In this document: piece by piece, positions 1 to 64,000 of the stretch
Numbering within the stretch: the stretch's first letter is position 1
How the letters are laid out: every line of letters starts with the position of its first letter
Source: Gelidibacter pelagius
GTDB lineage: Bacteria > Bacteroidota > Bacteroidia > Flavobacteriales > Flavobacteriaceae
DNA length: 64,000 nt
Assembly (NCBI RefSeq): GCF_017581925.1
Contig: NZ_JAGEVG010000014.1
Coordinates: 1-64,000 of the forward strand
Direction of reading: 5' to 3'
The notes under the pieces: generated by a model
The model's input: the letters and a program-made list of their open reading frames with translations, nothing else
What the model was told of the DNA's origin: nothing
Databases searched by the model: none
Position numbers and translations under genes: made by a program

Positions 1-789
1 AATTTAAGTGAATATTACACAGCTGCAAAGCTTTATCCAATAAGGTTTTGCGGCATTTTTTTTGGAAGACTTGCGGATTCAAGGAGCTATCGGGATTCAT
101 TATATCTATTTTAGTTTCAATGGATGTTTTAGCCACGTCCCGACAGCTATTGGAAAGACGAATAATTGCATTTTTTAATATTCTTTACCAGCTATTTCAC
201 GAAGCAATGTTTCAGTCTACCGATATAAACCTATGGTTTCCAGCCATAGTAGTTTAGTTTTAACGTTACGAAGATACATCTCGCAATTTAATTTTAATAA
301 CTAACGTTCAAATATCTAAAAAATGATAGTCTCAATGAATAAATTTGTATAATTCTGCAGTGCATTTTGTCGTTAAAATGCATCTTTTAGTCGTTAAATG
401 TTAAAGTTTAGTGTCGTTCATCGATTTAATGTGTATTTAAACAGATTATTTAAATAATAATATTACATTTGAAGTGTACTGAAACTTTGGTTTTAGTTCA
501 ATGGATTAATTAATTAATATTTGCATATGTTGTTGACTTAGTGACCCTAAATCTACGCAATATAAAAAACGCAAATTAGGAGAACCGAGGTTGAGGGACC
601 TCGGTTCTTTCTTTTTAATAAGGTCCCGTTATTTTCTTTATTTTTATTGAACTCTATCGCTTTGATATCGAGAAGCTCCACAGTTTTATTCTGAGTTCTT
701 CGTCATTCAAATAATTATTTCCACTTTTCAGAAGCAACCTTTTCGTGTTTCCAGCATCTTACTTAATGAACTCAAAAACTACAAAAAAC
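1..789. other. Intergenic region without a convincing gene
   Basis: No reading frame here looks like a real protein; the longest one (48-257) has no recognisable motif and an unusual composition. The stretch contains a copy of a dispersed motif (TTTTAGCCACG near 127-137, repeated inverted near 29525 and 29590), a TAnnTTTG box at 340-347, and a strong hairpin terminator at 581-615 that closes some transcript, perhaps a small RNA or the 3' end of something upstream of the window. Confidence 0.6.
581..616 (+). terminator. Rho-independent terminator
   Basis: Perfect 10-bp stem (AGAACCGAGG at 581-590 with CCTCGGTTCT at 599-608), 8-nt loop, followed by a pyrimidine/T-rich tail (TTCTTTTT). The T tail is on the + strand, so it ends a rightward transcript, yet no gene lies before it in the window. 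Confidence 0.8.
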
Positions 790-1326
790 ATGAAAAAATC
801 AATTTTAATTATCAAATCTTTATTCGTCATCGGTGCCCTTTCTATTTTTAGTTGTAATTCTGATGATGGATTTGACTGTCCTGAAGCCTTAACAGGTGAA
901 TTAAGTGCAACTGAAGCTGAATTTTCTGGTACTTGGAAACTTGTTGCTATGGAAGCAGATGAGGCTATAGATCTTACGGACGACAATACCGATAACCCTA
1001 TTACCGATGTTTTTGCTCAATATGAAGCGTGTGACCGTGATTTGGTGTATGACTTTATGAATGACAGAAATTTAGAATTTAGACAAGGATATACGGCTGA
1101 TGATTGTACCAACAAACTAACTTTTGCCGGAACATGGAATTTGATCGGAAATGATTTGACGTTAGTAGCTAATTGTGCGTCTCAAAGAATCACGATTGAG
1201 ACAAATGCAGAGGGAGACCAATATTCCTATGACGTCACTTTACAATTTCGAGATGTAAATGGAGCGCAAAAGACAAGCAAGGTGAAATTTACATTTGAAA
1301 AGACGGTGGATGTACAGCCAGTATAA
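790..1326 (+). CDS. Lipocalin-like lipoprotein
   Basis: 178-residue exported lipoprotein of unknown substrate. The N-terminus is a lipoprotein signal: MKKS, a hydrophobic stretch, then a lipobox ending IFSC, so the Cys is predicted to be lipidated. The mature part carries the 'FSGTWKLVAME...' opening and later 'GTWNLIGNDLTL' strand typical of the lipocalin-like / DUF5004-type proteins common in Flavobacteriaceae. I chose the ATG at 790 because an upstream in-frame ATG (745) would put 15 unrelated residues before the signal peptide. It stands alone and is followed directly by a symmetrical terminator. Function unknown. Confidence 0.85.
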   Translation: MKKSILIIKSLFVIGALSIFSCNSDDGFDCPEALTGELSATEAEFSGTWKLVAMEADEAIDLTDDNTDNPITDVFAQYEACDRDLVYDFMNDRNLEFRQGYTADDCTNKLTFAGTWNLIGNDLTLVANCASQRITIETNAEGDQYSYDVTLQFRDVNGAQKTSKVKFTFEKTVDVQPV

Positions 1327-1347
1327 TTCCAGAACTCTATGAAATAT

Positions 1348-1377
1348 AAAAAGCGGATCGTACACGATCCGCTTTTT
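1348..1377. terminator. Bidirectional terminator
   Basis: Perfect 13-bp stem: AAAAAGCGGATCG (1348-1360) pairs with CGATCCGCTTTTT (1365-1377) around a TACA loop. The A and T tracts at the two ends let it work in both directions, which suits its place between the convergent lipoprotein and aldo/keto reductase genes. Confidence 0.9.
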
Positions 1378-1396
1378 ATGTTTAAGCCCATTTTGA

Positions 1397-2431
1397 TTAT
1401 GCAGATGGATTTGGAATTTCCTTATGAATTTCTTCAATAGCATCTAAGACCTCCGTACTCAAATTCAAGTTTATGCTATCAATATTTTCTTTAAGTTGAC
1501 TTAAATTAGTGGCTCCAATAATATTACTGGTTACAAATGGTTGTTGGCTCACAAACGCTAAAGACATCTGTGCCAAAGATAAATTGTGTTGGTCTGCTAT
1601 GGCAAGATATTTTTTGGTCGCCTCAGTACATTGTGGACTGCTATATCTCGCAAATCTTGTAAGAAGATTTAATCTTGAGTTTTCGGTATCCTCACCTTTG
1701 ATATATTTTCCTGACAAAACACCACAGGCCATTGGTGAATAAGCCAAAAGTCCAATATTTTCTCTCATAGCGATTTCTGCCATATCACCTTCAAAAATCC
1801 GATTGATCAAAGAATAGGCATTTTGTATAGTAAGCATTCGCGGTAAATTGTGCAATTTGGACTCTTCTAAAAAGCGCATCGTTCCCCACGCCTTTTCATT
1901 GGAAATCCCTATATGTCTAATTTTTCCAGAAGCGATAATGCCATCTAGAGTGTGGAGGATTTCATTGAAATTATCCTGCCATTGGTCATCTTCATGTTTA
2001 TAGTCGCGTTGGCCCAAAGTATTGGTATTCCGTTCTGGCCAGTGGAGTTGGTATAAATCTATATAATCGGTCTTCAGTCGTTTTAAACTATTGTTGACAG
2101 CACTTTTTAAAGCTTCCGTGCTAAAGCCAGTGGTTCGGATGTGAGCCGTGTACTCTCCTGGTCCAGAAATTTTAGAAGCCAATATCACCTTGTCCCTATG
2201 TCCTGTTTTTTCAAACCAGTTGCCAATAATGCGCTCAGTGTCTGCATAGGTTTTTGGTTCTGACGGAACGGGATAAAGTTCGGCAGTATCAAAAAAATTA
2301 ATGCCTTGGTCCAAGGCATAATCCATTTGATCAAAAGCTTCAGCTTGGGTGTTTTGGCGTCCCCAAGTCATGGTGCCCAAACACAGTTTGCTAACTTTTA
2401 TATTGGTGTGGGGGAGTGTAGTGTATTTCAT
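1397..2431 (-). CDS. tas: Aldo/keto reductase, Tas type
   Basis: 344-residue NADP(H)-dependent aldo/keto reductase with an (alpha/beta)8 barrel. Visible family features: GLGTMTWG-like opening 'LCLGTMTWG', the Asp/Tyr pair in 'FFDTAELYPVP', the Lys in 'VILASKISGPG' and the His in 'YQLHWPERN', which together form the D-Y-K-H catalytic tetrad. Length and several strings (DTAELYPVP, LGATNLSQLKENI) match Escherichia coli Tas closely. The start is the ATG at 2431; a TTG 15 bases upstream is inside a palindromic repeat and is unlikely to be used. Physiological substrate is unknown. Cytoplasmic, single gene. Confidence 0.88.
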   Translation of the reverse strand: MKYTTLPHTNIKVSKLCLGTMTWGRQNTQAEAFDQMDYALDQGINFFDTAELYPVPSEPKTYADTERIIGNWFEKTGHRDKVILASKISGPGEYTAHIRTTGFSTEALKSAVNNSLKRLKTDYIDLYQLHWPERNTNTLGQRDYKHEDDQWQDNFNEILHTLDGIIASGKIRHIGISNEKAWGTMRFLEESKLHNLPRMLTIQNAYSLINRIFEGDMAEIAMRENIGLLAYSPMACGVLSGKYIKGEDTENSRLNLLTRFARYSSPQCTEATKKYLAIADQHNLSLAQMSLAFVSQQPFVTSNIIGATNLSQLKENIDSINLNLSTEVLDAIEEIHKEIPNPSA

Positions 2432-2435
2432 ATGT

Positions 2436-2456
2436 ATTCCCTGCAAAAGCGGAGAT
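2436..2456 (-). repeat. Start-proximal palindrome, copy 1
   Basis: Read on the minus strand, TCTCCGCTTTTGCAGGGAAT ends 4 nt before the aldo/keto reductase ATG. It is a degenerate member of the AGATTCCC-GCTTTC-GGGAA family also found at 4355, 30403 and 55807, always just upstream of a start codon. Confidence 0.6.
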
Positions 2457-2495
2457 ATCCTTGTTAGTTAAACTTTTCCATTTTTGATTATACAA

Positions 2496-2529
2496 AGACC
2501 TGTCAGGTTTTTGAAAACCTGACAGGTCT
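2496..2529. terminator. Perfect palindrome, likely terminator and dispersed repeat
   Basis: AGACCTGTCAGGTTTT (2496-2511), spacer TG, then AAAACCTGACAGGTCT (2514-2529): 16-bp perfect arms. It lies just 3' of the OmpA-like gene (minus strand), where it could act as terminator or mRNA-protecting stem. The AACCTGACAGGT core is a palindrome I recognise as a frequent intergenic repeat in Bacteroidota. Confidence 0.65.
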
Positions 2530-2537
2530 GAAGCTAC

Positions 2538-3494
2538 TTAATCATTCAACAATCTTGAAATCTCATCCAATTTAGGTGTTAAAATGACCTCAATACGTCT
2601 GTTTTTGGCTTTGCCTTCAGCGGTCTCATTCGATGCGATTGGCGCATATTCACCACGACCGGCTGCAGTCAAGTTCTCTGGATTGATAGCTGGATTTTCT
2701 TTTAAAATTTGAACAATAGCGGTAGCACGTTTAGTGGATAAATCCCAGTTGCTATTCATTGGCCCAGTGCCATTATATGGATCGGTGTCCGTATGGCCTT
2801 CTATCAGAATAGCAATCTCTGGATTTTGCGCTAATACGCTTCCCAATTGTTTTACGGCTTCTCTTCCATTGGCGCCCACGGCCCAACTGCCTGATTGAAA
2901 CAACAACTTATTTTCCATGGAGACATAGACTTTGCCATCACGCTGTTCAACGGTCAGACCTTTACCTTCAAAATTGGTCAATGCGGTAGAAATCGCATTC
3001 TTGAGTTTGTTCATGGCAGCATCTTTCGCGGCAATCACGCTTTCAAGCTCTGCAATCCGCTGTGAACGGGCTTCCATATCTTCTTTTAATTTTTGCAAAC
3101 GCGAGTTTTCATTGGCTAAAGCTTGTTCTTTTGCATCCAATTGTGCCAATAGCTCTCTGTTCTTTCTGGAATTTTCGGCAATTGCAGAAGAACTGTTTTT
3201 TTCTAAAGCCTGATAAGATTCTTGCAAATTTCTAAGATTGGTACTCGTGACATCATAATCCTTTTGAAGCTGATTGCGTTTGGTGGTGGTATCGTCGTAA
3301 TCTTTTTGCAATTGTGACAATCTGTTCTGTGCCAGGATCAAATCCTTCTTTAGATTAGCATTTTCATCAGCGATTTCTCGCTTTTCTTTCCTTAAAGTAG
3401 CGTATTTGCTTTCTAAATCTGTATAGATTTTTTTAGAGACGCAAGATGTGGTCAATACAAGCGTTAATGCAATTAGGGACAATTTTTTAATCAT
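2538..3494 (-). CDS. OmpA-domain coiled-coil lipoprotein
   Basis: 318 residues. Lipoprotein signal MIKKLSLIALTLVLTTSC with predicted lipidated Cys18, then a long heptad-rich coiled coil (about residues 22-170, rich in L, K, E, Q, with the near-repeat 'LQKDYD'), then an OmpA-C peptidoglycan-binding domain (about 195-310). The latter shows the hallmark 'ILIEGHTDTDP...NWDLSTKRA' and 'GRGEY...NRRIEV' motifs. It probably ties the outer membrane to peptidoglycan, like Pal, but the coiled coil makes it a longer spacer. Single gene with a strong palindrome downstream; its 5' side abuts a heptamer array. Confidence 0.9.
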   Translation of the reverse strand: MIKKLSLIALTLVLTTSCVSKKIYTDLESKYATLRKEKREIADENANLKKDLILAQNRLSQLQKDYDDTTTKRNQLQKDYDVTSTNLRNLQESYQALEKNSSSAIAENSRKNRELLAQLDAKEQALANENSRLQKLKEDMEARSQRIAELESVIAAKDAAMNKLKNAISTALTNFEGKGLTVEQRDGKVYVSMENKLLFQSGSWAVGANGREAVKQLGSVLAQNPEIAILIEGHTDTDPYNGTGPMNSNWDLSTKRATAIVQILKENPAINPENLTAAGRGEYAPIASNETAEGKAKNRRIEVILTPKLDEISRLLND

Positions 3495-3530
3495 GTTTAT
3501 AAGTGTTTATTGTTAGGTTCAGTTATTAGT

Positions 3531-3573
3531 CGGCAGTCAGCAGTCAGCAGTCTTCAGTCTTCAGTCATCGGTC
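3531..3573. repeat. CAGTC heptamer array
   Basis: Five CAGTC cores spaced exactly 7 bp apart (CAGTCAG, CAGTCAG, CAGTCTT, CAGTCTT, CAGTCAT) between the OmpA-like gene and xth. The same CAGTCnn unit forms a larger array at 33901-33970. Confidence 0.85.
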
Positions 3574-3583
3574 TCACCCATCA

Positions 3584-4348
3584 TCACCCCTCAATTTCCA
3601 GCAATATCGGACAATGATCGCTATGCACGGCGTCTGACAAGATAACGCTGCGTTTTAGTTTTTCTTGTAATGGAACACTCACTAATGCATAATCCAATCG
3701 CCAACCCTTGTTTCTTGCTCTTGAATTGGCTCTGTAGCTCCACCAAGTATAATTCTCAGGTTCTTTATTAAAATGTCTGAAAGAATCTATAAATCCACGA
3801 CCCATAAAGTTTCCAATCCATTCGCGTTCCACAGGTAAAAAGCCCGAAACGTTGGAAAGCCCTTTCGGATTATGAATGTCTATTTCTTCATGACAGATGT
3901 TGTAATCGCCTAAAATAATCAGATTTGGAATTCTTGTTTTAAGTTCATCAATATATACTTGAAACATATCCATATAATCAAATTTATGTTGCAAACGGGC
4001 GTCGTTGGTACCTGATGGTAAATACAGGCTCATAATAGACACGTTGTCAAAGTCTACTCTTAGGTTTCGTCCTTCATAGTCCATTGAAGCAATTCCTGTG
4101 CCATATTCTATGTGGTTGGGTTTGGTTTTGCAGAGTATGGCCACGCCACTGTAGCCTTTCTTTTGCGCACTGAACCAATAATGATATGGATAGCCGGCTT
4201 CTTCAAAGACGGACACGTCCAATTGTTCTTCCATCGCTTTGATTTCTTGCAGGCAAATGACGTCTGGATTGGCACTTTTCAACCACTCTATAAAACCTTT
4301 ATTGAGTGCTGCACGAATGCCGTTGACGTTGTAGGAGATGATTTTCAT
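3584..4348 (-). CDS. xth: Exodeoxyribonuclease III (AP endonuclease)
   Basis: 254-residue class II AP endonuclease / 3'-5' exonuclease for base-excision repair. Family motifs read directly: 'MKIISYNVNGIRAA' at the N-terminus, metal-binding Glu in 'DVICLQEIKA', 'SGVAILCK', the Asp/Asn pair in 'LIILGDYNI', and the C-terminal 'RLDYALVS' and 'SDHCPI' with the catalytic His. I prefer the ATG at 4348 because the family starts MKIISYN; an ATG at 4354 is also in frame and abuts the palindrome at 4355-4377. Cytoplasmic. Confidence 0.93.
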   Translation of the reverse strand: MKIISYNVNGIRAALNKGFIEWLKSANPDVICLQEIKAMEEQLDVSVFEEAGYPYHYWFSAQKKGYSGVAILCKTKPNHIEYGTGIASMDYEGRNLRVDFDNVSIMSLYLPSGTNDARLQHKFDYMDMFQVYIDELKTRIPNLIILGDYNICHEEIDIHNPKGLSNVSGFLPVEREWIGNFMGRGFIDSFRHFNKEPENYTWWSYRANSRARNKGWRLDYALVSVPLQEKLKRSVILSDAVHSDHCPILLEIEG

Positions 4349-4354
4349 ATTCAT

Positions 4355-4377
4355 TTCCCATGAAAATGGGAATCTTT
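4355..4377 (-). repeat. Start-proximal palindrome, copy 2
   Basis: On the minus strand AAAGATTCCCATTTTCATGG and GAA, a perfect TTCCCAT / ATGGGAA hairpin with a 4-nt loop. It touches the first possible xth start codon (4354) and ends 6 nt before the preferred one. Same family as 2436, 30403 and 55807. Confidence 0.8.
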
Positions 4378-4488
4378 AAGTTAAAACTTGATTTCGTACA
4401 AACTTAAATAATACTGTACTTTTATACGATAATTTTAAAGGCATTTTAACGATAAAATAATATCCGTCTTTAGAAGTTAATGTATTAG

Positions 4489-7400
4489 ATGAAAATTGCT
4501 GTTCTTCTTATCTTTTTTTTAACGTGTTGTTGTGTGTATGCGCAGCAACCAACGTCCAATTATAGGATAAAGAAGATGGCGGTGAAAGATTCCGTTCAAA
4601 TTGACTCTGTGAGTATCAATTCCAGTCAATTCAGTCTTAAAACTAAAAAGAACGTGTTAATTGACACTTCTTATTACAAAGTCGATTTTTCGAAAGCGCT
4701 TCTGACTTTTAAAAAACCAGTTGGAACGGACTCTGTAATCATCGATTATCTCAGGTATCCAAACTTTATTACTCGGAAATATTTTCAGCTTGACGATAAG
4801 ATCATCGTTGACAATACCAATAATATGCAGCAACTCTACAAGATGCAGCAATCTACCTTGACCAGAAATTACACGCCTTTTGATGGATTGACCACTTCAG
4901 GAAGTATTTCAAGAGGTGTGACCATTGGCAACAATCAAAATTCGGTATTGAACAGCGAACTTGATCTTCAAATTTCTGGAAAGTTGAGTGATAAGGTGTC
5001 TTTGCGAGCGTCTATTCAAGATGCCAATATTCCTTTGCAGGAAAGTGGGTATTCCCAACGTTTGGATGAATTCGATCAGGTGTTTATTGAATTGTTCAGT
5101 GATAATTGGCGCATCAGGGCAGGAGATATTGATTTGCAAAACAATGACTCGTATTTTGCCAGTTTCACCAAACGCGTTCAAGGCTTGAATGTGGATGTAG
5201 ATTTGGGCAACGACACTACCAAAACCAATTTATTTGCGGCGGGAGCTTTGGTACGAGGCCAATTTACGACCAGCCAATTTAGGGCGCAAGAAGGCAACCA
5301 AGGCCCTTACAAACTGAGAGGTCCAAATAATGAGCTGTATGTGTTGGTCGTTTCTGGAAGTGAAACGGTCTATGTGAATGGAACGCCCATTAAACGTGGT
5401 GAAAATCAAGATTATATCATCGATTATAATGCTGGTGAAATTATTTTCAACTCGACCTTCCCGATGACTTCTGAAATGCGCATAACTGTAGACTATCAAT
5501 TTAGTGAACGAAATTTTTCACGGTTTACAGTATTCGGCGGTGGAAGTGTCGAAACTGAAAAGTTTAAAATCGGAGCTTCCGTCTATTCAGAAGTCGATTC
5601 CAAAAACCAGCCTTTACAACAAAATCTATCTCCGGAACAGGTTCAAATTTTGGCCAATGCCGGCGATGATCAATCGTTGATGGTAGCGCCTTCTGGTGTG
5701 CCTGAACCTTATAATGAAAATCGTATCTTATATAAAAAGGAACTTGTTGATGGTGCAGAAATTTATGTGTTTTCAAATAATTCTGAAGATGAATTATACA
5801 GTGTGAAATTCCGATTGGTTGGCGATAATCAAGGGGATTATGTGCTGATCAATAGCAACGCAGTTTCTAATATATATGAGTATGTGTCGCCAGTTTCAGG
5901 TGTTCCTCAAGGGAATTATGCAGCGATTGTCCAATTGATTGCGCCTACCAAATTGCAAGTTGCAGTGGTTAATGGAAGCTATAAACCTACCGAGAGAACG
6001 GATATTTATTTTGAAGCTGCCGGCAGTAAAAACGATTTGAACCTCTTTTCAAATTTGGATGACGATAATAATGACGGATTCGCTGGAAAACTTCGCGTAC
6101 GGCAAGAGGTCATAAAAAGTGATAGTCTTTGGAATTTGTCAGCAATACTTGATGCGGATATAATTCAGAAGGATTTTAAGTCCATTCAACGTTTGTATTA
6201 TGCAGAGTTCAATCGGGATTGGAATTTGGAGATGCCACTCGGGAATCAAAACTTACTGGCTGCTGGCCTTGATCTGTTTCATCCAAAAAACGGTATCGCC
6301 AGTTACAAATTTGAGCATCTTAATTATTCTGAAAATTTCAATGGCAATAGACATATTGCGTTTGCCAGTTTGAAATTTGGTAAATGGCAGCTGTTTACCA
6401 ATTCCAGTATCTTGAACAGTGAAAGTGATATCTCGGAATCGACGTTTTTACGGACTTTTAATAGATTCACCTATAACTTCAAAAACCAATGGGTGGGAAC
6501 TAAATTGGCTGCAGAAGATAATGATCAACGCGAAATTGCCACCAACCAACTAACGACATTAAGTCAACGCTTTAAATCGGCTGAAGTGTTTTATGGGATT
6601 GGCGACAGCACGAATGTTTTTGCCGAGGTAGGTTATCGACATCGTGTGAACGACAGTTTACGCATGAACAGTGTTGAGAAAGTAAGCAGTTCCAATACCT
6701 ATTATATCAAATCTAAAATCATTCAGAATGCCTCGACAGATTTAGGGGTTTATATCAATTATCGCACGTTAAAATCGGTGGATAAAGCTATTGAAAATGA
6801 AAAATCCTTAAATTCAAGAGTGACGTTTAGCCAACAATTGTTTTCCCAAATAGTGTTATGGAATACGGTTTTTGAGACCAATGCCGGAAGTCTGCCTCAA
6901 CAGGATTTTACTTATGTCAAGGTGGAGCCAGGTCAAGGTGCCTACACTTGGATTGACTATAATAACAACGGAATCCAAGAACTCAACGAATTTGAAATTG
7001 CACAATTTCAGGATCAAGGCGAATTTATCAGGGTGCTGTTGCCTAATCAAGTATTTGTCAAAACGCATCAAAACAGATTGAGTCAGACTGTGACCATCAA
7101 TCCACAGCAATGGGCGGTGAGTGGAAGCGGCAGCAAGAAATTTTGGTCGCATTTTTATAATCAAACCTCATATTTGGTTGATCGGAAGTTAAAAAGAGAA
7201 GACAGTGCCTTTGATCTCAATCCGTTTGCTGATAGCGATGAGAATCAATTGGCATTGAATAAGAGTGTTAGAAACGTCCTGTTTTTTAATAGAGGGAAAC
7301 AACACTTCACCACGTCCTACACATTTTTAACCAATGCAGCGAAGACTTTACTTTCCATCGGATTTCAAGAGAGCAAACTAAACAGCCATCAACTCAATTT

Positions 7401-7899
7401 TAATCACAAGTTCGCCGAAAGTTGGCTTTTGAATTTAAAAACCAGTTTAGAAGAAAATCAAAGTTTGAGCGAGAATTTTGCGACTCGAAATTATAAAATA
7501 GACGAAACTCGTCTACAACCTAAATTGTCTTATTTGTTCAATGAAAATGCTCGCTTTGATATCTTTTACCAATACACTTCTAAAGATAATACCATCGGTA
7601 ATATGGAGACCTTGCTTCAAAATAATTTCGGATTATCATTCACCTACAATAAGGCCCAGAAAGTAGCGCTTACTGGCGAAATTAATTTTTATGACAATAG
7701 TTTTGAAGGCAATGCAAACACGCCAGTATCGTATCAAATGCTGGAAGGTTTACAGCCTGGAAAAAATTTCACATGGACCTTATTGGCACAGCGGAAGCTG
7801 ACGGCATTTTTAGACTTAAACCTGAATTATTTTGGACGTAAGACAGAAACTTCCAAAACTATTCATACAGGAACGATTCAATTGAAGGCTTATTTTTAG
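4489..7899 (+). CDS. Large predicted outer-membrane beta-barrel protein
   Basis: 1136 residues with a cleavable signal peptide (MKIAVLLIFFLTCCCVYAQ). The mature protein is rich in alternating hydrophobic/polar strands, Asn, Ser and aromatic residues, and ends in Phe, as outer-membrane barrels do. Readable blocks include 'SGSISRGVTIGNNQNSVL', a patch around residues 150-200 with 'SIQDANIPLQESG', and 'YVNGTPIKRGENQDYIIDY' near 300. I do not recognise a named family; it resembles conserved large flavobacterial proteins of unknown function and some short strings recall translocon-type barrels such as SprA, but that is weak. It is not in a clear operon: the metal operon begins 52 bp later with its own promoter. 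Confidence 0.8.
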   Translation: MKIAVLLIFFLTCCCVYAQQPTSNYRIKKMAVKDSVQIDSVSINSSQFSLKTKKNVLIDTSYYKVDFSKALLTFKKPVGTDSVIIDYLRYPNFITRKYFQLDDKIIVDNTNNMQQLYKMQQSTLTRNYTPFDGLTTSGSISRGVTIGNNQNSVLNSELDLQISGKLSDKVSLRASIQDANIPLQESGYSQRLDEFDQVFIELFSDNWRIRAGDIDLQNNDSYFASFTKRVQGLNVDVDLGNDTTKTNLFAAGALVRGQFTTSQFRAQEGNQGPYKLRGPNNELYVLVVSGSETVYVNGTPIKRGENQDYIIDYNAGEIIFNSTFPMTSEMRITVDYQFSERNFSRFTVFGGGSVETEKFKIGASVYSEVDSKNQPLQQNLSPEQVQILANAGDDQSLMVAPSGVPEPYNENRILYKKELVDGAEIYVFSNNSEDELYSVKFRLVGDNQGDYVLINSNAVSNIYEYVSPVSGVPQGNYAAIVQLIAPTKLQVAVVNGSYKPTERTDIYFEAAGSKNDLNLFSNLDDDNNDGFAGKLRVRQEVIKSDSLWNLSAILDADIIQKDFKSIQRLYYAEFNRDWNLEMPLGNQNLLAAGLDLFHPKNGIASYKFEHLNYSENFNGNRHIAFASLKFGKWQLFTNSSILNSESDISESTFLRTFNRFTYNFKNQWVGTKLAAEDNDQREIATNQLTTLSQRFKSAEVFYGIGDSTNVFAEVGYRHRVNDSLRMNSVEKVSSSNTYYIKSKIIQNASTDLGVYINYRTLKSVDKAIENEKSLNSRVTFSQQLFSQIVLWNTVFETNAGSLPQQDFTYVKVEPGQGAYTWIDYNNNGIQELNEFEIAQFQDQGEFIRVLLPNQVFVKTHQNRLSQTVTINPQQWAVSGSGSKKFWSHFYNQTSYLVDRKLKREDSAFDLNPFADSDENQLALNKSVRNVLFFNRGKQHFTTSYTFLTNAAKTLLSIGFQESKLNSHQLNFNHKFAESWLLNLKTSLEENQSLSENFATRNYKIDETRLQPKLSYLFNENARFDIFYQYTSKDNTIGNMETLLQNNFGLSFTYNKAQKVALTGEINFYDNSFEGNANTPVSYQMLEGLQPGKNFTWTLLAQRKLTAFLDLNLNYFGRKTETSKTIHTGTIQLKAYF

Positions 7900-7902
7900 A
7901 AG

Positions 7903-7916
7903 GTGACTTATGTCAC
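7903..7916. promoter_or_regulatory. Crp/Fnr-like palindromic operator
   Basis: GTGACTTATGTCAC, perfect 5-bp arms around 4 nt, extended to gGTGAnnnnnnTCACa, which fits the Crp/Fnr-family half-site GTGA...TCAC. Its centre lies about 42 bp before the transcription start predicted from the -7 box at 7939, the distance of a class II activator site. Binding factor unknown. Confidence 0.45.
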
Positions 7917-7938
7917 ATAACGTATAAAGATTTTTTCG

Positions 7939-7946
7939 TAGCTTTG
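7939..7946 (+). promoter_or_regulatory. -7 box of the metal-efflux operon promoter
   Basis: TAGCTTTG fits the Bacteroidota consensus TAnnTTTG. The ATG at 7952 is only 5 nt downstream, so the transcript would be leaderless or nearly so. Confidence 0.55.
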
Positions 7947-7951
7947 CTAAC

Positions 7952-8341
7952 ATGTCAAAGTTAGTCGCCATATTTTATACGGTATTGATTCTTTTTCAAA
8001 GTCTGAATATCAGCTTTGAAGACTTGTCAAAATTCAGTGCGCTTATGGAACATGCATCCTATCATCAGGAAACCTACGGCGATTCTTTTTTTGATTTTCT
8101 TTCTGAGCATTATGGTGAAGCTTCTGTGCAGCATGAAAGTGATCATTCAGAACATCAAGATTTACCCTTCAAACATAGTGATCACAATTGTTGTCATATA
8201 AACACCTCTTTTACACTTCAAAACACTGAGTTTATAGATTCTTACGAGGCTTTTATTGAAATTCCTCTGAATTTTCACTATAAAGAATCCTTCTCCTTAT
8301 TTGAGAAACCGTCTGTGTTTCAACCTCCTCAATTCGCATAA
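7952..8341 (+). CDS. His-rich small exported protein of metal operon
   Basis: 129 residues. Hydrophobic N-terminus (MSKLVAIFYTVLILFQSLN) looks like a signal peptide. The middle is a metal-ligand-rich tract with many His, Asp and Glu plus a CC pair ('HESDHSEHQD' then 'KHSDHNCCH', about residues 67-90). No enzyme motif. It is the first gene of the efflux operon, 69 bp before the RND pump, a position where small CzcI/CzcE-like periplasmic metal-binding proteins are found elsewhere; a metal-buffering or sensing role is an inference from composition and context only. Confidence 0.75.
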   Translation: MSKLVAIFYTVLILFQSLNISFEDLSKFSALMEHASYHQETYGDSFFDFLSEHYGEASVQHESDHSEHQDLPFKHSDHNCCHINTSFTLQNTEFIDSYEAFIEIPLNFHYKESFSLFEKPSVFQPPQFA

Positions 8342-8410
8342 TTCATTTTAGTTTAAGTTATTTTAAATCGGTCGTTTATTAAACGGCTTGCAACGCTTTA
8401 CATATGAATT

Positions 8411-11400
8411 ATGTTAGAAAATATTATAAAATTCAGTTTAAGGAATAAACTTATTATTCTCTTATTTATGGGATTTGTGGTCGGTTTCGGGATTTATTCC
8501 TTAACAAGAATCCCCATTGGTGCCGTTCCGGATATTACCAATAATCAAGTTCAGGTTATTACCACGTCGCGTAACCTTTCAACACAAGACGTCGAACAGT
8601 TTATAACCTATCCTGTGGAGTTGGAAATGGCCAATTTGCCAGGAGTTATTGAGATCCGTTCGACTTCAAAATTTGGACTTTCCGTTGTCACTATTGTGTT
8701 TGAAGATGCAATGGGAACATATTTACCACGACAGCTCATTGCTGAAAAAATCAAATCGGCATCAGAAAAAATTCCCGAGAATTTCGGAACCCCAGAAATG
8801 GGTCCTATTACAACAGGTTTAGGCGAAATCTATCAGTATATCCTTGATGTCAAACCTGGGTATGAGGACAAGTATAGCATTACTGAATTGCGAACTATTC
8901 AAGATTGGATCGTAAAGCGTCAATTATCAGGGATTCCTGGTGTGGTTGAGGTCAATACTTGGGGTGGTTTTTTAAAGCAATACGAAGTGGCCATCAATCC
9001 GCAACAGTTGAATGCCATGAATATTTCCATTCTGGAGATCTATGAGGCGCTCGAAAAAAACAATAGTATAGCTGGTGGTGGATACATTGAAAAAGCCAAT
9101 CAAGCATTTTTTATACGTGGAGAAGGGTTGGTGGAATCACTTCAGGACATTGAAAATATTGTTGTCAGAAATGATGGTGTGCCTATTTATGTAAAGGACA
9201 TTGCTAAAGTTGGCTTTGGTAGCGCGACCCGTTTTGGAGCCATTACAGGGAATGGTGAGGGTGAGAAGGTGCTCGGGCAGATTATGATGATTAAGGATGG
9301 AAACTCCAAAAAAATCATTAATGCTGTCAAGGAACGTGTGGCTTCCATAGAACAAACCTTGCCTGAAGGCGTCTATATTAATGCTTTTTTAGAGCGGACC
9401 GAACTTATCGACAAGACGACATTCACTGTGGCTGAGAATCTCATTTTGGGCTCTTTGATTGTCATTTTTGTAGTGGTTTTATTATTGGGGAATTGGCGTT
9501 CTGGTTTGGTAGTGGCATCTGTGATTCCGCTGAGTTTGCTGTTTGCCATTTCAATGATGAATATTTTTGGTGTTGATGCCAATTTGATGAGTCTGGGCGC
9601 TATCGATTTTGGAATTATCATTGATGGTTCAGTCATTATCGTGGAGTTTATCGCCTATCAGATTGTGACCCAAAGTGCCAAAATTAAATCGCTTTCAAAG
9701 GTTGATCGGCAAACTGAAATCGATCAGATCACTTTAAAAAGTGCCTCTAAAATGATGAATTCAGCCATTTTCGGACAACTCATTATTCTAATCGTTTTTA
9801 TACCAATTCTCTCTTTGAGCGGGGTAGAAGGTAAGATGTTCAAACCAATGGCGATGACGTTTAGTTTTGCCTTAATTGGTGCCATGATTTTTTGTCTCAC
9901 TTATGTACCGGTGGCTTCCTCAATGTTCCTGAAAGCAACCAAGCCGAAGGATTCCAATATTTCAGTACGTTTAATGCGATTCTTAAACAGGCAATATCGA
10001 CCAGTAATCAATTGGGCGTTACTGAATACGCGCCTCGTTGTTGGAGTTTCAGTAGTCTTGTTGCTCTTAAGTGGTTGGATCTTTAGCCGAATGGGAGGTG
10101 AGTTTGTGCCTACACTTGATGAGGGTGATTTTGTGATCCAACCCGTCCTGAAAACGGGAACGTCCTTGAGCAAAACGATAGAAATTACGACTAAAATTGA
10201 ACAAATACTATTGGACAATTTTCCTGAGGTGGACCAAGTGGTGACTCGGATTGGTGCCGCAGAAGTGCCAACTGATCCAATGTCAATGGAAGAAAGTGAT
10301 GTCATCATCAAACTGAAACCAAAGAAAGAGTGGACATCTGCCTCGTCAAAAAATGAATTGGCGGATAAGTTTGAAGAAGCACTACGAGTCATCCCAGGAA
10401 TGGAAGTGGAATTCACACAGCCCATAGAAATGCGTTTTAATGAATTGATAACAGGTGTTAGAGCAGATCTTGCCATTAAGATTTTTGGTGAAGATTTATC
10501 AATCTTGTCGCAAAAAGCGGATGAAATTAAAAACTTGATTCAAAACGTTGAGGGTGCTTCTGATATAATTGTTGAAAAAGTAGAGGGTTTACCACAAATG
10601 AGTGTCAATTTCAATCGAAGTAAAATAGCCCGATATGGTGTCAATATAGCAGATTTGAACGATTTGATTTCTGCAGGGTTTGCCGGCCGGACGGTTGGGA
10701 GCGTTTTTGAGGGTGAAAAACGATTTGATTTAGTCATCAGACTTCAAGAGTCACAGCGACAGAATATTGAAAGTCTAAAAAACCTATATGTGGATATTCC
10801 AAGCGGCGGAAAGATTCCGTTGAGTGAATTGGCGGATATTACTTATACCACTGGACCAGCACAAATATCACGAGATGATACGAAACGTCGGATAGTCGTT
10901 GGTGTTAATGTTAGAAATCGTGATTTGCAATCGGTGGTGGATGAGGTTCAAAACCTTATTGAAAACAATTTGAAGTTGTCCGCGGGATATAGCATTACGT
11001 ATGGTGGGCAATTTGAGAATTTAGAAAGTGCCAAGGCGCGATTAATGGTTGCTGTTCCTGTAGCGTTGGTGCTGATTTTCATCCTATTGTACTTCGCGTT
11101 TCATTCGGTCAGCGATGCTTTGTTAATCTACTCTGCTATTCCGCTGTCAGCTGTTGGTGGGATTCTGTTTTTATGGATTCGAGATTTGCCATTCAGTATT
11201 TCAGCAGGTGTTGGTTTTATTGCGCTCTTCGGAATTGCAGTCCTCAACGGAATTGTGTTGATAGAACATTTTAAAGAACTTAAAAGCCAAGGTGTTATGA
11301 ATATAGAAGAACGCATCAAACGTGGTACACAAGAGCGCTTAAGACCTGTGTTGTTAACAGCTTCAGCAGCTGCTTTAGGATTTTTGCCTATGGCTATTTC

Positions 11401-12721
11401 AACCAATGCCGGTGCTGAGGTGCAACGACCATTGGCCACCGTGGTTATTGGTGGGTTGATCAGTGCTACCATATTAACCTTGGTGGTATTGCCGGTGCTA
11501 TACGCTTGGGTAGAAAGGAAAAGAGCATTAAAAATGAACAAAACGGGAATTGTTACTATGGTTTTTATCATGTTGTCATTTCATATGAGCGCACAGGTAA
11601 AACCATTGACTATAGAAGAGACTATTAATTTGGCTATTGAAAATAATTCTGGATTAAAAGCGTCTTCACTTCAAATTGACGAAGCCGATGCTTTAATAGG
11701 AAGTGCTTTCAGTTTTGATAAAACGTCTGTTTATTACAAGTATGAAAATAACGCCAATGATGTCGACCCTTTAAAGGTTTTTGGAATTTCTCAAGATTTT
11801 AAATTTCCAACGGCCTATATCGCGGATAGAAATGTCAACAGAGCGAAAGTCGGATTGCAGGAATCTGCACATGCTATTGGACTTCAAGCCCTGAAAAAAG
11901 AAGTGTATTCGGCTTATTACAACTTGAGTTATGCCAAAAACAAGGAAAAATCTTATCATTTTTTAGATAGCTTATACCAAAACTTTGCACAATCTGCCAG
12001 ACGACGATTTGAATTGGGAGAGACCAATTATTTGGAAATGATCACTGCGCAATCCAAGCAAAAACAATTGGAAACACTTTATAAACAGGCGCAACAGGAG
12101 GTGGTCATGTATCAATCACTTCTGAAAAAAATTGTTCAGGTTGAAGCTATAGAGGTTGCAGATGAGCCGTTACGGAGGTTGTCAATCCGTTCAGAATCTA
12201 TTAATGAAAACGTTGGAATGCTCTATTTTGAACAGTCCAAATCTTTTTATGATGCCAAATTGCGGCAAGAAAATCAGAGTTTAATGCCTGATATAAGTGT
12301 GGAATATCTTCATGGTGTTAATGATGGCCTGAGCAAGGATTTTGTGGGCTACCAATTGGGTCTGAAGATTCCCTTGTTATTCGGAGGCAATTCTTCTAAA
12401 ATAAAGGCATCAAAAATCGCACAGGAAATTGTAGATGAAAGGCAACAAGATTACGAGTCAAAATGGCAAGCTGAAAAAGAAGCTTTATTCGCCAAACTGG
12501 AGCAATATGATGAGGCAGTTATTTATTATGAAACACAAGGAAAGCATCTTTCGGAAGAAATCATAAAAACTGCAGAACGCACACTCAAGGAAGGAGAAAT
12601 TGATTTTTTCCAATACATTCAAAGCATTGAGACCTCAAAGGATATTGAAATGACCTATCTCGATAATCTTAATGCTTACAATCAAACTATTATTACAATC
12701 AATTATTTAATTTTAGACTAA
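8411..12721 (+). CDS. CzcA-type RND metal pump fused to CzcC/TolC-type channel
   Basis: 1436 residues, much longer than a normal heavy-metal RND pump (about 1040). Residues 1-1040 are the pump: 'LRNKLIILL' first membrane helix, two periplasmic porter regions, and 'AIDFGIIIDGSVIIVEF' in TM4 with Asp399, Asp405 and Glu412. Their 6- and 7-residue spacing equals the CzcA proton-relay triad D402/D408/E415, arguing for divalent ions (Zn, Co, Cd, Ni) rather than Cu(I). From Met1042 a second signal-peptide-like segment (MNKTGIVTMVFIMLSFHMSAQ) starts an outer-membrane efflux-protein domain (to 1436) with 'LTIEETINLAIENNSGLKA' and the long helices of TolC-like channels. The two halves are in one uninterrupted frame. 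The adaptor gene follows with a 1-nt TAATG overlap. Confidence 0.93.
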   Translation: MLENIIKFSLRNKLIILLFMGFVVGFGIYSLTRIPIGAVPDITNNQVQVITTSRNLSTQDVEQFITYPVELEMANLPGVIEIRSTSKFGLSVVTIVFEDAMGTYLPRQLIAEKIKSASEKIPENFGTPEMGPITTGLGEIYQYILDVKPGYEDKYSITELRTIQDWIVKRQLSGIPGVVEVNTWGGFLKQYEVAINPQQLNAMNISILEIYEALEKNNSIAGGGYIEKANQAFFIRGEGLVESLQDIENIVVRNDGVPIYVKDIAKVGFGSATRFGAITGNGEGEKVLGQIMMIKDGNSKKIINAVKERVASIEQTLPEGVYINAFLERTELIDKTTFTVAENLILGSLIVIFVVVLLLGNWRSGLVVASVIPLSLLFAISMMNIFGVDANLMSLGAIDFGIIIDGSVIIVEFIAYQIVTQSAKIKSLSKVDRQTEIDQITLKSASKMMNSAIFGQLIILIVFIPILSLSGVEGKMFKPMAMTFSFALIGAMIFCLTYVPVASSMFLKATKPKDSNISVRLMRFLNRQYRPVINWALLNTRLVVGVSVVLLLLSGWIFSRMGGEFVPTLDEGDFVIQPVLKTGTSLSKTIEITTKIEQILLDNFPEVDQVVTRIGAAEVPTDPMSMEESDVIIKLKPKKEWTSASSKNELADKFEEALRVIPGMEVEFTQPIEMRFNELITGVRADLAIKIFGEDLSILSQKADEIKNLIQNVEGASDIIVEKVEGLPQMSVNFNRSKIARYGVNIADLNDLISAGFAGRTVGSVFEGEKRFDLVIRLQESQRQNIESLKNLYVDIPSGGKIPLSELADITYTTGPAQISRDDTKRRIVVGVNVRNRDLQSVVDEVQNLIENNLKLSAGYSITYGGQFENLESAKARLMVAVPVALVLIFILLYFAFHSVSDALLIYSAIPLSAVGGILFLWIRDLPFSISAGVGFIALFGIAVLNGIVLIEHFKELKSQGVMNIEERIKRGTQERLRPVLLTASAAALGFLPMAISTNAGAEVQRPLATVVIGGLISATILTLVVLPVLYAWVERKRALKMNKTGIVTMVFIMLSFHMSAQVKPLTIEETINLAIENNSGLKASSLQIDEADALIGSAFSFDKTSVYYKYENNANDVDPLKVFGISQDFKFPTAYIADRNVNRAKVGLQESAHAIGLQALKKEVYSAYYNLSYAKNKEKSYHFLDSLYQNFAQSARRRFELGETNYLEMITAQSKQKQLETLYKQAQQEVVMYQSLLKKIVQVEAIEVADEPLRRLSIRSESINENVGMLYFEQSKSFYDAKLRQENQSLMPDISVEYLHGVNDGLSKDFVGYQLGLKIPLLFGGNSSKIKASKIAQEIVDERQQDYESKWQAEKEALFAKLEQYDEAVIYYETQGKHLSEEIIKTAERTLKEGEIDFFQYIQSIETSKDIEMTYLDNLNAYNQTIITINYLILD

Positions 12722-13866
12722 TGAAACAGTTATATATAGTATTTATTTTCATGCTTTTGGTAGCTTGTGGAAATGATAAAAAGGAAGAACAAACCGAAGA
12801 AACTCAGCAGGAAACAGACGAACTAGTCGTTTCCAAAGAGCAGTTTCAAAGTGAAAAAATGGAGTTTGGGACTCTTTCTGAACACGATTTTAATAGTATT
12901 GTGAAGGTGAGTGGACAGATTGAAGTGCCCACCCAAAACCAGTCCAGTGTAAGCACTTTTCTTGGAGGTTACGTCACTAAAAGCCCATTGCTTATTGGAG
13001 ATGAGGTGAAGAAGGGACAATTTTTAGTTACCTTGGAAAGCACAGAATTTGTTGAAATCCAACAACGCTATTTGGAAATTGCTCAACAGCTGAATTTCTT
13101 GAAATCTGAGTTTACACGTCAAAGGACGTTATATGATGAAAATATAAGTTCTCAAAAGAATTTTCTGAAAGCAGAAAGCGAATATAAGAGTGGTTTGGCG
13201 CATTATAATGGACTTAAAAAGAAGCTACAGATGCTTAATATTAATCCTACAACTGTAGAAAACGGGACTATCACTTCCACCATTAATTTGTATGCGCCTA
13301 TAGCCGGATTTGTAACCAAGGTGAATGTTAGCAATGGTACTTATGTGTCTCCTGCAGATGTTATTTTGGAAATTATTGATACGGACCACATCCATTTGGA
13401 GTTGTCAGTGTTTGAAAAGGATATTCTCAAAGTAAAGAAAGGTCAAGAAATTGATTTTAGAATTCCAGAAGCTTCTGATAGTGTTTATAAGGCCGAGGTG
13501 CATTTGGTTGGTACCACTATAGATCCTACAAACAGAAGAGTTGTGGTTCATGGTCACATTGAGAATGACCATACGGCATTTATTGTCGGGATGTTTGCTG
13601 AAGCTGAGATTATCGTAGGTGCTTTAAATGGAATTGCATTGCCTAAAACAGGGATAATTCAGGTAGAAAATGATTATTTTGCGTTGGTTTTGGATAAGGA
13701 AACTTCCGATGAGTATTTTTTTACAAAAGTAAAATTAGACATCGGATTGCAAACTGAAGATGTTGTTGAAGTTTTAAACGCAGTATCTTTAAAGAATAAA
13801 AAAATAGTAGTGAATGGCACCTATATGTTACTGAATGAAGCAGAAGGTGGCGGGCATTCACATTAA
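12721..13866 (+). CDS. czcB: RND periplasmic adaptor (membrane-fusion) subunit, CzcB type
   Basis: 381 residues. Lipoprotein signal MKQLYIVFIFMLLVAC, then an acidic linker, then an HlyD/CzcB adaptor: lipoyl-like half-motif 'GGYVTKSPLLIGDEVKKGQ' (about 85-105), alpha-helical hairpin (about 110-175), second lipoyl half 'LYAPIAGFVTKVNVSNGTYV' (about 190-210), then beta-barrel. Ends in a His-containing tail (EGGGHSH). It bridges the pump and the outer-membrane domain encoded by the fused gene before it. The start ATG overlaps the upstream stop (TAATG), indicating translational coupling. Substrate assignment follows from the pump. Confidence 0.9.
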   Translation: MKQLYIVFIFMLLVACGNDKKEEQTEETQQETDELVVSKEQFQSEKMEFGTLSEHDFNSIVKVSGQIEVPTQNQSSVSTFLGGYVTKSPLLIGDEVKKGQFLVTLESTEFVEIQQRYLEIAQQLNFLKSEFTRQRTLYDENISSQKNFLKAESEYKSGLAHYNGLKKKLQMLNINPTTVENGTITSTINLYAPIAGFVTKVNVSNGTYVSPADVILEIIDTDHIHLELSVFEKDILKVKKGQEIDFRIPEASDSVYKAEVHLVGTTIDPTNRRVVVHGHIENDHTAFIVGMFAEAEIIVGALNGIALPKTGIIQVENDYFALVLDKETSDEYFFTKVKLDIGLQTEDVVEVLNAVSLKNKKIVVNGTYMLLNEAEGGGHSH

Positions 13867-13875
13867 AATTAAACT

Positions 13876-15855
13876 ATGACAGATCAACATAAAGAAGAGC
13901 ATCATCACGACCATGATGGTATATTCGGCTCACGTACGGAGTTGTATTTTTCATTGCTATGCGGTGTTTTTCTATTAATAGGTTTCTTAATTAATATTTT
14001 AGGACCTGATACCCAATCTGTATGGATGTATCTTGTTCCATTTTTAATTGCCTACGGATTTGGGGGCTACTATATCACCATTGAAGCTTTTGCAAAGATT
14101 AAAAAAGGTGAATTTGAGATTGACTTTTTGATGATTGCAGCTGCTATCGGTGCAGCCTATATTGGGAGTTGGACAGAGGGAGCGTTATTGCTGTTCTTGT
14201 TTAGTTTAGGGCATGCTTTGGAAACTTATGCCATGGACAAGGCCAAGAAATCTATTGAGGCTTTAGGAGAGTTAACGCCTAAAACGGCATTGATTAAAAG
14301 AAACGGCAAAATTGAAGAAGTTAGCGTTGACGATCTGAAAATCAATGATGTCATTGTGGTAAAACCAAACTCTAAAATTGCAGCAGATGGGGTGATCATC
14401 AAAGGAAGCAGTGCCATTGATCAGGCGCCCATTACTGGAGAAAGTATGCCTATCGATAAAACCGCGATTTCCTCTGTTGACAACCTGCCGAATTTCAATG
14501 ATATTGATGCCTCTCATGTGGTATATACAGGAACTCTAAATGGTGATGGAAGTATTGAAGTTCTGGTTTTAAAATTGAGTAAAGATTCTACGGTTGCGCG
14601 ACTGATCAAAATGGTAAGTGATGTGGAAACACAAAAATCACCTACCCAGCGGATGACCAAGAAGTTTGAAGAACGCTACGTGCCCATTGTTATTTTAGTA
14701 GTCTTTGCGCTGTGTTTTGCATATCTGGTGGTTGACGAGTCTTTCAATGAAAGTTTGTATCGCGCTATTACGGTGTTGGTAGCTGCGAGTCCATGTGCCT
14801 TGGCAATTTCCACGCCGAGTGCTGTTTTGAGTGGGATCGCAAGAGCGGCTCAAAAAGGGGTGTTGATAAAAGGTGGAAAAGCTTTAGAAGATTTGGGCTC
14901 TATCAGAACCATCGCTTTTGATAAAACAGGAACCTTAACAGAAGGCAAGCCAAAGCTCACCAATATGATTCCGCATCATGATTATTCAGAAGAAGATTTG
15001 GCGCGGTTGGTTTTGGAAGTAGAAAGTTTAAGCAACCATCCCCTGGCAAGGGCCATTACTAAAGATGTTGAATCTAAATATGGAATACTACATAAAAATC
15101 TGGCTTCCAATGTCAACGCCATTCAAGGTAAAGGCATCAGTGCAACATATCAGGGTAAAACCGTTTTTATAGGTAATGAAAAGCTAATGACCGATGAAGG
15201 AATGTCCATTGCACCTGAATTGCGTACAAAAATGGATGGCTTGCTGCAAGAAGGGCACACGGCAATGTTGGTAGCTCATAATAATAAGGTTATTGGGCTA
15301 ATGAGCGTCATGGATGTCCCAAGAAAAACAGCGGTTGAGACCTTGAAACGATTGAAGGCGATTGGTATCAAACGAATGGTAATGCTTACCGGCGATCATC
15401 AAAATGTTGGAGATGCTATTGCCAAACAAATTGGATTGACAGAAGCAAGAGGCAATTTGTTGCCCGAAGATAAGGTAGAAGCGATTAAGAAACTCATGGA
15501 GCGCGATGGGAAAATCGCTATGGTAGGTGATGGGGTCAACGATGCACCGGCAATGGCCTATAGCACGGTTAGTGTGGCCATGGGCGCTGCGGGTAGTGAT
15601 GTGGCTTTGGAAACCGCAGATGTGGCTTTGATGTCTGATAAAATTGAAATGTTGCCCTTTGCCATTGGTCTGAGTAGAGCGTCCAAACGTATTATTACCC
15701 AAAATATTTGGATCAGTATGGGCGTTGTGGCTTTATTGGTGCCAGCAACCATATTTGGTTTTACCGGTATAGGATTGGCAGTTGTCTTTCATGAAGGGTC
15801 AACTTTAGTGGTTGTTCTTAATGCGTTGAGACTGTTAGCTTATAAGGAAAAATAA
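13876..15855 (+). CDS. Heavy-metal P-type ATPase, PIB-4 type
   Basis: 659-residue inner-membrane metal exporter. The N-terminus is His-rich (EEHHHDHD) and lacks a CXXC metal-binding domain. Motifs: 'TGES' in the actuator domain, 'SPC' in TM4 (Ser305-Pro-Cys307), 'DKTGTLTEG' with the phosphorylated Asp349, 'HPLA'-type nucleotide motif in 'SNHPLARAI', 'MLTGD', 'GDGVNDAPA', and 'HEGST' in the last helix (His639). SPC plus HEGxT is the signature of PIB-4 ATPases, which export Co2+, Zn2+ or Fe2+. It is the last gene of the operon, 9 bp after the adaptor, and would feed metal from cytoplasm to periplasm where the RND complex can expel it. Confidence 0.93.
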   Translation: MTDQHKEEHHHDHDGIFGSRTELYFSLLCGVFLLIGFLINILGPDTQSVWMYLVPFLIAYGFGGYYITIEAFAKIKKGEFEIDFLMIAAAIGAAYIGSWTEGALLLFLFSLGHALETYAMDKAKKSIEALGELTPKTALIKRNGKIEEVSVDDLKINDVIVVKPNSKIAADGVIIKGSSAIDQAPITGESMPIDKTAISSVDNLPNFNDIDASHVVYTGTLNGDGSIEVLVLKLSKDSTVARLIKMVSDVETQKSPTQRMTKKFEERYVPIVILVVFALCFAYLVVDESFNESLYRAITVLVAASPCALAISTPSAVLSGIARAAQKGVLIKGGKALEDLGSIRTIAFDKTGTLTEGKPKLTNMIPHHDYSEEDLARLVLEVESLSNHPLARAITKDVESKYGILHKNLASNVNAIQGKGISATYQGKTVFIGNEKLMTDEGMSIAPELRTKMDGLLQEGHTAMLVAHNNKVIGLMSVMDVPRKTAVETLKRLKAIGIKRMVMLTGDHQNVGDAIAKQIGLTEARGNLLPEDKVEAIKKLMERDGKIAMVGDGVNDAPAMAYSTVSVAMGAAGSDVALETADVALMSDKIEMLPFAIGLSRASKRIITQNIWISMGVVALLVPATIFGFTGIGLAVVFHEGSTLVVVLNALRLLAYKEK

Positions 15856-15999
15856 TAGTAATCATAAGAGCATTTTTTTTGTTTAAAGTTGATAAGGCTA
15901 GGAGTTTAGAAAGTGAAAATAAATTTTTTCCTACGCAACCATTTGTATATTATTGCATCTTAAAAAATATTGACCTCTGTTTTTTTAAATAACTCTTCT

Positions 16000-16557
16000 A
16001 TGAGAAATTGTGTTTTTGCATTTTTAACGCTCTTTGCGGTGATGGGTTCCCAGGCTCAAACTGACAGCATTCAAAAAAATAATTTTCGTAAAAACGAGGT
16101 CAAATTAAACGCAATTATGCTCTTGTTTGGTGCTTTTGAACCGAGCTATGAATACAATCTGTCGGAAAGTTCTTCTGTCGGTATGTCGTTGTTTGTTCCG
16201 TTTGACGACGATAATTTTGATACAAATATTAATTACTATATATCTCCTTATTACCGAATTTTCTTTGGTCAGAAATACGCTGCAGGTTTTTTCCTCGAAG
16301 GATTTGCGATGGTTAACTCTATTGAACATGAGTATTATAATCCATCGCAAGGTGGAAATTATAACTATTGGGAAAAAGATGTTACTGATTTTGCCTTAGG
16401 CTTTGGATTAGGCGGAAAATGGATGACACGAGGCGGATTTGTTTTTGAAGTCTCTGGGGGTATTGGTAGAAATTTGTTCAATACCAATGACTCAGACTAT
16501 TATGATTATTCACCCATAGTCGGGAAATTTGGTTTCAACTTAGGTTTCAGGTTTTAA
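16000..16557 (+). CDS. Small outer-membrane beta-barrel protein (DUF3575-like)
   Basis: 185 residues with a signal peptide (MRNCVFAFLTLFAVMGSQAQ) and about eight amphipathic strands, ending 'GFNLGFRF' with a C-terminal Phe, the usual signal for barrel insertion. Strings such as 'EVKLNAIMLLFGAFEPSYEYNL' recall the DUF3575 family of outer-membrane proteins. The start is the ATG at 16000; a TTG at 15970 in the same frame is not supported by signal-peptide form. Function unknown; not obviously linked to the metal operon, which ends 144 bp upstream. Confidence 0.82.
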   Translation: MRNCVFAFLTLFAVMGSQAQTDSIQKNNFRKNEVKLNAIMLLFGAFEPSYEYNLSESSSVGMSLFVPFDDDNFDTNINYYISPYYRIFFGQKYAAGFFLEGFAMVNSIEHEYYNPSQGGNYNYWEKDVTDFALGFGLGGKWMTRGGFVFEVSGGIGRNLFNTNDSDYYDYSPIVGKFGFNLGFRF

Positions 16558-16573
16558 AAAGGTTCCAAAAAAA

Positions 16574-16615
16574 AAATCCCAAATTCCAATGTTGCGTTAT
16601 TGAAATTTGGGATTT
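16574..16615. terminator. Bidirectional terminator
   Basis: AAATCCCAAATT (16574-16585) pairs with AATTTGGGATTT (16604-16615); flanked by an A run on the left and T-rich sequence on the right. It separates the convergent barrel protein and glyS genes. The AATCCCAA stem is reused in the ahcY terminator. Confidence 0.8.
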
Positions 16616-16637
16616 ATTCTTTTTGGTATTTCAAATT

Positions 16638-18179
16638 TTACATTTTCATCAACCAGGATTTTATATCCACTTCTTTCTTGATGATCTCGCTTAAATCTTC
16701 AATTTTGACGCGGGTCTGTTCCATGGTATCTCTATGTCTGATGGTTACTGTATTGTCTTCTAAAGTATCATGATCCACAGTAATACAAATTGGTGTTCCG
16801 TTGGCATCTTGTCTTCTATAGCGTCTTCCTACCGCATCTTTGTCGTCATAAACCACGTTGAAATCCCATTTCAAATCTTCCTGAATTTGACGTGCAATTT
16901 CCGGTAGGCCATCTTTTTTAACCAATGGTAAAATGGCCGCTTTCACAGGAGCTAATACTGAAGGTAATTTTAAGACCGTTCTAGTTGTGTTGTTGTCCAA
17001 TTCTTCTTCTACCAATGAATTGGAGAAAACGGCCAAAAACATGCGGTCCAGGCCAATTGAGGTTTCTAATACATAAGGCGTGTAGCTTTCCTTCGTTTCG
17101 TGGTCAAAATATTGAAGTTTTTTACCTGAAAATTCTTCGTGCTGCTTTAAATCGAAATCTGTTCTTGAATGGATGCCTTCCAATTCTTTGAAACCAAATG
17201 GGAATTTGAATTCTATATCCGTTGCGGCATCTGCATAATGTGCCATCTTCTCATGGTCATGGAAACGGTAGTTTTCCTCACCCATCCCTAAAGATAAATG
17301 CCATTTTAAGCGTTCTTCTTTCCAATGTTCAAACCATTTCTTTTGAGTGCCTGGTTTGATGAAAAACTGCATTTCCATTTGTTCAAACTCGCGCATTCTG
17401 AAAATGAACTGTCTTGCAACAATCTCATTTCTAAACGCTTTTCCGGTTTGGGCAATTCCAAACGGAATTTTTAAACGTCCCGATTTTTGAACATTGAGGA
17501 AGTTCACGAATATACCTTGTGCCGTTTCCGGACGAAGGTACAAATCCATCGCGCTTTCTGCTGAAGCTCCTAATTTGGTGCCGAACATCAAGTTGAACTG
17601 TTTTACTTCAGTCCAATTTCTGCTTCCTGTCACTGGGTCAGCAATTTCTAATTCTTCAATCAATGCCTTCACATCAGCTAAATCTTCCTTTTCCAAAGAT
17701 TTACCCATGCGCGATAGGATGGTTTTTATGGTTTCATAATAGCCAACAACTCTTGGGTTGGTCGTTATGAATTCTTCTTTGTTGAACGCATCTCCAAAAC
17801 GTTTTTCCGCTTTGCTGATTTCTTTGTCAATCTTAGCTTCAATCTTGGCGCAGTAGTCTTCAATTAAAACATCGGCACGATAGCGTTTTTTAGAATCCTT
17901 ATTATCAATTAAGGGATCATTAAAGGCATCTACGTGGCCGGATGCCTTCCAAGTGGTGGGATGCATAAAGATTGAGGAGTCAATGCCTACAATATTTTCA
18001 TGTATTTGTACCATGGCTGTCCACCAGTAGTTTCGAATATTTTTCTTTAATTCGGCACCATTTTGTGCATAGTCATAAACTGCACTTAGGCCATCATATA
18101 TTTCACTACTTTGGAATACGTATCCATATTCCTTAGCGTGAGATATAACTTTCTTAAATTGGTCGTCCTGATTTGTCAT
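16638..18179 (-). CDS. glyS: Glycyl-tRNA synthetase (dimeric type)
   Basis: 513-residue class II aminoacyl-tRNA synthetase of the homodimeric (eukaryote/Gram-positive-like) kind. Motif 2 is visible in 'AFRNEIVARQFIFRMREFEQMEM', motif 3 in 'ETSIGLDRMFLAVF', and the glycine-site residues in 'MFGTKLGASAESAMDLYLRPETAQG'; the anticodon domain covers the last ~110 residues ('APVKAAILPLVKKDGLPE'). N-terminus 'GYVFQSSEIYDGLSAVYDYAQNG' is standard. A -7-like box (TATTTTTG, minus strand, 18184-18191) ends 4 nt before the ATG, implying a nearly leaderless mRNA. Confidence 0.96.
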   Translation of the reverse strand: MTNQDDQFKKVISHAKEYGYVFQSSEIYDGLSAVYDYAQNGAELKKNIRNYWWTAMVQIHENIVGIDSSIFMHPTTWKASGHVDAFNDPLIDNKDSKKRYRADVLIEDYCAKIEAKIDKEISKAEKRFGDAFNKEEFITTNPRVVGYYETIKTILSRMGKSLEKEDLADVKALIEELEIADPVTGSRNWTEVKQFNLMFGTKLGASAESAMDLYLRPETAQGIFVNFLNVQKSGRLKIPFGIAQTGKAFRNEIVARQFIFRMREFEQMEMQFFIKPGTQKKWFEHWKEERLKWHLSLGMGEENYRFHDHEKMAHYADAATDIEFKFPFGFKELEGIHSRTDFDLKQHEEFSGKKLQYFDHETKESYTPYVLETSIGLDRMFLAVFSNSLVEEELDNNTTRTVLKLPSVLAPVKAAILPLVKKDGLPEIARQIQEDLKWDFNVVYDDKDAVGRRYRRQDANGTPICITVDHDTLEDNTVTIRHRDTMEQTRVKIEDLSEIIKKEVDIKSWLMKM

Positions 18180-18183
18180 GCTG

Positions 18184-18191
18184 CAAAAATA
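18184..18191 (-). promoter_or_regulatory. -7 box for glyS
   Basis: On the minus strand TATTTTTG matches TAnnTTTG. The glyS ATG is at 18179, so transcription would begin at or within a few bases of the start codon. No clear -33 TTG at the right distance was seen. Confidence 0.4.
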
Positions 18192-18241
18192 GAAAACCCT
18201 TCCAACTAAAGGAACGGTTTGTATAAATAAATTTTATGGGC

Positions 18242-19123
18242 TTAATTTAATTCAATTTGTGTGCTTCCAAGCTTTCTCTCCTTATGGAAAACCGAGACAT
18301 AATAGGTGCCTTCGGTGAACGGCTTATCATTTTCTTGAGCCAGTACGGAGCTGCAAACATTGATGACATCGTTATTGTAGTTGATGCGTTGTTTGTGACT
18401 ATAAAAAAGTAAAAATTGTCCAAATTCAACGGCGCCTTTTTTTCCAATGACATTGTTTAACGGATTCAATATTTGGATGTAGATATCCTTCATCCCTTTT
18501 TTAGTCAGCGTATTTTCAGCTAATGTAAAGCATACGTCAATCCGATTAGTTTGCGCAGCTTTAGTAGTTGTGGAGGCATTGACACCTGACTTATAAGCTT
18601 TGGCTGTAAAGGAATTCGCGGTTAATAAAGCTCCTTCTTCAATCTTATTATTTAAGGAGTTATTGATTTTTATGAGCGAAGTGTTAACTTTTTGTTGTTC
18701 GTTTAATTCAGTATAAGCCTGATGCTTTTCACTTTCTAAACGCTCGTTCAACAAGTTGATGGAATCTACTATTTTAAAAAGAGAGGTGTTTTTAGCTTTA
18801 ATAACAGCAACTTCAGATTTAAACCGTGATAAAACCGAAAAATCGCTATTCATTAACCTTAATTCTTCTAAGGCTGATTTGGCCGTTGTCTTGGCGCTAT
18901 CAAGTTGTTCAGATATGAGTTCGTTAGTGACGCTTAAGTCATCATATCTTAAAATCATTTGAGATAATTCACTTTCAACAAGTTTTTTCTCTTGATCCAA
19001 GAAGCGTTGATGTGCTTTATTTGATTCGTAGCTGTTATAGCTAAAAACGCCCAAAGCAGTCATGCCAACAATCAAAGAACCAATAATAATTCTGTAGTTA
19101 AAAAATTGAGGGTTAACTATCAT
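18242..19123 (-). CDS. Membrane-anchored coiled-coil protein, unknown
   Basis: 293 residues. One N-terminal membrane helix (about 12-30, 'IIIGSLIVGMTALGVFSY'), then a coiled coil (about 35-165, rich in E, L, K, S, N), then a compact C-terminal domain (about 190-290) with two Cys and the ending 'GTYYVSVFHKERKLGSTQIELN'. The topology suggests a cell-envelope protein facing the periplasm. I do not recognise a characterised family. It lies between glyS and comF and is transcribed leftward; its neighbours give no functional clue. Confidence 0.8.
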   Translation of the reverse strand: MIVNPQFFNYRIIIGSLIVGMTALGVFSYNSYESNKAHQRFLDQEKKLVESELSQMILRYDDLSVTNELISEQLDSAKTTAKSALEELRLMNSDFSVLSRFKSEVAVIKAKNTSLFKIVDSINLLNERLESEKHQAYTELNEQQKVNTSLIKINNSLNNKIEEGALLTANSFTAKAYKSGVNASTTTKAAQTNRIDVCFTLAENTLTKKGMKDIYIQILNPLNNVIGKKGAVEFGQFLLFYSHKQRINYNNDVINVCSSVLAQENDKPFTEGTYYVSVFHKERKLGSTQIELN

Positions 19124-19180
19124 AATTAACTATTAAGAGGGGATAGGGATTATTTAATAAATTGAAGCGAAAATATATAT

Positions 19181-19188
19181 TAAGTTTG
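19181..19188 (+). promoter_or_regulatory. -7 box upstream of comF
   Basis: TAAGTTTG matches TAnnTTTG and lies 24 bp before the comF-like ATG. A TTG at 19162-19164 is only 16 bp upstream, shorter than the usual 19-21, so the -33 element is uncertain. Confidence 0.4.
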
Positions 19189-19212
19189 TCTTAGCTGTTT
19201 TTAATCGATAAA

Positions 19213-19893
19213 ATGATAATAAATTTGTTAAACTTGTTTTTTCCGCAGGTTTGTCTGTCGTGTGACAACCCATTGGAAGTAAATGAACTATATGTTTGTA
19301 CAGTTTGCAGACATGAATTGCCTTTGACAAATTTTGAAAGCACAACTAATAATGCGCTGACTAAAAAGCTTTATGGACGTGTCTTGTTGAGAAATGCTTC
19401 ATCGCTTTTATGGTTTTCAAAAAAAGGTTTGGTGCAGCACTTACTTCATAATCTAAAATACAAAGGACATGAAGAAATTGGGGAGTTTTTGGGGAAGTGG
19501 CTTGGTGAGGAACTAAGCAAACGCAACGAATTTAAAACCGTGGATGTGGTTATTCCTGTGCCACTGCATTCCAAACGTTTAAAACAACGCGGCTTCAATC
19601 AAGTCCATAAATTTGGAAAACAACTCGCTGATGCTTTAGAGTGTGATTTTAATACGGAAGTTTTACAAAAAACTAAAGCTACAACAACTCAGGTTTTCAA
19701 AGATCGGATCATGAGATGGATTAACGATGACGCTTTGTTTATGGTAACCGAATTTGAGACTTTAAAAGGAAAACATATTCTTTTGGTGGACGATATTATT
19801 ACAACAGGTGCAACAATCGAAACCTGTGCGAATGCGCTTTCCAAAATTGAGGGTGTCACAATAAGTGTCGCCACGATGGCAATTGCGGAATAA
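19213..19893 (+). CDS. comF: ComF family phosphoribosyltransferase-like protein
   Basis: 226 residues. N-terminal double zinc ribbon with Cys14, Cys17, Cys29 and Cys32 (CLSC...CTVC), then a type I phosphoribosyltransferase fold; the PRPP-binding loop is 'ILLVDDIITTGAT' (about residues 195-207), preceded by 'VVIPVPLHSKRLKQRGFNQ', the ComF hallmark. ComF proteins act in uptake and processing of transforming DNA in naturally competent bacteria; in Bacteroidota the role is inferred from the family. Its distal neighbour is an Ig-like lipoprotein 53 bp downstream. Confidence 0.92.
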   Translation: MIINLLNLFFPQVCLSCDNPLEVNELYVCTVCRHELPLTNFESTTNNALTKKLYGRVLLRNASSLLWFSKKGLVQHLLHNLKYKGHEEIGEFLGKWLGEELSKRNEFKTVDVVIPVPLHSKRLKQRGFNQVHKFGKQLADALECDFNTEVLQKTKATTTQVFKDRIMRWINDDALFMVTEFETLKGKHILLVDDIITTGATIETCANALSKIEGVTISVATMAIAE

Positions 19894-19946
19894 ATTTTTC
19901 GTTTCAGTTAAATATATCGTTAATTTGCTGAAATTTGTGTGTGGTG

Positions 19947-21578
19947 ATGTTTAAATCCTATTATAAACTCTTTCTTTTTTTTGGTATTCTTACAATGCTT
20001 GTCAACTGTGCCAACAGAGGGATGCCTTCAGGTGGAGAAAAGGATATTGAACCTCCAAAAATTAGATATTCTACACCGGATAATTTCACTACAAATTTCA
20101 AAAGCAACGAGATCAAGATTTATTTTGATGAGTATGTCAAAATAAAAAACGCCCAAAAACAGCTGATCATTTCCCCGCCAATGGTTCCTGCTCCAGACAT
20201 CACACCGTTGGGTAGTGCAAGCAAGTATATCACCATTAAAATCAATGACACCCTACAGCCCAACACGACATATGCTTTTAATTTTGGGCAAAGTATTGTC
20301 GACAACAATGAGGAAAATCCTTTCTCTTACTATAAGTATATCTTTTCTACAGGTACTTATATTGATTCTCTTTCTGTAAAGGGAGCTATTATTGATGCTG
20401 AAAAACGGGAGCCGGAAAAGTTTGTTTCAGTCATGTTGTATGAGGTAGATTCTACCTATACCGATTCGACAATATATAAATCCAGACCTAAATATGTGAC
20501 CAATACTTTAGATAGTGTCAGCACGTTTAGTATTGATAATATCAAGGCTGGGAAATACCGTTTGGTAGCATTAAAAGATGAAAATGCCAATTATACCTAT
20601 GAGCAAAAATCTGACAAAATTGGATTTTACGATAAAGAAATCACGGTGCCTACCGACTCATTTTACGAAATAAAACTGTTTAAGGAAGTGGCAGATTTTC
20701 ATGTGGAACGCCCGATACAGGTTGCCAAACATAAAATACAATTCGGTTATCGAGGTGATAATAGAGACCTGAACATTGAAATGTTGGGAGATAAACCCGA
20801 AGGATTTGAACATCGTATTGTGAAAGATGCCCAAAGGGATACTTTATACTATTGGTATAAACCGAATGTTGAGTTGGACACCACATTATTTGCGGTCAAG
20901 AATAAAACCTATGTGGATACCTTAAGACACCGTTTTCGAGACCTGAAAGTTGATTCACTTATTATTAAACCTTCAGGAACGGGTACCATTGATTTTGATT
21001 CAGACTTTTCAATTGAAGGCAATGTGCCTTTTGATAAACTTGATCTCGATAGAATTTCTATAATAGACAAAGATTCTTTAAATGTAGATTTCAGAACAGA
21101 ATTTGACACACTAAGAAATACTTATCGATTTAAGTTTGATAAAACCGAGGACAATTCTTATCAAATTCAATTATTGCCGGAAGCGGTAACTGATTTTTTC
21201 GGGAAAGTCAATGATACTTTGAACTATACCATCAAGACCAAGAAATTCTCAGACCTTTCCGACGTTCGTGTTAGTTTAATTGATGCCGAATATCCTTTGA
21301 TCGTACAATTGACAGATAATAGCGGCAAGGTTAAATACGAACAGTTTGCAGATGCACCGCGCATGTTTGATTTTAGACATATCAATCCCGGTACTTATTA
21401 TTTGAGAGTTATTTATGATACCAATGGGAATAGAAAATGGGACACGGGTAATTATCTCAAGAAGATTCAACCTGAACGGGTAAGCTATTATTCGAAAGTG
21501 ATAGATGCCAGAACGGGATGGGATATGGTGGAGGAATTTACCTTATTGAAAACTGATCCTGATCCGCCAAAAAATTAA
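19947..21578 (+). CDS. Ig-like (Big_5) domain lipoprotein
   Basis: 543 residues. Signal 'MFKSYYKLFLFFGILTMLVNC' gives a lipidated Cys; the next residues (ANRGMPSGGEKD) form a flexible linker. 'DIEPPKIRYSTPDNFTTNF...IKIYFDEYVKI' (about 30-70) is the opening strand pair of SbsA-type Ig-like (Big_5) domains; a carboxypeptidase-regulatory-like strand set follows ('SVKGAIIDAEKREPEKFVSV'). The rest is beta-rich. Such conserved flavobacterial surface or periplasmic lipoproteins have no assigned function. I use the ATG at 19947 rather than the GTG at 19935. The 3' end overlaps the convergent omega-amidase gene by 41 bp. Confidence 0.85.
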   Translation: MFKSYYKLFLFFGILTMLVNCANRGMPSGGEKDIEPPKIRYSTPDNFTTNFKSNEIKIYFDEYVKIKNAQKQLIISPPMVPAPDITPLGSASKYITIKINDTLQPNTTYAFNFGQSIVDNNEENPFSYYKYIFSTGTYIDSLSVKGAIIDAEKREPEKFVSVMLYEVDSTYTDSTIYKSRPKYVTNTLDSVSTFSIDNIKAGKYRLVALKDENANYTYEQKSDKIGFYDKEITVPTDSFYEIKLFKEVADFHVERPIQVAKHKIQFGYRGDNRDLNIEMLGDKPEGFEHRIVKDAQRDTLYYWYKPNVELDTTLFAVKNKTYVDTLRHRFRDLKVDSLIIKPSGTGTIDFDSDFSIEGNVPFDKLDLDRISIIDKDSLNVDFRTEFDTLRNTYRFKFDKTEDNSYQIQLLPEAVTDFFGKVNDTLNYTIKTKKFSDLSDVRVSLIDAEYPLIVQLTDNSGKVKYEQFADAPRMFDFRHINPGTYYLRVIYDTNGNRKWDTGNYLKKIQPERVSYYSKVIDARTGWDMVEEFTLLKTDPDPPKN

Positions 21579-22317
21579 ATTTGGACCTATTGCGTTGAAT
21601 ATGCTCTTTTTTGAGGCTCACAATTTCTACAGCTTCTATATCAAAAGGAATATTGTCTATCCTATTTCCTAATACATCATACACAGCGGAGTGTCCTGAG
21701 TAGTCATGATTGTTATCATCTTTGCCAACTCGGTTGACCCCCACGCAATAGCTCATGTTTTCAATGGCACGTGCTTTCAATAAGGTGTCCCAGGCAACCA
21801 TGCGCGAGGCTGGCCAATTGGCGACATAGATTAGCACATCATAAGCTTCAGTATTTCTTGCCCAAACAGGAAATCTGAGATCATAGCAAATTAACGGACA
21901 GACTTGCCATCCTTTATAATCTACAATGATCTTTTTGGTGCCAGGTGTATAAACCTTGTCTTCACCTGCAAAAGTAAAGGTGTGGCGTTTGTCATAATGA
22001 TCAATCGTTCCATTAGGATGCACAAAGACCATACGGTTATAGTAATGATCATCTTCTTTGATGACCATGCTACCTGTAATTGCCGCTTGTTTATTGGCGG
22101 CAACTGACTTTAACCAAGAGACGGTGTCGCCTTGCATGGTTTCGGCAACATGGGAAGGATTCATGGTAAAACCAGAAGTAAACATCTCAGGCAACACAAT
22201 AATATCCACAGGATCCGCTATGGAGTCTATTTTTTTTAAAAGATCAACTCTGTTTCGTTCAGGATGCTCCCAAGCCAACTCGGTTTGTATTAAAGCGATA
22301 TTTAAAACTTCAGACAC
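21538..22317 (-). CDS. yafV: Omega-amidase / nitrilase-family hydrolase, YafV type
   Basis: 259-residue cytoplasmic carbon-nitrogen hydrolase. The catalytic triad is readable: Glu in 'DIIVLPEMFTSGF', Lys in 'IDHYDKRHTFTFAGE', Cys in 'VCPLICYDLRFPVW'. These strings and the length match E. coli YafV, an omega-amidase that clears alpha-ketoglutaramate and alpha-ketosuccinamate; this fits with a methionine-type aminotransferase two genes away. The start is GTG at 22317, overlapping the upstream TAG stop (TAGTG), which implies translational coupling. The 3' end overlaps the convergent lipoprotein by 41 bp. Confidence 0.9.
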   Translation of the reverse strand: MSEVLNIALIQTELAWEHPERNRVDLLKKIDSIADPVDIIVLPEMFTSGFTMNPSHVAETMQGDTVSWLKSVAANKQAAITGSMVIKEDDHYYNRMVFVHPNGTIDHYDKRHTFTFAGEDKVYTPGTKKIIVDYKGWQVCPLICYDLRFPVWARNTEAYDVLIYVANWPASRMVAWDTLLKARAIENMSYCVGVNRVGKDDNNHDYSGHSAVYDVLGNRIDNIPFDIEAVEIVSLKKEHIQRNRSKFNFLADQDQFSIR

Positions 22318-22754
22318 TATAACTTCTTTCTTCTTTTTTCTACATTCGTTTTAAAGCGGTCTAATTTCTTCAGCCATTTTTCGTCGTCTTTAGGAGAGAT
22401 TCTTCCTCTTTCCTTAAGTCTGTCGTACTTTGCTTGATTCTGTTCCAATCTTTTCGTGGCCTTAAGATATCTGTCTTGCGCTTTTTGTTTTCTTTTTAAG
22501 TCTTTTGCAGCTTTTTTACGGGCTTTTTCTTGTTTTTTTCTTGCTTTTTCAGCTCTTTTATCCGCCCTTAATTTATTCTTATGGGTCTTGATAATTTGGT
22601 CTTTTTTGCTTTTGTCAAGGGTGTGTGTGATATCAATACCCTCTTTAAAAACAGATTTCCCCTTAACTTCATAAGCTACTCCTTCGCTTATCACGTGTTG
22701 AGCATTGGCCATGATTCCAAGGCTCATAAAAAATATAAACATCCAGTTTTTCAT
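22317..22754 (-). CDS. Exported lysine-rich basic protein, unknown
   Basis: 145 residues. Signal peptide MKNWMFIFFMSLGIMANAQ with an AxA-type cleavage site, a short beta-like segment ('VAYEVKGKSVFKEGID'), then an extremely basic helix (about 55-145) made of K/R/A/E/Q strings such as 'RAEKARKKQEKARKKAAKD'. The strongly basic helix could bind nucleic acid, lipopolysaccharide or peptidoglycan, but I recognise no family. It is followed by the omega-amidase gene with a 1-nt overlap. Confidence 0.78.
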   Translation of the reverse strand: MKNWMFIFFMSLGIMANAQHVISEGVAYEVKGKSVFKEGIDITHTLDKSKKDQIIKTHKNKLRADKRAEKARKKQEKARKKAAKDLKRKQKAQDRYLKATKRLEQNQAKYDRLKERGRISPKDDEKWLKKLDRFKTNVEKRRKKL

Positions 22755-22828
22755 AACATTATTTTTTGTTTTTTAATATCCCTAAAAACCTCTTGAAAGT
22801 CAGTGTGACTCTATCGTTTTTGGTAATG

Positions 22829-22836
22829 CAAAAGTA
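22829..22836 (-). promoter_or_regulatory. -7 box upstream of the basic exported protein
   Basis: Minus strand TACTTTTG matches TAnnTTTG; 74 bp before the ATG at 22754. No well-spaced -33 box seen. Confidence 0.35.
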
Positions 22837-22890
22837 GCGATTTTTAAGATCAAAATTAAACTTTTAACAAGGTATTGGGTCATTCCTTTT

Positions 22891-24033
22891 TTAAATAGAA
22901 TTTAAAATATCAGCGGCCTGTTTTAAGGTGTCATCGGTTTTGGCAAAACAGAATCTTAGCACTTTATTATCCAAATTATCAGTATTGAATACAGAAAGAG
23001 GGATCGCTGCTATTTTATGGTCAATAGTCAGTCGTTTGGCAAAATCCACATCGTTTTCCATGGTGATATTTGAATAGTCCAATATCTGAAAGTAAGCACC
23101 TTCTGCCGGGGTGAATTTAAATCGGGAATCTTTGATCAAACTTAAAAATAAATCGCGTTTACGTTGATAAAAGGTGGATAGTTGCAAATAATGATTAGGA
23201 TCTTGTAAATAATCGGCCAAGGCTTTTTGCATTGGATGGTTCACGCAGAACACATTAAATTGATGTACTTTCTGAAACTCGGCCATCAATTCTTTTGGGG
23301 CACAGCAGTAGCCTAATTTCCAACCTGTATTGTGAAAAGTTTTCCCGAATGAAGCCACTACAAAACTTCGCGATTTAAGATCGGGGAACATACAAACGCT
23401 TTGATGATTTTTATCATCAAAAATAATATGTTCATAAACTTCATCGCTCAACAAAATAATGTCGGTGCCTTTTAGCAAATCTTGCAACTTGAGCATGTCC
23501 TCTTCAGAAAATATCGTCCCGCTTGGATTTTGAGGCGTATTGATGATCATCATCTTGGTTTTGGAATTAACTTTTTTCGCAACTGCTGTCCAGTCTACTT
23601 GATAATGCGGTGCTTCCAGTTGTACGGAAATTGTTTTTCCGCCATTCAATGCTATTGCGGGCTCATAGCAATCATAAGCTGGTCTGAAAATCAGGACTTC
23701 ATCTTCAGGTTTAATGAAAGCGGAGATGATGGTGAAAATCGCCTGAGTGGCACCTGAGGTAACCGTTATTTCTGAATCTGGATGGTAAGAGATGTTGTAG
23801 AGTTTCTCGAATTTATTGGTGATGGCAACACGTAGTTCTAAATTTCCTGCCATTGGTGCATATTGATTGTAACCGGAGTTCATGGCATTGGTGACTAAAT
23901 CAATTAATTTTTGATCACTTTTGAAATTTGGAAAACCCTGGGATAAATTGAGAGCATTGTGTTGTTGTGCCAAGGTGCTCATGACAGTAAAAATTGTGGT
24001 ACCCACATGGGGAAGTTTTGAATTATGATGCAT
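22891..24033 (-). CDS. ybdL: Methionine-type PLP aminotransferase (YbdL-like)
   Basis: 380-residue fold-type I aminotransferase. N-terminal 'SKLPHVGTTIFTVMSTLAQQHNALNLSQGFPNF' matches E. coli YbdL (methionine aminotransferase) almost residue for residue. Other motifs: 'NTPQNPSG', 'LSDEVYEHIIFD', PLP lysine in 'SFGKTFHNTGWKLGY', and 'RFCFAKTDDTL'. An in-frame ATG at 24183 would add 50 residues (basic, no homology to the family), so I take 24033. The likely role is transamination of methionine or aromatic acids with 2-oxo acids; glutamine-dependent variants pair with omega-amidase, which is encoded next door. Confidence 0.9.
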   Translation of the reverse strand: MHHNSKLPHVGTTIFTVMSTLAQQHNALNLSQGFPNFKSDQKLIDLVTNAMNSGYNQYAPMAGNLELRVAITNKFEKLYNISYHPDSEITVTSGATQAIFTIISAFIKPEDEVLIFRPAYDCYEPAIALNGGKTISVQLEAPHYQVDWTAVAKKVNSKTKMMIINTPQNPSGTIFSEEDMLKLQDLLKGTDIILLSDEVYEHIIFDDKNHQSVCMFPDLKSRSFVVASFGKTFHNTGWKLGYCCAPKELMAEFQKVHQFNVFCVNHPMQKALADYLQDPNHYLQLSTFYQRKRDLFLSLIKDSRFKFTPAEGAYFQILDYSNITMENDVDFAKRLTIDHKIAAIPLSVFNTDNLDNKVLRFCFAKTDDTLKQAADILNSI

Positions 24034-24431
24034 TCTCAAGTTCTTTAATTTTATGAAAGATAAGATAAACAATTTTTTTTTGACTGCTTTAATCGACTTT
24101 TGCTTGGCATGTAATAGTTGATTAAATGATAATTTAGCCATAGATTTTATTATCAACCAATTTATGCTGATTTCATCTTTCATCTATCCAGTCAATTAAG
24201 TTTTTCAAGGTTATGTACATTTTATGTTTTAAAGTTATTTACAAGACTGTTTAATTTGTTTTCTATTTTGATTGTGAATACAATTTTCGAATTTTAACGC
24301 TTCAAGTCTTTGTTCATGATTCTAAAAGCGAAGCGGGTTTGATTCTTTTTTAACCGATATACATCAATAAATAGTTTAATCTTAGTGGTGGCTTTCTTAT
24401 ATTTGGGAACTTTTTAAAAACAACTTTAGAT
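24034..24431. other. Gap between divergent genes
   Basis: 398 bp between the aminotransferase and the S46 peptidase. The first 150 bp are an open extension of the aminotransferase frame but lack family similarity. The right end carries the peptidase promoter (24375-24405). I see no RNA gene, repeat array or hairpin terminator. Confidence 0.5.
24375..24405 (+). promoter_or_regulatory. Promoter of the S46 peptidase gene
   Basis: TTTA (24375-24378), 19 bp spacer, TATATTTG (24398-24405): a good Bacteroidota -33/-7 pair. Start codon 27 bp downstream. Confidence 0.6.
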
Positions 24432-26564
24432 ATGAAAATTTTCAGAATTTTATTTCTTTTTATTGCATTTCAAGTATCTGCTCAGCAAGGCGGTATGTGG
24501 ATTCCGTCACTTCTGCAGGGCATGAATGAAGACGAAATGCAAAGTCTTGGTAGTAAACTATCAGCAAAGGACATTTATGATGTCAATAATTCGAGTTTAA
24601 AGGATGCCATTGGACATTTTAATGGTGGCTGTACCTCTGAGGTGATTTCCGATAAAGGGTTGGTTTTAACCAATCATCACTGTGGATTTGGTCAAATCCA
24701 GTCGCATTCTTCTTTGGAAAACGACTATTTGAAAGACGGGTTCTGGGCAAAAAATCTTAAGGAGGAGTTGCCTAATAATAGTCTATATATTGAGTTTATT
24801 GTCCGAATAGAAGATGTCACTAAACAAGTTTTGGAAGGTGTTAATGATACGATGTCAGACAGGGAGCAACAAGCCATAAGAGGACGTAACAGTACGGCCA
24901 TTGAAAAAGCGGCCAAAAAAGAGGATTGGCAGGATACGAAGATCAAAGCGTTTTATAAAGGCAATCAATATTTTCTTTTTGTGACTGAACGTTATAACGA
25001 CATAAGATTGGTTGGTGCGCCTCCTTCCAGTATTGGAAAGTTTGGTAGCGATACCGACAATTGGGTCTGGCCACGCCATACGGGCGATTTTGCCTTATTC
25101 AGAATTTATGCCGATAAGAATAATCGTCCTGCTGCTTATTCGGAAGATAACGTTCCGTTTACACCACGACACTTCTTGCCAGTTTCTTTAGATGGCGTGA
25201 GCGAAGATGATTTTACCATGGTATTTGGTTTTCCGGGTACTACCGATGAATATCTCCCTGCAGTTGCCATAGCACAAACCGTTGAGAAAATCAACCCACG
25301 AGCCATTGCGATTAGGGAAGCAGCATTGAAAGTCATTGATGCGAGTATGAAAACAAATGATGAAATCAGAATTCAATATGCCTCCAAACAGGCACGTATT
25401 GCCAATGCCTGGAAAAAATGGCAGGGTGAGAATTTAGGTATTGAAAAAAGTGGTGCCATCGGCATAAAAAAAGCGCAAGAAGCTGAATTTACAAAACAGT
25501 TAAAAGCTAGAGGACTGGAAAGTAAATACGGAAAAGTTTTACCGGAACTTGAGCGACTTTATAATGAAATAGAGGAGGTCAACGTAAAGCGTACCAGTTT
25601 TATGGAAGTCTTTTTAAGAACCAATGAATTGACACCGATGATCTTTGGCCTTGCGCAATTAGAAGGCGCTGCAGCAAACAGTGAAGAGGCTTTTGAAAAA
25701 CAAAGAGATGCTAATATTGGTCGAATGAAAGGGGTTTATAAAAATTATAATGCCAAGGTAGATAAAGGGGTTTTTGAAGCGGTGATGCCATTGTATACAG
25801 ATCATGTTGATGCTTCTATATATGATAAAACGGCCTTTACGAATTTGGAAAGTGCCTTAAAAGTATTAGAAGGCAATTCAAGTGAGGTCTTGGAAAAATT
25901 GAATAACGATGCCGCCTACCAATACATCAAACCTTTTATCATTGCATTTTATACTGAGGTAGAACCTAAATTTCAAGAATTGAATCCTCAGATTAATAGC
26001 CTTGAGCAACAATATATGACGGCTTTAATGGAAGTGTTGCCAGATCAACGTTATTTCCCAGATGCGAATGGTACCTTGCGTGTCACCTATGGTAAAGTAA
26101 AAGGATATGAGCCAAGAGATGCGGTTTACTACGAACCTTTGACCTATTTGGACGGGGTGATGGAAAAATACATCCCAGGAGATTATGAGTTTGATGTACC
26201 CGAAAAGTTACAAGAGTTGTACGCTAACAAAGATTACGGGCAATATACAGATGCCACCGGAAAAGTACCTGTATGTTTCTTAGGAACCAATCACACCACA
26301 GGAGGCAATTCAGGAAGTCCAGCTATTGATGCCTATGGGAACTTAGTAGGACTGAATTTTGATCGTGTCTGGGAAGGTACTATGAGTGACATCTATTATG
26401 ATCCTGAAATTTGTAGAAATATTATGGTTGATGCGCGCTACATACTTTTCATTATTGATAAATATGCGGGTGCCCAACATTTAATTGATGAAATGAGCTT
26501 GGTGCGTCCGAAATCGGGAAACAAGCAAACCAAGAAAGTTAAGAAAGCTAAAGTCAAAAAATAA
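24432..26564 (+). CDS. S46 family dipeptidyl-peptidase, DPP11-like
   Basis: 710 residues with signal peptide MKIFRILFLFIAFQVSAQ. Chymotrypsin-fold S46 exopeptidase that removes N-terminal dipeptides in the periplasm. Catalytic elements: His in 'LTNHHCGFG' (His82/83), Asp in the 'DNWVWPRHTGDF' region, Ser627 in 'GNSGSP'. The residue 18 positions after the Ser is Arg645 in 'GLNFDRVWEG', the same spacing as Ser655/Arg673 of Porphyromonas gingivalis DPP11, where Arg sets specificity for Asp/Glu at P1 (DPP7 has Gly). So acidic-residue specificity is predicted. The C-terminus is a short basic tail (KKVKKAKVKK). Monocistronic with its own promoter and terminator. Confidence 0.93.
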   Translation: MKIFRILFLFIAFQVSAQQGGMWIPSLLQGMNEDEMQSLGSKLSAKDIYDVNNSSLKDAIGHFNGGCTSEVISDKGLVLTNHHCGFGQIQSHSSLENDYLKDGFWAKNLKEELPNNSLYIEFIVRIEDVTKQVLEGVNDTMSDREQQAIRGRNSTAIEKAAKKEDWQDTKIKAFYKGNQYFLFVTERYNDIRLVGAPPSSIGKFGSDTDNWVWPRHTGDFALFRIYADKNNRPAAYSEDNVPFTPRHFLPVSLDGVSEDDFTMVFGFPGTTDEYLPAVAIAQTVEKINPRAIAIREAALKVIDASMKTNDEIRIQYASKQARIANAWKKWQGENLGIEKSGAIGIKKAQEAEFTKQLKARGLESKYGKVLPELERLYNEIEEVNVKRTSFMEVFLRTNELTPMIFGLAQLEGAAANSEEAFEKQRDANIGRMKGVYKNYNAKVDKGVFEAVMPLYTDHVDASIYDKTAFTNLESALKVLEGNSSEVLEKLNNDAAYQYIKPFIIAFYTEVEPKFQELNPQINSLEQQYMTALMEVLPDQRYFPDANGTLRVTYGKVKGYEPRDAVYYEPLTYLDGVMEKYIPGDYEFDVPEKLQELYANKDYGQYTDATGKVPVCFLGTNHTTGGNSGSPAIDAYGNLVGLNFDRVWEGTMSDIYYDPEICRNIMVDARYILFIIDKYAGAQHLIDEMSLVRPKSGNKQTKKVKKAKVKK

Positions 26565-26588
26565 TAAGATCAATAGTCTAAGACGAAG

Positions 26589-26619
26589 CCCTTTCATTTA
26601 ATTTTGAAAGGGTTTTTTT
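26589..26619 (+). terminator. Terminator of the S46 peptidase gene
   Basis: CCCTTTCA (26589-26596) pairs with TGAAAGGG (26605-26612), 8-nt loop, then seven T. Confidence 0.9.
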
Positions 26620-26634
26620 GTGACTAGGTTTAAT

Positions 26635-27105
26635 TTATGTGTTTTCCCCTGTCGATATAAACATCAGCACGTCATTAATACATCGATCCAAATCATTCAG
26701 AATTTCTTTGGACCAAAACCTGAAAACCGTAAAGCCTTTTTCAGAAAGTTCCTGATTGACTTGTCTGTCCCGTTGCATATTGCGTTCAATCTTAGGAAGC
26801 CAGAATTTGCGATTACTTTTTATAGCATCTTTTCGTTCATCCCAATTATAGCCATGCCAAAACTCGCCGTCGATAAAAATCGCGAGATTGTATTTTTTGA
26901 TGGAGATATCAGGTTTTCCGGGCAATTGTCTGCTGTCGACCCGATAGCGGACGTTTTTACGCCATAAGGCCTTTCTAAACAAAAGTTCAGGTTTGGTGTT
27001 CTTTCCACGGATCTTGCTCATCATTTTTGAGCGTTTCTTGGTGGTGTAAAAACCTGACGCTTCGTTAAATCTTGGGACGATTATGTTGGGTTCTTCGTAA
27101 GTCAT
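26635..27105 (-). CDS. vsr: Very-short-patch repair endonuclease (Vsr family)
   Basis: 156-residue nuclease that nicks 5' of the T in T:G mismatches made by deamination of 5-methylcytosine. Family blocks: 'RSKMMSKIRGKNTKPELLFRKALW', 'YRVDSRQLPGKPDISIKKYNLAIFIDGEFWHGYNW' region (about 60-95) with the catalytic Asp of 'KPDI' and His of 'FWHG', and 'VFRFWSKEI' near the C-terminus. The ATG at 27105 is preferred over one at 27132. No cytosine methyltransferase lies within the window, so it looks like an orphan. A 15-bp palindrome sits 6 bp upstream of the start. Confidence 0.9.
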   Translation of the reverse strand: MTYEEPNIIVPRFNEASGFYTTKKRSKMMSKIRGKNTKPELLFRKALWRKNVRYRVDSRQLPGKPDISIKKYNLAIFIDGEFWHGYNWDERKDAIKSNRKFWLPKIERNMQRDRQVNQELSEKGFTVFRFWSKEILNDLDRCINDVLMFISTGENT

Positions 27106-27110
27106 GATAC

Positions 27111-27125
27111 TCTCTAAATTAGAGA
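27111..27125. promoter_or_regulatory. Operator-like palindrome upstream of vsr
   Basis: TCTCTAA-A-TTAGAGA: perfect 7-bp arms around a single base, ending 6 bp from the vsr start codon. Placement suggests a repressor site overlapping the 5' end of the message; no cognate regulator is known. Confidence 0.4.
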
Positions 27126-27250
27126 ATTTCAAGTTTATATTGAAAGATATTTAGAGGTTTAACAAAAGTTTGAGGAGTGATTCACGGTTTCCTAACCTTT
27201 TATTTTGAAGTAGATATTCGCAATAATAATTTTTAGGCTGTATTCAGAAA

Positions 27251-27283
27251 CAAAAAAATCCCAAACATTACTGCTTGGGATTT
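27251..27283 (-). terminator. Terminator of ahcY
   Basis: AAATCCCAA (27256-27264) and TTGGGATTT (27275-27283); on the minus strand the stem is followed by a T run (A run at 27252-27258 on the + strand). Confidence 0.8.
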
Positions 27284-27303
27284 GGAATTTAATTCTTGGA
27301 ACT

Positions 27304-28620
27304 TTAATATCTGTAATATTCCGGTTTGTAAGGCCCTTCAACCGCAACACCAATATATTCAGCTTGATCGTCTTTTAGTTCAGTCAATTCCACACCAATT
27401 TTAGATAAGTGTAAAAAGGCTACTTTTTCATCTAAATGTTTTGGCAACATATATACTTCATTTTTGTAAGCGTCTCTGTTGGTCCACAATTCGATTTGTG
27501 CTAAAGTTTGGTTGGTGAATGAATTACTCATTACAAAACTTGGGTGCCCAGTAGCGCAACCTAAGTTTACCAATCGGCCTTCGGCTAAAACAATAATATC
27601 CTTACCATCAATCGTGTATTTGTCAACCTGAGGTTTGATTTCGACTTTTGACGCACCATGGTTTTTATTTAACCAATCCATTTGAATTTCGTTATCAAAG
27701 TGACCGATGTTACAGACTACTGCTTTGTCTTTCATTGCTTCAAAATGTTCAGCACGAACGATATCCTTGTTTCCAGTAGTTGTAATTACAATATCAGCAT
27801 TGGCAACAACAGTTTCAAGACGTTTAACTTCAAAACCATCCATTGCGGCTTGTAATGCACAAATTGGATCGATTTCGGTAACGGTTACAATACTCCCAGC
27901 ACCTTTAAAGGACGCTGCCGTACCTTTACCAACATCACCATAACCACAAACCACCACACGTTTTCCAGCCAGCATCAAGTCAGTTGCACGACGTACAGCA
28001 TCAACAGCACTTTCTTTACAGCCGTATTTGTTGTCAAATTTCGATTTTGTTACAGAATCATTGACGTTGATTGCAGGCATAGATAAGGTGCCGTTTTTCA
28101 TACGCTCGTAAAGTCTGTGGACACCTGTAGTTGTTTCTTCAGAAAGTCCGTTGATTCCAGCCATTAACTCTGGATATTGATCAAAAACCATATTGGTCAA
28201 ATCGCCACCATCGTCCAAAATCATGTTTAATGGTTGTCTGTCTTCACCAAAAAATAAGGTTTGTTCAATACACCAATTAAATTCCTCTTCGGTCATTCCT
28301 TTCCATGCGTACACCGGAATTCCAGCAGCGGCAATTGCAGCAGCAGCTTGATCCTGTGTTGAGAAAATATTACAAGAGCTCCAAGTTACATCTGCACCAA
28401 GAGCGATTAAAGTTTCTATCAACACAGCCGTTTGAATGGTCATGTGTAAACATCCTGCAATACGAGCGCCTTTCAGTGGTTGCGAGTCTCCATATTCTTC
28501 ACGAAGGCTCATTAATCCCGGCATTTCAGCTTCAGCCAGTTCGATTTCTTTTCTTCCCCATTCCGCAAGCGATATGTCTTTTACTTTATAAGGTACGTAA
28601 GGCAATGTTTTAGTATTCAT
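27304..28620 (-). CDS. ahcY: Adenosylhomocysteinase
   Basis: 438-residue NAD-dependent S-adenosylhomocysteine hydrolase, which splits SAH into adenosine and homocysteine and keeps methylation running. Motifs: '[21 protein letters not shown]', '[10 protein letters not shown]', the NAD loop '[15 protein letters not shown]', '[11 protein letters not shown]', and the C-terminal 'KPEYYRY' with the Lys-Tyr that reaches the partner's NAD site. Full length for the tetrameric bacterial form. A -7 box (TATCTTTG, minus strand, 28747-28754) lies 127 bp upstream, giving a leader of about 120 nt in which I see no known riboswitch. Confidence 0.97.
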
Positions 28621-28691
28621 CTGTTATGTTTTAATTGTTTTCAATAGAATTTATACAATCCTGTAATAATATGTTTTCTAAACAAGCGATG

Positions 28692-28722
28692 TTGTGTAGC
28701 GAATTACATAATTGTATATTTG
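28692..28722 (+). promoter_or_regulatory. Promoter of the phosphopantetheinyl transferase gene
   Basis: TTG (28692-28694), 20-bp spacer, TATATTTG (28715-28722), a near-ideal Bacteroidota promoter; start codon 55 bp downstream. The divergent ahcY -7 box (28747-28754, minus strand) overlaps the leader. Confidence 0.6.
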
Positions 28723-28777
28723 TTTCTATAATTTATTATGCGACTGCAAAGATAATTAATAACTTCGAGAAACTTAA

Positions 28778-29401
28778 ATGCCATTATATAAAACCATTAC
28801 CCCAAATTCACAAACTACTGTTAAAATCTGGCAGATAACGGAATCCTACGAAGAGCTCATGCAGCCCATCACCTTAAGAGATGAATGCATGACACGTGTT
28901 TTGGGGATGAAAAGTGAACTCCATCAACGCGGATTTTTAAGCGTGCGCCATCTCTTGGCAGAATTTGGTTACACCGACCATGATTTGTATTATGACGAAA
29001 ATGGAAAACCTCACCTTAAAGACGGTAAGTACATCTCAATCACCCATTCTTTTACATTTTCAGGAGTTATTGTTAGTGATCATGAAGTTGGGATAGACAT
29101 TGAAAAACAACGTGAGAAAATAGCGGTAATCGCGCATAAATTTATTGGTTATGAATTCGATTATTTAGTGGCTACTGCCGATGATTATATCAATAAATTG
29201 ACCGTCATCTGGTGTATCAAAGAATCTTTGTACAAATTGTTTGCCACGCCAGGCATGATGTTTAGACACCATTTTTTGGTCATTCCCTTCATGGTGAAAG
29301 ATGAAGAGACGGTGGCTTGGATTGATTATGAAGATAGAAAATACAGATATAACACCCATTTTTTTGAGTTTGAAGGTTTTACCTGTGCTTATGTTTATTA
29401 G
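28778..29401 (+). CDS. 4'-phosphopantetheinyl transferase superfamily protein
   Basis: 207 residues. The enzyme moves the 4'-phosphopantetheine of CoA onto a carrier-protein serine. Both signature motifs are present: 'HEVGIDIEKQREKI' (Mg-binding Asp/Glu, about 100-113) and 'WCIKESLYKLF' (W/F-x-x-K-E-x-x-x-K, about 146-156), with 'YISITHSFTFSGVIVSD' (the SxSHS-like strand) before them. Length fits Sfp/Gsp-like monomers rather than AcpS. No NRPS, PKS or fatty-acid genes are nearby, so the target carrier protein is not evident. Confidence 0.88.
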   Translation: MPLYKTITPNSQTTVKIWQITESYEELMQPITLRDECMTRVLGMKSELHQRGFLSVRHLLAEFGYTDHDLYYDENGKPHLKDGKYISITHSFTFSGVIVSDHEVGIDIEKQREKIAVIAHKFIGYEFDYLVATADDYINKLTVIWCIKESLYKLFATPGMMFRHHFLVIPFMVKDEETVAWIDYEDRKYRYNTHFFEFEGFTCAYVY

Positions 29402-29591
29402 GCATGAGGGATTAGGCGAGACGTAAATAGGGATGAGGTATGAGGGAATAGTAGTTGAGATTTAGTGTACACGATTGGCAGAAAATTTCAAACGAAAATA
29501 TACAGAAACCTTCGATAGCCATCGGGACGTGGCTAAAAAAATATTGACATCAAAATTTCAAATAGATTTATAGAAAAACATTCGTGTATTC
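29402..29591. repeat. Composite repeat region (heptamer array and CGTGGCTAAAAA motif)
   Basis: 29402-29458 is a degenerate G-rich array with about 7-bp period (GGCATGA, GGGATTA, GGCGAGA, then GGGATGA, GGTATGA, GGGAATA). CGTGGCTAAAAA occurs at 29524-29535 and again at 29591-29602, and inverted near 127-137 at the left end of the window, with the flank ATCGGGACGTGG related to CGTCCCGACAGC there. The second copy overlaps the start codon of the next gene. Confidence 0.65.
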
Positions 29592-30362
29592 GTGGCTAAA
29601 AAGAAGAATTTATATCAAGATGTATTAACTGCTATTTCTCGAAAGGAAAGGTTGCTGGCAGTCTTGATTGATCCTGACAAAATGAAATGGGAAAAAGTTC
29701 CAGATTTTATGATCAAATTGAATGCCTCACTGGCCACTCATATTTTTGTTGGTGGAAGTACGGTTGAAGAAAATCAAACCGATCTTTTGATTCAGGAATT
29801 AAAACGATGGACCAATTTGCCAATCCTAATTTTCCCCGGAGATGTCTCTCAATTATCATCCCACGCCGATGGCTTGTTGTTTTTGTCATTGGTTTCGGGT
29901 AGAAATCCTGATTATTTGATCGGTAAACAGGTTGAAGCGGTTCCAGTGTTGAGGACTATGCAACTTGAAATTATTCCAACGGGTTACCTGTTAATTGAAA
30001 ATGGAAAGGAAACGGCAGTACAACGCGTAACCAACACCCAACCTTTAAATAGACTAAATATTCAGGCTATTGTCGATACCGCAAAAGCAGCGGAACTTTT
30101 AGGAATGAAATGTATTTATCTCGAAGCCGGAAGTGGAGCGATTGATCCTGTCAATTCTGAAATTATTCATGCTGTAAAACAGGAATTACAAATTCCGTTA
30201 ATCGTTGGGGGCGGTATAAAATCTAAAAAACAACTGGATGCTGCTTATGAGTCTGGGGCAGATTTGGTGGTAATTGGAACGGCATTTGAAGAAAATGAAC
30301 TGTTTTTTGAGGAGATAAAGGCTTCAATAGAATTTGAACATTTGAGCAACGAAGAAAAATAA
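29592..30362 (+). CDS. pcrB: Geranylgeranylglyceryl/heptaprenylglyceryl phosphate synthase
   Basis: 256-residue TIM-barrel prenyltransferase that joins glycerol-1-phosphate and a polyprenyl diphosphate, the first step of archaeal-type ether lipids. Motifs: 'LLAVLIDPDKM' at strand 1, 'IFVGGSTVEEN', 'LPILIFPGDVSQLSSHADGLLFLSLVSGRNP', 'YLEAGSGA', and the phosphate loops 'IVGGGIKS' and 'VVIGTAFEE'. This is the group II GGGPS form known from Flavobacterium. The start is GTG (29592); there is no ATG before residue 30, and the GTG lies inside a dispersed repeat (ATTCGTGGCTAAAAA). No G1P dehydrogenase is in the window. Confidence 0.93.
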   Translation: MAKKKNLYQDVLTAISRKERLLAVLIDPDKMKWEKVPDFMIKLNASLATHIFVGGSTVEENQTDLLIQELKRWTNLPILIFPGDVSQLSSHADGLLFLSLVSGRNPDYLIGKQVEAVPVLRTMQLEIIPTGYLLIENGKETAVQRVTNTQPLNRLNIQAIVDTAKAAELLGMKCIYLEAGSGAIDPVNSEIIHAVKQELQIPLIVGGGIKSKKQLDAAYESGADLVVIGTAFEENELFFEEIKASIEFEHLSNEEK

Positions 30363-30402
30363 ATGACCATTCGTATTAAGTAAAAAATAAGTTTAACTAA
30401 AT

Positions 30403-30428
30403 AGAGATTCCTGCTTTCGCAGGAAGAG
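30403..30428 (+). repeat. Start-proximal palindrome, copy 3
   Basis: AGAGATTCCTGCTTTCGCAG then GAAGAG: perfect TTCCTGC / GCAGGAA stem around TTTC. It ends 2-5 nt before the ATG at 30431 and has the same orientation to its gene as the copies at 2436, 4355 and 55807. Confidence 0.85.
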
Positions 30429-30430
30429 TT

Positions 30431-30691
30431 ATGAAAATATCAGTAGAATTAACCTTTACGCCTTTGCATGATGACTATGAACCAAGCATCATTCATTTTA
30501 TAAAAAAGTTAAGAGCTTCAGGGCTTACGGTTTTGGAAAACCCTTTAAGCACGCAGGTTTATGGCGATTATGATGCCGTCATGCCGCTTTTGATGACCGA
30601 GATAAAAGAGGCGTTTACCTTAATAGAACGCGGTTTGATCTATATGAAAATTGTCAAATCTGATAGACACGACTATGAGTCACATTTTTGA
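30431..30691 (+). CDS. Thiamine-binding protein (MTH1187/YkoF family)
   Basis: 86-residue cytoplasmic ferredoxin-like-fold protein. 'MKISVELTFTPLHDDYEPSI' and 'LENPLSTQVYGDYDAVM' match the Thiamine_BP family (MTH1187, HMP/thiamine-binding half of YkoF). The position at the head of a transporter/kinase operon, with a TPP-riboswitch-controlled receptor 4 kb downstream, supports a role in thiamine handling. It overlaps the next gene by 17 bp. Confidence 0.85.
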   Translation: MKISVELTFTPLHDDYEPSIIHFIKKLRASGLTVLENPLSTQVYGDYDAVMPLLMTEIKEAFTLIERGLIYMKIVKSDRHDYESHF

Positions 30692-31307
30692 TTTCCTTTT
30701 CGGCCAATATTCAGGTTATGATACCATAGATATTGTTTTAGAAATTGTAGCTGTTATCTTCGGATTTCTTTCAGTTTGGAGCTCTAAAGAAAATAATATT
30801 TGGGTGTTTCCTACCGGAATGATCAGTACGGGGATTTTTGTGTATCTGCTCTTAAAGTGGGAGCTTTTGGGAGACATGATGATCAATGGGTACTATTTCA
30901 TTATGAGTATTTATGGATGGTATATTTGGACCAGAAAGGTCGATAGCACACATGTCACTCCAATTTCAAGAACGACATCATGGGAGCATAAAATGAGTGC
31001 CGTCATTTTTATGGTAACCTTAGGCTTTGTCTTCATCGTTTATCAAACCTTTGATAAATGGACCAGTTGGGTGGCTTATGTTGATACGATTACGACGGCC
31101 ATATTCTTTGTGGGCATGTGGCTTATGGCAAGACGTAAAGTAGAGAATTGGATTTATTGGATTATTGGAGATCTAATTTCTATTCCACTTTATTTCTATA
31201 AAGGTTTTACCTTTACCAGCATTCAATATTTTGGATTTACCTTTATAGCGATTTATGGATATATAGCATGGAAGAAAAGCTTAAACAAGACCCTTCAGAT
31301 TGCATAA
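30675..31307 (+). CDS. pnuT: PnuC/PnuT-family vitamin transporter
   Basis: 210 residues with about seven membrane helices. Family strings: 'ENNIWVFPTGMISTGIFVYLL' region, 'YYFIMSIYGWYIW', and the C-terminal 'MWLMARRKVENWIYWIIGD' with the conserved W-R-x-x-E-N-W. The family includes PnuC (nicotinamide riboside) and PnuT (thiamine), which cannot be told apart by motif here; the gene before it encodes a thiamine-binding protein, so I favour PnuT. It is a facilitator that relies on a kinase to trap the vitamin, and a kinase gene follows with a 40-bp overlap. ATG at 30675 fits the family start better than 30651. Confidence 0.85.
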   Translation: MSHIFDFLFGQYSGYDTIDIVLEIVAVIFGFLSVWSSKENNIWVFPTGMISTGIFVYLLLKWELLGDMMINGYYFIMSIYGWYIWTRKVDSTHVTPISRTTSWEHKMSAVIFMVTLGFVFIVYQTFDKWTSWVAYVDTITTAIFFVGMWLMARRKVENWIYWIIGDLISIPLYFYKGFTFTSIQYFGFTFIAIYGYIAWKKSLNKTLQIA

Positions 31308-31834
31308 AAGTAGTCTTGTTTGGCCCTGAGTCAACTGGGAAAAGTACTTTAGCGATGCAATTGGCCGAACATTATAACACAGTTTATGTGCCTGAGTACT
31401 CCCGGATTTATGCTGAAGAGAAGCTACGCTTCGGAAAAATATTGACCTTAAATGATGTGCTGCCAATTGCAGAAGGTCAAATGCGACTCGAAAACGAACT
31501 GGCTCCAAAAGCAAACACTGTGCTTATTTGCGACACCGATTTATTGGAAACCAAAGTCTATTCAGAATCCTATTATGATGGGATCTGTGATCCGGTTCTG
31601 GAAAAATATGCCATACAAAACACCTACGATCTCTACTTTTTGACTTATATTGATATGCCATGGGTAGCTGACGATTTAAGAGACCGCCCCCATGACCGGG
31701 AAGCTATGTTTGAGGCCTTTGAAAATGCGTTAAAGACATATAGCAAACCCTACATTTTATTGAAAGGATCTATTGAGGAGCGATTTAAGCTGGCGGTAGA
31801 TCAAATTGATGAACTTATAAAAATGAAAGCGTGA
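31268..31834 (+). CDS. NadR-like P-loop kinase (predicted vitamin kinase)
   Basis: 188 residues. Walker A 'VVLFGPESTGKSTLAMQLAEHY' region with GPESTGKST (about 17-25), 'YVPEYSRIYAEE', 'LICDTDLLETKVYSE' (Walker B-like), and 'DDLRDRPHDREAMFE'. These match the C-terminal ribosylnicotinamide-kinase domain of NadR (AAA_28), without the nucleotidyltransferase part. Between a PnuC/PnuT transporter and a DUF4301 gene, it is likely to phosphorylate the imported vitamin; the thiamine context makes thiamine or its precursor an alternative to nicotinamide riboside. It ends in a GTGA overlap with the next start. Confidence 0.85.
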   Translation: MEEKLKQDPSDCIKVVLFGPESTGKSTLAMQLAEHYNTVYVPEYSRIYAEEKLRFGKILTLNDVLPIAEGQMRLENELAPKANTVLICDTDLLETKVYSESYYDGICDPVLEKYAIQNTYDLYFLTYIDMPWVADDLRDRPHDREAMFEAFENALKTYSKPYILLKGSIEERFKLAVDQIDELIKMKA

Positions 31835-33384
31835 AATTTACAGAAAAAGATATCCAACAAATTGATAAAAAAGGCTTGACTTTAGCTCAGATCCATTCGC
31901 AACTTGAACTTTTTGAAACAGGGGTGCCATTTGTGAATCTTAATTCGGCAGCAACTATAGATAATGGTATTGTAAAATGTTCTGATGCTTCAAAAACGCA
32001 CTATATCAATTATTTTGATGCCAAAAGAAATGGATTTTCCATCGCCAAATTTGTTCCTGCATCTGGTGCCGCTACCCGAATGTTCAAAACCTTGTTTCGG
32101 TTTATTGATGAATACGTCCCAGAAGATGAAACCATAAATTCTTTTGTCAATAAACATAAAGATGCTGATTTGTCCTTGTTTTTTGTGGGTATGGAAAAGT
32201 TGCCTTTTTATGATAGGGTCCTTGAGCAATTAAAAGCTTTTTATCCAGATTACACCTCATTTTCTAAGGATAGGCAAAAACTGGTATTCGTCAAAACGAT
32301 GATGGACGAGGATAAGATGAATTATGGGTTCTACCCAAAAGGACTGTTGCCCTTTCATGAGTATAAAGATCATTTGGCTACGGCCTTTGAAGAGCATCTA
32401 TTTGAAGCATCGTTATATGCATCCACAAACAACATAGCTTTTCTACATTTTACAATCTCAGAAGTCTATAAAGAAATGTTTGATGACGAATTTACACGCA
32501 TTCAGGACATCGTAGAGCATAAAACAAATACCAAATTCAATATTTCTTTCTCTTATCAAAAGGAATCAACCGATACGATTGCTGTCACTCCCGAAAACGA
32601 ACTTTTCCGGGAAGACGATGGACAATTAACTTTTAGACCCTCAGGACATGGTGCGCTGTTGGAGAATTTGAACCAATTGGACTCAGATGTCATTTTTATA
32701 AAGAATATTGATAATGTCGTGGTCTATAAATATGAGGATGAGGTGGCTGAGTACAAAAAAATGTTGGGCGGTATGTTGCTCGAGATTCAGCAGGAGGTAT
32801 TTCAACATTTGAAGCATCTTGAAAATGGAGAGGTTTCAGAAGAGGATATTCTCAATATTTCTGATTTTTTAGTTAATAAATTGAATGTCGTTATTAGCTC
32901 TGAGTTCGAGAAATATTCCACAAAACATCAAATTGAATATTTATTTGACAGATTGAACAGGCCCATCCGAATCTGCGGGATGGTTAAAAACGAAGGCGAA
33001 CCTGGAGGTGGTCCATTTTGGGTAAAGGACGAAAAAGGGCAAATCTCGCTACAAATTGTGGAGTCGGCACAAATTGATACAGACAATAAAAAGCAAAATG
33101 AAATTTTAATGAACGCTACACATTTCAATCCTGTCGATTTGGTTTGTGGCATCAAAAATTTCAAAGGAGAAGTTTTTAACCTTCAAGAATTTGTGGATCC
33201 AAAAACCGCTTTTATCACCAAGAAAACTAAAGCCGGAAAGGATTTGATGGCTTTGGAATTGCCGGGACTTTGGAACGGCAGTATGGCAAGTTGGAATACG
33301 ATTTTTGTTGAAGTGCCATTAATAACTTTTAATCCTGTAAAAACGGTCACTGATTTATTGAAACCGACGCATCAAATTGAGTAG
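31831..33384 (+). CDS. DUF4301 family protein
   Basis: 517 residues, soluble, no signal peptide. Recognised as DUF4301 from 'FVPASGAATRMFKTLF' (about 70-85, nucleotide-sugar-transferase-like loop), 'FYPKGLLPFHEY' (about 168-180), 'FRPSGHGALLENLNQL' (about 268-283), and 'GEPGGGPFWV' (about 390-400). The family is conserved in Bacteroidota and uncharacterised; the GAATRMFK and SGHGALL motifs suggest a nucleotidyltransferase-like active site. The start is GTG in a 4-bp GTGA overlap with the kinase stop, so the two are translationally coupled and probably act together. Confidence 0.85.
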   Translation: MKFTEKDIQQIDKKGLTLAQIHSQLELFETGVPFVNLNSAATIDNGIVKCSDASKTHYINYFDAKRNGFSIAKFVPASGAATRMFKTLFRFIDEYVPEDETINSFVNKHKDADLSLFFVGMEKLPFYDRVLEQLKAFYPDYTSFSKDRQKLVFVKTMMDEDKMNYGFYPKGLLPFHEYKDHLATAFEEHLFEASLYASTNNIAFLHFTISEVYKEMFDDEFTRIQDIVEHKTNTKFNISFSYQKESTDTIAVTPENELFREDDGQLTFRPSGHGALLENLNQLDSDVIFIKNIDNVVVYKYEDEVAEYKKMLGGMLLEIQQEVFQHLKHLENGEVSEEDILNISDFLVNKLNVVISSEFEKYSTKHQIEYLFDRLNRPIRICGMVKNEGEPGGGPFWVKDEKGQISLQIVESAQIDTDNKKQNEILMNATHFNPVDLVCGIKNFKGEVFNLQEFVDPKTAFITKKTKAGKDLMALELPGLWNGSMASWNTIFVEVPLITFNPVKTVTDLLKPTHQIE

Positions 33385-33390
33385 TGAGCA

Positions 33391-33465
33391 GCCTGCCCGT
33401 ACGATTGGCCTGTGTGTGTATGGTTAGAAAAAAATGCATCCGGGCGGGTCAGCAGTCTTCGGACA
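33391..33465. repeat. Imperfect palindrome repeat between DUF4301 and arfB
   Basis: CCTGCCCGTACG near 33392 and CATCCGGGCGGGTCAGC near 33436-33452 form GC-rich arms around an A/T-rich middle, unlike the surrounding composition. CCTGCCCG/CGGGCGGG recalls the elements at 38363-38438 and 47506-47528. Confidence 0.45.
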
Positions 33466-33484
33466 GTTTTTTTAAAATAATACC

Positions 33485-33889
33485 ATGAACAAAGACATTC
33501 TACAATCGGAATTGCAATTTAAAGCGGTGAGAAGTTCAGGTGCTGGAGGGCAGAATGTCAATAAAGTGGCCTCAAAAGTGGAACTCATTTTTGATTTGGA
33601 AGCTTCAAACGGACTGACTGACGATGAAAAAGCTTTATTGAAACAAAACCTTAGGACCCGACTTACCAAAGAAAATGTCCTCTTGCTTCAATGTGAAGAG
33701 AGTAGGAGTCAGCATAAAAACAAAACGCTTGTGGTGCAACGTTTTTTCGATCTTATCAAAGAAGGATTGATCATTCCAAAAAAACGCATTCCCACCAAAA
33801 CACCAAGATCGGTAGTTAGAAAACGATTGAAGGCAAAGCGAAAAACTTCGGATAAAAAAGCGGGTAGAAGACCACCGGAAATAGAATAG
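33485..33889 (+). CDS. arfB: Alternative ribosome-rescue peptidyl-tRNA hydrolase ArfB
   Basis: 134 residues. Class I release-factor-like catalytic domain with the GGQ motif in 'RSSGAGGQNVNKVASKVELIF' region (about residues 19-26), then a Lys/Arg-rich C-terminal tail ('RKRLKAKRKTSDKKAGRRPP') that in ArfB/YaeJ enters the empty mRNA channel. It lacks codon-recognition domains, so it frees stalled ribosomes on non-stop mRNA. It may be the last gene of the vitamin operon but is separated by 100 bp of repeat-containing sequence. Confidence 0.93.
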   Translation: MNKDILQSELQFKAVRSSGAGGQNVNKVASKVELIFDLEASNGLTDDEKALLKQNLRTRLTKENVLLLQCEESRSQHKNKTLVVQRFFDLIKEGLIIPKKRIPTKTPRSVVRKRLKAKRKTSDKKAGRRPPEIE

Positions 33890-34320
33890 GGCTCAGAAGG
33901 CAGTGTTCAGTCCTCAGTAGGTAGTCCTCAGTAGGCAGTCCTCAGTCGGCAGTCCTCAGTCGGCAGTCTCCATCGCAATACCTCTGACATCATTTTTTAA
34001 CCATTACTATTACGATTAATTATTATCTCTGCGTCTCCGCGTCTCTGCGTATCAGCCCACTCAATGAATTTAGGTTTCCTATTTTTTTAGACACGAATTA
34101 CTCAAATTATCACGGATTTTGAAATTTCACTAATTCCAAATTGCCATTTACAAGATAATTTTTCGCTTAAATAATTCGGAAATTTGATCTTTTTGGAACG
34201 CTGATCACACAGATTTCTTATGAATTTCACTGATTTTTTAGGCAAATGTTTTCTGTATAATCTGCGAGAGATGTAGAGTGTTTTTTTGAATTATAGCGAA
34301 AATAAATTTAATCGCAATTC
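33890..34320. other. Repeat-filled intergenic region
   Basis: No gene. From left to right: the CAGTC heptamer array (33901-33970); three near-identical 8-mers CTCTGCGT/CTCCGCGT/CTCTGCGT (34027-34050); ACACGAATTACTC...TCACGGATT (34091-34118); and ATCACACAGATTTCTTATG...CACTGATT (34204-34237). The last three are forms I recognise as frequent intergenic 'debris' repeats in Bacteroidota. The riboswitch promoter follows at 34325-34354. Confidence 0.7.
33901..33970. repeat. CAGTC heptamer array (ten units)
   Basis: Ten 7-bp units with cores CAGTC, CAGTA, TAGTC: CAGTGTT, CAGTCCT, CAGTAGG, TAGTCCT, CAGTAGG, CAGTCCT, CAGTCGG, CAGTCCT, CAGTCGG, CAGTCTC. Alternating CCT/CGG ends give a 14-bp super-period. 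Same unit as 3531-3573. Confidence 0.9.
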
Positions 34321-34324
34321 ATAC

Positions 34325-34354
34325 TTCAAAAATCGTAAATCCTTTATATCTTTG
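34325..34354 (+). promoter_or_regulatory. Promoter of the TPP riboswitch / receptor transcript
   Basis: TTC (34325-34327), 19-bp spacer, TATCTTTG (34347-34354). Transcription would start near 34360, directly at the foot of the riboswitch P1 strand. Confidence 0.6.
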
Positions 34355-34360
34355 CACCGT

Positions 34361-34522
34361 TCTCAAAAAAGGGGTGCCTGATAGATTGAAGGTCGAAGAT
34401 TGGAGATTGATGATTGTTGAATTAATAGGATTCAAAAATCAGAAATCAAAGATCAAAAATCAACAATCAAATCGGCTGAGATCATACCCATTGAACCTAG
34501 AACGGATAATGCCGTTTAGGGA
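34361..34522 (+). promoter_or_regulatory. TPP riboswitch (THI element) with enlarged P3
   Basis: Conserved core read directly: GGGGTGCC (34371-34378), GGCTGAGAT (34474-34482), ACCC (34487-34490), TTGAACCTA (34491-34499), stem AACGG/CCGTT (34501-34505 and 34512-34516) around ATAATG, then TAGGGA (34517-34522). P2 is GGGT/ACCC, P3 GCC/GGC, P4 CCTA/TAGG. Between GCC and GGC lies an unusually long arm of about 95 nt whose two sides are complementary heptamer arrays. It precedes the TonB-dependent receptor by 152 nt, so thiamine pyrophosphate should repress that receptor. Confidence 0.93.
34379..34473. repeat. Complementary heptamer arrays forming the riboswitch P3 arm
   Basis: Left array 34384-34422 (GATTGAA, GGTCGAA, GATTGGA, GATTGAT, GATTGTT), right array 34431-34472 (AATCAGA, AATCAAA, GATCAAA, AATCAAC, AATCAAA). 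Position i faces 68852-i without a bulge over 34376-34476; about 28 of 43 positions between 34379 and 34421 can pair. Confidence 0.8.
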
Positions 34523-34673
34523 TATAAGTTTTAAAATAGGTCTAAAGACTTAATTAACGGTTGCCGGCAAAAATCTTATTAAGATACCGCTAAGTTTTAA
34601 AGCTTAACAAAATCATTTAATTTTTAACTAAGAATAATTACCTCTTTTTATTCGTCTAAATTTATTTATTCGA

Positions 34674-37139
34674 ATGAAATCATTATTTTCAAATTTATCG
34701 GTTAGGAGCCGATTCAAACCATCTCTCAAACTTATTTTTATTTATGTTTTGCTTTTTTCAAGCGTTACTGCTTTTGCGCAAAACTATCGTGTATCCGGTC
34801 ACGTTACCCAACAAAATTCTGAACCGCTCGCAGGTGTGAGCATTCAATTGAAGCATAGCGCGATCTGGACCCAAACAGATCTTAACGGAGACTACACTTT
34901 GGACTTGCCTAAAGGAAAACACACTTTAGAAATTCGTTATCTCACAGCAAAGCCTATCGAAAGAACTTTTGACCTTAATTCGGATTTAGTGCTGGATATC
35001 GTCATTAATGAAACTGCAGAAGTTTTGGATGAGGTATTGGTCAATGCGGTACGTGTCGGGTCAAGTTCGCCAATTACACACTCCAATATCTCAAAGGAAG
35101 ATCTGGAAAAGCGCAATTTAGGCCAAGACATTCCTATGCTTCTTAACTTTTTGCCATCAGTTGTAACGACCACTGATGCAGGAGCAGGTGTTGGCTATAC
35201 AGGTATTCGGGTGCGTGGGATTAATGCGCAATCCACCAACATTACCATTAATGGCATTCCTTATAACGATGCGGAGTCCATGGGAACCTTCTGGGTAAAT
35301 CTGAGCGATTTTGCCTCGTCAACCGAAAGTATGCAATTGCAACGTGGCGTCGGAACTTCAACAAATGGCGCTGGTGCATTTGGTGCAAGTATTAATGTGC
35401 TTACTGAAGGAGTATCTAATGAAGCAAGTGCTGAAATTGCCAATAGTTTCGGGAGTTATAATACCCACAAACACACGCTTAAGTTTAGTACTGGACGCTT
35501 AAATGACCACTTCGAAATTTCAGGGCGTCTGTCAAATATTAAGTCGGATGGCTATATTGATCGTGCGTCTTCTGATTTAAAATCGTACTTCTTGCAAGGT
35601 GCTTATGTTGATACCAATAGATTGATAAAGGCAGTTGTTTTTGGAGGTCAAGAAATCACGTATCAGGCGTGGAACGGATTGGAAGACTTGGATGTATTAA
35701 AGAACGATAGAACCTTTAATACGGCCGGAATGTATACTGATGTTGATGGAAACATTCAGTTTTACGATAATGAAATTGACGATTATAAGCAAGATCATTA
35801 CCAACTGCATTGGAATGAGCGCATCAACAACAATTGGTCCACAACTATGGGGTTAAACTACACACGTGGTTTAGGGTTTTTTGAGCAGTATAAGGAAGAT
35901 CAAAAATTGGTTCAATATGGGATGGAAAACATCGAATTGGGAGGTGAAAGCATCACTCGCAGTGATTTGGTGCGCCGTCGCTGGTTAGATAACCATTTCT
36001 ATGTGGTAAATGCCAACGCCAATTATAAAAAGAACGATTTGGATCTTTCATTTGGAACATCATATAGTACGTATAGTGGCGATCATTATGGAGAGGTGAT
36101 TTGGGCCCAATATGCCGGGAACTCACCCAAAGGACATCGTTATTATGATGGTAACGGGAAGAAAACCGACGCCAATTCGTTCGTAAAAGCTACCTATCAG
36201 TTTGATGAACAACTGAGTTTCTATGGCGATTTACAATTTCGTAATGTGGCCTATTCAACTACCGGCACCAACTCAGATATGGACCTCATGGAAATTGACG
36301 AGACTTTTAATTTCTTTAATCCCAAAGCAGGATTGACCTATCAGTTCAACGCAGCAAATGCCTTGTACTTTTCTTATGCAAGAGCCAATAGAGAACCAAG
36401 TCGAAAGGATTTTCAAAATAATACCGATGTCAAGCCCGAGCAACTTAATGATTTTGAGTTGGGATGGAGATTTGATGATCCAGCGGTTCGTATCAATGCC
36501 AATGCTTATTATATGTTGTATAATGAGCAATTGGTGTTAACAGGTGAACTTGACACTACTGGGAATCCAATCCGGACCAACAGTGGAGATAGCTACCGTT
36601 TAGGTTTGGAAATTGAGGCGGCGGTGAGGCTGACTTCCCAATGGAGTTTACAGCCAAGTGTGACCGTGAGTTCAAATAAAACCAAAAATTCGGTCATAGA
36701 GCGTGATGGTGAGTTAGTGGATTTGGGTAAAACGAATATTTCATTTTCTCCTGAACTTGTAGCGTCAAACGCGCTAGTGTTCCAACCTAAAGAACATTTT
36801 CAAATGAGCTTGTTGAGCAAATACGTAGGGGAACAGTTTATGGGCAACACCGATTCTCCAGCTTCTAAACTGGACGCTTATTTTGTGAATGATTTAAACA
36901 TCACTTACGAATGGCATTTAAAATCGAAAGAAGACTCTCAGAAGAAACCTTTTCTCAAATCGGTTTTGTTTTCTGGGTTGGTGAATAATATTTTCAATAA
37001 GAAATATATATCCAATGGGTTTTATTACACCTATGACGATAACTGGACCGATCCAAATCGAGTAACGACCATAGAAGGTGCTGGTTATTTTCCTCAAGCC
37101 ACTACTAATTTTCTGGTTGGGGCGACTTTAAAATTTTAA
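34674..37139 (+). CDS. TonB-dependent receptor, predicted thiamine uptake
   Basis: 821 residues. Long signal peptide (about 36 residues, ending TAFAQ), a carboxypeptidase-regulatory-like domain (about 38-115, 'YRVSGHVTQQNSEPLAGVSI'), plug domain (about 130-240: 'DIPMLLNFLPSVVTTTDAG', 'IRVRGINAQSTNITINGIPYND', 'GTSTNGAGAFGASINV'), then a 22-strand barrel ending 'FLVGATLKF'. The TPP riboswitch in its leader makes an outer-membrane thiamine (or TPP / thiamine precursor) receptor the best prediction, like the THI-regulated receptors reported in other Bacteroidota. The stop codon overlaps that of the convergent lipoprotein gene by 4 bp. Confidence 0.93.
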   Translation: MKSLFSNLSVRSRFKPSLKLIFIYVLLFSSVTAFAQNYRVSGHVTQQNSEPLAGVSIQLKHSAIWTQTDLNGDYTLDLPKGKHTLEIRYLTAKPIERTFDLNSDLVLDIVINETAEVLDEVLVNAVRVGSSSPITHSNISKEDLEKRNLGQDIPMLLNFLPSVVTTTDAGAGVGYTGIRVRGINAQSTNITINGIPYNDAESMGTFWVNLSDFASSTESMQLQRGVGTSTNGAGAFGASINVLTEGVSNEASAEIANSFGSYNTHKHTLKFSTGRLNDHFEISGRLSNIKSDGYIDRASSDLKSYFLQGAYVDTNRLIKAVVFGGQEITYQAWNGLEDLDVLKNDRTFNTAGMYTDVDGNIQFYDNEIDDYKQDHYQLHWNERINNNWSTTMGLNYTRGLGFFEQYKEDQKLVQYGMENIELGGESITRSDLVRRRWLDNHFYVVNANANYKKNDLDLSFGTSYSTYSGDHYGEVIWAQYAGNSPKGHRYYDGNGKKTDANSFVKATYQFDEQLSFYGDLQFRNVAYSTTGTNSDMDLMEIDETFNFFNPKAGLTYQFNAANALYFSYARANREPSRKDFQNNTDVKPEQLNDFELGWRFDDPAVRINANAYYMLYNEQLVLTGELDTTGNPIRTNSGDSYRLGLEIEAAVRLTSQWSLQPSVTVSSNKTKNSVIERDGELVDLGKTNISFSPELVASNALVFQPKEHFQMSLLSKYVGEQFMGNTDSPASKLDAYFVNDLNITYEWHLKSKEDSQKKPFLKSVLFSGLVNNIFNKKYISNGFYYTYDDNWTDPNRVTTIEGAGYFPQATTNFLVGATLKF

Positions 37140-37558
37140 TTGGTAATAAGGAGGGAGTTTCCAGACACGGACACGCGGTATTCTTTGAGTCCACAAGGTA
37201 ATTGGGTCCCGATGGAACCTCCAGTAAATAAGCTATAAGTATTGGCGTCAACGCAACCACAAATCGCGTTGGCGCCAGTAATTGTAAGTAAAGAGCAGGA
37301 CGTCTGTTCGTGGTTGGGATCTGCAGCATCCCATGCACGAAAACCGCTACCAACATTTATTACGATAATGCCTTTATTGCCTTGGTTGGCGATATATACT
37401 GAATTGCTGGTAAATTGCAACTGGTTGTACTGTGGCAAATTCATGTTGACAGTAGCATTCACAGAAGCATTGACCAGGAACTTGCAATTCTCATCGCTAT
37501 TGTTTCTGCTACAAGCAGTTAAAAAAATAAGGCTAACAAGTAAAAAAAACTGTTTCAT
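37136..37558 (-). CDS. Lipoprotein with degenerate Rieske-like fold
   Basis: 140 residues. Lipoprotein signal MKQFFLLVSLIFLTAC. The spacing of Cys, Gly and aromatic residues ('GFRAWDAADPNHEQTSC', 'NAICGCVDANTYSLFTG', 'CGLKEYRV') resembles Rieske [2Fe-2S] proteins, but the two CxH / CxxH ligand motifs are not intact, so a cluster is doubtful. Five Cys remain in the mature part and could form disulfides. ATG at 37558 precedes the signal peptide; 37579 would add seven residues. It converges on the receptor gene with overlapping stop codons (TTAA). Confidence 0.75.
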   Translation of the reverse strand: MKQFFLLVSLIFLTACSRNNSDENCKFLVNASVNATVNMNLPQYNQLQFTSNSVYIANQGNKGIIVINVGSGFRAWDAADPNHEQTSCSLLTITGANAICGCVDANTYSLFTGGSIGTQLPCGLKEYRVSVSGNSLLITN

Positions 37559-37709
37559 CAGATTTAAATTATGATGCAATTTACAACAATCTCAAAGTTG
37601 TGGTAAATATTTTGTATATTTGTTTCATATCTCGTGCTAGCGGGATTTTTTTATGCTGTTCTCCAAAACGGGGTTTCAGCATATTTTATATATAGTAAAA
37701 CGAAGAATT

Positions 37710-38183
37710 ATGAGTAAAGTATCTTATTATACCGCTGAAGGTTTAAAGAAGTTAAGGGAAGAACTCAGTCAGTTAAAAGACGTGGAGCGCCCAAATGCCT
37801 CTCGGGCGATTGGTGAGGCGAGGGATAAGGGTGATTTGAGTGAGAACGCCGAATATGATGCAGCCAAAGAGGCACAGGGCATGTTGGAAATGAAGATCTC
37901 CAAATTGGAGGAAACCTTATCAAATGCCCGCTTGATTGATGAATCACAATTGGATAGTTCCAAAGTTTTGGTGCTTTCTAAAGTGAAAATAAAAAACCAA
38001 ACGAATGGCATGGAGGTGACCTATACCTTGGTGGCTGATGGTGAAGCTGATTTAGCTTCAGGTAAAATTTCGGTCAACTCCCCTATCGGAAGAGGCCTTT
38101 TAGGCAAGACTGTAGGTGAGGTTGCGGACATTCAAGTACCCAACGGTATTTTGAAATTTGATATTTTGGAAATTTCCAGATAA
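37710..38183 (+). CDS. greA: Transcription elongation factor GreA
   Basis: 157 residues. N-terminal coiled coil (about 1-75) with the acidic tip 'EARDKGDLSENAEYDAAKE', whose Asp/Glu pair reaches the RNA polymerase active site and stimulates cleavage of backtracked RNA; C-terminal FKBP-like domain (about 80-157: 'VTYTLVADGEAD', 'ISVNSPIGRGLLGKTVGEVADIQVPNG'). The ATG at 37710 is the family start (MSKVSYYTAEGLKKL); an upstream ATG at 37653 is not conserved. Followed by its own terminator. Confidence 0.96.
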   Translation: MSKVSYYTAEGLKKLREELSQLKDVERPNASRAIGEARDKGDLSENAEYDAAKEAQGMLEMKISKLEETLSNARLIDESQLDSSKVLVLSKVKIKNQTNGMEVTYTLVADGEADLASGKISVNSPIGRGLLGKTVGEVADIQVPNGILKFDILEISR

Positions 38184-38218
38184 TCAGATTTAGATTTTTT
38201 TAAATTAAAAAACACAAC

Positions 38219-38256
38219 ATTCCTGTTAAGATCAATTCTAACAGGAATTTTCTTTT
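38219..38256 (+). terminator. Terminator of greA
   Basis: ATTCCTGTTA (38219-38228) with TAACAGGAAT (38239-38248), 10-nt loop, then T-rich TTTCTTTTT. Confidence 0.88.
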
Positions 38257-38299
38257 TATATTTATAGAGTTCAGAGTTTCAAGAAAAACAGTACTTTCT

Positions 38300-38362
38300 A
38301 AGAAACAAGAAACAAGAAACAAGAAACAAGAAACAAGAAACAAGAAACAAGAAACAAGAAAC
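38300..38362. repeat. Nine perfect tandem copies of AAGAAAC
   Basis: Nine identical 7-bp units (63 bp) with a partial tenth unit, between greA and the HIT gene. A further AAGAAAC occurs at 38440-38446 after the GC-rich palindromes. Perfect tandem heptamers are prone to copy-number change by slipped-strand pairing. Confidence 0.95.
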
Positions 38363-38438
38363 AAGCTTGCCCGTCCGCAGCTTTTGCGGAGGCGGGAAAC
38401 AAGCCTGTCCGTCCGTAGCTTTTGCGGAGGCGGGAAAT
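38363..38438. repeat. Two tandem 38-bp GC-rich palindromic elements
   Basis: Copy 1 at 38363-38400 and copy 2 at 38401-38438 differ at only a few bases. Each contains CCGTCCG(C/T)AGCTTTTGCGG and AGGCGGGAAA, a stem of CCGCA/TGCGG plus CCG/CGG type. The second copy ends 16 bp before the HIT gene. GC content stands out sharply from the surroundings. Confidence 0.85.
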
Positions 38439-38454
38439 AAGAAACAAGAAAAAA

Positions 38455-38844
38455 ATGGCATCGATATTTACTAAAATAGTCAATGGTGAAATTCCATGTT
38501 ACAAAGTTGCTGAAACGAAAGATTTTTTGGCCTTTTTAGATGTGAACCCCAATACAGAAGGTCACACGCTTTGTATTCCCAAAATTGAAGTTGATCAACT
38601 TTTTGATTTAGATGAAACTACCTATGTAGGATTAATGGAGTTTTCTAGAAGTGTTGCTATTGCATTAAAAAAGGCAGTGCCATGTAAACGTGTCGGGATG
38701 TCTGTTGTTGGATTGGAAGTCCCTCATGTACACGTCCATTTGATTCCGCTCCATAGCATGGATGATATTCGGTTTATAAATAAGGTGAGCTTGGAAAAGG
38801 AAGAGTTTGAAGCCATAGCTCAACGGATCTCAGACCGACTATAA
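38455..38844 (+). CDS. HIT family hydrolase
   Basis: 129 residues. Histidine-triad nucleotide-binding protein: opening 'SIFTKIVNGEIPCYKVAET', middle 'GHTLCIPKIEVDQLFDL', and the triad 'VPHVHVHLIPL' (His-x-His-x-His) with the nucleophilic His near residue 98. HIT enzymes hydrolyse AMP-lysine or AMP-linked phosphoramidates and dinucleoside polyphosphates. The ATG at 38455 follows the heptamer array and two palindromes, so all of its 5' flank is repeat DNA; an in-frame upstream ATG at 38422 lies inside the repeat and is rejected. Confidence 0.93.
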   Translation: MASIFTKIVNGEIPCYKVAETKDFLAFLDVNPNTEGHTLCIPKIEVDQLFDLDETTYVGLMEFSRSVAIALKKAVPCKRVGMSVVGLEVPHVHVHLIPLHSMDDIRFINKVSLEKEEFEAIAQRISDRL

Positions 38845-38985
38845 TTCTATTTTATTAGTGTCCGGTAGAATAATAAAAAGTTAACAAACCATTTAAAGAG
38901 AAGGATGTTAGGCTGTTTTTAAAATAACATCTTGTTTAAATAATAGGTGTTATCATTTTGTTACAATCAAATTTTTATTCTATAC

Positions 38986-39333
38986 CTAAAAAACTCCCAA
39001 AAAGAAGAGTATAGTTGCGACTAATAGTGATACCAGTACTAGAATTAAAATCCAAGATGAAGTTTTCAATTTGAACGACGTTGGTTTTGGTGGTGATGCA
39101 CGTTGCTGATATTCAAAAACTCTATCAATATCGTCGGTCCACCGTGCAGGGAAGATCATGGTCTCACAAACCTTACAAAATAATGAATGAACGGTCTCTG
39201 ATGAAATGGCTTTGTAAAAAAAGTTTTCGACAAAGCGTTGCTTGAATGTCAATTGCAGTCCGTCTCTTGAATAACATTCAGGACAGTTATTATTTAATTC
39301 GACTTCACTTAAAGTAAAATACTTGTTATCCAT
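38986..39333 (-). CDS. Zinc-ribbon protein with C-terminal membrane anchor
   Basis: 115 residues. Four Cys in two pairs (Cys17-P-E-Cys20 and Cys53-K-V-Cys56) form a likely zinc ribbon; the C-terminus is one membrane helix (about 93-114, 'WILILVLVSLLVATILFFL'). Tail-anchored with the ribbon in the cytoplasm is the simplest topology. No named family. It ends the short leftward unit after the sensor kinase, with a 9-bp gap between them. Confidence 0.78.
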   Translation of the reverse strand: MDNKYFTLSEVELNNNCPECYSRDGLQLTFKQRFVENFFYKAISSETVHSLFCKVCETMIFPARWTDDIDRVFEYQQRASPPKPTSFKLKTSSWILILVLVSLLVATILFFLGVF

Positions 39334-39342
39334 GAGCTAAAT

Positions 39343-40482
39343 TTACGGAATTAATTTTAATGACATCTGCATGGTAGTTCCTTTGTCAATTTCTGAATGA
39401 AGCACTTTAATTTTTCCATCGTGGTAATCTTCTACAATCCGTTTTGCCAATGAAAGTCCTAAGCCCCAACCACGTTTCTTACTGGTAAAACCTGGTTCAA
39501 AGATCTGGTTGAACAAACTTTTGGGAAGGCCCTTGCCAGAATCTGTAACTGTAATTTTAACATCCTTCTCACCCTCAATGATGGTCACTTTTAAATGGCC
39601 TTTACCTCGCATGGCATCTATGGCATTTTTCACTAAATTTTCAATCGTCCAACTGTAGAGTTGCTGATTCAAATTGACATAAATGGGATGATCTGGCGCT
39701 TCAATTTCAAAACCTATTAATTTGCTGGAACGCGCTTTCAGATATTCATAGGAATCGACGGTTTCTTTGACGATATCCGACCTTTTTAAAGTTGGCATCG
39801 AACCAATCTTACTAAAACGATCGGTAATGGTTTGTAAACGTGTGATGTCCTTTTCAATTTCCATGAGATAAGATGGGTTAATATCTTCAGAACGTAAAAT
39901 TTCTGTCCATCCTATTAAAGAAGATAGAGGTGTACCAATTTGGTGAGCAGTTTCCTTTGCCATTCCCGTCCAGAGTTTGTTCTGTGCGGCAATTTTTGAA
40001 CTGCGATAGAAAAAGTAAACCACGGCAGCAAAAAGCACAATAATGAGGAGTAATGCTAATGGATAGTATTTGAGTTTGTTGATTAACGGTGAGTTGCCAT
40101 AATAAATGGTGTAATAAATTTCATTGTCATAATACACCTCAATAGGTTTGTTTTCACTTTCAAATGCTGCTATAAGATTTTGGACTGAGGCGGGATTATC
40201 AACTTTCTTTTTATCAATATTTTTGAAAGTGCCTAAACTTCCATCTTTATTAATGGCCAACATAGGCGTAGTATGATTGCTTTCTAAAATCTTAAGCGTA
40301 AGTTCCACATTCTCGTCAGCGTCAGATTTTAGGAGTTCGGATTGGGCAAATGACCAGTTTTGCATTTTGATGCGCTCTTCAGCTTTGAAATTCTGAAAGA
40401 AAATATACGTATTCCATAAAATTAAAGAGATAATTATAAAAGACGAAGCAATAATGATCCACCGCAAAATATTTCGGTTCAT
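39343..40482 (-). CDS. Sensor histidine kinase
   Basis: 379 residues. Two membrane helices (about 8-28 and 145-170) flank a periplasmic sensor region of about 115 residues with no recognised fold; there is no clear HAMP domain. Then the HisKA helix with the phospho-acceptor His in 'AKETAHQIGTPLSSLIGWTEIL' region, and an HATPase_c domain with the N box 'ENLVKNAIDAM', G1 'VTDSGKGLPKS' and G2 'GWGLGLSLAKRIVE'. No response regulator is adjacent, so its partner is unknown. I prefer the ATG at 40482 (MNRNILRW); 40494 and 40536 are also in frame. Confidence 0.9.
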   Translation of the reverse strand: MNRNILRWIIIASSFIIISLILWNTYIFFQNFKAEERIKMQNWSFAQSELLKSDADENVELTLKILESNHTTPMLAINKDGSLGTFKNIDKKKVDNPASVQNLIAAFESENKPIEVYYDNEIYYTIYYGNSPLINKLKYYPLALLLIIVLFAAVVYFFYRSSKIAAQNKLWTGMAKETAHQIGTPLSSLIGWTEILRSEDINPSYLMEIEKDITRLQTITDRFSKIGSMPTLKRSDIVKETVDSYEYLKARSSKLIGFEIEAPDHPIYVNLNQQLYSWTIENLVKNAIDAMRGKGHLKVTIIEGEKDVKITVTDSGKGLPKSLFNQIFEPGFTSKKRGWGLGLSLAKRIVEDYHDGKIKVLHSEIDKGTTMQMSLKLIP

Positions 40483-40648
40483 AGAGTAAGGCATCAATAC
40501 ATTTGTGATTTTAAATATACTTAAAGAAAACAGCAAATAGAAAATCTTTATACCGATAATTTTTAAGCACTACTTAACTAATGCAATTATGTTGATATTA
40601 TTGTTTGATTCTTGTTCTAATTCATTTTTATAGGTTTAACAATATGGT

Positions 40649-40656
40649 TACATTTG
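40649..40656 (+). promoter_or_regulatory. -7 box of the flavin reductase gene
   Basis: TACATTTG matches TAnnTTTG; start codon 19 bp downstream. Confidence 0.5.
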
Positions 40657-40675
40657 CAACTAACAATTTTTTTAA

Positions 40676-41545
40676 ATGGTAAGTTTTGATTCTAAAGACC
40701 TGTCTACAGGCAAATTACATGGTTATTTGTTAAGTGCTGTGGCACCGCGACCAATTGCTTTTGCGAGTACTGTGGATGTTGATGGGAATCCTAACTTATC
40801 GCCTTTTAGTTTCTTTAATGTGTTTAGTGCGAATCCGCCAATACTCGTTTTTTCGCCTGCAAGACGCGTAAGGAATAATACCGTGAAACATACCTTAGAG
40901 AATGTGGAAGCCACGATGGAAGTTGTGATAAATGTTGTCAATTATGATCTGGTACACCAAGCGTCATTGAGCAGTACGGAATACGAAAAAGGAATCAATG
41001 AATTTGATAAAGCCGGTTTGACCATGCTTAAATCAGATATTGTAAAACCCTTTAGGGTGGCAGAATCGCCAATACAATTAGAATGTAAGGTCAAGGAAAT
41101 TATAAAATTGGGCACAGAAGGCGGAGCGGGTAATTTGGTCATTTGTGAGGTGGTAAAACTTCATATTTCAAAGGAAGTTTTGGATGACAACGAAATGATC
41201 GATCAAGAAAAGTTGGATTTGGTAGCTAGAGCAGGTGGCGATCATTATAGCCGTGCTAAGAGCGGTTTTTTTAAAGTACCAAAACCTTTGCGCACGATGG
41301 GTATTGGTATTGACGCAATGCCAGAAGCAATTAAAAACAGTATGATTTTTACAGGAAATGACTTAGGAATGTTGGGCAATATCGAGGCGTTCCCAACAGA
41401 TGAAGCGATTGCGGATTTTGTAAAGAGTGTTGGTGAACATCACGCCGATATCAAAGAAATGACACATCGCGAAAAGCACAAAATGGCAAGGAATTATCTG
41501 AGCTATGGCGATGTTGACAGTGCCTGGAAATTGTTGCTTTCTTAA
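40676..41545 (+). CDS. Flavin reductase family protein
   Basis: 289 residues. FMN-binding split-barrel flavoprotein: 'LLSAVAPRPIAFASTVDVDGNPNLSPFSFFNVFSANPP' region (about 18-60) is the diagnostic FMN-binding block, followed by 'TMEVVINVVNYDL'. The C-terminal ~90 residues ('FFKVPKPLRTMGIGIDAMPE' onward) are typical of the larger Bacteroidota members. The electron donor and substrate are unknown; the family includes NAD(P)H:flavin reductases that feed two-component monooxygenases, none of which is nearby. Confidence 0.9.
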   Translation: MVSFDSKDLSTGKLHGYLLSAVAPRPIAFASTVDVDGNPNLSPFSFFNVFSANPPILVFSPARRVRNNTVKHTLENVEATMEVVINVVNYDLVHQASLSSTEYEKGINEFDKAGLTMLKSDIVKPFRVAESPIQLECKVKEIIKLGTEGGAGNLVICEVVKLHISKEVLDDNEMIDQEKLDLVARAGGDHYSRAKSGFFKVPKPLRTMGIGIDAMPEAIKNSMIFTGNDLGMLGNIEAFPTDEAIADFVKSVGEHHADIKEMTHREKHKMARNYLSYGDVDSAWKLLLS

Positions 41546-41564
41546 TTTTTGAGTTTAAGATTAA

Positions 41565-41640
41565 AAACTTGAAATTCACGGCAATAACGAATATCAATAA
41601 AGAATAGAGAATAATAATAAATAGGAATAATAAAAATTAG
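41565..41640. repeat. Degenerate A/T heptamer array
   Basis: Units such as GAATATC, AATAAAG, AATAGAG, AATAATA, ATAAATA with about 7-bp period fill the gap before the DUF3127 gene. Confidence 0.5.
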
Positions 41641-41644
41641 TCAA

Positions 41645-42019
41645 ATGGAAGTACAAGGAAAAATCAAAATGGTAGGAGAAACTCAAACTGTCGGAAGTGG
41701 TGGGTTTAGGAAAAGAGAAGTGGTAGTGACTACAGAAGATCAATACCCTCAGCATATTATGGTTGAGTTCGTACAGGACAAGACCGATTTGTTAAATAAT
41801 TATCAAGTTGGTCAAAATGTGAAAATCAGTATCAATTTGAGAGGAAGAGAATGGGTGAATCCACAAGGCGAAACTAAATACTTCAACTCTATCCAAGGAT
41901 GGCGTATTGAGAATTTACAAGAAGCATCTTCTGGAGGTATGCCTCCTGCTGCTCCTGCTGAAGCGTTTCAACCAGCAAACGATTTAAAAGAGGATGATCA
42001 CGATGATCTCCCGTTTTAA
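41645..42019 (+). CDS. DUF3127 OB-fold protein with SSB-like acidic tip
   Basis: 124 residues. N-terminal OB-fold-like domain (about 1-90: 'MEVQGKIKMVGETQTVG', 'FRKREVVVTTEDQYPQHIMVEF', 'QVGQNVKISINLRGREW', 'KYFNSIQGWRIE'), a Pro/Ala linker, and an acidic tail ending DDHDDLPF. The DUF3127 family is common in Bacteroidota and resembles single-stranded-DNA-binding proteins; the tail is close to the SSB C-terminal peptide (DDDIPF) that recruits repair and replication proteins. Likely ssDNA-binding, but no experiment known to me. Own terminator at 42091. Confidence 0.88.
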   Translation: MEVQGKIKMVGETQTVGSGGFRKREVVVTTEDQYPQHIMVEFVQDKTDLLNNYQVGQNVKISINLRGREWVNPQGETKYFNSIQGWRIENLQEASSGGMPPAAPAEAFQPANDLKEDDHDDLPF

Positions 42020-42040
42020 GTAAACAGAATTTTCGGCTTT

Positions 42041-42066
42041 GGAACATGGAGCTTGTCGAAATGTTC
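42041..42066. repeat. Inverted dispersed repeat (GAGCTTGTCGAA core)
   Basis: GGAACATGGAGCTTGTCGAA followed by ATGTTC: outer GAACAT / ATGTTC arms around AGCTTGTCGA. Its complement TTCGACAAGCTCC is of the 'TTCGACAAGCTC' type seen widely as intergenic repeat. Confidence 0.55.
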
Positions 42067-42090
42067 AGAAGTGAGAATCTTATAAAAGAG

Positions 42091-42120
42091 CCTCAATGTA
42101 TCTAGCATTGAGGTTTTTTT
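42091..42120 (+). terminator. Terminator of the DUF3127 gene
   Basis: CCTCAATG (42091-42098), 7-nt loop, CATTGAGG (42106-42113), seven T. Confidence 0.92.
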
Positions 42121-42153
42121 GTGATATTTAACAATGATAAAAAGACCTATTTC

Positions 42154-42789
42154 ATGATTCTTTTAACAGATAAAATCGAATTTCCTGACCCAACTCAAGC
42201 CGACCCCGATGGCCTGTTGGCTGTTGGTGGCGATCTGTCTGTGAAGCGATTGCTTTTAGCCTATAAAAGCGGTGTTTTTCCATGGTTCAACGACGATAAT
42301 ACCTTCATCTTGTGGTGGTCACCAAATCCGCGATTTGTTCTGTTTCCTGAACGTTTGAAAGTCTCTAAAAGCATGACTCAGGTACTTCGAAATAAAGGTT
42401 TTACGGTCACCATTAATCAGGATTTTGAATCAGTGATTTTGGAGTGTTCAAAAGCCAAACGTCAAGGACAGGCTGGTACTTGGATCACATATGAGATGAT
42501 CAAAGCCTATACAAAACTTCACTATTTGGGTTATGCAACCTCTGTTGAAGTATGGCAGAATGAGATGTTGGTAGGTGGTTTGTATGGTGTTGATCTGGGC
42601 AATGGCGTGTTTTGCGGTGAGAGTATGTTCGCTAAAGTCAGTAACGCGAGTAAAGTGGCTTTCATCACTTTTATTCAGAACACAAACTATAAACTTATCG
42701 ATTGTCAGGTGTACACCAATCATTTGGCAAGTTTGGGTGCTGAAGAGATAGAACGAAGTGAGTTTTTGGAATATTTGAAAGAGGATTAG
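42154..42789 (+). CDS. aat: Leucyl/phenylalanyl-tRNA-protein transferase
   Basis: 211 residues. Adds Leu or Phe to proteins with N-terminal Arg or Lys, marking them for ClpAP/ClpS degradation (N-end rule). Diagnostic blocks: 'FPDPTQADPDGLLAVGGDLS', 'GVFPWFNDDNTFILWWSPNPRFVLFP', 'GTWITYEMIKAYTKLHYLGYATSVE', 'LVGGLYGVDLGNGVFCGESMF', and 'LIDCQVYTNHLASLGAEEI'. The ATG at 42154 is chosen over the GTG at 42121, which abuts the preceding terminator's T run. Confidence 0.96.
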   Translation: MILLTDKIEFPDPTQADPDGLLAVGGDLSVKRLLLAYKSGVFPWFNDDNTFILWWSPNPRFVLFPERLKVSKSMTQVLRNKGFTVTINQDFESVILECSKAKRQGQAGTWITYEMIKAYTKLHYLGYATSVEVWQNEMLVGGLYGVDLGNGVFCGESMFAKVSNASKVAFITFIQNTNYKLIDCQVYTNHLASLGAEEIERSEFLEYLKED

Positions 42790-43124
42790 ATTTTAAAGTT
42801 TCTGGTTTCGAGTTCCAAGTTCTAATTTTCTAATTTTAGATACCAAATACCACATTCCAGAATTGCGTTAATTGTAAATCGCTATTTATCTTATTCCGAC
42901 CTTTGTAAAAGTTCGTGCTTCTTTGTGCACCTTTGTAGAACAGCTGTTTTTAGTCTTCAGTTCTCAGTTTCAATCCTCAGTTATCGCTCCGGAGTGTCAG
43001 TCTTAACTCGTCATCTAACTTATTGAGACCTTTGTGGAACAGCTGTTTTATTTTCCTAAATTGTTAAACCGTCTGTACAAAAAACGGTTAATCCAAAATC
43101 TTCAATCAAAAAGCACCCTCGGCA
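42790..43124. other. Repeat-filled gap between aat and tag
   Basis: No gene. Contains a heptamer array at 42797-42838 (AGTTTCT, GGTTTCG, AGTTCCA, AGTTCTA, ATTTTCT), ATACCAA/ATACCAC/ATTCCAG at 42840-42860, a CAGTT set near 42956-42986, and two copies of CCTTTGT(A/G)GAACAGCTGTTTT (42931-42951 and 43029-43049), 98 bp apart. Confidence 0.7.
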
Positions 43125-43691
43125 TTATTGAATCTCCTCGTATCTAAAACAATCCACCTCATGATCATTAACCATGCCCACCGCTTGCATATAGGCATAC
43201 ATGACTGTAGAACCCACAAACTTAAAGCCGCGCTTTTTTAAATCTTTGCTCAAAGCATCACTTTGGGCTGTAGTTGGAGGTGCTTCTTTATAGTTCTTGA
43301 CGTTGTTTTTGATCGGTTTACCATCTACAAACCCCCAAATATATTTGGAAAAGGAACCGAATTCCTCCTGAACTTTCATGAAGAGTTGCGCATTGGTAAC
43401 CGTTGCATGAGCTTTTAGTTTGTTTCTGACAATACCAGGATCTTGAAGCAGACTGTCAATTTTATTTTGTTTGTACTTTGCTATTGTCTTATAGTCAAAT
43501 CCATCAAAAGCAGTTCTGAAATTCTCGCGCTTGCGCAAGATGGTAATCCAGCTCAATCCTGCCTGAAAGGTTTCTAAAACTAAAAACTCAAAAAGCGTGT
43601 CGTCATCTTTTACCGGAACACCCCATTCTCTATCGTGATACTGTTCATAAAGTGCATCACCTTTACACCAACCACATCTTTGTTTTTCCAT
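43125..43691 (-). CDS. tag: DNA-3-methyladenine glycosylase I
   Basis: 188 residues. Base-excision repair enzyme that removes 3-methyladenine. Opening 'RCGWCKGDALYEQYHDREWGVPV' region with the zinc-site Cys pair and the catalytic-site Glu in 'DREWG'; 'LFEFLVLETFQAGLSWITILRKR' and 'FKFVGSTVMYAYMQAVGMVNDH' with the C-terminal zinc ligands. Full length and intact. It is transcribed away from the thioredoxin-like gene. Confidence 0.96.
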   Translation of the reverse strand: MEKQRCGWCKGDALYEQYHDREWGVPVKDDDTLFEFLVLETFQAGLSWITILRKRENFRTAFDGFDYKTIAKYKQNKIDSLLQDPGIVRNKLKAHATVTNAQLFMKVQEEFGSFSKYIWGFVDGKPIKNNVKNYKEAPPTTAQSDALSKDLKKRGFKFVGSTVMYAYMQAVGMVNDHEVDCFRYEEIQ

Positions 43692-43756
43692 TTTTTGCTA
43701 ATTTGATCTGAACTACTAATGTAACTAGGGTTACCCAATAATACATAAAATAGGAT

Positions 43757-43764
43757 TAAATTTG
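43757..43764 (+). promoter_or_regulatory. -7 box of the thioredoxin-like gene
   Basis: TAAATTTG matches TAnnTTTG and lies 14 bp before the ATG at 43779. It overlaps an in-frame GTG at 43764, which argues that the ATG at 43779 is the true start. Confidence 0.5.
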
Positions 43765-43778
43765 TGAAAAATATATTT

Positions 43779-44402
43779 ATGGATACAATCACACACAACG
43801 AAATAAAAAAAATAATTAAGGAAAGCTTGAACAAAAGTATGTCCTATAAAGAATACAGACTGTTAATGGCTGAATTGGTTAAAAACCAATCCACAACGGG
43901 AATGGACAAAAGCGTCGATATGGTTGCTTATACCGTTTTGAATGAGCAGCGCATGAAACGTTGGGACAAGACGGTTAAGGTTTCAGAAGAAGCCCAAGAA
44001 AAAATCACGTCATTCAAAGGGAATATCACCTGGTTGGTGCTTACCGAAAGTTGGTGTGGTGATGCGGCACACGTAATTCCTGTTATCAATAAAGCAGCAG
44101 AATTGAACGCTAACATCGATTTGAAATTGGTGTTGCGTGATGAGAACGATGCACTTATGCAGCAATTCTTAACCAATGGTGGTAAATCAATTCCTAAGTT
44201 GATTATGATAGATAATACCTCTGGAGAAGTTCTTGGCACCTTTGGTCCAAGACCGGCTGGAGCTACGAAATTGGTTGAAGATTACTTAGCGGAGCACGGG
44301 GTTGTTACGGAAGGTTTGAAGGAAAACATGCAGGTGTGGTATAATAAAGATAAAGGTCAAAATACGATAGCTGACTTGTTGAATCTTATCGGACTTTCCT
44401 AA
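43779..44402 (+). CDS. Thioredoxin-like protein with single active-site Cys
   Basis: 207 residues, cytoplasmic. C-terminal thioredoxin fold (about 70-185) with 'WLVLTESWCGDAAHVIPVINKAAE': the active site reads C-G-D-A rather than CxxC, so there is one Cys only. 'KSIPKLIMID' is the cis-Pro region, and 'GTFGPRP' follows. These match the thioredoxin_9-type proteins of Bacteroidota. A monothiol site suggests a role in glutathionylation-like exchange or a non-redox function; unclear. Confidence 0.85.
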   Translation: MDTITHNEIKKIIKESLNKSMSYKEYRLLMAELVKNQSTTGMDKSVDMVAYTVLNEQRMKRWDKTVKVSEEAQEKITSFKGNITWLVLTESWCGDAAHVIPVINKAAELNANIDLKLVLRDENDALMQQFLTNGGKSIPKLIMIDNTSGEVLGTFGPRPAGATKLVEDYLAEHGVVTEGLKENMQVWYNKDKGQNTIADLLNLIGLS

Positions 44403-44503
44403 AGGATTCAACACATAAATTCTGGGATGGCGCATTTAAACGAGTTAGCCTTCACTTAAAAAAAATCAGACGTATTTTATTATATTAAAGGGAGGGGCTA
44501 CTA

Positions 44504-45289
44504 TTAGTTCTTCCCTTTAAAATGATAAGTGATAGAGCCAATTTGCTTGGCCTTGGAAGCATCAGGGCTAAAGCGTGCCTCATTGGCATATTGCAACGCA
44601 CTTTCAATCAAACAGACGTTTTTTGAAGTGGAAGAGGTGTTGACATAAGCATTAGTGACTTCTCCCAAATTATTCACTGTAATGTTTATCACTATTTTAC
44701 CGCTTTCTTCGCAGAGATATACCGGAGGAGGCAAATGTTTGTCCTTTCTGTTGACCAAGCTATAAGAAACGCTACTATTAGTGTTCAATGCAGAATTATT
44801 AGCTAAGTTATTGGTAGAGTTATTGCCGTTTGAGATTGAGGATTGACGTTTTTCAGCTGAACGCATCGCGATGACGTTGTTGATTTTACTATAGGAAGAC
44901 AATTCGTTCTCATTAAGAGAATAATCTTCAGCTGTAGGTTGGTTTTCTACATCCGTGACTTCTTCTGGAGTTTCAGTGTTTTCGGTCTCTGTTTTTTTTG
45001 CGTTTTCGTTAAGATCGTCAGAATTAACCGTCTTGAAATTCTTCATAATCTCCTTAAACTCATTTTCAGAGTTGTAGGCTTTATTGGTTTCTGAAATGTT
45101 GGGATCACTCAATGCCAATTCCTCAAGTATTTTCTGTTCCTCTGGTGTTAGAGGTGGCGGCAATTCATAATAGCTTTCCGCCATTACTTCAGTTTGCTGC
45201 TTGATACCAATGGCAAACATAGCAAGCACCAATGTGCCACTGATTAAAGTGGTAATTATTAAGGCTTTATGTTTATCTATAAATTCCAA
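44504..45289 (-). CDS. TonB-like energy transducer protein
   Basis: 261 residues. One N-terminal membrane helix (about 10-28), a long low-complexity periplasmic linker rich in E, N, T and S (about 40-180), and a C-terminal TonB-like domain (about 188-261: 'PPPVYLCEESGKIVINITVNNLGEVTNAYVN', 'YANEARFSP', 'GSITYHFKG' blocks). The C-terminal fold could contact TonB boxes of outer-membrane receptors, but no ExbB/ExbD genes are adjacent; it could instead be a TonB-like structural protein. Confidence 0.82.
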   Translation of the reverse strand: MEFIDKHKALIITTLISGTLVLAMFAIGIKQQTEVMAESYYELPPPLTPEEQKILEELALSDPNISETNKAYNSENEFKEIMKNFKTVNSDDLNENAKKTETENTETPEEVTDVENQPTAEDYSLNENELSSYSKINNVIAMRSAEKRQSSISNGNNSTNNLANNSALNTNSSVSYSLVNRKDKHLPPPVYLCEESGKIVINITVNNLGEVTNAYVNTSSTSKNVCLIESALQYANEARFSPDASKAKQIGSITYHFKGKN

Positions 45290-45358
45290 AAATCTGTTTT
45301 TTCAATGATTTCCAATGGCGTTATGCATCAATATATACGTCAAAGTAAGTAAAATAGT

Positions 45359-45901
45359 TTAAAATACCATAAATTCAAGAAAAACAGACACACTTGAAAG
45401 TTTCTCTTGCTGCTTGTATCCGAAGCGTTTTCTATTAAAATCGAGCCCTATCAACCATGAGTTTTTAAAATTCCCATCAAAGGTTCTGTACCCAATCCCC
45501 ACTTTATACATGGTGCCCTTTTCAAAATTTTTTCCAGCCTTAAGGAGTCTTCCATAACCGCCTCGTATAAAAAGAACATCGTCGAAGTCAAGGATATTGT
45601 AATTGAACCCCAAAAAAACGGGTAAGAAATTCAAGTTTTTTCGGCTGTGATGATCGTATTCACCATTAAGATCAATACTGGCGCGGTTATCGAATTGATA
45701 GCCTATGGAATTGTTTATAAACACAGCGTTAAACGCAAGAAAACTCTCGTCGTCGTCATTAAAGAGCGTATATTCTTCATTGGTGGTCAAGGTGGTGGCT
45801 ACTGAAATCTTATAATACAGGCCATTGGTTTTGATATCTTCTTGTGCAAATAGTGTTAACAGAGAACAGCACAAAACACAACTCAGCACAATTGATTTCA
45901 T
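45359..45901 (-). CDS. Small outer-membrane beta-barrel protein, unknown
   Basis: 180 residues. Signal peptide (MKSIVLSCVLCCSLLTLFAQ), then alternating strands with many aromatic residues ('NNSIGYQFDNRASIDLNGEY', 'SWLIGLDFNRKRFGYKQQ') and a C-terminal Phe (FLEFMVF). Fits an 8-stranded barrel. No recognised family. It is transcribed in the same direction as the truB cluster, 34 bp downstream of truB, and may be its last gene. Confidence 0.8.
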   Translation of the reverse strand: MKSIVLSCVLCCSLLTLFAQEDIKTNGLYYKISVATTLTTNEEYTLFNDDDESFLAFNAVFINNSIGYQFDNRASIDLNGEYDHHSRKNLNFLPVFLGFNYNILDFDDVLFIRGGYGRLLKAGKNFEKGTMYKVGIGYRTFDGNFKNSWLIGLDFNRKRFGYKQQEKLSSVSVFLEFMVF

Positions 45902-45935
45902 AAAGCAGTATTAGGAACTATTACTTTATCAAAAA

Positions 45936-46631
45936 CTATTCCGAAGGAAGTGCTTTTATAAAGTCTTCGATGCTTACCGCATTGTCAACATCGAAATCGC
46001 CAATTTTAGTCCGTCTTAAAGCCGATAAATGCGCGCCAGAATTAAGGGCTTTCCCAAAATCGTTGGCTAAGGATCGGATGTAGGTGCCTTTACTGCAAAT
46101 CACCCTGAAATCGACTTCTAACTTGTCGATCCGTGTGATTTCAAATTCTGAAATATGGACTTTTCTTGAAGGAATGTCTACTGCTTCTCCGGCTCTTGCA
46201 AATTCGTACAGTCGCTTACCGTCTTTTTTAAGAGCTGAAAATACTGGAGGGAATTGAGCAATTTCACCAATAAATTGCTGTGTGGCATCTCGAATTAATT
46301 CCTCGGTAATATGTTCAGTAGGATAGGTGTGGTCAATTTCAGTTTCTAAATCGTAAGATGGTGTTGAGCTTCCTAAAACGAAGGTGCCCGTATATTCTTT
46401 GATTTGTGCTTGAAAACTATCAATATTTTTGGTCATTTTTCCGGTGCAGATGACGAGTAAACCTGTAGCCAAAGGATCTAAAGTTCCGGCATGACCTACT
46501 TTAATCTTTTTGATCTTGAAGGCGCGACGTATTTCCCAACGCAATTTGTTCACCACCTGAAAGGAGGTCCAATGCAAAGGTTTGTCAATTAAAAGAACTT
46601 GACCAGATAGATAATCGTCGCCTGAAAGCAT
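45936..46631 (-). CDS. truB: tRNA pseudouridine(55) synthase
   Basis: 231 residues. Makes pseudouridine 55 in the T loop of tRNAs. Motif II with catalytic Asp in 'VGHAGTLDPLATGLLVIC', motif I 'LLIDKPLHWTSFQVVNKLR', 'KKDGKRLYEFARAGEAVD' (Tyr stacking on the target), and 'CSKGTYIRSLANDFG'. No PUA domain at the C-terminus, as in short Bacteroidota TruB. The start codon directly follows the uppP stop (TAAATG), so it is cotranslated with uppP. Confidence 0.96.
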   Translation of the reverse strand: MLSGDDYLSGQVLLIDKPLHWTSFQVVNKLRWEIRRAFKIKKIKVGHAGTLDPLATGLLVICTGKMTKNIDSFQAQIKEYTGTFVLGSSTPSYDLETEIDHTYPTEHITEELIRDATQQFIGEIAQFPPVFSALKKDGKRLYEFARAGEAVDIPSRKVHISEFEITRIDKLEVDFRVICSKGTYIRSLANDFGKALNSGAHLSALRRTKIGDFDVDNAVSIEDFIKALPSE

Positions 46632-47444
46632 TTAGATTGTTGTTAATGGATAAATGAAATAATGGATGATTAAAAGTGCAATTCCTATTAAGATTCTGTA
46701 ATAACCGAAAATCTTGAAGCCACGTTTACTCAAGTAATCAATAAATGATTTAATAGCAATAAATGCCACAATAAAAGCAATGACATTACCAATAATAAGA
46801 TAATTGACTTGATCACTGCTCAATTCAAATCCTGCTTTAAAATAGTCATAAGATTTTTTGGCCGTTGCACCGAACATTGTAGGAACAGCAAGGAAAAATG
46901 AGAATTCGGCCGCCGTTTTACGATTTAACTTTTGGGTCATCCCACCAACAATGGAAGCACCACTTCGTGAGGTTCCAGGTATCATTGCCAAACATTGAAA
47001 AAAACCAATTTTTAAGGCCGTTGCATAGCTGACTTTAGTATGTGCTTCCGGGTTTGCTTCGTCATAGACTTCATTCGATTTAAACCATTCGTCAACTTTC
47101 AATAAAATAAAACCACCTATAATTAGTGAAATAGCTACGGTGACAGGACTTTCTAAAAGATCATCAATAATATCACTTAAAAGTAAACCTAAAACAACCG
47201 CAGGAAGAAGAGCTACCAATAGTTTGAAGTAAAAGTCTAAACTTTGAAAAAAGCGTTTCCAATACAATACGACAACAGCTAAAATGGCACCTAATTGGAT
47301 TGCGATCGTGAATAATTTTGTAAAATCATCAGATGCAATTTTCATAAATGAAGAAGCGATGATCATGTGGCCTGTTGAAGAAACTGGTAAATACTCTGTA
47401 ATGCCTTCAATAATGGCTAAAATAATGGCGTCAATTAAATTCAT
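46632..47444 (-). CDS. uppP: Undecaprenyl-diphosphate phosphatase
   Basis: 270 residues, about eight membrane helices. BacA/UppP recycles the lipid carrier for peptidoglycan and O-antigen. Motifs: '[18 protein letters not shown]' (the [14 protein letters not shown] block, about 12-29) and '[16 protein letters not shown]' (PGxSRSG block). The ATG at 47444 gives the family start '[14 protein letters not shown]'; 47462 would add six residues. It lies between DUF3098 and truB in the conserved Bacteroidota order. Confidence 0.96.
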
Positions 47445-47462
47445 AAGGTAATTAATTATCAA

Positions 47463-47530
47463 GATTCAAATTCCAAGAATGACAGAATGAGTGAAAGTGG
47501 AATTTGCCAGCCCGATGTCAGGCAGGGAAC
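47463..47530. repeat. Heptamer fragment and GCCCGATGTCAGGCAGGG repeat
   Basis: AAGATTC, AAATTCC, AAGAATG at 47461-47480 keep a 7-bp period; 47507-47527 holds AGCCCGATGTCAGGCAGGG, a GC-rich element related to the CCTGCC/GGCAGG family of dispersed palindromes. Confidence 0.5.
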
Positions 47531-47800
47531 TTAAGATTTGGAGTTTTTACTTTTATCTGGATTTAACAAAATGGCATAAACCTGAACACCAAAACCAATC
47601 AGCACTAATGTAGGTGCCAAGCGTATGCGTCTCCAATTAAAGATTTCAGGATTGAAAACATTTGGGTCATCACTACCGCCACCCGACATTAAAATGAATC
47701 CCAGTGCGATAATGCCCAAGCCAATGAGCATAAATTTGTAGTTTTTTTTGCCGAAAATAAAATTGTTGTTGGCGCTTTCTTTGCGTTTTTTCTCTCCCAT
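47531..47800 (-). CDS. DUF3098 membrane protein
   Basis: 89 residues, two membrane helices (about 25-42 and 63-81) separated by 'GGGSDDPNVFNPEIFNWRRI'. The 'FGKKNYKFMLIGLGIIALGFILM' and 'RRIRLAPTLVLIGFGVQVYAIL' blocks are those of DUF3098, found between ftsX and uppP in many Bacteroidota; a role in division or envelope growth is guessed only from that linkage. The ATG at 47800 is preferred to 47827. Confidence 0.88.
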   Translation of the reverse strand: MGEKKRKESANNNFIFGKKNYKFMLIGLGIIALGFILMSGGGSDDPNVFNPEIFNWRRIRLAPTLVLIGFGVQVYAILLNPDKSKNSKS

Positions 47801-47910
47801 GACGATTACAATAATATTAGGCTGCAAATTAACGGATTTATTTAAACCTTTTCGTTAATAGTATCTAAATACTTGGGATTAAGCGATGATTTGAATGGTT
47901 TTGGGAAAAG

Positions 47911-48426
47911 TTAGTTCGATTGGTTGGGTTCGCTCTGCTTATAATTTCGTCCAGTCTTAAATCCGCAGAAAGTCAGTAAAATCAGAAGTAAGATCTGGAT
48001 CCCATAAATCACATTTTTTAGAACTCCTAAATAACTCTCATCGGGCTCAATTTCATGTTCAATAGCTCCAGCACTTAAAGGTGGATATATGGTCCATCCA
48101 GCACTTTGTTGAATCAATACAGCAATAACTGAGTTTGTGGCTGTAAAAAACAAAATCAGAAGGATGATTGAAATCATCAAAATGATATTTGCAGTCAAGT
48201 TTTTAAAATTCCTGCGCAGTGTTCTTATAAGATAAATCCCAAAAAATAGGAAAACGGAAAGAAGTAAAACAAAATGGATATTTGCAATTACAAAATAAGT
48301 ATCATGGATATTTAAATCGACAGTTGTATCTGCACTAAACGCATCACTTCCAAAAAAGGCAAAGTTCAAAATTAATACCAGAACAATTGTTCCGATAAAC
48401 CAATATATCTCTTTTTTTCTGTGCAT
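47911..48426 (-). CDS. Small membrane protein with haem-copper-oxidase-like motifs
   Basis: 171 residues, four membrane helices (about 9-27, 48-68, 78-103, 140-158). Two strings resemble cytochrome-c oxidase subunit I: 'IHDTYFVIANIHFVL' (compare HDTYYVVAHFHYVL at the haem/Cu site) and 'GWTIYPPLSAG' (compare GWTVYPPLSG), but in the opposite order and with one of the two His replaced by Asn. The protein is far too short to be an oxidase. Function unknown. It sits between ftsX and DUF3098, an order that is normally contiguous. Confidence 0.78.
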   Translation of the reverse strand: MHRKKEIYWFIGTIVLVLILNFAFFGSDAFSADTTVDLNIHDTYFVIANIHFVLLLSVFLFFGIYLIRTLRRNFKNLTANIILMISIILLILFFTATNSVIAVLIQQSAGWTIYPPLSAGAIEHEIEPDESYLGVLKNVIYGIQILLLILLTFCGFKTGRNYKQSEPNQSN

Positions 48427-48630
48427 GTTACAAAGGCCTATAATTAATGACTTAAAAGGGAATGACTCTGTATTTTACCGCAATGTTCACAATACGTTGT
48501 TGTTTTCACTTTTAAATCTTACGTTCCTTGCGGGTAAATTTTTGTGCTGACTGTATGCATAAGCGTAAATGAGTTCAACGTCAATATTCTAAAAATGAAG
48601 CGCTCTTGACTCTTATGTCAAAATCATCTA

Positions 48631-49509
48631 TTAGTAATATAGCGCATCCGTTTTCAAGTTCAGGAAACGTTGCGTAGCAATAAAAGTACTGATCCATGTA
48701 ATTAGAATCCCCAATAGGAAAATCGCAAGAAATAAACCACCAATCAATATGGGATTGGATAGGAGTTGTAGTTCCACAAAAGTTTCATTGAGATAATATA
48801 GGACTACACCCATTCCAATCAAAGCGATAATGGCCCCAATCACTCCCAATTGCACACTTTTATAAACAAAAGGCCTGCGGATAAAAGTTTTGGTCGCGCC
48901 CACCATCTGCATGGTTTTAATAATAAATCGTTTGGAGTACACTGCCAATCGGATAGAACTGTTGATTAATAAAACTGCAATCAACGTAAAAATAGCGCTG
49001 ATGATCAAGACCCAAAAGGTGATCTTTTTGACGTTATCATTCATCAATTCCACCAAATCATTATCATAGCGGATTTCTTCAATAAACTTTTTCGTAGCCA
49101 ATTCTTCGGTGATGGAAGCCAGAGTTTCTGTGGTAACGAAATCGGCTTTCAAATGCACATCAATGGAGTTTTGCAGCGGATTATAACCTACAAAATCCAT
49201 AAAATCCTCTCCTGTTTCTGCTTTCATCGATTCGGCAGCCGCTTCTTTGGAAACATATTCCGTGCTTTTGGTGTATTCTGCCATGGCCAGACTTTTTTCA
49301 AGCTGCTTGACTTCAACTTCTTTTGCAGAATCGTTTAAATAAATGGTCACTACAACCTGCTCCTTAAAGTGGTCGGCAACTTTTTTGGCATTTAAAACCA
49401 AAAGCCCCAAACAGCCCAATAGGAAAAGGACTAAAGCAATACTGATAACCACAGAAAAGTAAGACGAAATTAACTTTCGTTTTTGATATCTGTCAAAAGA
49501 TGAACTCAT
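48631..49509 (-). CDS. ftsX: Cell-division ABC-transporter-like permease FtsX
   Basis: 292 residues, four membrane helices: one near 20-42, then three in the C-terminal half ('ITFWVLIISAIFTLIAVLLI', 'GVIGAIIALIGMGVVLYYL', 'IGGLFLAIFLLGILITW'). The periplasmic loop (about 45-165) and the 'MQMVGATKTFIRRPFVYKSVQLG' cytoplasmic loop that meets FtsE are typical. FtsEX controls septal cell-wall hydrolases. ftsE is not in the window. Divergent from leuS with a 137-bp gap. Confidence 0.95.
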   Translation of the reverse strand: MSSSFDRYQKRKLISSYFSVVISIALVLFLLGCLGLLVLNAKKVADHFKEQVVVTIYLNDSAKEVEVKQLEKSLAMAEYTKSTEYVSKEAAAESMKAETGEDFMDFVGYNPLQNSIDVHLKADFVTTETLASITEELATKKFIEEIRYDNDLVELMNDNVKKITFWVLIISAIFTLIAVLLINSSIRLAVYSKRFIIKTMQMVGATKTFIRRPFVYKSVQLGVIGAIIALIGMGVVLYYLNETFVELQLLSNPILIGGLFLAIFLLGILITWISTFIATQRFLNLKTDALYY

Positions 49510-49576
49510 AGAATTTTGATTGAAGCTGTAAAAATATGAAACAAATCTAATCTGTTAAGGTTTACAACGTTTAAAC

Positions 49577-49607
49577 TTTCAACATTGTTATAATAAGTTT
49601 AAATTTG
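49577..49607 (+). promoter_or_regulatory. Promoter of leuS
   Basis: TTTC (49577-49580), 19-bp spacer, TAAATTTG (49600-49607). Start codon 39 bp downstream. A possible divergent ftsX -7 box (TAGATTTG, minus strand) lies at 49542-49549. Confidence 0.55.
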
Positions 49608-49646
49608 CGGGCTGAATAATGTGAGAGAACAACGATACTACGATTT

Positions 49647-52600
49647 ATGACTTATAATTTTAACGAGATAGAGGCCAAATGGCAAAAATATTGGAAAGAC
49701 CATAAAACTTTTCAGGCAAAAAATCCAGATACCAAAAACTCCCCTCCTTCGGAGGGGTTGGGGGAGGCTTATTATGTTTTGGACATGTTTCCCTACCCAA
49801 GTGGTGCGGGACTCCATGTGGGACATCCGTTGGGATATATTGCCAGCGATATTTATGCGCGTTATAAACGCCATAAAGGTTTCAACGTATTGCATCCTCA
49901 AGGTTATGATAGTTTTGGACTGCCTGCGGAACAGTATGCGATTCAAACTGGACAACATCCAGCAGTTACTACCGAAGAAAACATCAAAACCTATCGCCGA
50001 CAGTTGGATCAAATTGGCTTTTCATTCGATTGGAGTAGGGAAGTGCGAACTTCTGATCCGTCATATTATAAATGGACGCAATGGATTTTCATCCAATTGT
50101 TCGAATCTTGGTATTGTAGACATGCTGACAAAGCATTTCCGATTTCAGAATTAGTTGAGGTATTTTCTAAAGAAGGAAACCAAGCAGTAGAAGCTGTATG
50201 CGATGATAATGTTGAAGCATTCTCTTCTTCAGAATGGAATGCTTTCTCCCCAGAAAAACAACAAGAGATCCTTTTAAAATACAGGCTGACCTATTTGGCA
50301 GAAACTGAAGTGAATTGGTGTCCTGCTTTAGGAACCGTATTGGCCAATGACGAAATTGTCAACGGCGTTTCAGAACGTGGTGGACATTCTGTAGTTAGAA
50401 AAAAAATGACCCAATGGAGCATGCGGATTTCAGCCTATGCCGAACGCTTGCTTCAAGGTTTAAATGATATTGATTGGACAGAATCACTAAAAGAAAGCCA
50501 GCGCAATTGGATTGGGAAATCCATTGGGGCCCAAGTGGAGTTTAATATTCAGAATTCAGAGTTCAAGATTCCTGTGTTTACGACCAGACCTGATACTATC
50601 TTTGGTGTGAGTTTTATGACACTGGCTCCGGAACATGAACTTGTAGAGAAAATTGTAACGGATGATCAGAAATCGGAAATTGAGGCTTATATAAAAACGA
50701 CTGCCAAACGAAGCGAACGCGACCGTATGTCTGATGTCAAAACCATCACGGGGGCGTTTACAGGCGCCTATGCCGAACATCCATTTTCAAAAGAGCCCAT
50801 TCCCATTTGGATTGGCGATTATGTATTGGCGGGCTACGGAACAGGGGCAGTGATGTCTGTACCTTGTGGCGACCAACGAGATTACGATTTTGCGAAGCAC
50901 TTCAATATTCCCATTCCTAATATTTTTGAGGGAATTGATGTCTCGGAAGAAGCGTATGCGTCAAAAGATAATGTGGTCATTGCCAATTCTGATTTTTTAA
51001 ACGGATTACCTTATAAAGAAGCCACTAAAAAAGTCATTTCAGAACTTGAAAAATTAGGTCAAGGCGAAGGGAAAATAAATTACCGATTACGTGATGCGGT
51101 GTTCTCCCGTCAGCGCTATTGGGGTGAACCTTTCCCAGTGTATTACGTGAACGGCATGCCACAAATGATTGACAAAAAATATTTGCCGATCCGTTTGCCG
51201 GAAGTAGAAAAATATTTACCCACCGAAACGGGTGAGCCGCCTTTAGGACGCGCCGATGTTTGGGCGTGGGACACGCTAAAGGGTGAGGTGGTGAAAAATG
51301 AAGATATTGACCATGTGAATGTTTTTCCACTTGAATTGAACACCATGCCGGGTTGGGCGGGAAGTTCTTGGTACTTCTTTAGATATATGGATGCCCAGAA
51401 TGATGAGGTTTTTGCCAGTGAAGAAGCTTTAGAGTATTGGAAAGACGTCGATTTGTACATTGGTGGCAGTGAACACGCCACAGGCCATTTGCTTTACTCT
51501 CGTTTTTGGGTGAAATTTATGAAAGATAGAGGTTTTGTCAACATTGAAGAGCCTTTTAAAAAGCTGATCAATCAAGGGATGATTTTGGGGACGAGTGCTT
51601 TTGTGTATAGAGTAACACCTTTCTCAAAATCGACTCAAGAAGTTTTAGATTTTCCTTTCGGATTATATTTAAGTGAAGGTGTTAAAAATGATATCGAATC
51701 ACATGTAATTGAAGTTGGCTCAATGAATAGAAAATTGGAAGATAACAGTTTCTATCAAACAGTTATAATGAAAATTCAAGATTTGAAAAGTTCAGGTTTT
51801 GACAGTCAAGATTTGTCATTTGGGCTTGTTCCAATTCATGTTAAAGTTCAATATGTAAACGCTTCAGATGAATTAGACATTCAGGGTTTGAAAAATGACA
51901 ATGAATTTGGTGAAGATTTTAAAGACGGTATTTTTATAGGAGAGAGTGGCAAAGTCCTCTCATTTGGAGAGGATTTAGGAGAGGCCTTTAAAGTTGGCCG
52001 CGAAGTAGAGAAAATGTCAAAATCAAAGTTGAATGTCGTTAATCCAGATGCCATTTGTGAGCAATATGGTGCTGACAGTCTTCGTATGTACGAAATGTTC
52101 CTCGGCCCATTGGAACAAGCAAAACCATGGAACACCGCGGGAATTTCAGGTGTCAATGGTTTTTTAAAAAAACTGTGGAAATTGTATCATCAAGGAGAGA
52201 ACGGCAGTTTTTACGTCAACAGTTCCCCTCCTTCGGAGGGGTTAGGGGAGGCTCTAAAAACCCTTCATAAAACCATTAAGAAGGTAGAAGAGGATATCGA
52301 AAGCTTCTCATTTAATACTTCTGTTTCTACATTTATGATTGCTGTCAACGAATTGACGGCTCAAAAATGTACCAGTAAAGAAATTTTGGAGCCTCTGTTG
52401 ATTCTATTATCGCCTTATGCGCCACATATTTCTGAAGAATTATGGAATCAGTTAGGACATAACGAATCCATATCTACTGCAGCATTTCCAGAATTTGATG
52501 CGAAGCATTTGGTAGAAAGCAGTAAGAAGTATCCAATTTCCTTCAATGGGAAAGTAAAATTCACATTGGAACTGCCAACGGACATGTCTAAGGATGACAT

Positions 52601-52706
52601 CGAAAAAGCAGTGATGGCACATGAGAAAACCATAGCACAATTGGAAGGACGTACGCCTAAAAAAGTGATTGTAGTTCCTGGGAAGATTGTGAATATTGTT
52701 GGATAA
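49647..52706 (+). CDS. leuS: Leucyl-tRNA synthetase with in-frame repeat insertions
   Basis: 1019 residues, class Ia synthetase. HIGH motif in 'YPSGAGLHVGHPLGY', KMSKS in 'VEKMSKSKLNVVNPD', CP1 editing domain with 'VFTTRPDTIFG' and 'GTGAVMSVPCGDQRDYDF', anticodon domain 'LWKLYHQ...FSFNTSVSTFMI' region. The Bacteroidota-type insertion near residues 155-215 is present. Three short insertions come from a palindromic repeat: residues 32-41 and 860-869 both read SPPSEGLGEA, and 771-780 read LSFGEDLGEA. A heptamer stretch (50547-50574) encodes 'IQNSEFKI' in the editing domain. Despite these the frame is open and all motifs are intact, so it should be active. Confidence 0.97.
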   Translation: MTYNFNEIEAKWQKYWKDHKTFQAKNPDTKNSPPSEGLGEAYYVLDMFPYPSGAGLHVGHPLGYIASDIYARYKRHKGFNVLHPQGYDSFGLPAEQYAIQTGQHPAVTTEENIKTYRRQLDQIGFSFDWSREVRTSDPSYYKWTQWIFIQLFESWYCRHADKAFPISELVEVFSKEGNQAVEAVCDDNVEAFSSSEWNAFSPEKQQEILLKYRLTYLAETEVNWCPALGTVLANDEIVNGVSERGGHSVVRKKMTQWSMRISAYAERLLQGLNDIDWTESLKESQRNWIGKSIGAQVEFNIQNSEFKIPVFTTRPDTIFGVSFMTLAPEHELVEKIVTDDQKSEIEAYIKTTAKRSERDRMSDVKTITGAFTGAYAEHPFSKEPIPIWIGDYVLAGYGTGAVMSVPCGDQRDYDFAKHFNIPIPNIFEGIDVSEEAYASKDNVVIANSDFLNGLPYKEATKKVISELEKLGQGEGKINYRLRDAVFSRQRYWGEPFPVYYVNGMPQMIDKKYLPIRLPEVEKYLPTETGEPPLGRADVWAWDTLKGEVVKNEDIDHVNVFPLELNTMPGWAGSSWYFFRYMDAQNDEVFASEEALEYWKDVDLYIGGSEHATGHLLYSRFWVKFMKDRGFVNIEEPFKKLINQGMILGTSAFVYRVTPFSKSTQEVLDFPFGLYLSEGVKNDIESHVIEVGSMNRKLEDNSFYQTVIMKIQDLKSSGFDSQDLSFGLVPIHVKVQYVNASDELDIQGLKNDNEFGEDFKDGIFIGESGKVLSFGEDLGEAFKVGREVEKMSKSKLNVVNPDAICEQYGADSLRMYEMFLGPLEQAKPWNTAGISGVNGFLKKLWKLYHQGENGSFYVNSSPPSEGLGEALKTLHKTIKKVEEDIESFSFNTSVSTFMIAVNELTAQKCTSKEILEPLLILLSPYAPHISEELWNQLGHNESISTAAFPEFDAKHLVESSKKYPISFNGKVKFTLELPTDMSKDDIEKAVMAHEKTIAQLEGRTPKKVIVVPGKIVNIVG
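49740..49769 (+). repeat. In-frame palindromic element in leuS, copy A
   Basis: 30 bp: CCCCTCC-TTC-GGAGGGG hairpin followed by TTGGGGGAGGCT. Encodes SPPSEGLGEA (residues 32-41). Differs from copy B by one base. Confidence 0.9.
50547..50574 (+). repeat. Heptamer array inside leuS
   Basis: ATTCAGA, ATTCAGA, GTTCAAG, ATTCCTG: four 7-bp units in the editing-domain linker of leuS, read as part of 'NIQNSEFKIPV'. Confidence 0.6.
51955..51986 (+). repeat. In-frame palindromic element in leuS, copy C (variant)
   Basis: CCTCTC-ATTTG-GAGAGG hairpin followed by ATTTAGGAGAGGCC, a diverged form of copies A and B with the same two-part layout. Encodes LSFGEDLGEA (residues 771-780), just before KMSKS. Confidence 0.75.
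52224..52253 (+). repeat. In-frame palindromic element in leuS, copy B
   Basis: 30 bp, 29 identical to copy A (TTA for TTG). Encodes SPPSEGLGEA (residues 860-869) between two helices of the anticodon-binding domain. Confidence 0.9.
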
Positions 52707-52877
52707 GCAGGTTTTACTGTTTTTGAAAGGAGAATACGCCGATAGGTAATATGAGAAATTAGTAGCCTTTTGAACGTAAAGTTACGAAGGAGTTAGAGAA
52801 AGAACTGACAAAATTTCCTGTTGTTAAGTTGGCTTACTTTTTGTTATATTTAATTAGAATTTAAAAAAAGAATAAAC

Positions 52878-53585
52878 ATGGGAGGAATAGGTATGGGCTA
52901 TTGGATTTTAATTGGTGGAATCGCGCTAGTAAGTTGGCTAGTAAGCAACCAATTAAAACAAAAGTTTAAAAAATACTCGCAAGTCCATTTAAGAAATGGG
53001 ATGAGCGGGAAAGAAATTGCTGAGAAAATGTTGGCCGATAATGGCATTACTGATGTGGAAGTTATTTCCGTAAAAGGGCAATTGACAGACCATTACAATC
53101 CGGCAAATAAAACTGTTAACTTGAGTGAATCGGTGTATGCACAACGTAACGCAGCTGCCGCAGCGGTTGCGGCCCACGAATGTGGTCATGCCGTGCAACA
53201 TGCGCAAGCTTATAGTGCCTTGAAAATGCGTTCGGCATTGGTACCCGTGGTGAGTGTGACGTCTGGAATGTCACAATGGTTAGTGATTGGTGGTCTGATT
53301 CTTGGTGCCGCTGCAGGTGCCGGATTTGGCTATTATATTGCTATCGCTGGGTTGGTGTTCATGGGTTTTGCAACACTATTCAGCTTTATTACCTTACCAG
53401 TGGAATATGATGCAAGTAATAGAGCCTTGGCTTGGTTAAAAGGAAAAAATATGCTGACTCCAGAAGAATACAAAGGATCGGAAGATGCGCTGAAATGGGC
53501 TGCAAGAACCTATTTGGTTGCTGCCATTGGCGCTTTGGCTTCGTTGTTATACTGGGCAATGCAAGTCTTTGGCGGAAGAGATTAA
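52878..53585 (+). CDS. Membrane-bound neutral zinc metallopeptidase (YugP type)
   Basis: 235 residues. N-terminal membrane helix, then a HExxH-like zinc site 'AAHECGHAVQHAQAYSALKMR' region with His100, Glu101 and His104, then three more helices. 'NPANKTVNLSESVY' before the site and 'LPVEYDASNRALAWL' after it (third zinc-ligand region) define the Zn_peptidase_2 / YugP family. Substrates unknown. Monocistronic with its own terminator. Confidence 0.92.
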   Translation: MGGIGMGYWILIGGIALVSWLVSNQLKQKFKKYSQVHLRNGMSGKEIAEKMLADNGITDVEVISVKGQLTDHYNPANKTVNLSESVYAQRNAAAAAVAAHECGHAVQHAQAYSALKMRSALVPVVSVTSGMSQWLVIGGLILGAAAGAGFGYYIAIAGLVFMGFATLFSFITLPVEYDASNRALAWLKGKNMLTPEEYKGSEDALKWAARTYLVAAIGALASLLYWAMQVFGGRD

Positions 53586-53610
53586 GCTTAAGACCATTCT
53601 AAAAATATCA

Positions 53611-53650
53611 AAACCGAATTTTACCATAATCAGGTGAAATTCGGTTTTTT
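53611..53650. terminator. Bidirectional terminator
   Basis: AAACCGAATTT (53611-53621) pairs with AAATTCGGTTT (53637-53647), then a T run. Lies between the convergent zinc peptidase and DUF6252-like genes. Confidence 0.88.
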
Positions 53651-53674
53651 GTTATTAACGCATTATTGATAGGT

Positions 53675-54190
53675 TTATTTCACAAATTCAAGATCACTAA
53701 ATGAACCCTTCATCGTTACGGAAATAGTGCCGTCGATTGTAGATGCTACAATATCGAACTCCCCAGAAATCAAACTTTTTTGTGAATTTGATGTGTGTTC
53801 TCTGTTGTTAGTGATTTTCAAGTTGCCACTTTGTGAAAAATACTGCGCTGATGGTTGGTTGTCTTTAATCTCCACATAAGTTCTAAACTTATCCGAATCA
53901 ACATCTCCCATCTGTTTCACAGTACCTTTGTTGAAACCTCCGGTATTGTTTAAGAACAAAGTAATCTGTTTGCCGCTTTTATCGGCCATAGTAATTCTTA
54001 GGGTGTTGCCATTGGAACCCTTTACCGCTTCATAAGCTCCAAGTTTGAAACTGTAATTGGAAAATGTGCCACCATTGATTGTGGCTTGAAATTGAGGACC
54101 TTCAGAAGGATCATTAATAGCATCATCACTGCTGCAGGACATAAATGACAATGAGAAGAATAGAATGTAAATAAGGCGTAGGTTTTTCAT
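53675..54190 (-). CDS. DUF6252-like lipoprotein
   Basis: 171 residues. Lipoprotein signal 'MKNLRLIYILFFSLSFMSC' and acidic linker (SSDDAINDPSEGP), then a beta-rich domain beginning 'FQATINGGTFSNYSFKLGAYEA', the opening of the DUF6252 family, and ending 'ISGEFDIVASTIDGTISVTMKGSFSDLEF'. Predicted surface or periplasmic outer-membrane lipoprotein of unknown function. Monocistronic. Confidence 0.85.
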   Translation of the reverse strand: MKNLRLIYILFFSLSFMSCSSDDAINDPSEGPQFQATINGGTFSNYSFKLGAYEAVKGSNGNTLRITMADKSGKQITLFLNNTGGFNKGTVKQMGDVDSDKFRTYVEIKDNQPSAQYFSQSGNLKITNNREHTSNSQKSLISGEFDIVASTIDGTISVTMKGSFSDLEFVK

Positions 54191-54539
54191 AATGTAGGTT
54201 TTTAGTTCAGCAAAAACGTCGCCTCTTTACAGTAAGGGCAATGTTTTCTATAGGTTGATTTGGGTGTATTCTGAAGCTTCAGTGCTTGAGAATCAGGGCT
54301 AAAATAGTGAATTTTCATAAAACTTTAATAATTGATGTTTTTTTTGGCTTGGATATATAATAGTCTTTGAACGTGGAATTCACGTTCAACATACCAATTC
54401 AAAGTTTTTAGAAGAATTTATTCAAACATAATGAAAGCGAATGTTCCAGTTTTTGGAAAAATGGCTTATAAATTATCAAGCCGTTGTTTGGTATATTATT
54501 TTCCTTATTTTTAACCTCTAAACTTAACCCATCTATTTT
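54191..54539. other. Gap between DUF6252-like and BI-1 genes
   Basis: 349 bp without a convincing gene. It holds one clear palindrome, TTGAACGTG-GAATT-CACGTTCAA (54367-54389), not followed by a T run. No consensus -7 box was found close to the BI-1 start, though TATATTA lies at about 54492-54498. Confidence 0.55.
54367..54389. promoter_or_regulatory. Operator-like palindrome
   Basis: TTGAACGTG (54367-54375) and CACGTTCAA (54381-54389), perfect 9-bp arms around GAATT. No T run follows, so a protein-binding site is more likely than a terminator; it is 150 bp upstream of the BI-1 gene and about 180 bp from the divergent lipoprotein. Confidence 0.4.
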
Positions 54540-55262
54540 ATGGAACAACCTACTGATAGCCCTTTTAATAGTTTTGATGCTAAACTATTGGCCCACACCT
54601 CTGATGCGGAGCGTGTTGATTTTTATAAAAAAACCTATGGCCACGTTGCCGGCGGTGTTTTGGTCTTTATCGTTTTTGAATACTTATTGCTGCAAAGTGA
54701 AACCGTTGTCAATTTTGCCTTGTCAATGACTGAAGGTTACAAATGGCTGATCATGTTGGGCGGCTTTATGTTTATAACCAGTTATGCGGAAAGGATGACC
54801 ATGAAGTCTCCGGATAAGAATAAACAGTATTTCGCTTTTGGGCTTTATATTTTGGCCCAAGCTTTTATTTTTGTGCCATTAATTTATATAGCGGCATATT
54901 ATATGGATTCCGGTCCTGAGATTTTGAATCAAGCTGCTATTGTGACTTTGGCTTTGTTTACGGGATTATCTGCCGTAGTATTTTTAACCAAAAAGGATTT
55001 CTCATTCCTTAGGACAGGTTTGACCGTTGGGTTTTTTATTGCCATTGGACTGATTGTAGCCGGGATTTTATTCGGATTTAACTTGGGCCTATGGTTTTCC
55101 GTAGGCATGTGCCTTTTGGCGGGTGGCTCTATTTTGTACCAGACGTCCAACTTAGTGAACAAATATTCAACTGAGGATTATATTCCGGCAGCATTAGGAT
55201 TATTCGCATCCTTAATGCTATTGTTCTGGTATGTGCTTCAGATCTTTATGTCTCGCGATTAA
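54540..55262 (+). CDS. Bax inhibitor-1/YccA family membrane protein
   Basis: 240 residues, seven membrane helices. Family features: N-terminal 'RVDFYKKTYGHVAGGVLVFIVFEYLL' first helix, 'MTMKSPDKNKQYFAFGLYILAQAFIFVPLIYI', and the acidic C-terminal end 'LFWYVLQIFMSRD' whose Asp belongs to the pH-sensing di-aspartyl region of BsYetJ. Bacterial members act as pH-dependent calcium leak channels. Followed by a strong terminator. Confidence 0.93.
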   Translation: MEQPTDSPFNSFDAKLLAHTSDAERVDFYKKTYGHVAGGVLVFIVFEYLLLQSETVVNFALSMTEGYKWLIMLGGFMFITSYAERMTMKSPDKNKQYFAFGLYILAQAFIFVPLIYIAAYYMDSGPEILNQAAIVTLALFTGLSAVVFLTKKDFSFLRTGLTVGFFIAIGLIVAGILFGFNLGLWFSVGMCLLAGGSILYQTSNLVNKYSTEDYIPAALGLFASLMLLFWYVLQIFMSRD

Positions 55263-55281
55263 CATCAGCAAATGATATAAA

Positions 55282-55311
55282 AAAACTCCTGATAATTTCA
55301 GGAGTTTTTTT
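55282..55311. terminator. Bidirectional terminator
   Basis: AACTCCTGA (55284-55292) and TCAGGAGTT (55298-55306) with A run before and T run after. Lies between the convergent BI-1 and Lrp-family genes. Confidence 0.92.
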
Positions 55312-55330
55312 GTTTGGAAATATGTTGTTC

Positions 55331-55801
55331 TTAAATCTGAATCTGTCTATCAATCTGTTGATTTAGGGAGATGAAGGTCTCCGTTCGAGACACCCCGGCG
55401 ATGGATTGAATTTCCTTATTCAGCAAGTGCATCAAATGTTCATTGTCCTTACATAGGATTTTTATGAGGATACTCCAATTTCCCGTAGTGTAATGGCACT
55501 CCAATACTTCAGGGATTTTTTGGAGCTGCTTAACCGCTTCAGGGTTGCTCATGGCCTTGTCCAAATAAATACCAACAAAAGCCATCGTACTATAGCCCAG
55601 AACTTTCGGGTTAATGATAAATTTTGAACCAGATATTAAACCTGATTTCTCTAATTTTCTTAACCGTTGATGGATTGCAGCTCCCGAAATACCTACATTT
55701 CTGGCAATTTCCAGAATGGGCGTTCTGGCATCTGCCATTAATGCGCGAAGTATCTTTTTATCGATACCATCAATTTGAATATTTTGATTGACTATTTTCA
55801 T
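55331..55801 (-). CDS. Lrp/AsnC family transcriptional regulator
   Basis: 156 residues. N-terminal winged helix-turn-helix ('GIDKKILRALMADARTPILEIARNVGISGAAIHQRLRKLEKSGLI' region, about 12-58), then the RAM/AsnC ligand domain ('YSTMAFVGIYLDKAMSNPEAVKQLQKIPEVLECHYTTGNWSILIKI' region, about 70-120). Likely senses an amino acid and may control the saccharopine-dehydrogenase-like gene upstream. The ATG at 55801 is preferred; the longer frame to 55879 runs through a palindromic repeat that ends 6 bp before this ATG. Confidence 0.93.
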   Translation of the reverse strand: MKIVNQNIQIDGIDKKILRALMADARTPILEIARNVGISGAAIHQRLRKLEKSGLISGSKFIINPKVLGYSTMAFVGIYLDKAMSNPEAVKQLQKIPEVLECHYTTGNWSILIKILCKDNEHLMHLLNKEIQSIAGVSRTETFISLNQQIDRQIQI

Positions 55802-55806
55802 GTTTA

Positions 55807-55830
55807 CTTCCCGCGAAAGCGGGAATCTCT
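55807..55830 (-). repeat. Start-proximal palindrome, copy 4
   Basis: Minus strand AGAGATTCCCGCTTTCGCGG then GAAG: perfect TTCCCGC / GCGGGAA stem around TTTC, ending 6 nt before the Lrp-family ATG. This is the cleanest copy of the family. Confidence 0.88.
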
Positions 55831-55964
55831 TAGACTTTATATTGATACTCAAAATCAGATTACCAACTTTCAACATCAAGCTTTTGTACTTACTTGTTGT
55901 GCGGTATACCGTTTTATTCTGATCCTTTAGAAGTTTTTATATTTTTGGAATTTTGAAATTGACC

Positions 55965-57329
55965 TTATACGTTCAATGGATTATATCCCAAATAAGGTAC
56001 TTCTTTTTCAGTAAAGATAATGTCAAAATCTTCCAATTCTTTTAAAATCGGGCCATAGACTTCTTTAGTTATTGGGATTTGGACCCCAGGGGTTGTTATT
56101 TTTTCATTTAAAATGGCTAATGTCGCAATAGCTACCGGAAGTCCAACTGTTTTTGCCATTGCCGTATAGGTTTGATCTTCGCCAAGGGTCACCATGGTGG
56201 ACTCAATTTGGTGCATTTTGTCATTCAGTTTATAACCAAATTTATGGTACATGACGATCATATCTTTCTCATGCTCTTCAAGCATCCAGCTGTCCATCAA
56301 TATTTTTTGAAGTATTTCGGCAGGTGTCGCTTTTTTGAGTCCAACCATTTTATTGCTATTGAAAAGATCCAATTCCTCGAGCTTTTCCCAAACTATATCG
56401 TCCTGATCAATTTTGAGTGACAATCTAAATTTAAGTTCTACAGAATCGGTATGGCTGTAAGGTAAAAAAGCATTTACAAAATCGCGGTAGCTCATGTTTT
56501 CGCTGTCATCAATAGTATAACTGTCATCTGTCATTCCTAATTGAACGAAGATATTCCACGCTCTACTAAAGCCAACCCTGCGCATGGTACCTCGATATAA
56601 TGTTTTAATTTGGTCCAAGCCATAAGCACTCTGGTATTTTAGCGAATCTCTGTTGGCATAAGCCTCAAAGCGTCCATAGCCATCTACTTCCAAAAATTCT
56701 GTTCTTCTGAATAATCGGTGATACGGGATGTACTTATAATTGCCTTCCTGAATGAATTTTGCAGCACTTCCTTGTCCGGCAACCACCACATTTCGCGGGT
56801 TCCACGTGAATTTGTAATTCCACAAATTGTTATCACTTTCCGGAGCTACCAAGCCGCCAGCAAAAGATTCAAACAATATCATCTTGCCTCCTTTTGCCCT
56901 AATGCTGTCAATAACTTTCATGGCGCTCATGTGGTCAATACCTGGATCCACACCTATCTCATTCATAAAGACCAATCCCTTGTTTTTTGCTGCAGTATCG
57001 AGGTCTTCCATCTCTTTGCTCACATAAGAAGCAGTAACCATGTTTTTCCCAAGAGTGATACAGTCTCTGGCCACTTCAATATGATATCGGGCAGGAAGCA
57101 TGGACACAACTATATCAGCATTTTCTATGGCCTCTTTACGGGAGTGATGATTGAAAACATCCAAGGTAATAGCATGTCCATGCTCATGATTATTGATGAG
57201 CTTTTGGGCATTTCGAATGTCAATATCACCAACAATAATGTGTAGATCTTCTTCTATTGATTTGTCCAATAAATATTTAATTAGATAAGATGATGATTTT
57301 CCTGAACCTATGACTAGAATCTTTCGCAT
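55965..57329 (-). CDS. Saccharopine dehydrogenase-like protein
   Basis: 454 residues. N-terminal Rossmann fold 'KILVIGSGKSSSYLIKYLLD' with GxGxxx, 'ADIVVSMLPARYHIEVARDCITLGKNMVTASY', then the catalytic/dimer domain with 'NEIGVDPGIDHMSAMKVID' and 'SFAGGLVAPESDNNLWNYKFTW' (Sacchrp_dh_C). This matches LYS9-like saccharopine dehydrogenases (glutamate-forming), which in Bacteroidota probably serve lysine catabolism through the saccharopine pathway. An Lrp-type regulator is encoded 163 bp downstream on the same strand. Confidence 0.92.
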   Translation of the reverse strand: MRKILVIGSGKSSSYLIKYLLDKSIEEDLHIIVGDIDIRNAQKLINNHEHGHAITLDVFNHHSRKEAIENADIVVSMLPARYHIEVARDCITLGKNMVTASYVSKEMEDLDTAAKNKGLVFMNEIGVDPGIDHMSAMKVIDSIRAKGGKMILFESFAGGLVAPESDNNLWNYKFTWNPRNVVVAGQGSAAKFIQEGNYKYIPYHRLFRRTEFLEVDGYGRFEAYANRDSLKYQSAYGLDQIKTLYRGTMRRVGFSRAWNIFVQLGMTDDSYTIDDSENMSYRDFVNAFLPYSHTDSVELKFRLSLKIDQDDIVWEKLEELDLFNSNKMVGLKKATPAEILQKILMDSWMLEEHEKDMIVMYHKFGYKLNDKMHQIESTMVTLGEDQTYTAMAKTVGLPVAIATLAILNEKITTPGVQIPITKEVYGPILKELEDFDIIFTEKEVPYLGYNPLNV

Positions 57330-57415
57330 AATGGGAATTGTTGAGTAATTTTGTTTTTTGTAAGGACGAATTTACTAAATAACTCTCGGTTATTGAAGCC
57401 AAAAATATAAATATA

Positions 57416-57811
57416 ATGAATAGAACTATATTGATTACAGCAGCAGTCTTAGGAATCATTGCCATCGCGTTAGGCGCTTTTGCTGCACATGGTTTAAAAG
57501 AGGTGCTCTCCATTGAAGCACAGCAAACCTTTGAAACAGGAGTACGGTATCAAATGTATCATGCCATCATGCTGTTGTTTGTTGGAGGGACGACGTTTTT
57601 AAGCGTTAAATCAAAGAAAACGATTTATTATTTAGTTCTTATAGGAGTCGTATTTTTTTCAGGTTCCATATACGGTCTGTCAACAATGGACTTAACGGGA
57701 CTTAACTTTAAAAGCATCGGCTTTATAACCCCAATAGGCGGAATGCTACTCATTCTTTCTTGGACATTGATGCTGCTCAATTTTTTAAAACTAAAGCGGG
57801 ATAATTCCTAA
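57416..57811 (+). CDS. DUF423 membrane protein (YgdD/YwdK type)
   Basis: 131 residues, four membrane helices. 'AAVLGIIAIALGAFAAHGLK' near the N-terminus and 'TFETGVRYQMYHAIMLLFVG' (about 40-60) are the DUF423 hallmarks, followed by 'FFSGSIYGLS' and 'FITPIGGMLLILSW'. Inner-membrane protein of unknown function, conserved from E. coli YgdD to Bacillus YwdK. Confidence 0.93.
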   Translation: MNRTILITAAVLGIIAIALGAFAAHGLKEVLSIEAQQTFETGVRYQMYHAIMLLFVGGTTFLSVKSKKTIYYLVLIGVVFFSGSIYGLSTMDLTGLNFKSIGFITPIGGMLLILSWTLMLLNFLKLKRDNS

Positions 57812-57839
57812 AAATAGGTGCCTACTTTAAAATAATGTT

Positions 57840-57847
57840 TAATTTTG
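57840..57847 (+). promoter_or_regulatory. -7 box of pckA
   Basis: TAATTTTG matches TAnnTTTG; ATG at 57872 is 24 bp downstream. No clear -33 TTG at the expected spacing. Confidence 0.4.
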
Positions 57848-57871
57848 TACAACAAACAACACAATATTATT

Positions 57872-59488
57872 ATGGCCAACAACACCCAAGCTACGAAATC
57901 GATTTCGTTAGATGAGTACGGTATTAAAAATGCCGAAGTACATTACCAACTCTCTCCAGAAAAGCTTCATGATATTGCAATTGCCAAAGGGCAAGGCGTA
58001 GAAGCATCTTCTGGTGCCCTTGCAGTTAACACTGGAGAATTCACAGGGCGATCACCATTGGACAGGTTCATTGTTAAAGATGATGTCACCAAAGATCGCG
58101 TCTGGTGGGGAAACGTCAATATTCCGTTCGACTCCAACGATTTTCAAAAATTATATGATAAAGTAACCAATTATCTTTCAGGGAAAGAGGTTTTTGTAAG
58201 AGACAGTTATGCATGTGCTGATGAAAATTATAAATTAAATATTAGGGTCATTACCGAGTATCCTTGGAGCAATCAATTTGCCAACAATATGTTTTTACGA
58301 CCAACAGAAGAGGAATTAAAGAACTTTTCTCCTGAATGGACCATAGTTAACGCACCTGGTTTTATGGCAGATCCAAAAGTCGATGGGACCCGCCAGCATA
58401 ATTTTGCTATTTTAGATTTCACCAGAAAAATCGCACTCATTGGAGGAACAGGATATACAGGTGAAATTAAAAAAGGAATATTTTCTGCATTAAACTTTAT
58501 TTTGCCCGTATATAAAAACACCTTGCCAATGCATTGCAGTGCCAATATAGGTAAAGATGATGATACTGCTATTTTCTTCGGATTGTCAGGAACAGGAAAA
58601 ACAACCTTATCTGCAGATCCAGAAAGACGATTGATTGGAGATGACGAACATGGTTGGACCAAAGAAAATACAGTATTCAATTTTGAGGGAGGCTGTTATG
58701 CGAAGGTGATCAATCTTTGTGAAGAAAATGAACCCGATATTTTTAAAGCGATTAAGAAAGGTGCCATTTTAGAAAATGTGATCTTGGATGCTAATGGGGA
58801 TGTTGATTTTGATGATGTGTCCATCACACAAAATACGCGTGTGAGTTATCCGATTGATCATATTGACAATATCGCTGTGCCTTCCATTGGTAAAAATCCT
58901 AAAAATATTTTCTTTTTAACCGCAGATGCCTTTGGTGTTTTACCTCCAATTTCAAAACTGACACCGAGTCAAGCAGCATATCATTTTATTTCAGGATATA
59001 CGGCAAAAGTTGCAGGAACTGAAGCTGGTGTTGTAGAACCTACTCCAAATTTTTCAGCCTGTTTCGGTGCGCCTTTTATGCCATTGCATCCTGCAAAATA
59101 TGCTGAAATGTTGAGCACTAAAATGAAGGAAACCGGCGTCAATGTGTGGTTGGTGAACACAGGTTGGACAGGTGGCCCGTATGGTGTGGGTACCCGAATG
59201 AAACTGAAATATACAAGAGCGATGATCAACGCCGTATTGAATGGCGATTTGGGTCTTTATGATTACGACCATTACCATATTCACTCCGTATTTGGAGTGG
59301 CACAACCAAGATCTTGCCCAGGTGTACCTACTGAAGTGCTAAGCCCAAGAACTACTTGGAACAATGATGAAGCCTATTATACAACGGCCTTTAAATTGAC
59401 CAATGCCTTTAGAGAGAACTTCAAGAAATTTGAAAGTTTTGCGAGTGAGGAAATTAGAAGAGGAGGTCCACAACGTTATGCGTTTTAG
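57872..59488 (+). CDS. pckA: Phosphoenolpyruvate carboxykinase (ATP)
   Basis: 538 residues. Converts oxaloacetate plus ATP to PEP for gluconeogenesis. Motifs: 'GEFTGRSPLDRFIV', 'MHCSANIGKDDDTAIFFGLSGTGKTTLS' with the kinase-1a P-loop GLSGTGKT, 'LIGDDEHGW' (kinase-2 metal site), 'NFEGGCYAKVI', and 'NTGWTGGPYGVGTRMKL'. The ATG at 57872 is preferred to a TTG at 57845. Followed by a perfect 44-bp palindrome. Confidence 0.97.
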   Translation: MANNTQATKSISLDEYGIKNAEVHYQLSPEKLHDIAIAKGQGVEASSGALAVNTGEFTGRSPLDRFIVKDDVTKDRVWWGNVNIPFDSNDFQKLYDKVTNYLSGKEVFVRDSYACADENYKLNIRVITEYPWSNQFANNMFLRPTEEELKNFSPEWTIVNAPGFMADPKVDGTRQHNFAILDFTRKIALIGGTGYTGEIKKGIFSALNFILPVYKNTLPMHCSANIGKDDDTAIFFGLSGTGKTTLSADPERRLIGDDEHGWTKENTVFNFEGGCYAKVINLCEENEPDIFKAIKKGAILENVILDANGDVDFDDVSITQNTRVSYPIDHIDNIAVPSIGKNPKNIFFLTADAFGVLPPISKLTPSQAAYHFISGYTAKVAGTEAGVVEPTPNFSACFGAPFMPLHPAKYAEMLSTKMKETGVNVWLVNTGWTGGPYGVGTRMKLKYTRAMINAVLNGDLGLYDYDHYHIHSVFGVAQPRSCPGVPTEVLSPRTTWNNDEAYYTTAFKLTNAFRENFKKFESFASEEIRRGGPQRYAF

Positions 59489-59503
59489 ATCAAACTTCTT
59501 ATA

Positions 59504-59547
59504 AAACAAAATAGGCGATTCAGAATTCTGAATCGCCTATTTTGTTT
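59504..59547. terminator. Perfect 44-bp palindrome, bidirectional terminator
   Basis: Two 22-bp arms with no loop, centre CAGAATTCTG; inner core AATAGGCGATTCAGAA and its complement, with AAAACAAA/TTTGTTT ends. Lies between convergent pckA and hemD. Confidence 0.92.
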
Positions 59548-59563
59548 ATAAAAAAATGAGATA

Positions 59564-60313
59564 TTATTTTCCTTTATTAGCTTTTTCAATATATTTTTCC
59601 AAAGCCATGGTCATTGACGGTGTTTCAGGAGTAGGTGCTAAAACATCAACTCTCAAACCATGATCCTCAACTGCTTTTGCCGTAGTATTTCCAAATACAG
59701 CAATTCGCGTGGTGTTTTGCTTAAAGTCCGGAAAATTATGGAATAGAGACTCAATACCTGAGGGACTGAAAAACACTAAAATATCATAAAAGACATCGGC
59801 GAGATCAGAAAGATCGCTAATAACCGTTTTGTAAAAAACAGCTTCCTTCCACTGAATATTTAAACTATTTAGGAGTTCCGGTACTTCGTCCTTTAATTTA
59901 TCGGTAGTTGGCAATAAGAAGGTTTCATCCTTGTATTTCTTGATCAAAGGTGAAAGGTCTTCAAAGTTGCGTTTTCCAACATAAATCCTTCGTTTTCTAT
60001 ACACGACATATTTTTGAAGATAGAAAGCTACGGCTTCACTTTGACAAAAATATTTTAAAGTGTCAGGCACTTTAAAGCGCATCTCATCAGCCACTCTAAA
60101 AAAGTGATCTACAGAGTTTCTACTGGTTAGAATAATAGCAGAATATTGATTTAAATCAACCTTTTGCTGTCTTACATCTTTCGCAGCAACACCTTCAACA
60201 TGGATAAATGGTCGGAAGTCAATCTTGACTTTTTGTTTTTCCTGGAGATCAAAATAAGGCGAATTTTCGATTTTAGGTTCGGGCTGTGACACTAAAATTG
60301 TTTTCACTTTCAT
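59564..60313 (-). CDS. hemD: Uroporphyrinogen-III synthase
   Basis: 249 residues. Cyclises hydroxymethylbilane to uroporphyrinogen III for haem and sirohaem. Recognised from 'YSAIILTSRNSVDHFFR' (about 57-73), 'LKYFCQSEAVAFYLQKY', 'FLLPTTDKLKDEVPELL', 'DILVFFSPSGIESLF' and 'RIAVFGNTTAKAVEDHGLRVDV' (about 205-226), the two-domain HemD pattern. Sequence conservation in this family is low, but the set is typical for Bacteroidota and DUF4271 lies just upstream, as usual. Confidence 0.92.
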   Translation of the reverse strand: MKVKTILVSQPEPKIENSPYFDLQEKQKVKIDFRPFIHVEGVAAKDVRQQKVDLNQYSAIILTSRNSVDHFFRVADEMRFKVPDTLKYFCQSEAVAFYLQKYVVYRKRRIYVGKRNFEDLSPLIKKYKDETFLLPTTDKLKDEVPELLNSLNIQWKEAVFYKTVISDLSDLADVFYDILVFFSPSGIESLFHNFPDFKQNTTRIAVFGNTTAKAVEDHGLRVDVLAPTPETPSMTMALEKYIEKANKGK

Positions 60314-60328
60314 AGGCTTGCGATAGTT

Positions 60329-60982
60329 TTAAGCTTTATATTCTACAATTATTTTATATAAAATCAGATAAGGCCCAATTTCAAGTGCGCAAAGATACAA
60401 AATAAAATAGAATATGTTGCTTAACACAGTCTTTTGATGAATTTTAAACGAGGTCATAAAACCGATAAGGTTTATAAGGACCAATACCAAGATGACTAAT
60501 AGAATGCTGTTTTTTGATGGGGTTATGGTATATAATAACAGGGCATTAAGAGGTAAAAGCACAAAGCCGCTAAAGTTTTTATAACTTGTCTTTTGGAACA
60601 GGTAAGATTCGATCACTTTGTCAATTTCAAAAAGACTTCCTATCAGTCGTTCTATTAAAATCTTTATAATTCCCAATGTAGATATTCCGAGAATGATTTT
60701 TAAAAAAACATCAAGCTCAAAAGTATGGTCTGGTTGTAGGGTAAGAAAAGAGAGGTAGCCGAAAATGGAAAGTGAGATGACTAAGTTGAAAAACAAGAGT
60801 CCGTCAAAAATGTCAATGAATTTCTGATCTTTAGTATAAATCTTAAGGTATTTGGAATTGCCAAAAACGCCGATAAAATCCATAAAACGATTGGTGAATA
60901 ATACTTTCGCGAGGCTTATGAAAACCAATCCCAAAACCATGAAAATGGTAAACCATTCGTTAGATATTATTTCTCTCATCAT
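60329..60982 (-). CDS. DUF4271 membrane protein
   Basis: 217 residues, about six membrane helices (first around 10-28, 'FTIFMVLGLVFISLAKVLF'). 'FSGFVLLPLNALLLYTITP' and 'KIHQKTVLSNIFYFILYLCALEIGPYLILYKIIV' are DUF4271 features. Encoded immediately before hemD (15-bp gap), a frequent pairing in Flavobacteriia; function unknown. ATG at 60982 or the next codon, 60979. Confidence 0.88.
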   Translation of the reverse strand: MMREIISNEWFTIFMVLGLVFISLAKVLFTNRFMDFIGVFGNSKYLKIYTKDQKFIDIFDGLLFFNLVISLSIFGYLSFLTLQPDHTFELDVFLKIILGISTLGIIKILIERLIGSLFEIDKVIESYLFQKTSYKNFSGFVLLPLNALLLYTITPSKNSILLVILVLVLINLIGFMTSFKIHQKTVLSNIFYFILYLCALEIGPYLILYKIIVEYKA

Positions 60983-61046
60983 GCTGCTAAATTATAAAGA
61001 AAATTTTATCTGTCCATTTCAATAAAATTAATCTTTTAAAAAAACT

Positions 61047-61054
61047 TACTTTTG
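61047..61054 (+). promoter_or_regulatory. -7 box of the glycosyltransferase gene
   Basis: TACTTTTG matches TAnnTTTG, 15 bp before the ATG at 61070. It overlaps the TTG at 61052 that would otherwise extend the frame, supporting 61070 as start. Confidence 0.5.
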
Positions 61055-61069
61055 CTAAAATTTTTACCA

Positions 61070-61792
61070 ATGAAAGACGCTATTGTCATCATTCCAACCT
61101 ACAATGAAATTGAGAACATTGAGGCTATTATCATTGCGGTTTTTGCCCAAGATAAAGCTTTTAACGTTCTTGTAGTGGATGACAACTCACCAGATTTGAC
61201 GGCAGAAAAAGTGAAGTTTCTTCAGGCAGAATTTCCAGACCGTCTGTTTTTGCTCCAACGAAAGAATAAAACTGGATTGGGAACTGCTTATATTGATGGA
61301 TTTAAATGGTGCTTGAAGAATAAATATGAATATATTTTTGAAATGGACGCTGATTTTTCTCATAATCCTGACGATTTGGTGAAACTTTATCATGCCTGTG
61401 CCAAGGATGGTGCTGACGTTGCCATCGGATCTCGATATATAACAGGGGTCAACGTGGTCAATTGGCCAATGAACAGAATATTATTGTCGTATTTTGCATC
61501 AAAATATGTGCGATTTATTACAAGAATGAAAATTCAGGACACCACAGCGGGCTTTGTTTGCTATAAAAGGAAAGTGTTGGAAACCATCGATTTAGACGCC
61601 ATTAAATTTGTCGGTTATGCGTTTCAAATTGAGATGAAATTTAAAGCCCATTTAAAAGGTTTTAACATTGTGGAGGTCCCAGTGATCTTTACAGATCGAG
61701 CAAAAGGAAAATCAAAAATGAGCGGAGGCATTATTTCTGAAGCTGTTTTTGGAGTTATAAACATGAAACTTAAAAGCCTGTTTGGCAAGTAA
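61070..61792 (+). CDS. Polyprenol monophosphomannose synthase-like glycosyltransferase
   Basis: 240 residues, GT2 family, DPM1 type. 'AIVIIPTYNEIENIEAII' opens the nucleotide-binding fold, 'VLVVDDNSPDLTAEKV' carries the DD metal-site start, 'YIFEMDADFSHNPDDLVKLY' is the DxD region, and 'DTTAGFVCYKRKVLE' and 'IVEVPVIFTDRAKGKSKMS' complete the DPM1 pattern. No C-terminal membrane domain. It should transfer mannose from GDP-mannose to a polyprenyl phosphate on the inner face of the membrane. Confidence 0.93.
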   Translation: MKDAIVIIPTYNEIENIEAIIIAVFAQDKAFNVLVVDDNSPDLTAEKVKFLQAEFPDRLFLLQRKNKTGLGTAYIDGFKWCLKNKYEYIFEMDADFSHNPDDLVKLYHACAKDGADVAIGSRYITGVNVVNWPMNRILLSYFASKYVRFITRMKIQDTTAGFVCYKRKVLETIDLDAIKFVGYAFQIEMKFKAHLKGFNIVEVPVIFTDRAKGKSKMSGGIISEAVFGVINMKLKSLFGK

Positions 61793-61882
61793 TATGAACC
61801 GAGCATGCTAAAGGTTTTAAACCCCATTGGAAAGGTTGATTGCGAACAGCATGTGTCCGTTAAAAAACTATAAAATAATCAA

Positions 61883-63229
61883 ATGAAAGAAAAAACCGTA
61901 CTTATTAAAAATGCCAAAATTGTCAATGAAGGGCGCATTTTTGAAGGTGATATCTTAATAGAAGGAGAATTTATTAAGGAAGTTGCTGATTCTATTAGCG
62001 CAAAAACCTCAGATGTGGTGGTGATTGATGTTGAAGGGAGCTACGTTTTTCCTGGAGTGATAGATGATCAGGTGCATTTTAGAGAGCCTGGATTGACCCA
62101 TAAGGCAACAATCGAATCAGAGTCTAAGGCAGCAATTGCTGGCGGTATTACATCGTTTATCGAAATGCCAAATACCTCGCCACAAACCACGACCATAGAA
62201 AAGCTTGAGGAGAAATTTGACATTGCTGCAAACACGTCGTACGCCAATTACTCGTTTATGTTTGGAGGAACCAATACCAATTTGGATGAAATATTGAAGG
62301 TGGATTCTAAAAATGTGGCAGGATTGAAGTTGTTTTTGGGATCATCTACTGGAGACATGTTGGTGGATAATACCGAGGTTTTGGAAAACATCTTCAAAAG
62401 TACTGATTTATTGATTTCTGTGCATTGTGAAGATGAGGCGACAATTAAGCGAAACCTTGAAGAACATATTCAAAAATACGGAAATGATATTCCTATGGAA
62501 TGTCATCCGATAATCAGAAGTGAAGAGGCGTGTTTTATATCATCCTCTAAAGCCATCGAATTAGCTAAGAAAACAGGAGCGCGACTGCATGTTTTCCACG
62601 TATCAACAGCGAAGGAGACCAAGTTGTTCACAAATAAAATACCGCTAAAGGATAAGAAGATCACCGCTGAAGTGTGTATTCACCATCTGTGGTTTAGTGA
62701 TGAAGATTATAAGAAAAAAGGAACACTCATCAAATGGAATCCTGCAGTAAAGACAGTCAATGATCGTGAAGAGTTGTGGAAAGCCCTTCTGGATGACCGC
62801 ATAGATGTGGTTGCAACTGATCACGCGCCGCATACCTTAGAGGAAAAACAAAATATGTATACCGATGCACCTTCTGGAGGACCTTTGGTGCAACATGCCT
62901 TGATTGCCATGATTGAAGCTTATCATAAGGATAAAATAAGTTTGGAGAAAATTGCTGAAAAAATGTGCCATAATCCTGCTATTTTGTTTCAAATTGAGAA
63001 GCGCGGTTATATCAAACCCGGGTATTATGCTGATTTGGCCATTGTGGACATTAATAGTCCTTGGACGGTAAATAAGGATAATATCCTCTACAAGTGTGGA
63101 TGGTCGCCTTTTGAAAACGTATCATTCAAGTCGAGAATAACCCATACTTTTGTCAATGGTACTTTGGTTTATAAGAATTTCAAAGTGTTGGACGTTAAAG
63201 CGGGGAAACGATTAACTTTTGAAAGATGA
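61883..63229 (+). CDS. pyrC: Dihydroorotase-family amidohydrolase
   Basis: 448 residues, type I cyclic amidohydrolase. 'GVIDDQVHFREPGLTHKATIESES' region carries His65 but Gln63 in place of the first His of the usual HxH metal pair; 'AAIAGGITSFIEMPNT', 'GLKLFLGSSTGDMLV' (position of the carboxylated Lys), 'ISVHCEDEATI', 'RLHVFHVSTAKET', and 'VVATDHAPHTLEEK' with the catalytic Asp follow. The DDQVHFREPG form is, to my recollection, standard in Bacteroidota pyrimidine-pathway dihydroorotases. It overlaps the DUF4296 gene by ATGA (63226-63229). Confidence 0.92.
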   Translation: MKEKTVLIKNAKIVNEGRIFEGDILIEGEFIKEVADSISAKTSDVVVIDVEGSYVFPGVIDDQVHFREPGLTHKATIESESKAAIAGGITSFIEMPNTSPQTTTIEKLEEKFDIAANTSYANYSFMFGGTNTNLDEILKVDSKNVAGLKLFLGSSTGDMLVDNTEVLENIFKSTDLLISVHCEDEATIKRNLEEHIQKYGNDIPMECHPIIRSEEACFISSSKAIELAKKTGARLHVFHVSTAKETKLFTNKIPLKDKKITAEVCIHHLWFSDEDYKKKGTLIKWNPAVKTVNDREELWKALLDDRIDVVATDHAPHTLEEKQNMYTDAPSGGPLVQHALIAMIEAYHKDKISLEKIAEKMCHNPAILFQIEKRGYIKPGYYADLAIVDINSPWTVNKDNILYKCGWSPFENVSFKSRITHTFVNGTLVYKNFKVLDVKAGKRLTFER

Positions 63230-63657
63230 AACACCTTTTTTACATCTTAATCCTTATTTCTTTTGTTGGTTGCAACACGATTAATAGGCCTAAGAAACCT
63301 AAAGATTTGATTGCTAAGAATAAAATGTCAGACATCATGTATGACCTATATATTCTTAATGCAGCAAAAGGAGTCAATAAAAAAGTGTTGGAACTTAACG
63401 GGATTATGCCTTCGGAATATGTGTACAAAAAATATGGTATTGATAGTTTGCAATTTGCTCAAAGCAACACCTATTATGCGTATGATACAAAGGCCTATGC
63501 TGCTCTTGTGGAAAAGGTAAAGACAGATTTGCAAAAGGACAAAGACCTTTACGAAAAACTGACCAAGGAAGAGCAAAGGGTAAAAGATTCCATTAAAAAA
63601 GCCAATAAGAAAGTAAAAGATACCATAACGAACTTACAAAACGAGTCATTAGATTAA
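63226..63657 (+). CDS. DUF4296 lipoprotein
   Basis: 143 residues. Lipoprotein signal 'MKHLFYILILISFVGC'; mature part is helical and strongly charged. 'NKMSDIMYDLYILNAAKGVN', 'PSEYVYKKYGIDSLQFAQSNTYYAYDTKAY' regions define DUF4296. The C-terminal tail is a Lys/Glu-rich helix. Start overlaps the pyrC stop by 4 bp, so translation is coupled; its stop overlaps the convergent epimerase-like gene (TTAA). Confidence 0.88.
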   Translation: MKHLFYILILISFVGCNTINRPKKPKDLIAKNKMSDIMYDLYILNAAKGVNKKVLELNGIMPSEYVYKKYGIDSLQFAQSNTYYAYDTKAYAALVEKVKTDLQKDKDLYEKLTKEEQRVKDSIKKANKKVKDTITNLQNESLD

Positions 63658-64000
63658 GATTCTTTCTTTAAATCTTCCAAAAACAATTGGCAGTTTTCTT
63701 CAATGGAAACCTGCATTGGCTTAAATTCAAAACCCAAAGTGTTTTTTAATTTTGAAGCGTCATATTTTGTGATGCTCCTCGCGCTTTTGGTCATCTGCTT
63801 GGACAATCTTCTGCGCTTTCCTGTAAATAAACGACTTAACCAATCCAATCGCCATCCTATCCCAAGTATGAGCGGTGTGGCCTCTTTTGATGCTGGTTTT
63901 ACACCAAGTGCCGAAGCGGTCTGATCCTGAAATTCCTTAAAGGACAGATTCTCAGAAATGACGATAAAACGTTCGTTTTTAATTGTGCTTTCCATTAATG
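63654..64000 (-). CDS. NAD-dependent epimerase/dehydratase-like protein, C-terminal part
   Basis: 115 readable residues; the 5' end lies beyond the right edge of the window (the frame stays open to base 64000). 'ERFIVISENLSFKEFQDQTASALG', 'LILGIGWRLDWLSRLFTGK', and 'SARSITKYDASKLKNTLGFEFKPM' are the C-terminal blocks of extended-SDR NAD(P)-dependent epimerase/dehydratases related to dihydroflavonol-4-reductase-like proteins. The Rossmann half is not visible. Convergent with the DUF4296 gene, sharing TTAA. Confidence 0.8.
   Translation of the reverse strand, partial: LMESTIKNERFIVISENLSFKEFQDQTASALGVKPASKEATPLILGIGWRLDWLSRLFTGKRRRLSKQMTKSARSITKYDASKLKNTLGFEFKPMQVSIEENCQLFLEDLKKES

Follow-up and report, generated by a model that had tools for sequence, protein, structure and literature searches.

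According to Di Nocera et al. 2013 (PMC3733652), palindromic DNA residing in frame in proteins is known from the Rickettsia palindromic elements (RPEs), cited there, and also from the REPs, i.e., stem-loops of 20–40 bp with a 6–13 bp stem and an unpaired end, occurring solo or in pairs. Some REPs are located inside ORFs, including those for tRNA synthetases and pseudouridine synthases; many of the REP-carrying genes are associated with DNA synthesis, repair and RNA binding, with tRNA synthetases among them (same source). In-frame mobile palindromes represent an already known kind of sequence (RPE, REP), and the sequence-only reading of the locus considered here had named the RPEs as its precedent with good reason.

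The present locus is a leuS gene harboring three short palindromic elements, situated in a 64-kb stretch of DNA that was analysed as a whole and is referred to below as the window. The element resembles RPEs in being a palindrome inserted in frame into proteins (here LeuRS, with empty alleles in relatives, and 34 listed ORFs); compared by description, it differs from them in its length of about 30 bp, its G-rich tail, its presence in another phylum and the occurrence of the same architecture at the ends of nuclease cassettes. Its stem-loop fits the length (20–40 bp) and the stem (6–13 bp) of the REPs, but the unpaired end is TTAGGGGAGG, GTAG and CGTC are absent on either strand, and in the genes tested the element adjoins DUF559 rather than Y1 transposases.

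The DUF559 regions invite two further comparisons. With the Vsr-type homing endonucleases they share homology (PDB 3r3p) and occurrence at the same site in distant species (LeuRS, IleRS, RecG), whereas the embedded DUF559 is accompanied by neither intron nor intein according to Pfam and appears to stay in the host protein. Like an intein, the DUF559 nuclease is read in frame within an essential enzyme; unlike in inteins, the insert-bearing LeuRS proteins (L217, L283) lack a splicing domain. What is new here is the bracketing of in-frame DUF559 nuclease cassettes by palindromes of the same architecture, an arrangement suggestive of a so far undescribed type of mobile element resident within proteins. 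No palindromes beside DUF559 are described in the available portions of two papers on this domain (PMC12308824, PMC12907096), and no link between the nuclease and palindromes was found in the accessible text of the literature searched on DUF559 and on in-frame palindromes of Bacteroidota.

Three elements in leuS and their insertion history

The leuS ORF of the window (49647–52706, + strand) codes for a leucyl-tRNA synthetase of 1019 aa, in which Pfam recognizes PF13603, PF00133 and PF08264 and which matches the solved LeuRS 1h3n with E=1.2e-174 (phmmer). The features referred to below are as follows:

49647..52706, + strand: leuS, coding for LeuRS of 1019 aa, host of the three elements (ORF, Pfam, phmmer to 1h3n)
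49740..49769, + strand: element copy 1, aa 32–41, SPPSEGLGEA, between the N-terminal helix region and the HVGH motif (LeuRS alignment)
50526..50585, + strand: loop opening the CP1 editing domain, aa 294–313, without element or cassette in the window (LeuRS alignment)
51955..51986, + strand: element copy 2, diverged, aa 771–780, LSFGEDLGEA, directly before the KMSKS motif (architecture definition)
52224..52253, + strand: element copy 3, aa 860–869, SPPSEGLGEA, in the loop opening the anticodon-binding domain (PF08264 from 869) (alignment, pattern search)

Each copy consists of a pyrimidine arm, a short loop, a purine arm, a spacer and a G-rich tail, with a stem of 7 bp, a loop of 3 nt (5 in copy 2) and a total length of 27–30 bp. 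The 30-mers at 49740–49769 and 52224–52253 differ by a single TTG/TTA change in the spacer, and copy 2 reads, from 51955, TCCTCTC-ATTTG-GAGAGGA-TTTAGGAGAGG with its 7-bp stem. All three are located on the + strand in a single codon phase of leuS, so the presence of three same-phase in-frame copies, noticed initially by eye, is upheld both by the sequence and by the architecture definition. This definition (a pyrimidine-rich arm of >=5, a loop of 2–5, a perfect complement, a short spacer and a purine tail with >=4 G), which, like the hairpin definitions, was set after the copies were known and on these same data, retrieves from both strands of the 64-kb window exactly three elements, all in leuS and all on the + strand. 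In the controls scanned in addition to the window (220 kb in 11 segments of 20 kb, read on both strands) it retrieves one element, giving a control rate of 1 per 440,000 bases.

A search with the 17-mer at <=3 mismatches found only two places, copies 1 and 3, each on both strands, vs. 0.04 expected. None of 300 codon shuffles of leuS had as many G+C-rich hairpins as the real gene (4 records at 2 places; the 60% G+C limit of this test leaves out copy 2), and a hairpin whose arm was >=7 appeared in 2.7% of the 300 shuffles. The draft genome (4.49 Mb, 101 contigs) yielded no further copy at <=2 mismatches to the 17-mer or at <=3 mismatches to the 27-mer.

The history of these copies was followed in a LeuRS alignment of 63 genomes (the window's own and 62 relatives, from 98 searched; 64 rows, the leuS of genome G002 being split over two contigs). 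Copy 1 is present in 1/63 genomes, the window's alone: the site reads NPDTKN-SPPSEGLGEA-YYVLD in the window and, e.g., NNSDKPKYYVLD in other genomes. The alignment identifies copy 1 as an insertion against the aligned empty alleles of all 62 relatives, which bears out the proposal that a repeat family has entered an essential protein in frame. Copy 2 recurs as an identical peptide in G002 and as LSSGEDLGEV in G003 and is missing in the other 60 of the 63 genomes. Copy 3 is recognizable in six (G000, i.e., the window's own genome, G002, G003, G008, G026 and G043) and degraded in G045; a pattern search detected it in further genera too. In a quick LeuRS tree built from 76 rows, all eight members of one clade (SH-aLRT 93) have the forward copy at site 3; this copy is found in 4/9 species of the window's genus and also in G313 and G415. 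Of the three elements, copy 3 is old and has been inherited, copy 1 arrived recently in the lineage of the window, and copy 2 has diverged. Within the family, the 27-mer with <=3 mismatches is present in 31/397 genomes, and the element-holding records include Gelidibacter algens and G. gilvus.

Site positions come from an alignment to 1h3n, on which the statements about loops rest and which would put the leuS sites on the protein surface. A structure predicted by AlphaFold for the window LeuRS from six sequences had a mean pLDDT of 37.6 and was set aside. A separate segment of LeuRS, aa 655–727 (about 51609–51827), before KMSKS, is hypervariable in relatives, ranging from near-missing to ~100 aa with low similarity across genera.

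DUF559 cassettes, free DUF559 genes and the palindromes beside them

In relatives, the LeuRS editing-domain loop before TTRPDT is occupied by a short segment, by one of several unrelated repeat-like peptides or by a DUF559 (PF04480) region of 150–225 aa including the host ends. The DUF559 region was detected at this loop in 11 genomes (10 by profile and Hyunsoonleella ulvae by Pfam) with a patchy distribution. At the equivalent motif of other synthetases, the equivalence being judged by motif position, solo elements occur in ValRS (G379 and two named Flavobacterium) and in IleRS (G328, G373 and Pedobacter). Editing synthetases repeatedly take up mobile DNA in their loops, one such loop being situated at the motif common to LeuRS, ValRS and IleRS.

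DUF559 also resides in frame in two IleRS proteins, one from the window's own genome (G000:C26) and one from G313, in four RecG proteins at one site (G313, G191, G198 and G373), and within an ORF of G280 that resembles a restriction enzyme. In 29 relatives' loci, the ileS site is empty or short: 24 give 22–25 aa, and five give split matches with gaps <=30 bp. Both IleRS (G000, G313) and the LeuRS loop display the pattern of homing elements, i.e., distant hosts have the same site occupied while empty alleles are interspersed among them. A profile search of the window's genome returned no strong DUF559 match outside ileS and three weak ones. A weak match in the window itself (26656–26784, – strand; 26 bits, 171-aa ORF) is probably a conserved related protein rather than a cassette, since many of the searched genomes yielded comparably weak matches.

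Among LeuRS, IleRS and RecG there are 17 cassettes, and the limits were found for 16 of them. The inverted element is present at the 5′ end in eight of these 16 and the element at the 3′ end in nine; six carry it at both ends and five at neither, against the control rate given above. Where present, the end palindromes are inverted with their tails pointing outward. The ileS cassette of the window's genome has the element at both ends, TCCTCC-TTT-GGAGGA-TTTAGGAGG and TTTCCCC-TTT-GGGGAAA with a tail, reminiscent of leuS copy 2. At orthologous cassette ends (RecG, IleRS 3′), some stems differ yet stay paired; such changes with pairing kept are only suggestive, the hairpins having been chosen by complementarity. 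In the DUF559 tree, the RecG inserts (100/99) and the IleRS inserts (97/84) form supported groups, and the LeuRS inserts do not fall into a single supported clade. The Pfam scan of two inserts and of the LeuRS proteins L217 and L283 revealed no splicing domain, only DUF559 and LeuRS or nuclease domains. E, D and H are invariant in eight aligned DUF559 domains. The LeuRS insert of G010 (L056) is a DUF559 remnant reading EFEGKE, without the conserved nuclease residues and without palindromes by the definition used, as if a cassette had decayed to a plain protein domain. Another observation concerns L354 (G280:C2:17500-23000) and L146, where a restriction-enzyme-like ORF contains in-frame element copies along with DUF559 bracketed by other palindromes.

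Free DUF559 genes were surveyed in 25 genomes chosen as relatives or element carriers, which gave 23 distinct free ORFs, truncated ones and paralogues with partly shared flanks included. The element lies within 300 bp (<=300 bp) of 9/23 of them, in comparison with 1/227 control genes and 0/20 Y1_Tnp genes; the sole positive control gene is a leuS neighbour whose flank reaches copy 1. With less strict hairpin criteria, the counts were 15/23 for DUF559, 4/227 for the controls and 1/22 for Y1_Tnp (Fisher p = 4e-15 and 2e-5, respectively). Elements of the same architecture end many in-frame DUF559 cassettes that lack a splicing domain, and they adjoin free DUF559 genes. As to the identity of the nuclease, the DUF559 profile retrieved from the PDB 3hrl (3.7e-31) and 3r3p, ‘Mobile intron protein’ (5.7e-7), the latter of which we take to be a phage homing endonuclease. 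DUF559 matched six phage records, two of them with annotated hint-domain proteins under the match.

We consider it likely that the leuS segments are solo copies of mobile Bacteroidota palindromes whose architecture recurs at the ends of many DUF559 cassettes. The nuclease may drive their spread: DUF559 would cut at or near such sites, and repair would copy cassettes and solo ends into the break, the solo palindromes being the non-autonomous form; this scheme of cutting and copying is offered as a tentative one. The palindromes showed no target-site duplication, excision or transposition, and it is their distribution that suggests mobility. An odd repeat in a single gene is thereby turned into a testable hypothesis for palindrome spread in Bacteroidota, and DUF559 gains a candidate role.

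The link between DUF559 and the palindromes is an association, and both may gather at tolerant sites. It is quite possible, if somewhat doubtful, that cassettes and palindromes merely co-reside in tolerant loops and spacers without DUF559 being the mover. The same LeuRS loops house several repeat-like peptides that are unrelated, so that these loops are tolerant in general; the exact element is also missing at both ends of 5/16 cassettes and near 14/23 free genes. Mere co-residence is at odds with the placement of the palindromes, where present, at cassette ends, inverted and with outward tails, in LeuRS, IleRS and RecG, and with their occurrence beside free DUF559 far oftener than beside control genes.

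A larger repeat is encountered in another family of the order (L040, L046 and L051 in G062; L042 in G086; L041 in G094), opening with the same CCCCTCC-TTC-GGAGGGG hairpin as the present element but followed by TGG...GACGGGGTGG. A further clade of free DUF559 genes, e.g., at L292, L293 and L298, is flanked by structures that resemble it on visual inspection.

DNA-level conservation of copy 3 and the Y1 transposases

Codons of copy 3 were compared in 14 taxa that carry it in forward orientation at site 3 and set against 60 downstream codons. Same-residue codons are identical in 720/755 comparisons at site 3 and in 2458/4815 downstream; in six taxa picked without the DNA pattern, the respective figures are 120/125 in the element and 413/789 downstream, i.e., 95–96% vs. 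51–52% identity. The best 9-codon window downstream has 0.65 identical codons. The 3′ arm (0/98) and the tail (0/84) are free of changes, whereas the 5′ arm has 3/98, the loop 2/42 and the spacer 3/42; the synonymous differences are confined to the spacer codon. Such near-frozen synonymous sites are not expected of a neutral relic; they reflect either a constraint at the nucleic-acid level or refreshing by conversion or re-insertion. An inserted palindrome can persist near-unchanged in its DNA while the surrounding gene diverges.

The first of these options would mean that the hairpin plays a nucleic-acid role in leuS, either through the folding of the mRNA or as a DNA target of some host protein, with purifying selection maintaining it. 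The codon identity of copy 3 relative to the downstream codons in the 14 taxa speaks for it, but its presence is patchy (6/63 genomes, with close relatives lacking copy 3), base pairs are broken in G003 and the sequence has been lost in G045, and repeated re-insertion or gene conversion would likewise maintain uniform copies. On balance, such a role seems unlikely.

That we are dealing with classical REPs mobilised by Y1 (RAYT) transposases is improbable. REPs inside ORFs, including those of tRNA synthetases, are known (PMC3733652), and Y1_Tnp matches were found in 19/25 genomes searched, but the element lacks the GTAG or CGTC tag. Of the 30 Y1_Tnp loci taken, with those lacking a clear central ORF left out, none of 20 genes had the element within 300 bp and one of 22 had a similar hairpin; the Y1 transposase was set aside as the mobiliser on these counts. 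In the window's own genome, a Y1_Tnp match (G000:C8:138053-138382, in L348, G000:C8:134500-141500) lies in frame within a 1276-aa ORF, by eye like an Eco57I-type methylase, the Y1 domain being an apparent in-frame mobile insert.

Phase, orientation and host genes across Bacteroidota

An exact scan of the phylum returned at least 118 stretches with at least 127 distinct copies, among which orthologous sites recur. A copy was regarded as coding if its ORF had >=200 aa, with >=50 aa before and >=40 aa after the element. By these thresholds, 93 of the 127 copies among the matches listed are outside long ORFs and 34 are coding, in accord with the earlier characterization of the element as an intergenic repeat in Bacteroidota.

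Of the 34 listed coding copies, 11 are read forward (SPPSEGLGE), 18 reversed (SPNPSEGGE) and five in other frames. Four of the six frames of the element are stop-free with the TTA spacer and all six with TTG, and phase 2 is therefore expected in half of the copies at most; it is found in 29/34 of those listed (p = 2e-5 against one half) and, after collapsing the orthologous sites by hand, in 23/28. The anticipated non-randomness of the coding copies holds for phase; solo elements are inserted both forward and reversed.

The palindrome family can be summarized as a pyrimidine/purine hairpin of 5–8 bp with a loop of 2–5 nt, a short spacer (TTA/TTG here) and a G-rich tail. Read in phase 2 in either orientation, it is stop-free and encodes a short Ser/Pro/Glu/Gly-rich linker, and we infer that in-frame copies survive because of these two properties, i.e., that their phase reflects a survival filter. 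The palindrome could then serve both as a linker and as a DNA signal for the nuclease or repair. Whether one is dealing with a new mobile class, comprising in-frame, unspliced DUF559 cassettes ended by inverted palindromes in aminoacyl-tRNA synthetases and RecG, with the solo ends being the Bacteroidota palindromes and the three of leuS among them, is a conjecture we hold with some doubt.

At leuS site 3, G240 and G414 have reversed copies, as does Aequorivita soesokkakensis on a separate branch; the two orientations sit at adjacent points of a single loop, and in G288 this loop harbors another repeat-like peptide, PVLSGAEGG. Since both orientations and a further peptide share one loop, the site-3 loop appears permissive and the EGLGEA reading not selected. 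The suggestion that selection favours the EGLGEA peptide and that the element spreads through a useful reading in LeuRS, drawn from the common phase of the three copies in the window leuS, is very improbable: many forward site-3 copies read SPPSEGLGE, but these rows were picked by peptide or DNA pattern, the reversed reading is as common (18 vs. 11), the same loop is reversed on two LeuRS branches, and the peptide itself varies (PPWEGLGE in G204, ATPSEGLGE in G003, PSLEGLGE in G415, a degraded form in G045).

Pfam domains were recognized in 32 of the 34 ORFs hosting the listed coding copies. The host proteins include LeuRS, ValRS, IleRS, a class II synthetase, AroA, IcmF, PurL, RluD- and TrmA-like enzymes and others; aminoacyl-tRNA synthetases account for 13 of the 34 listed coding copies (6 in LeuRS, 5 in ValRS, 1 in IleRS and 1 in the class II enzyme).
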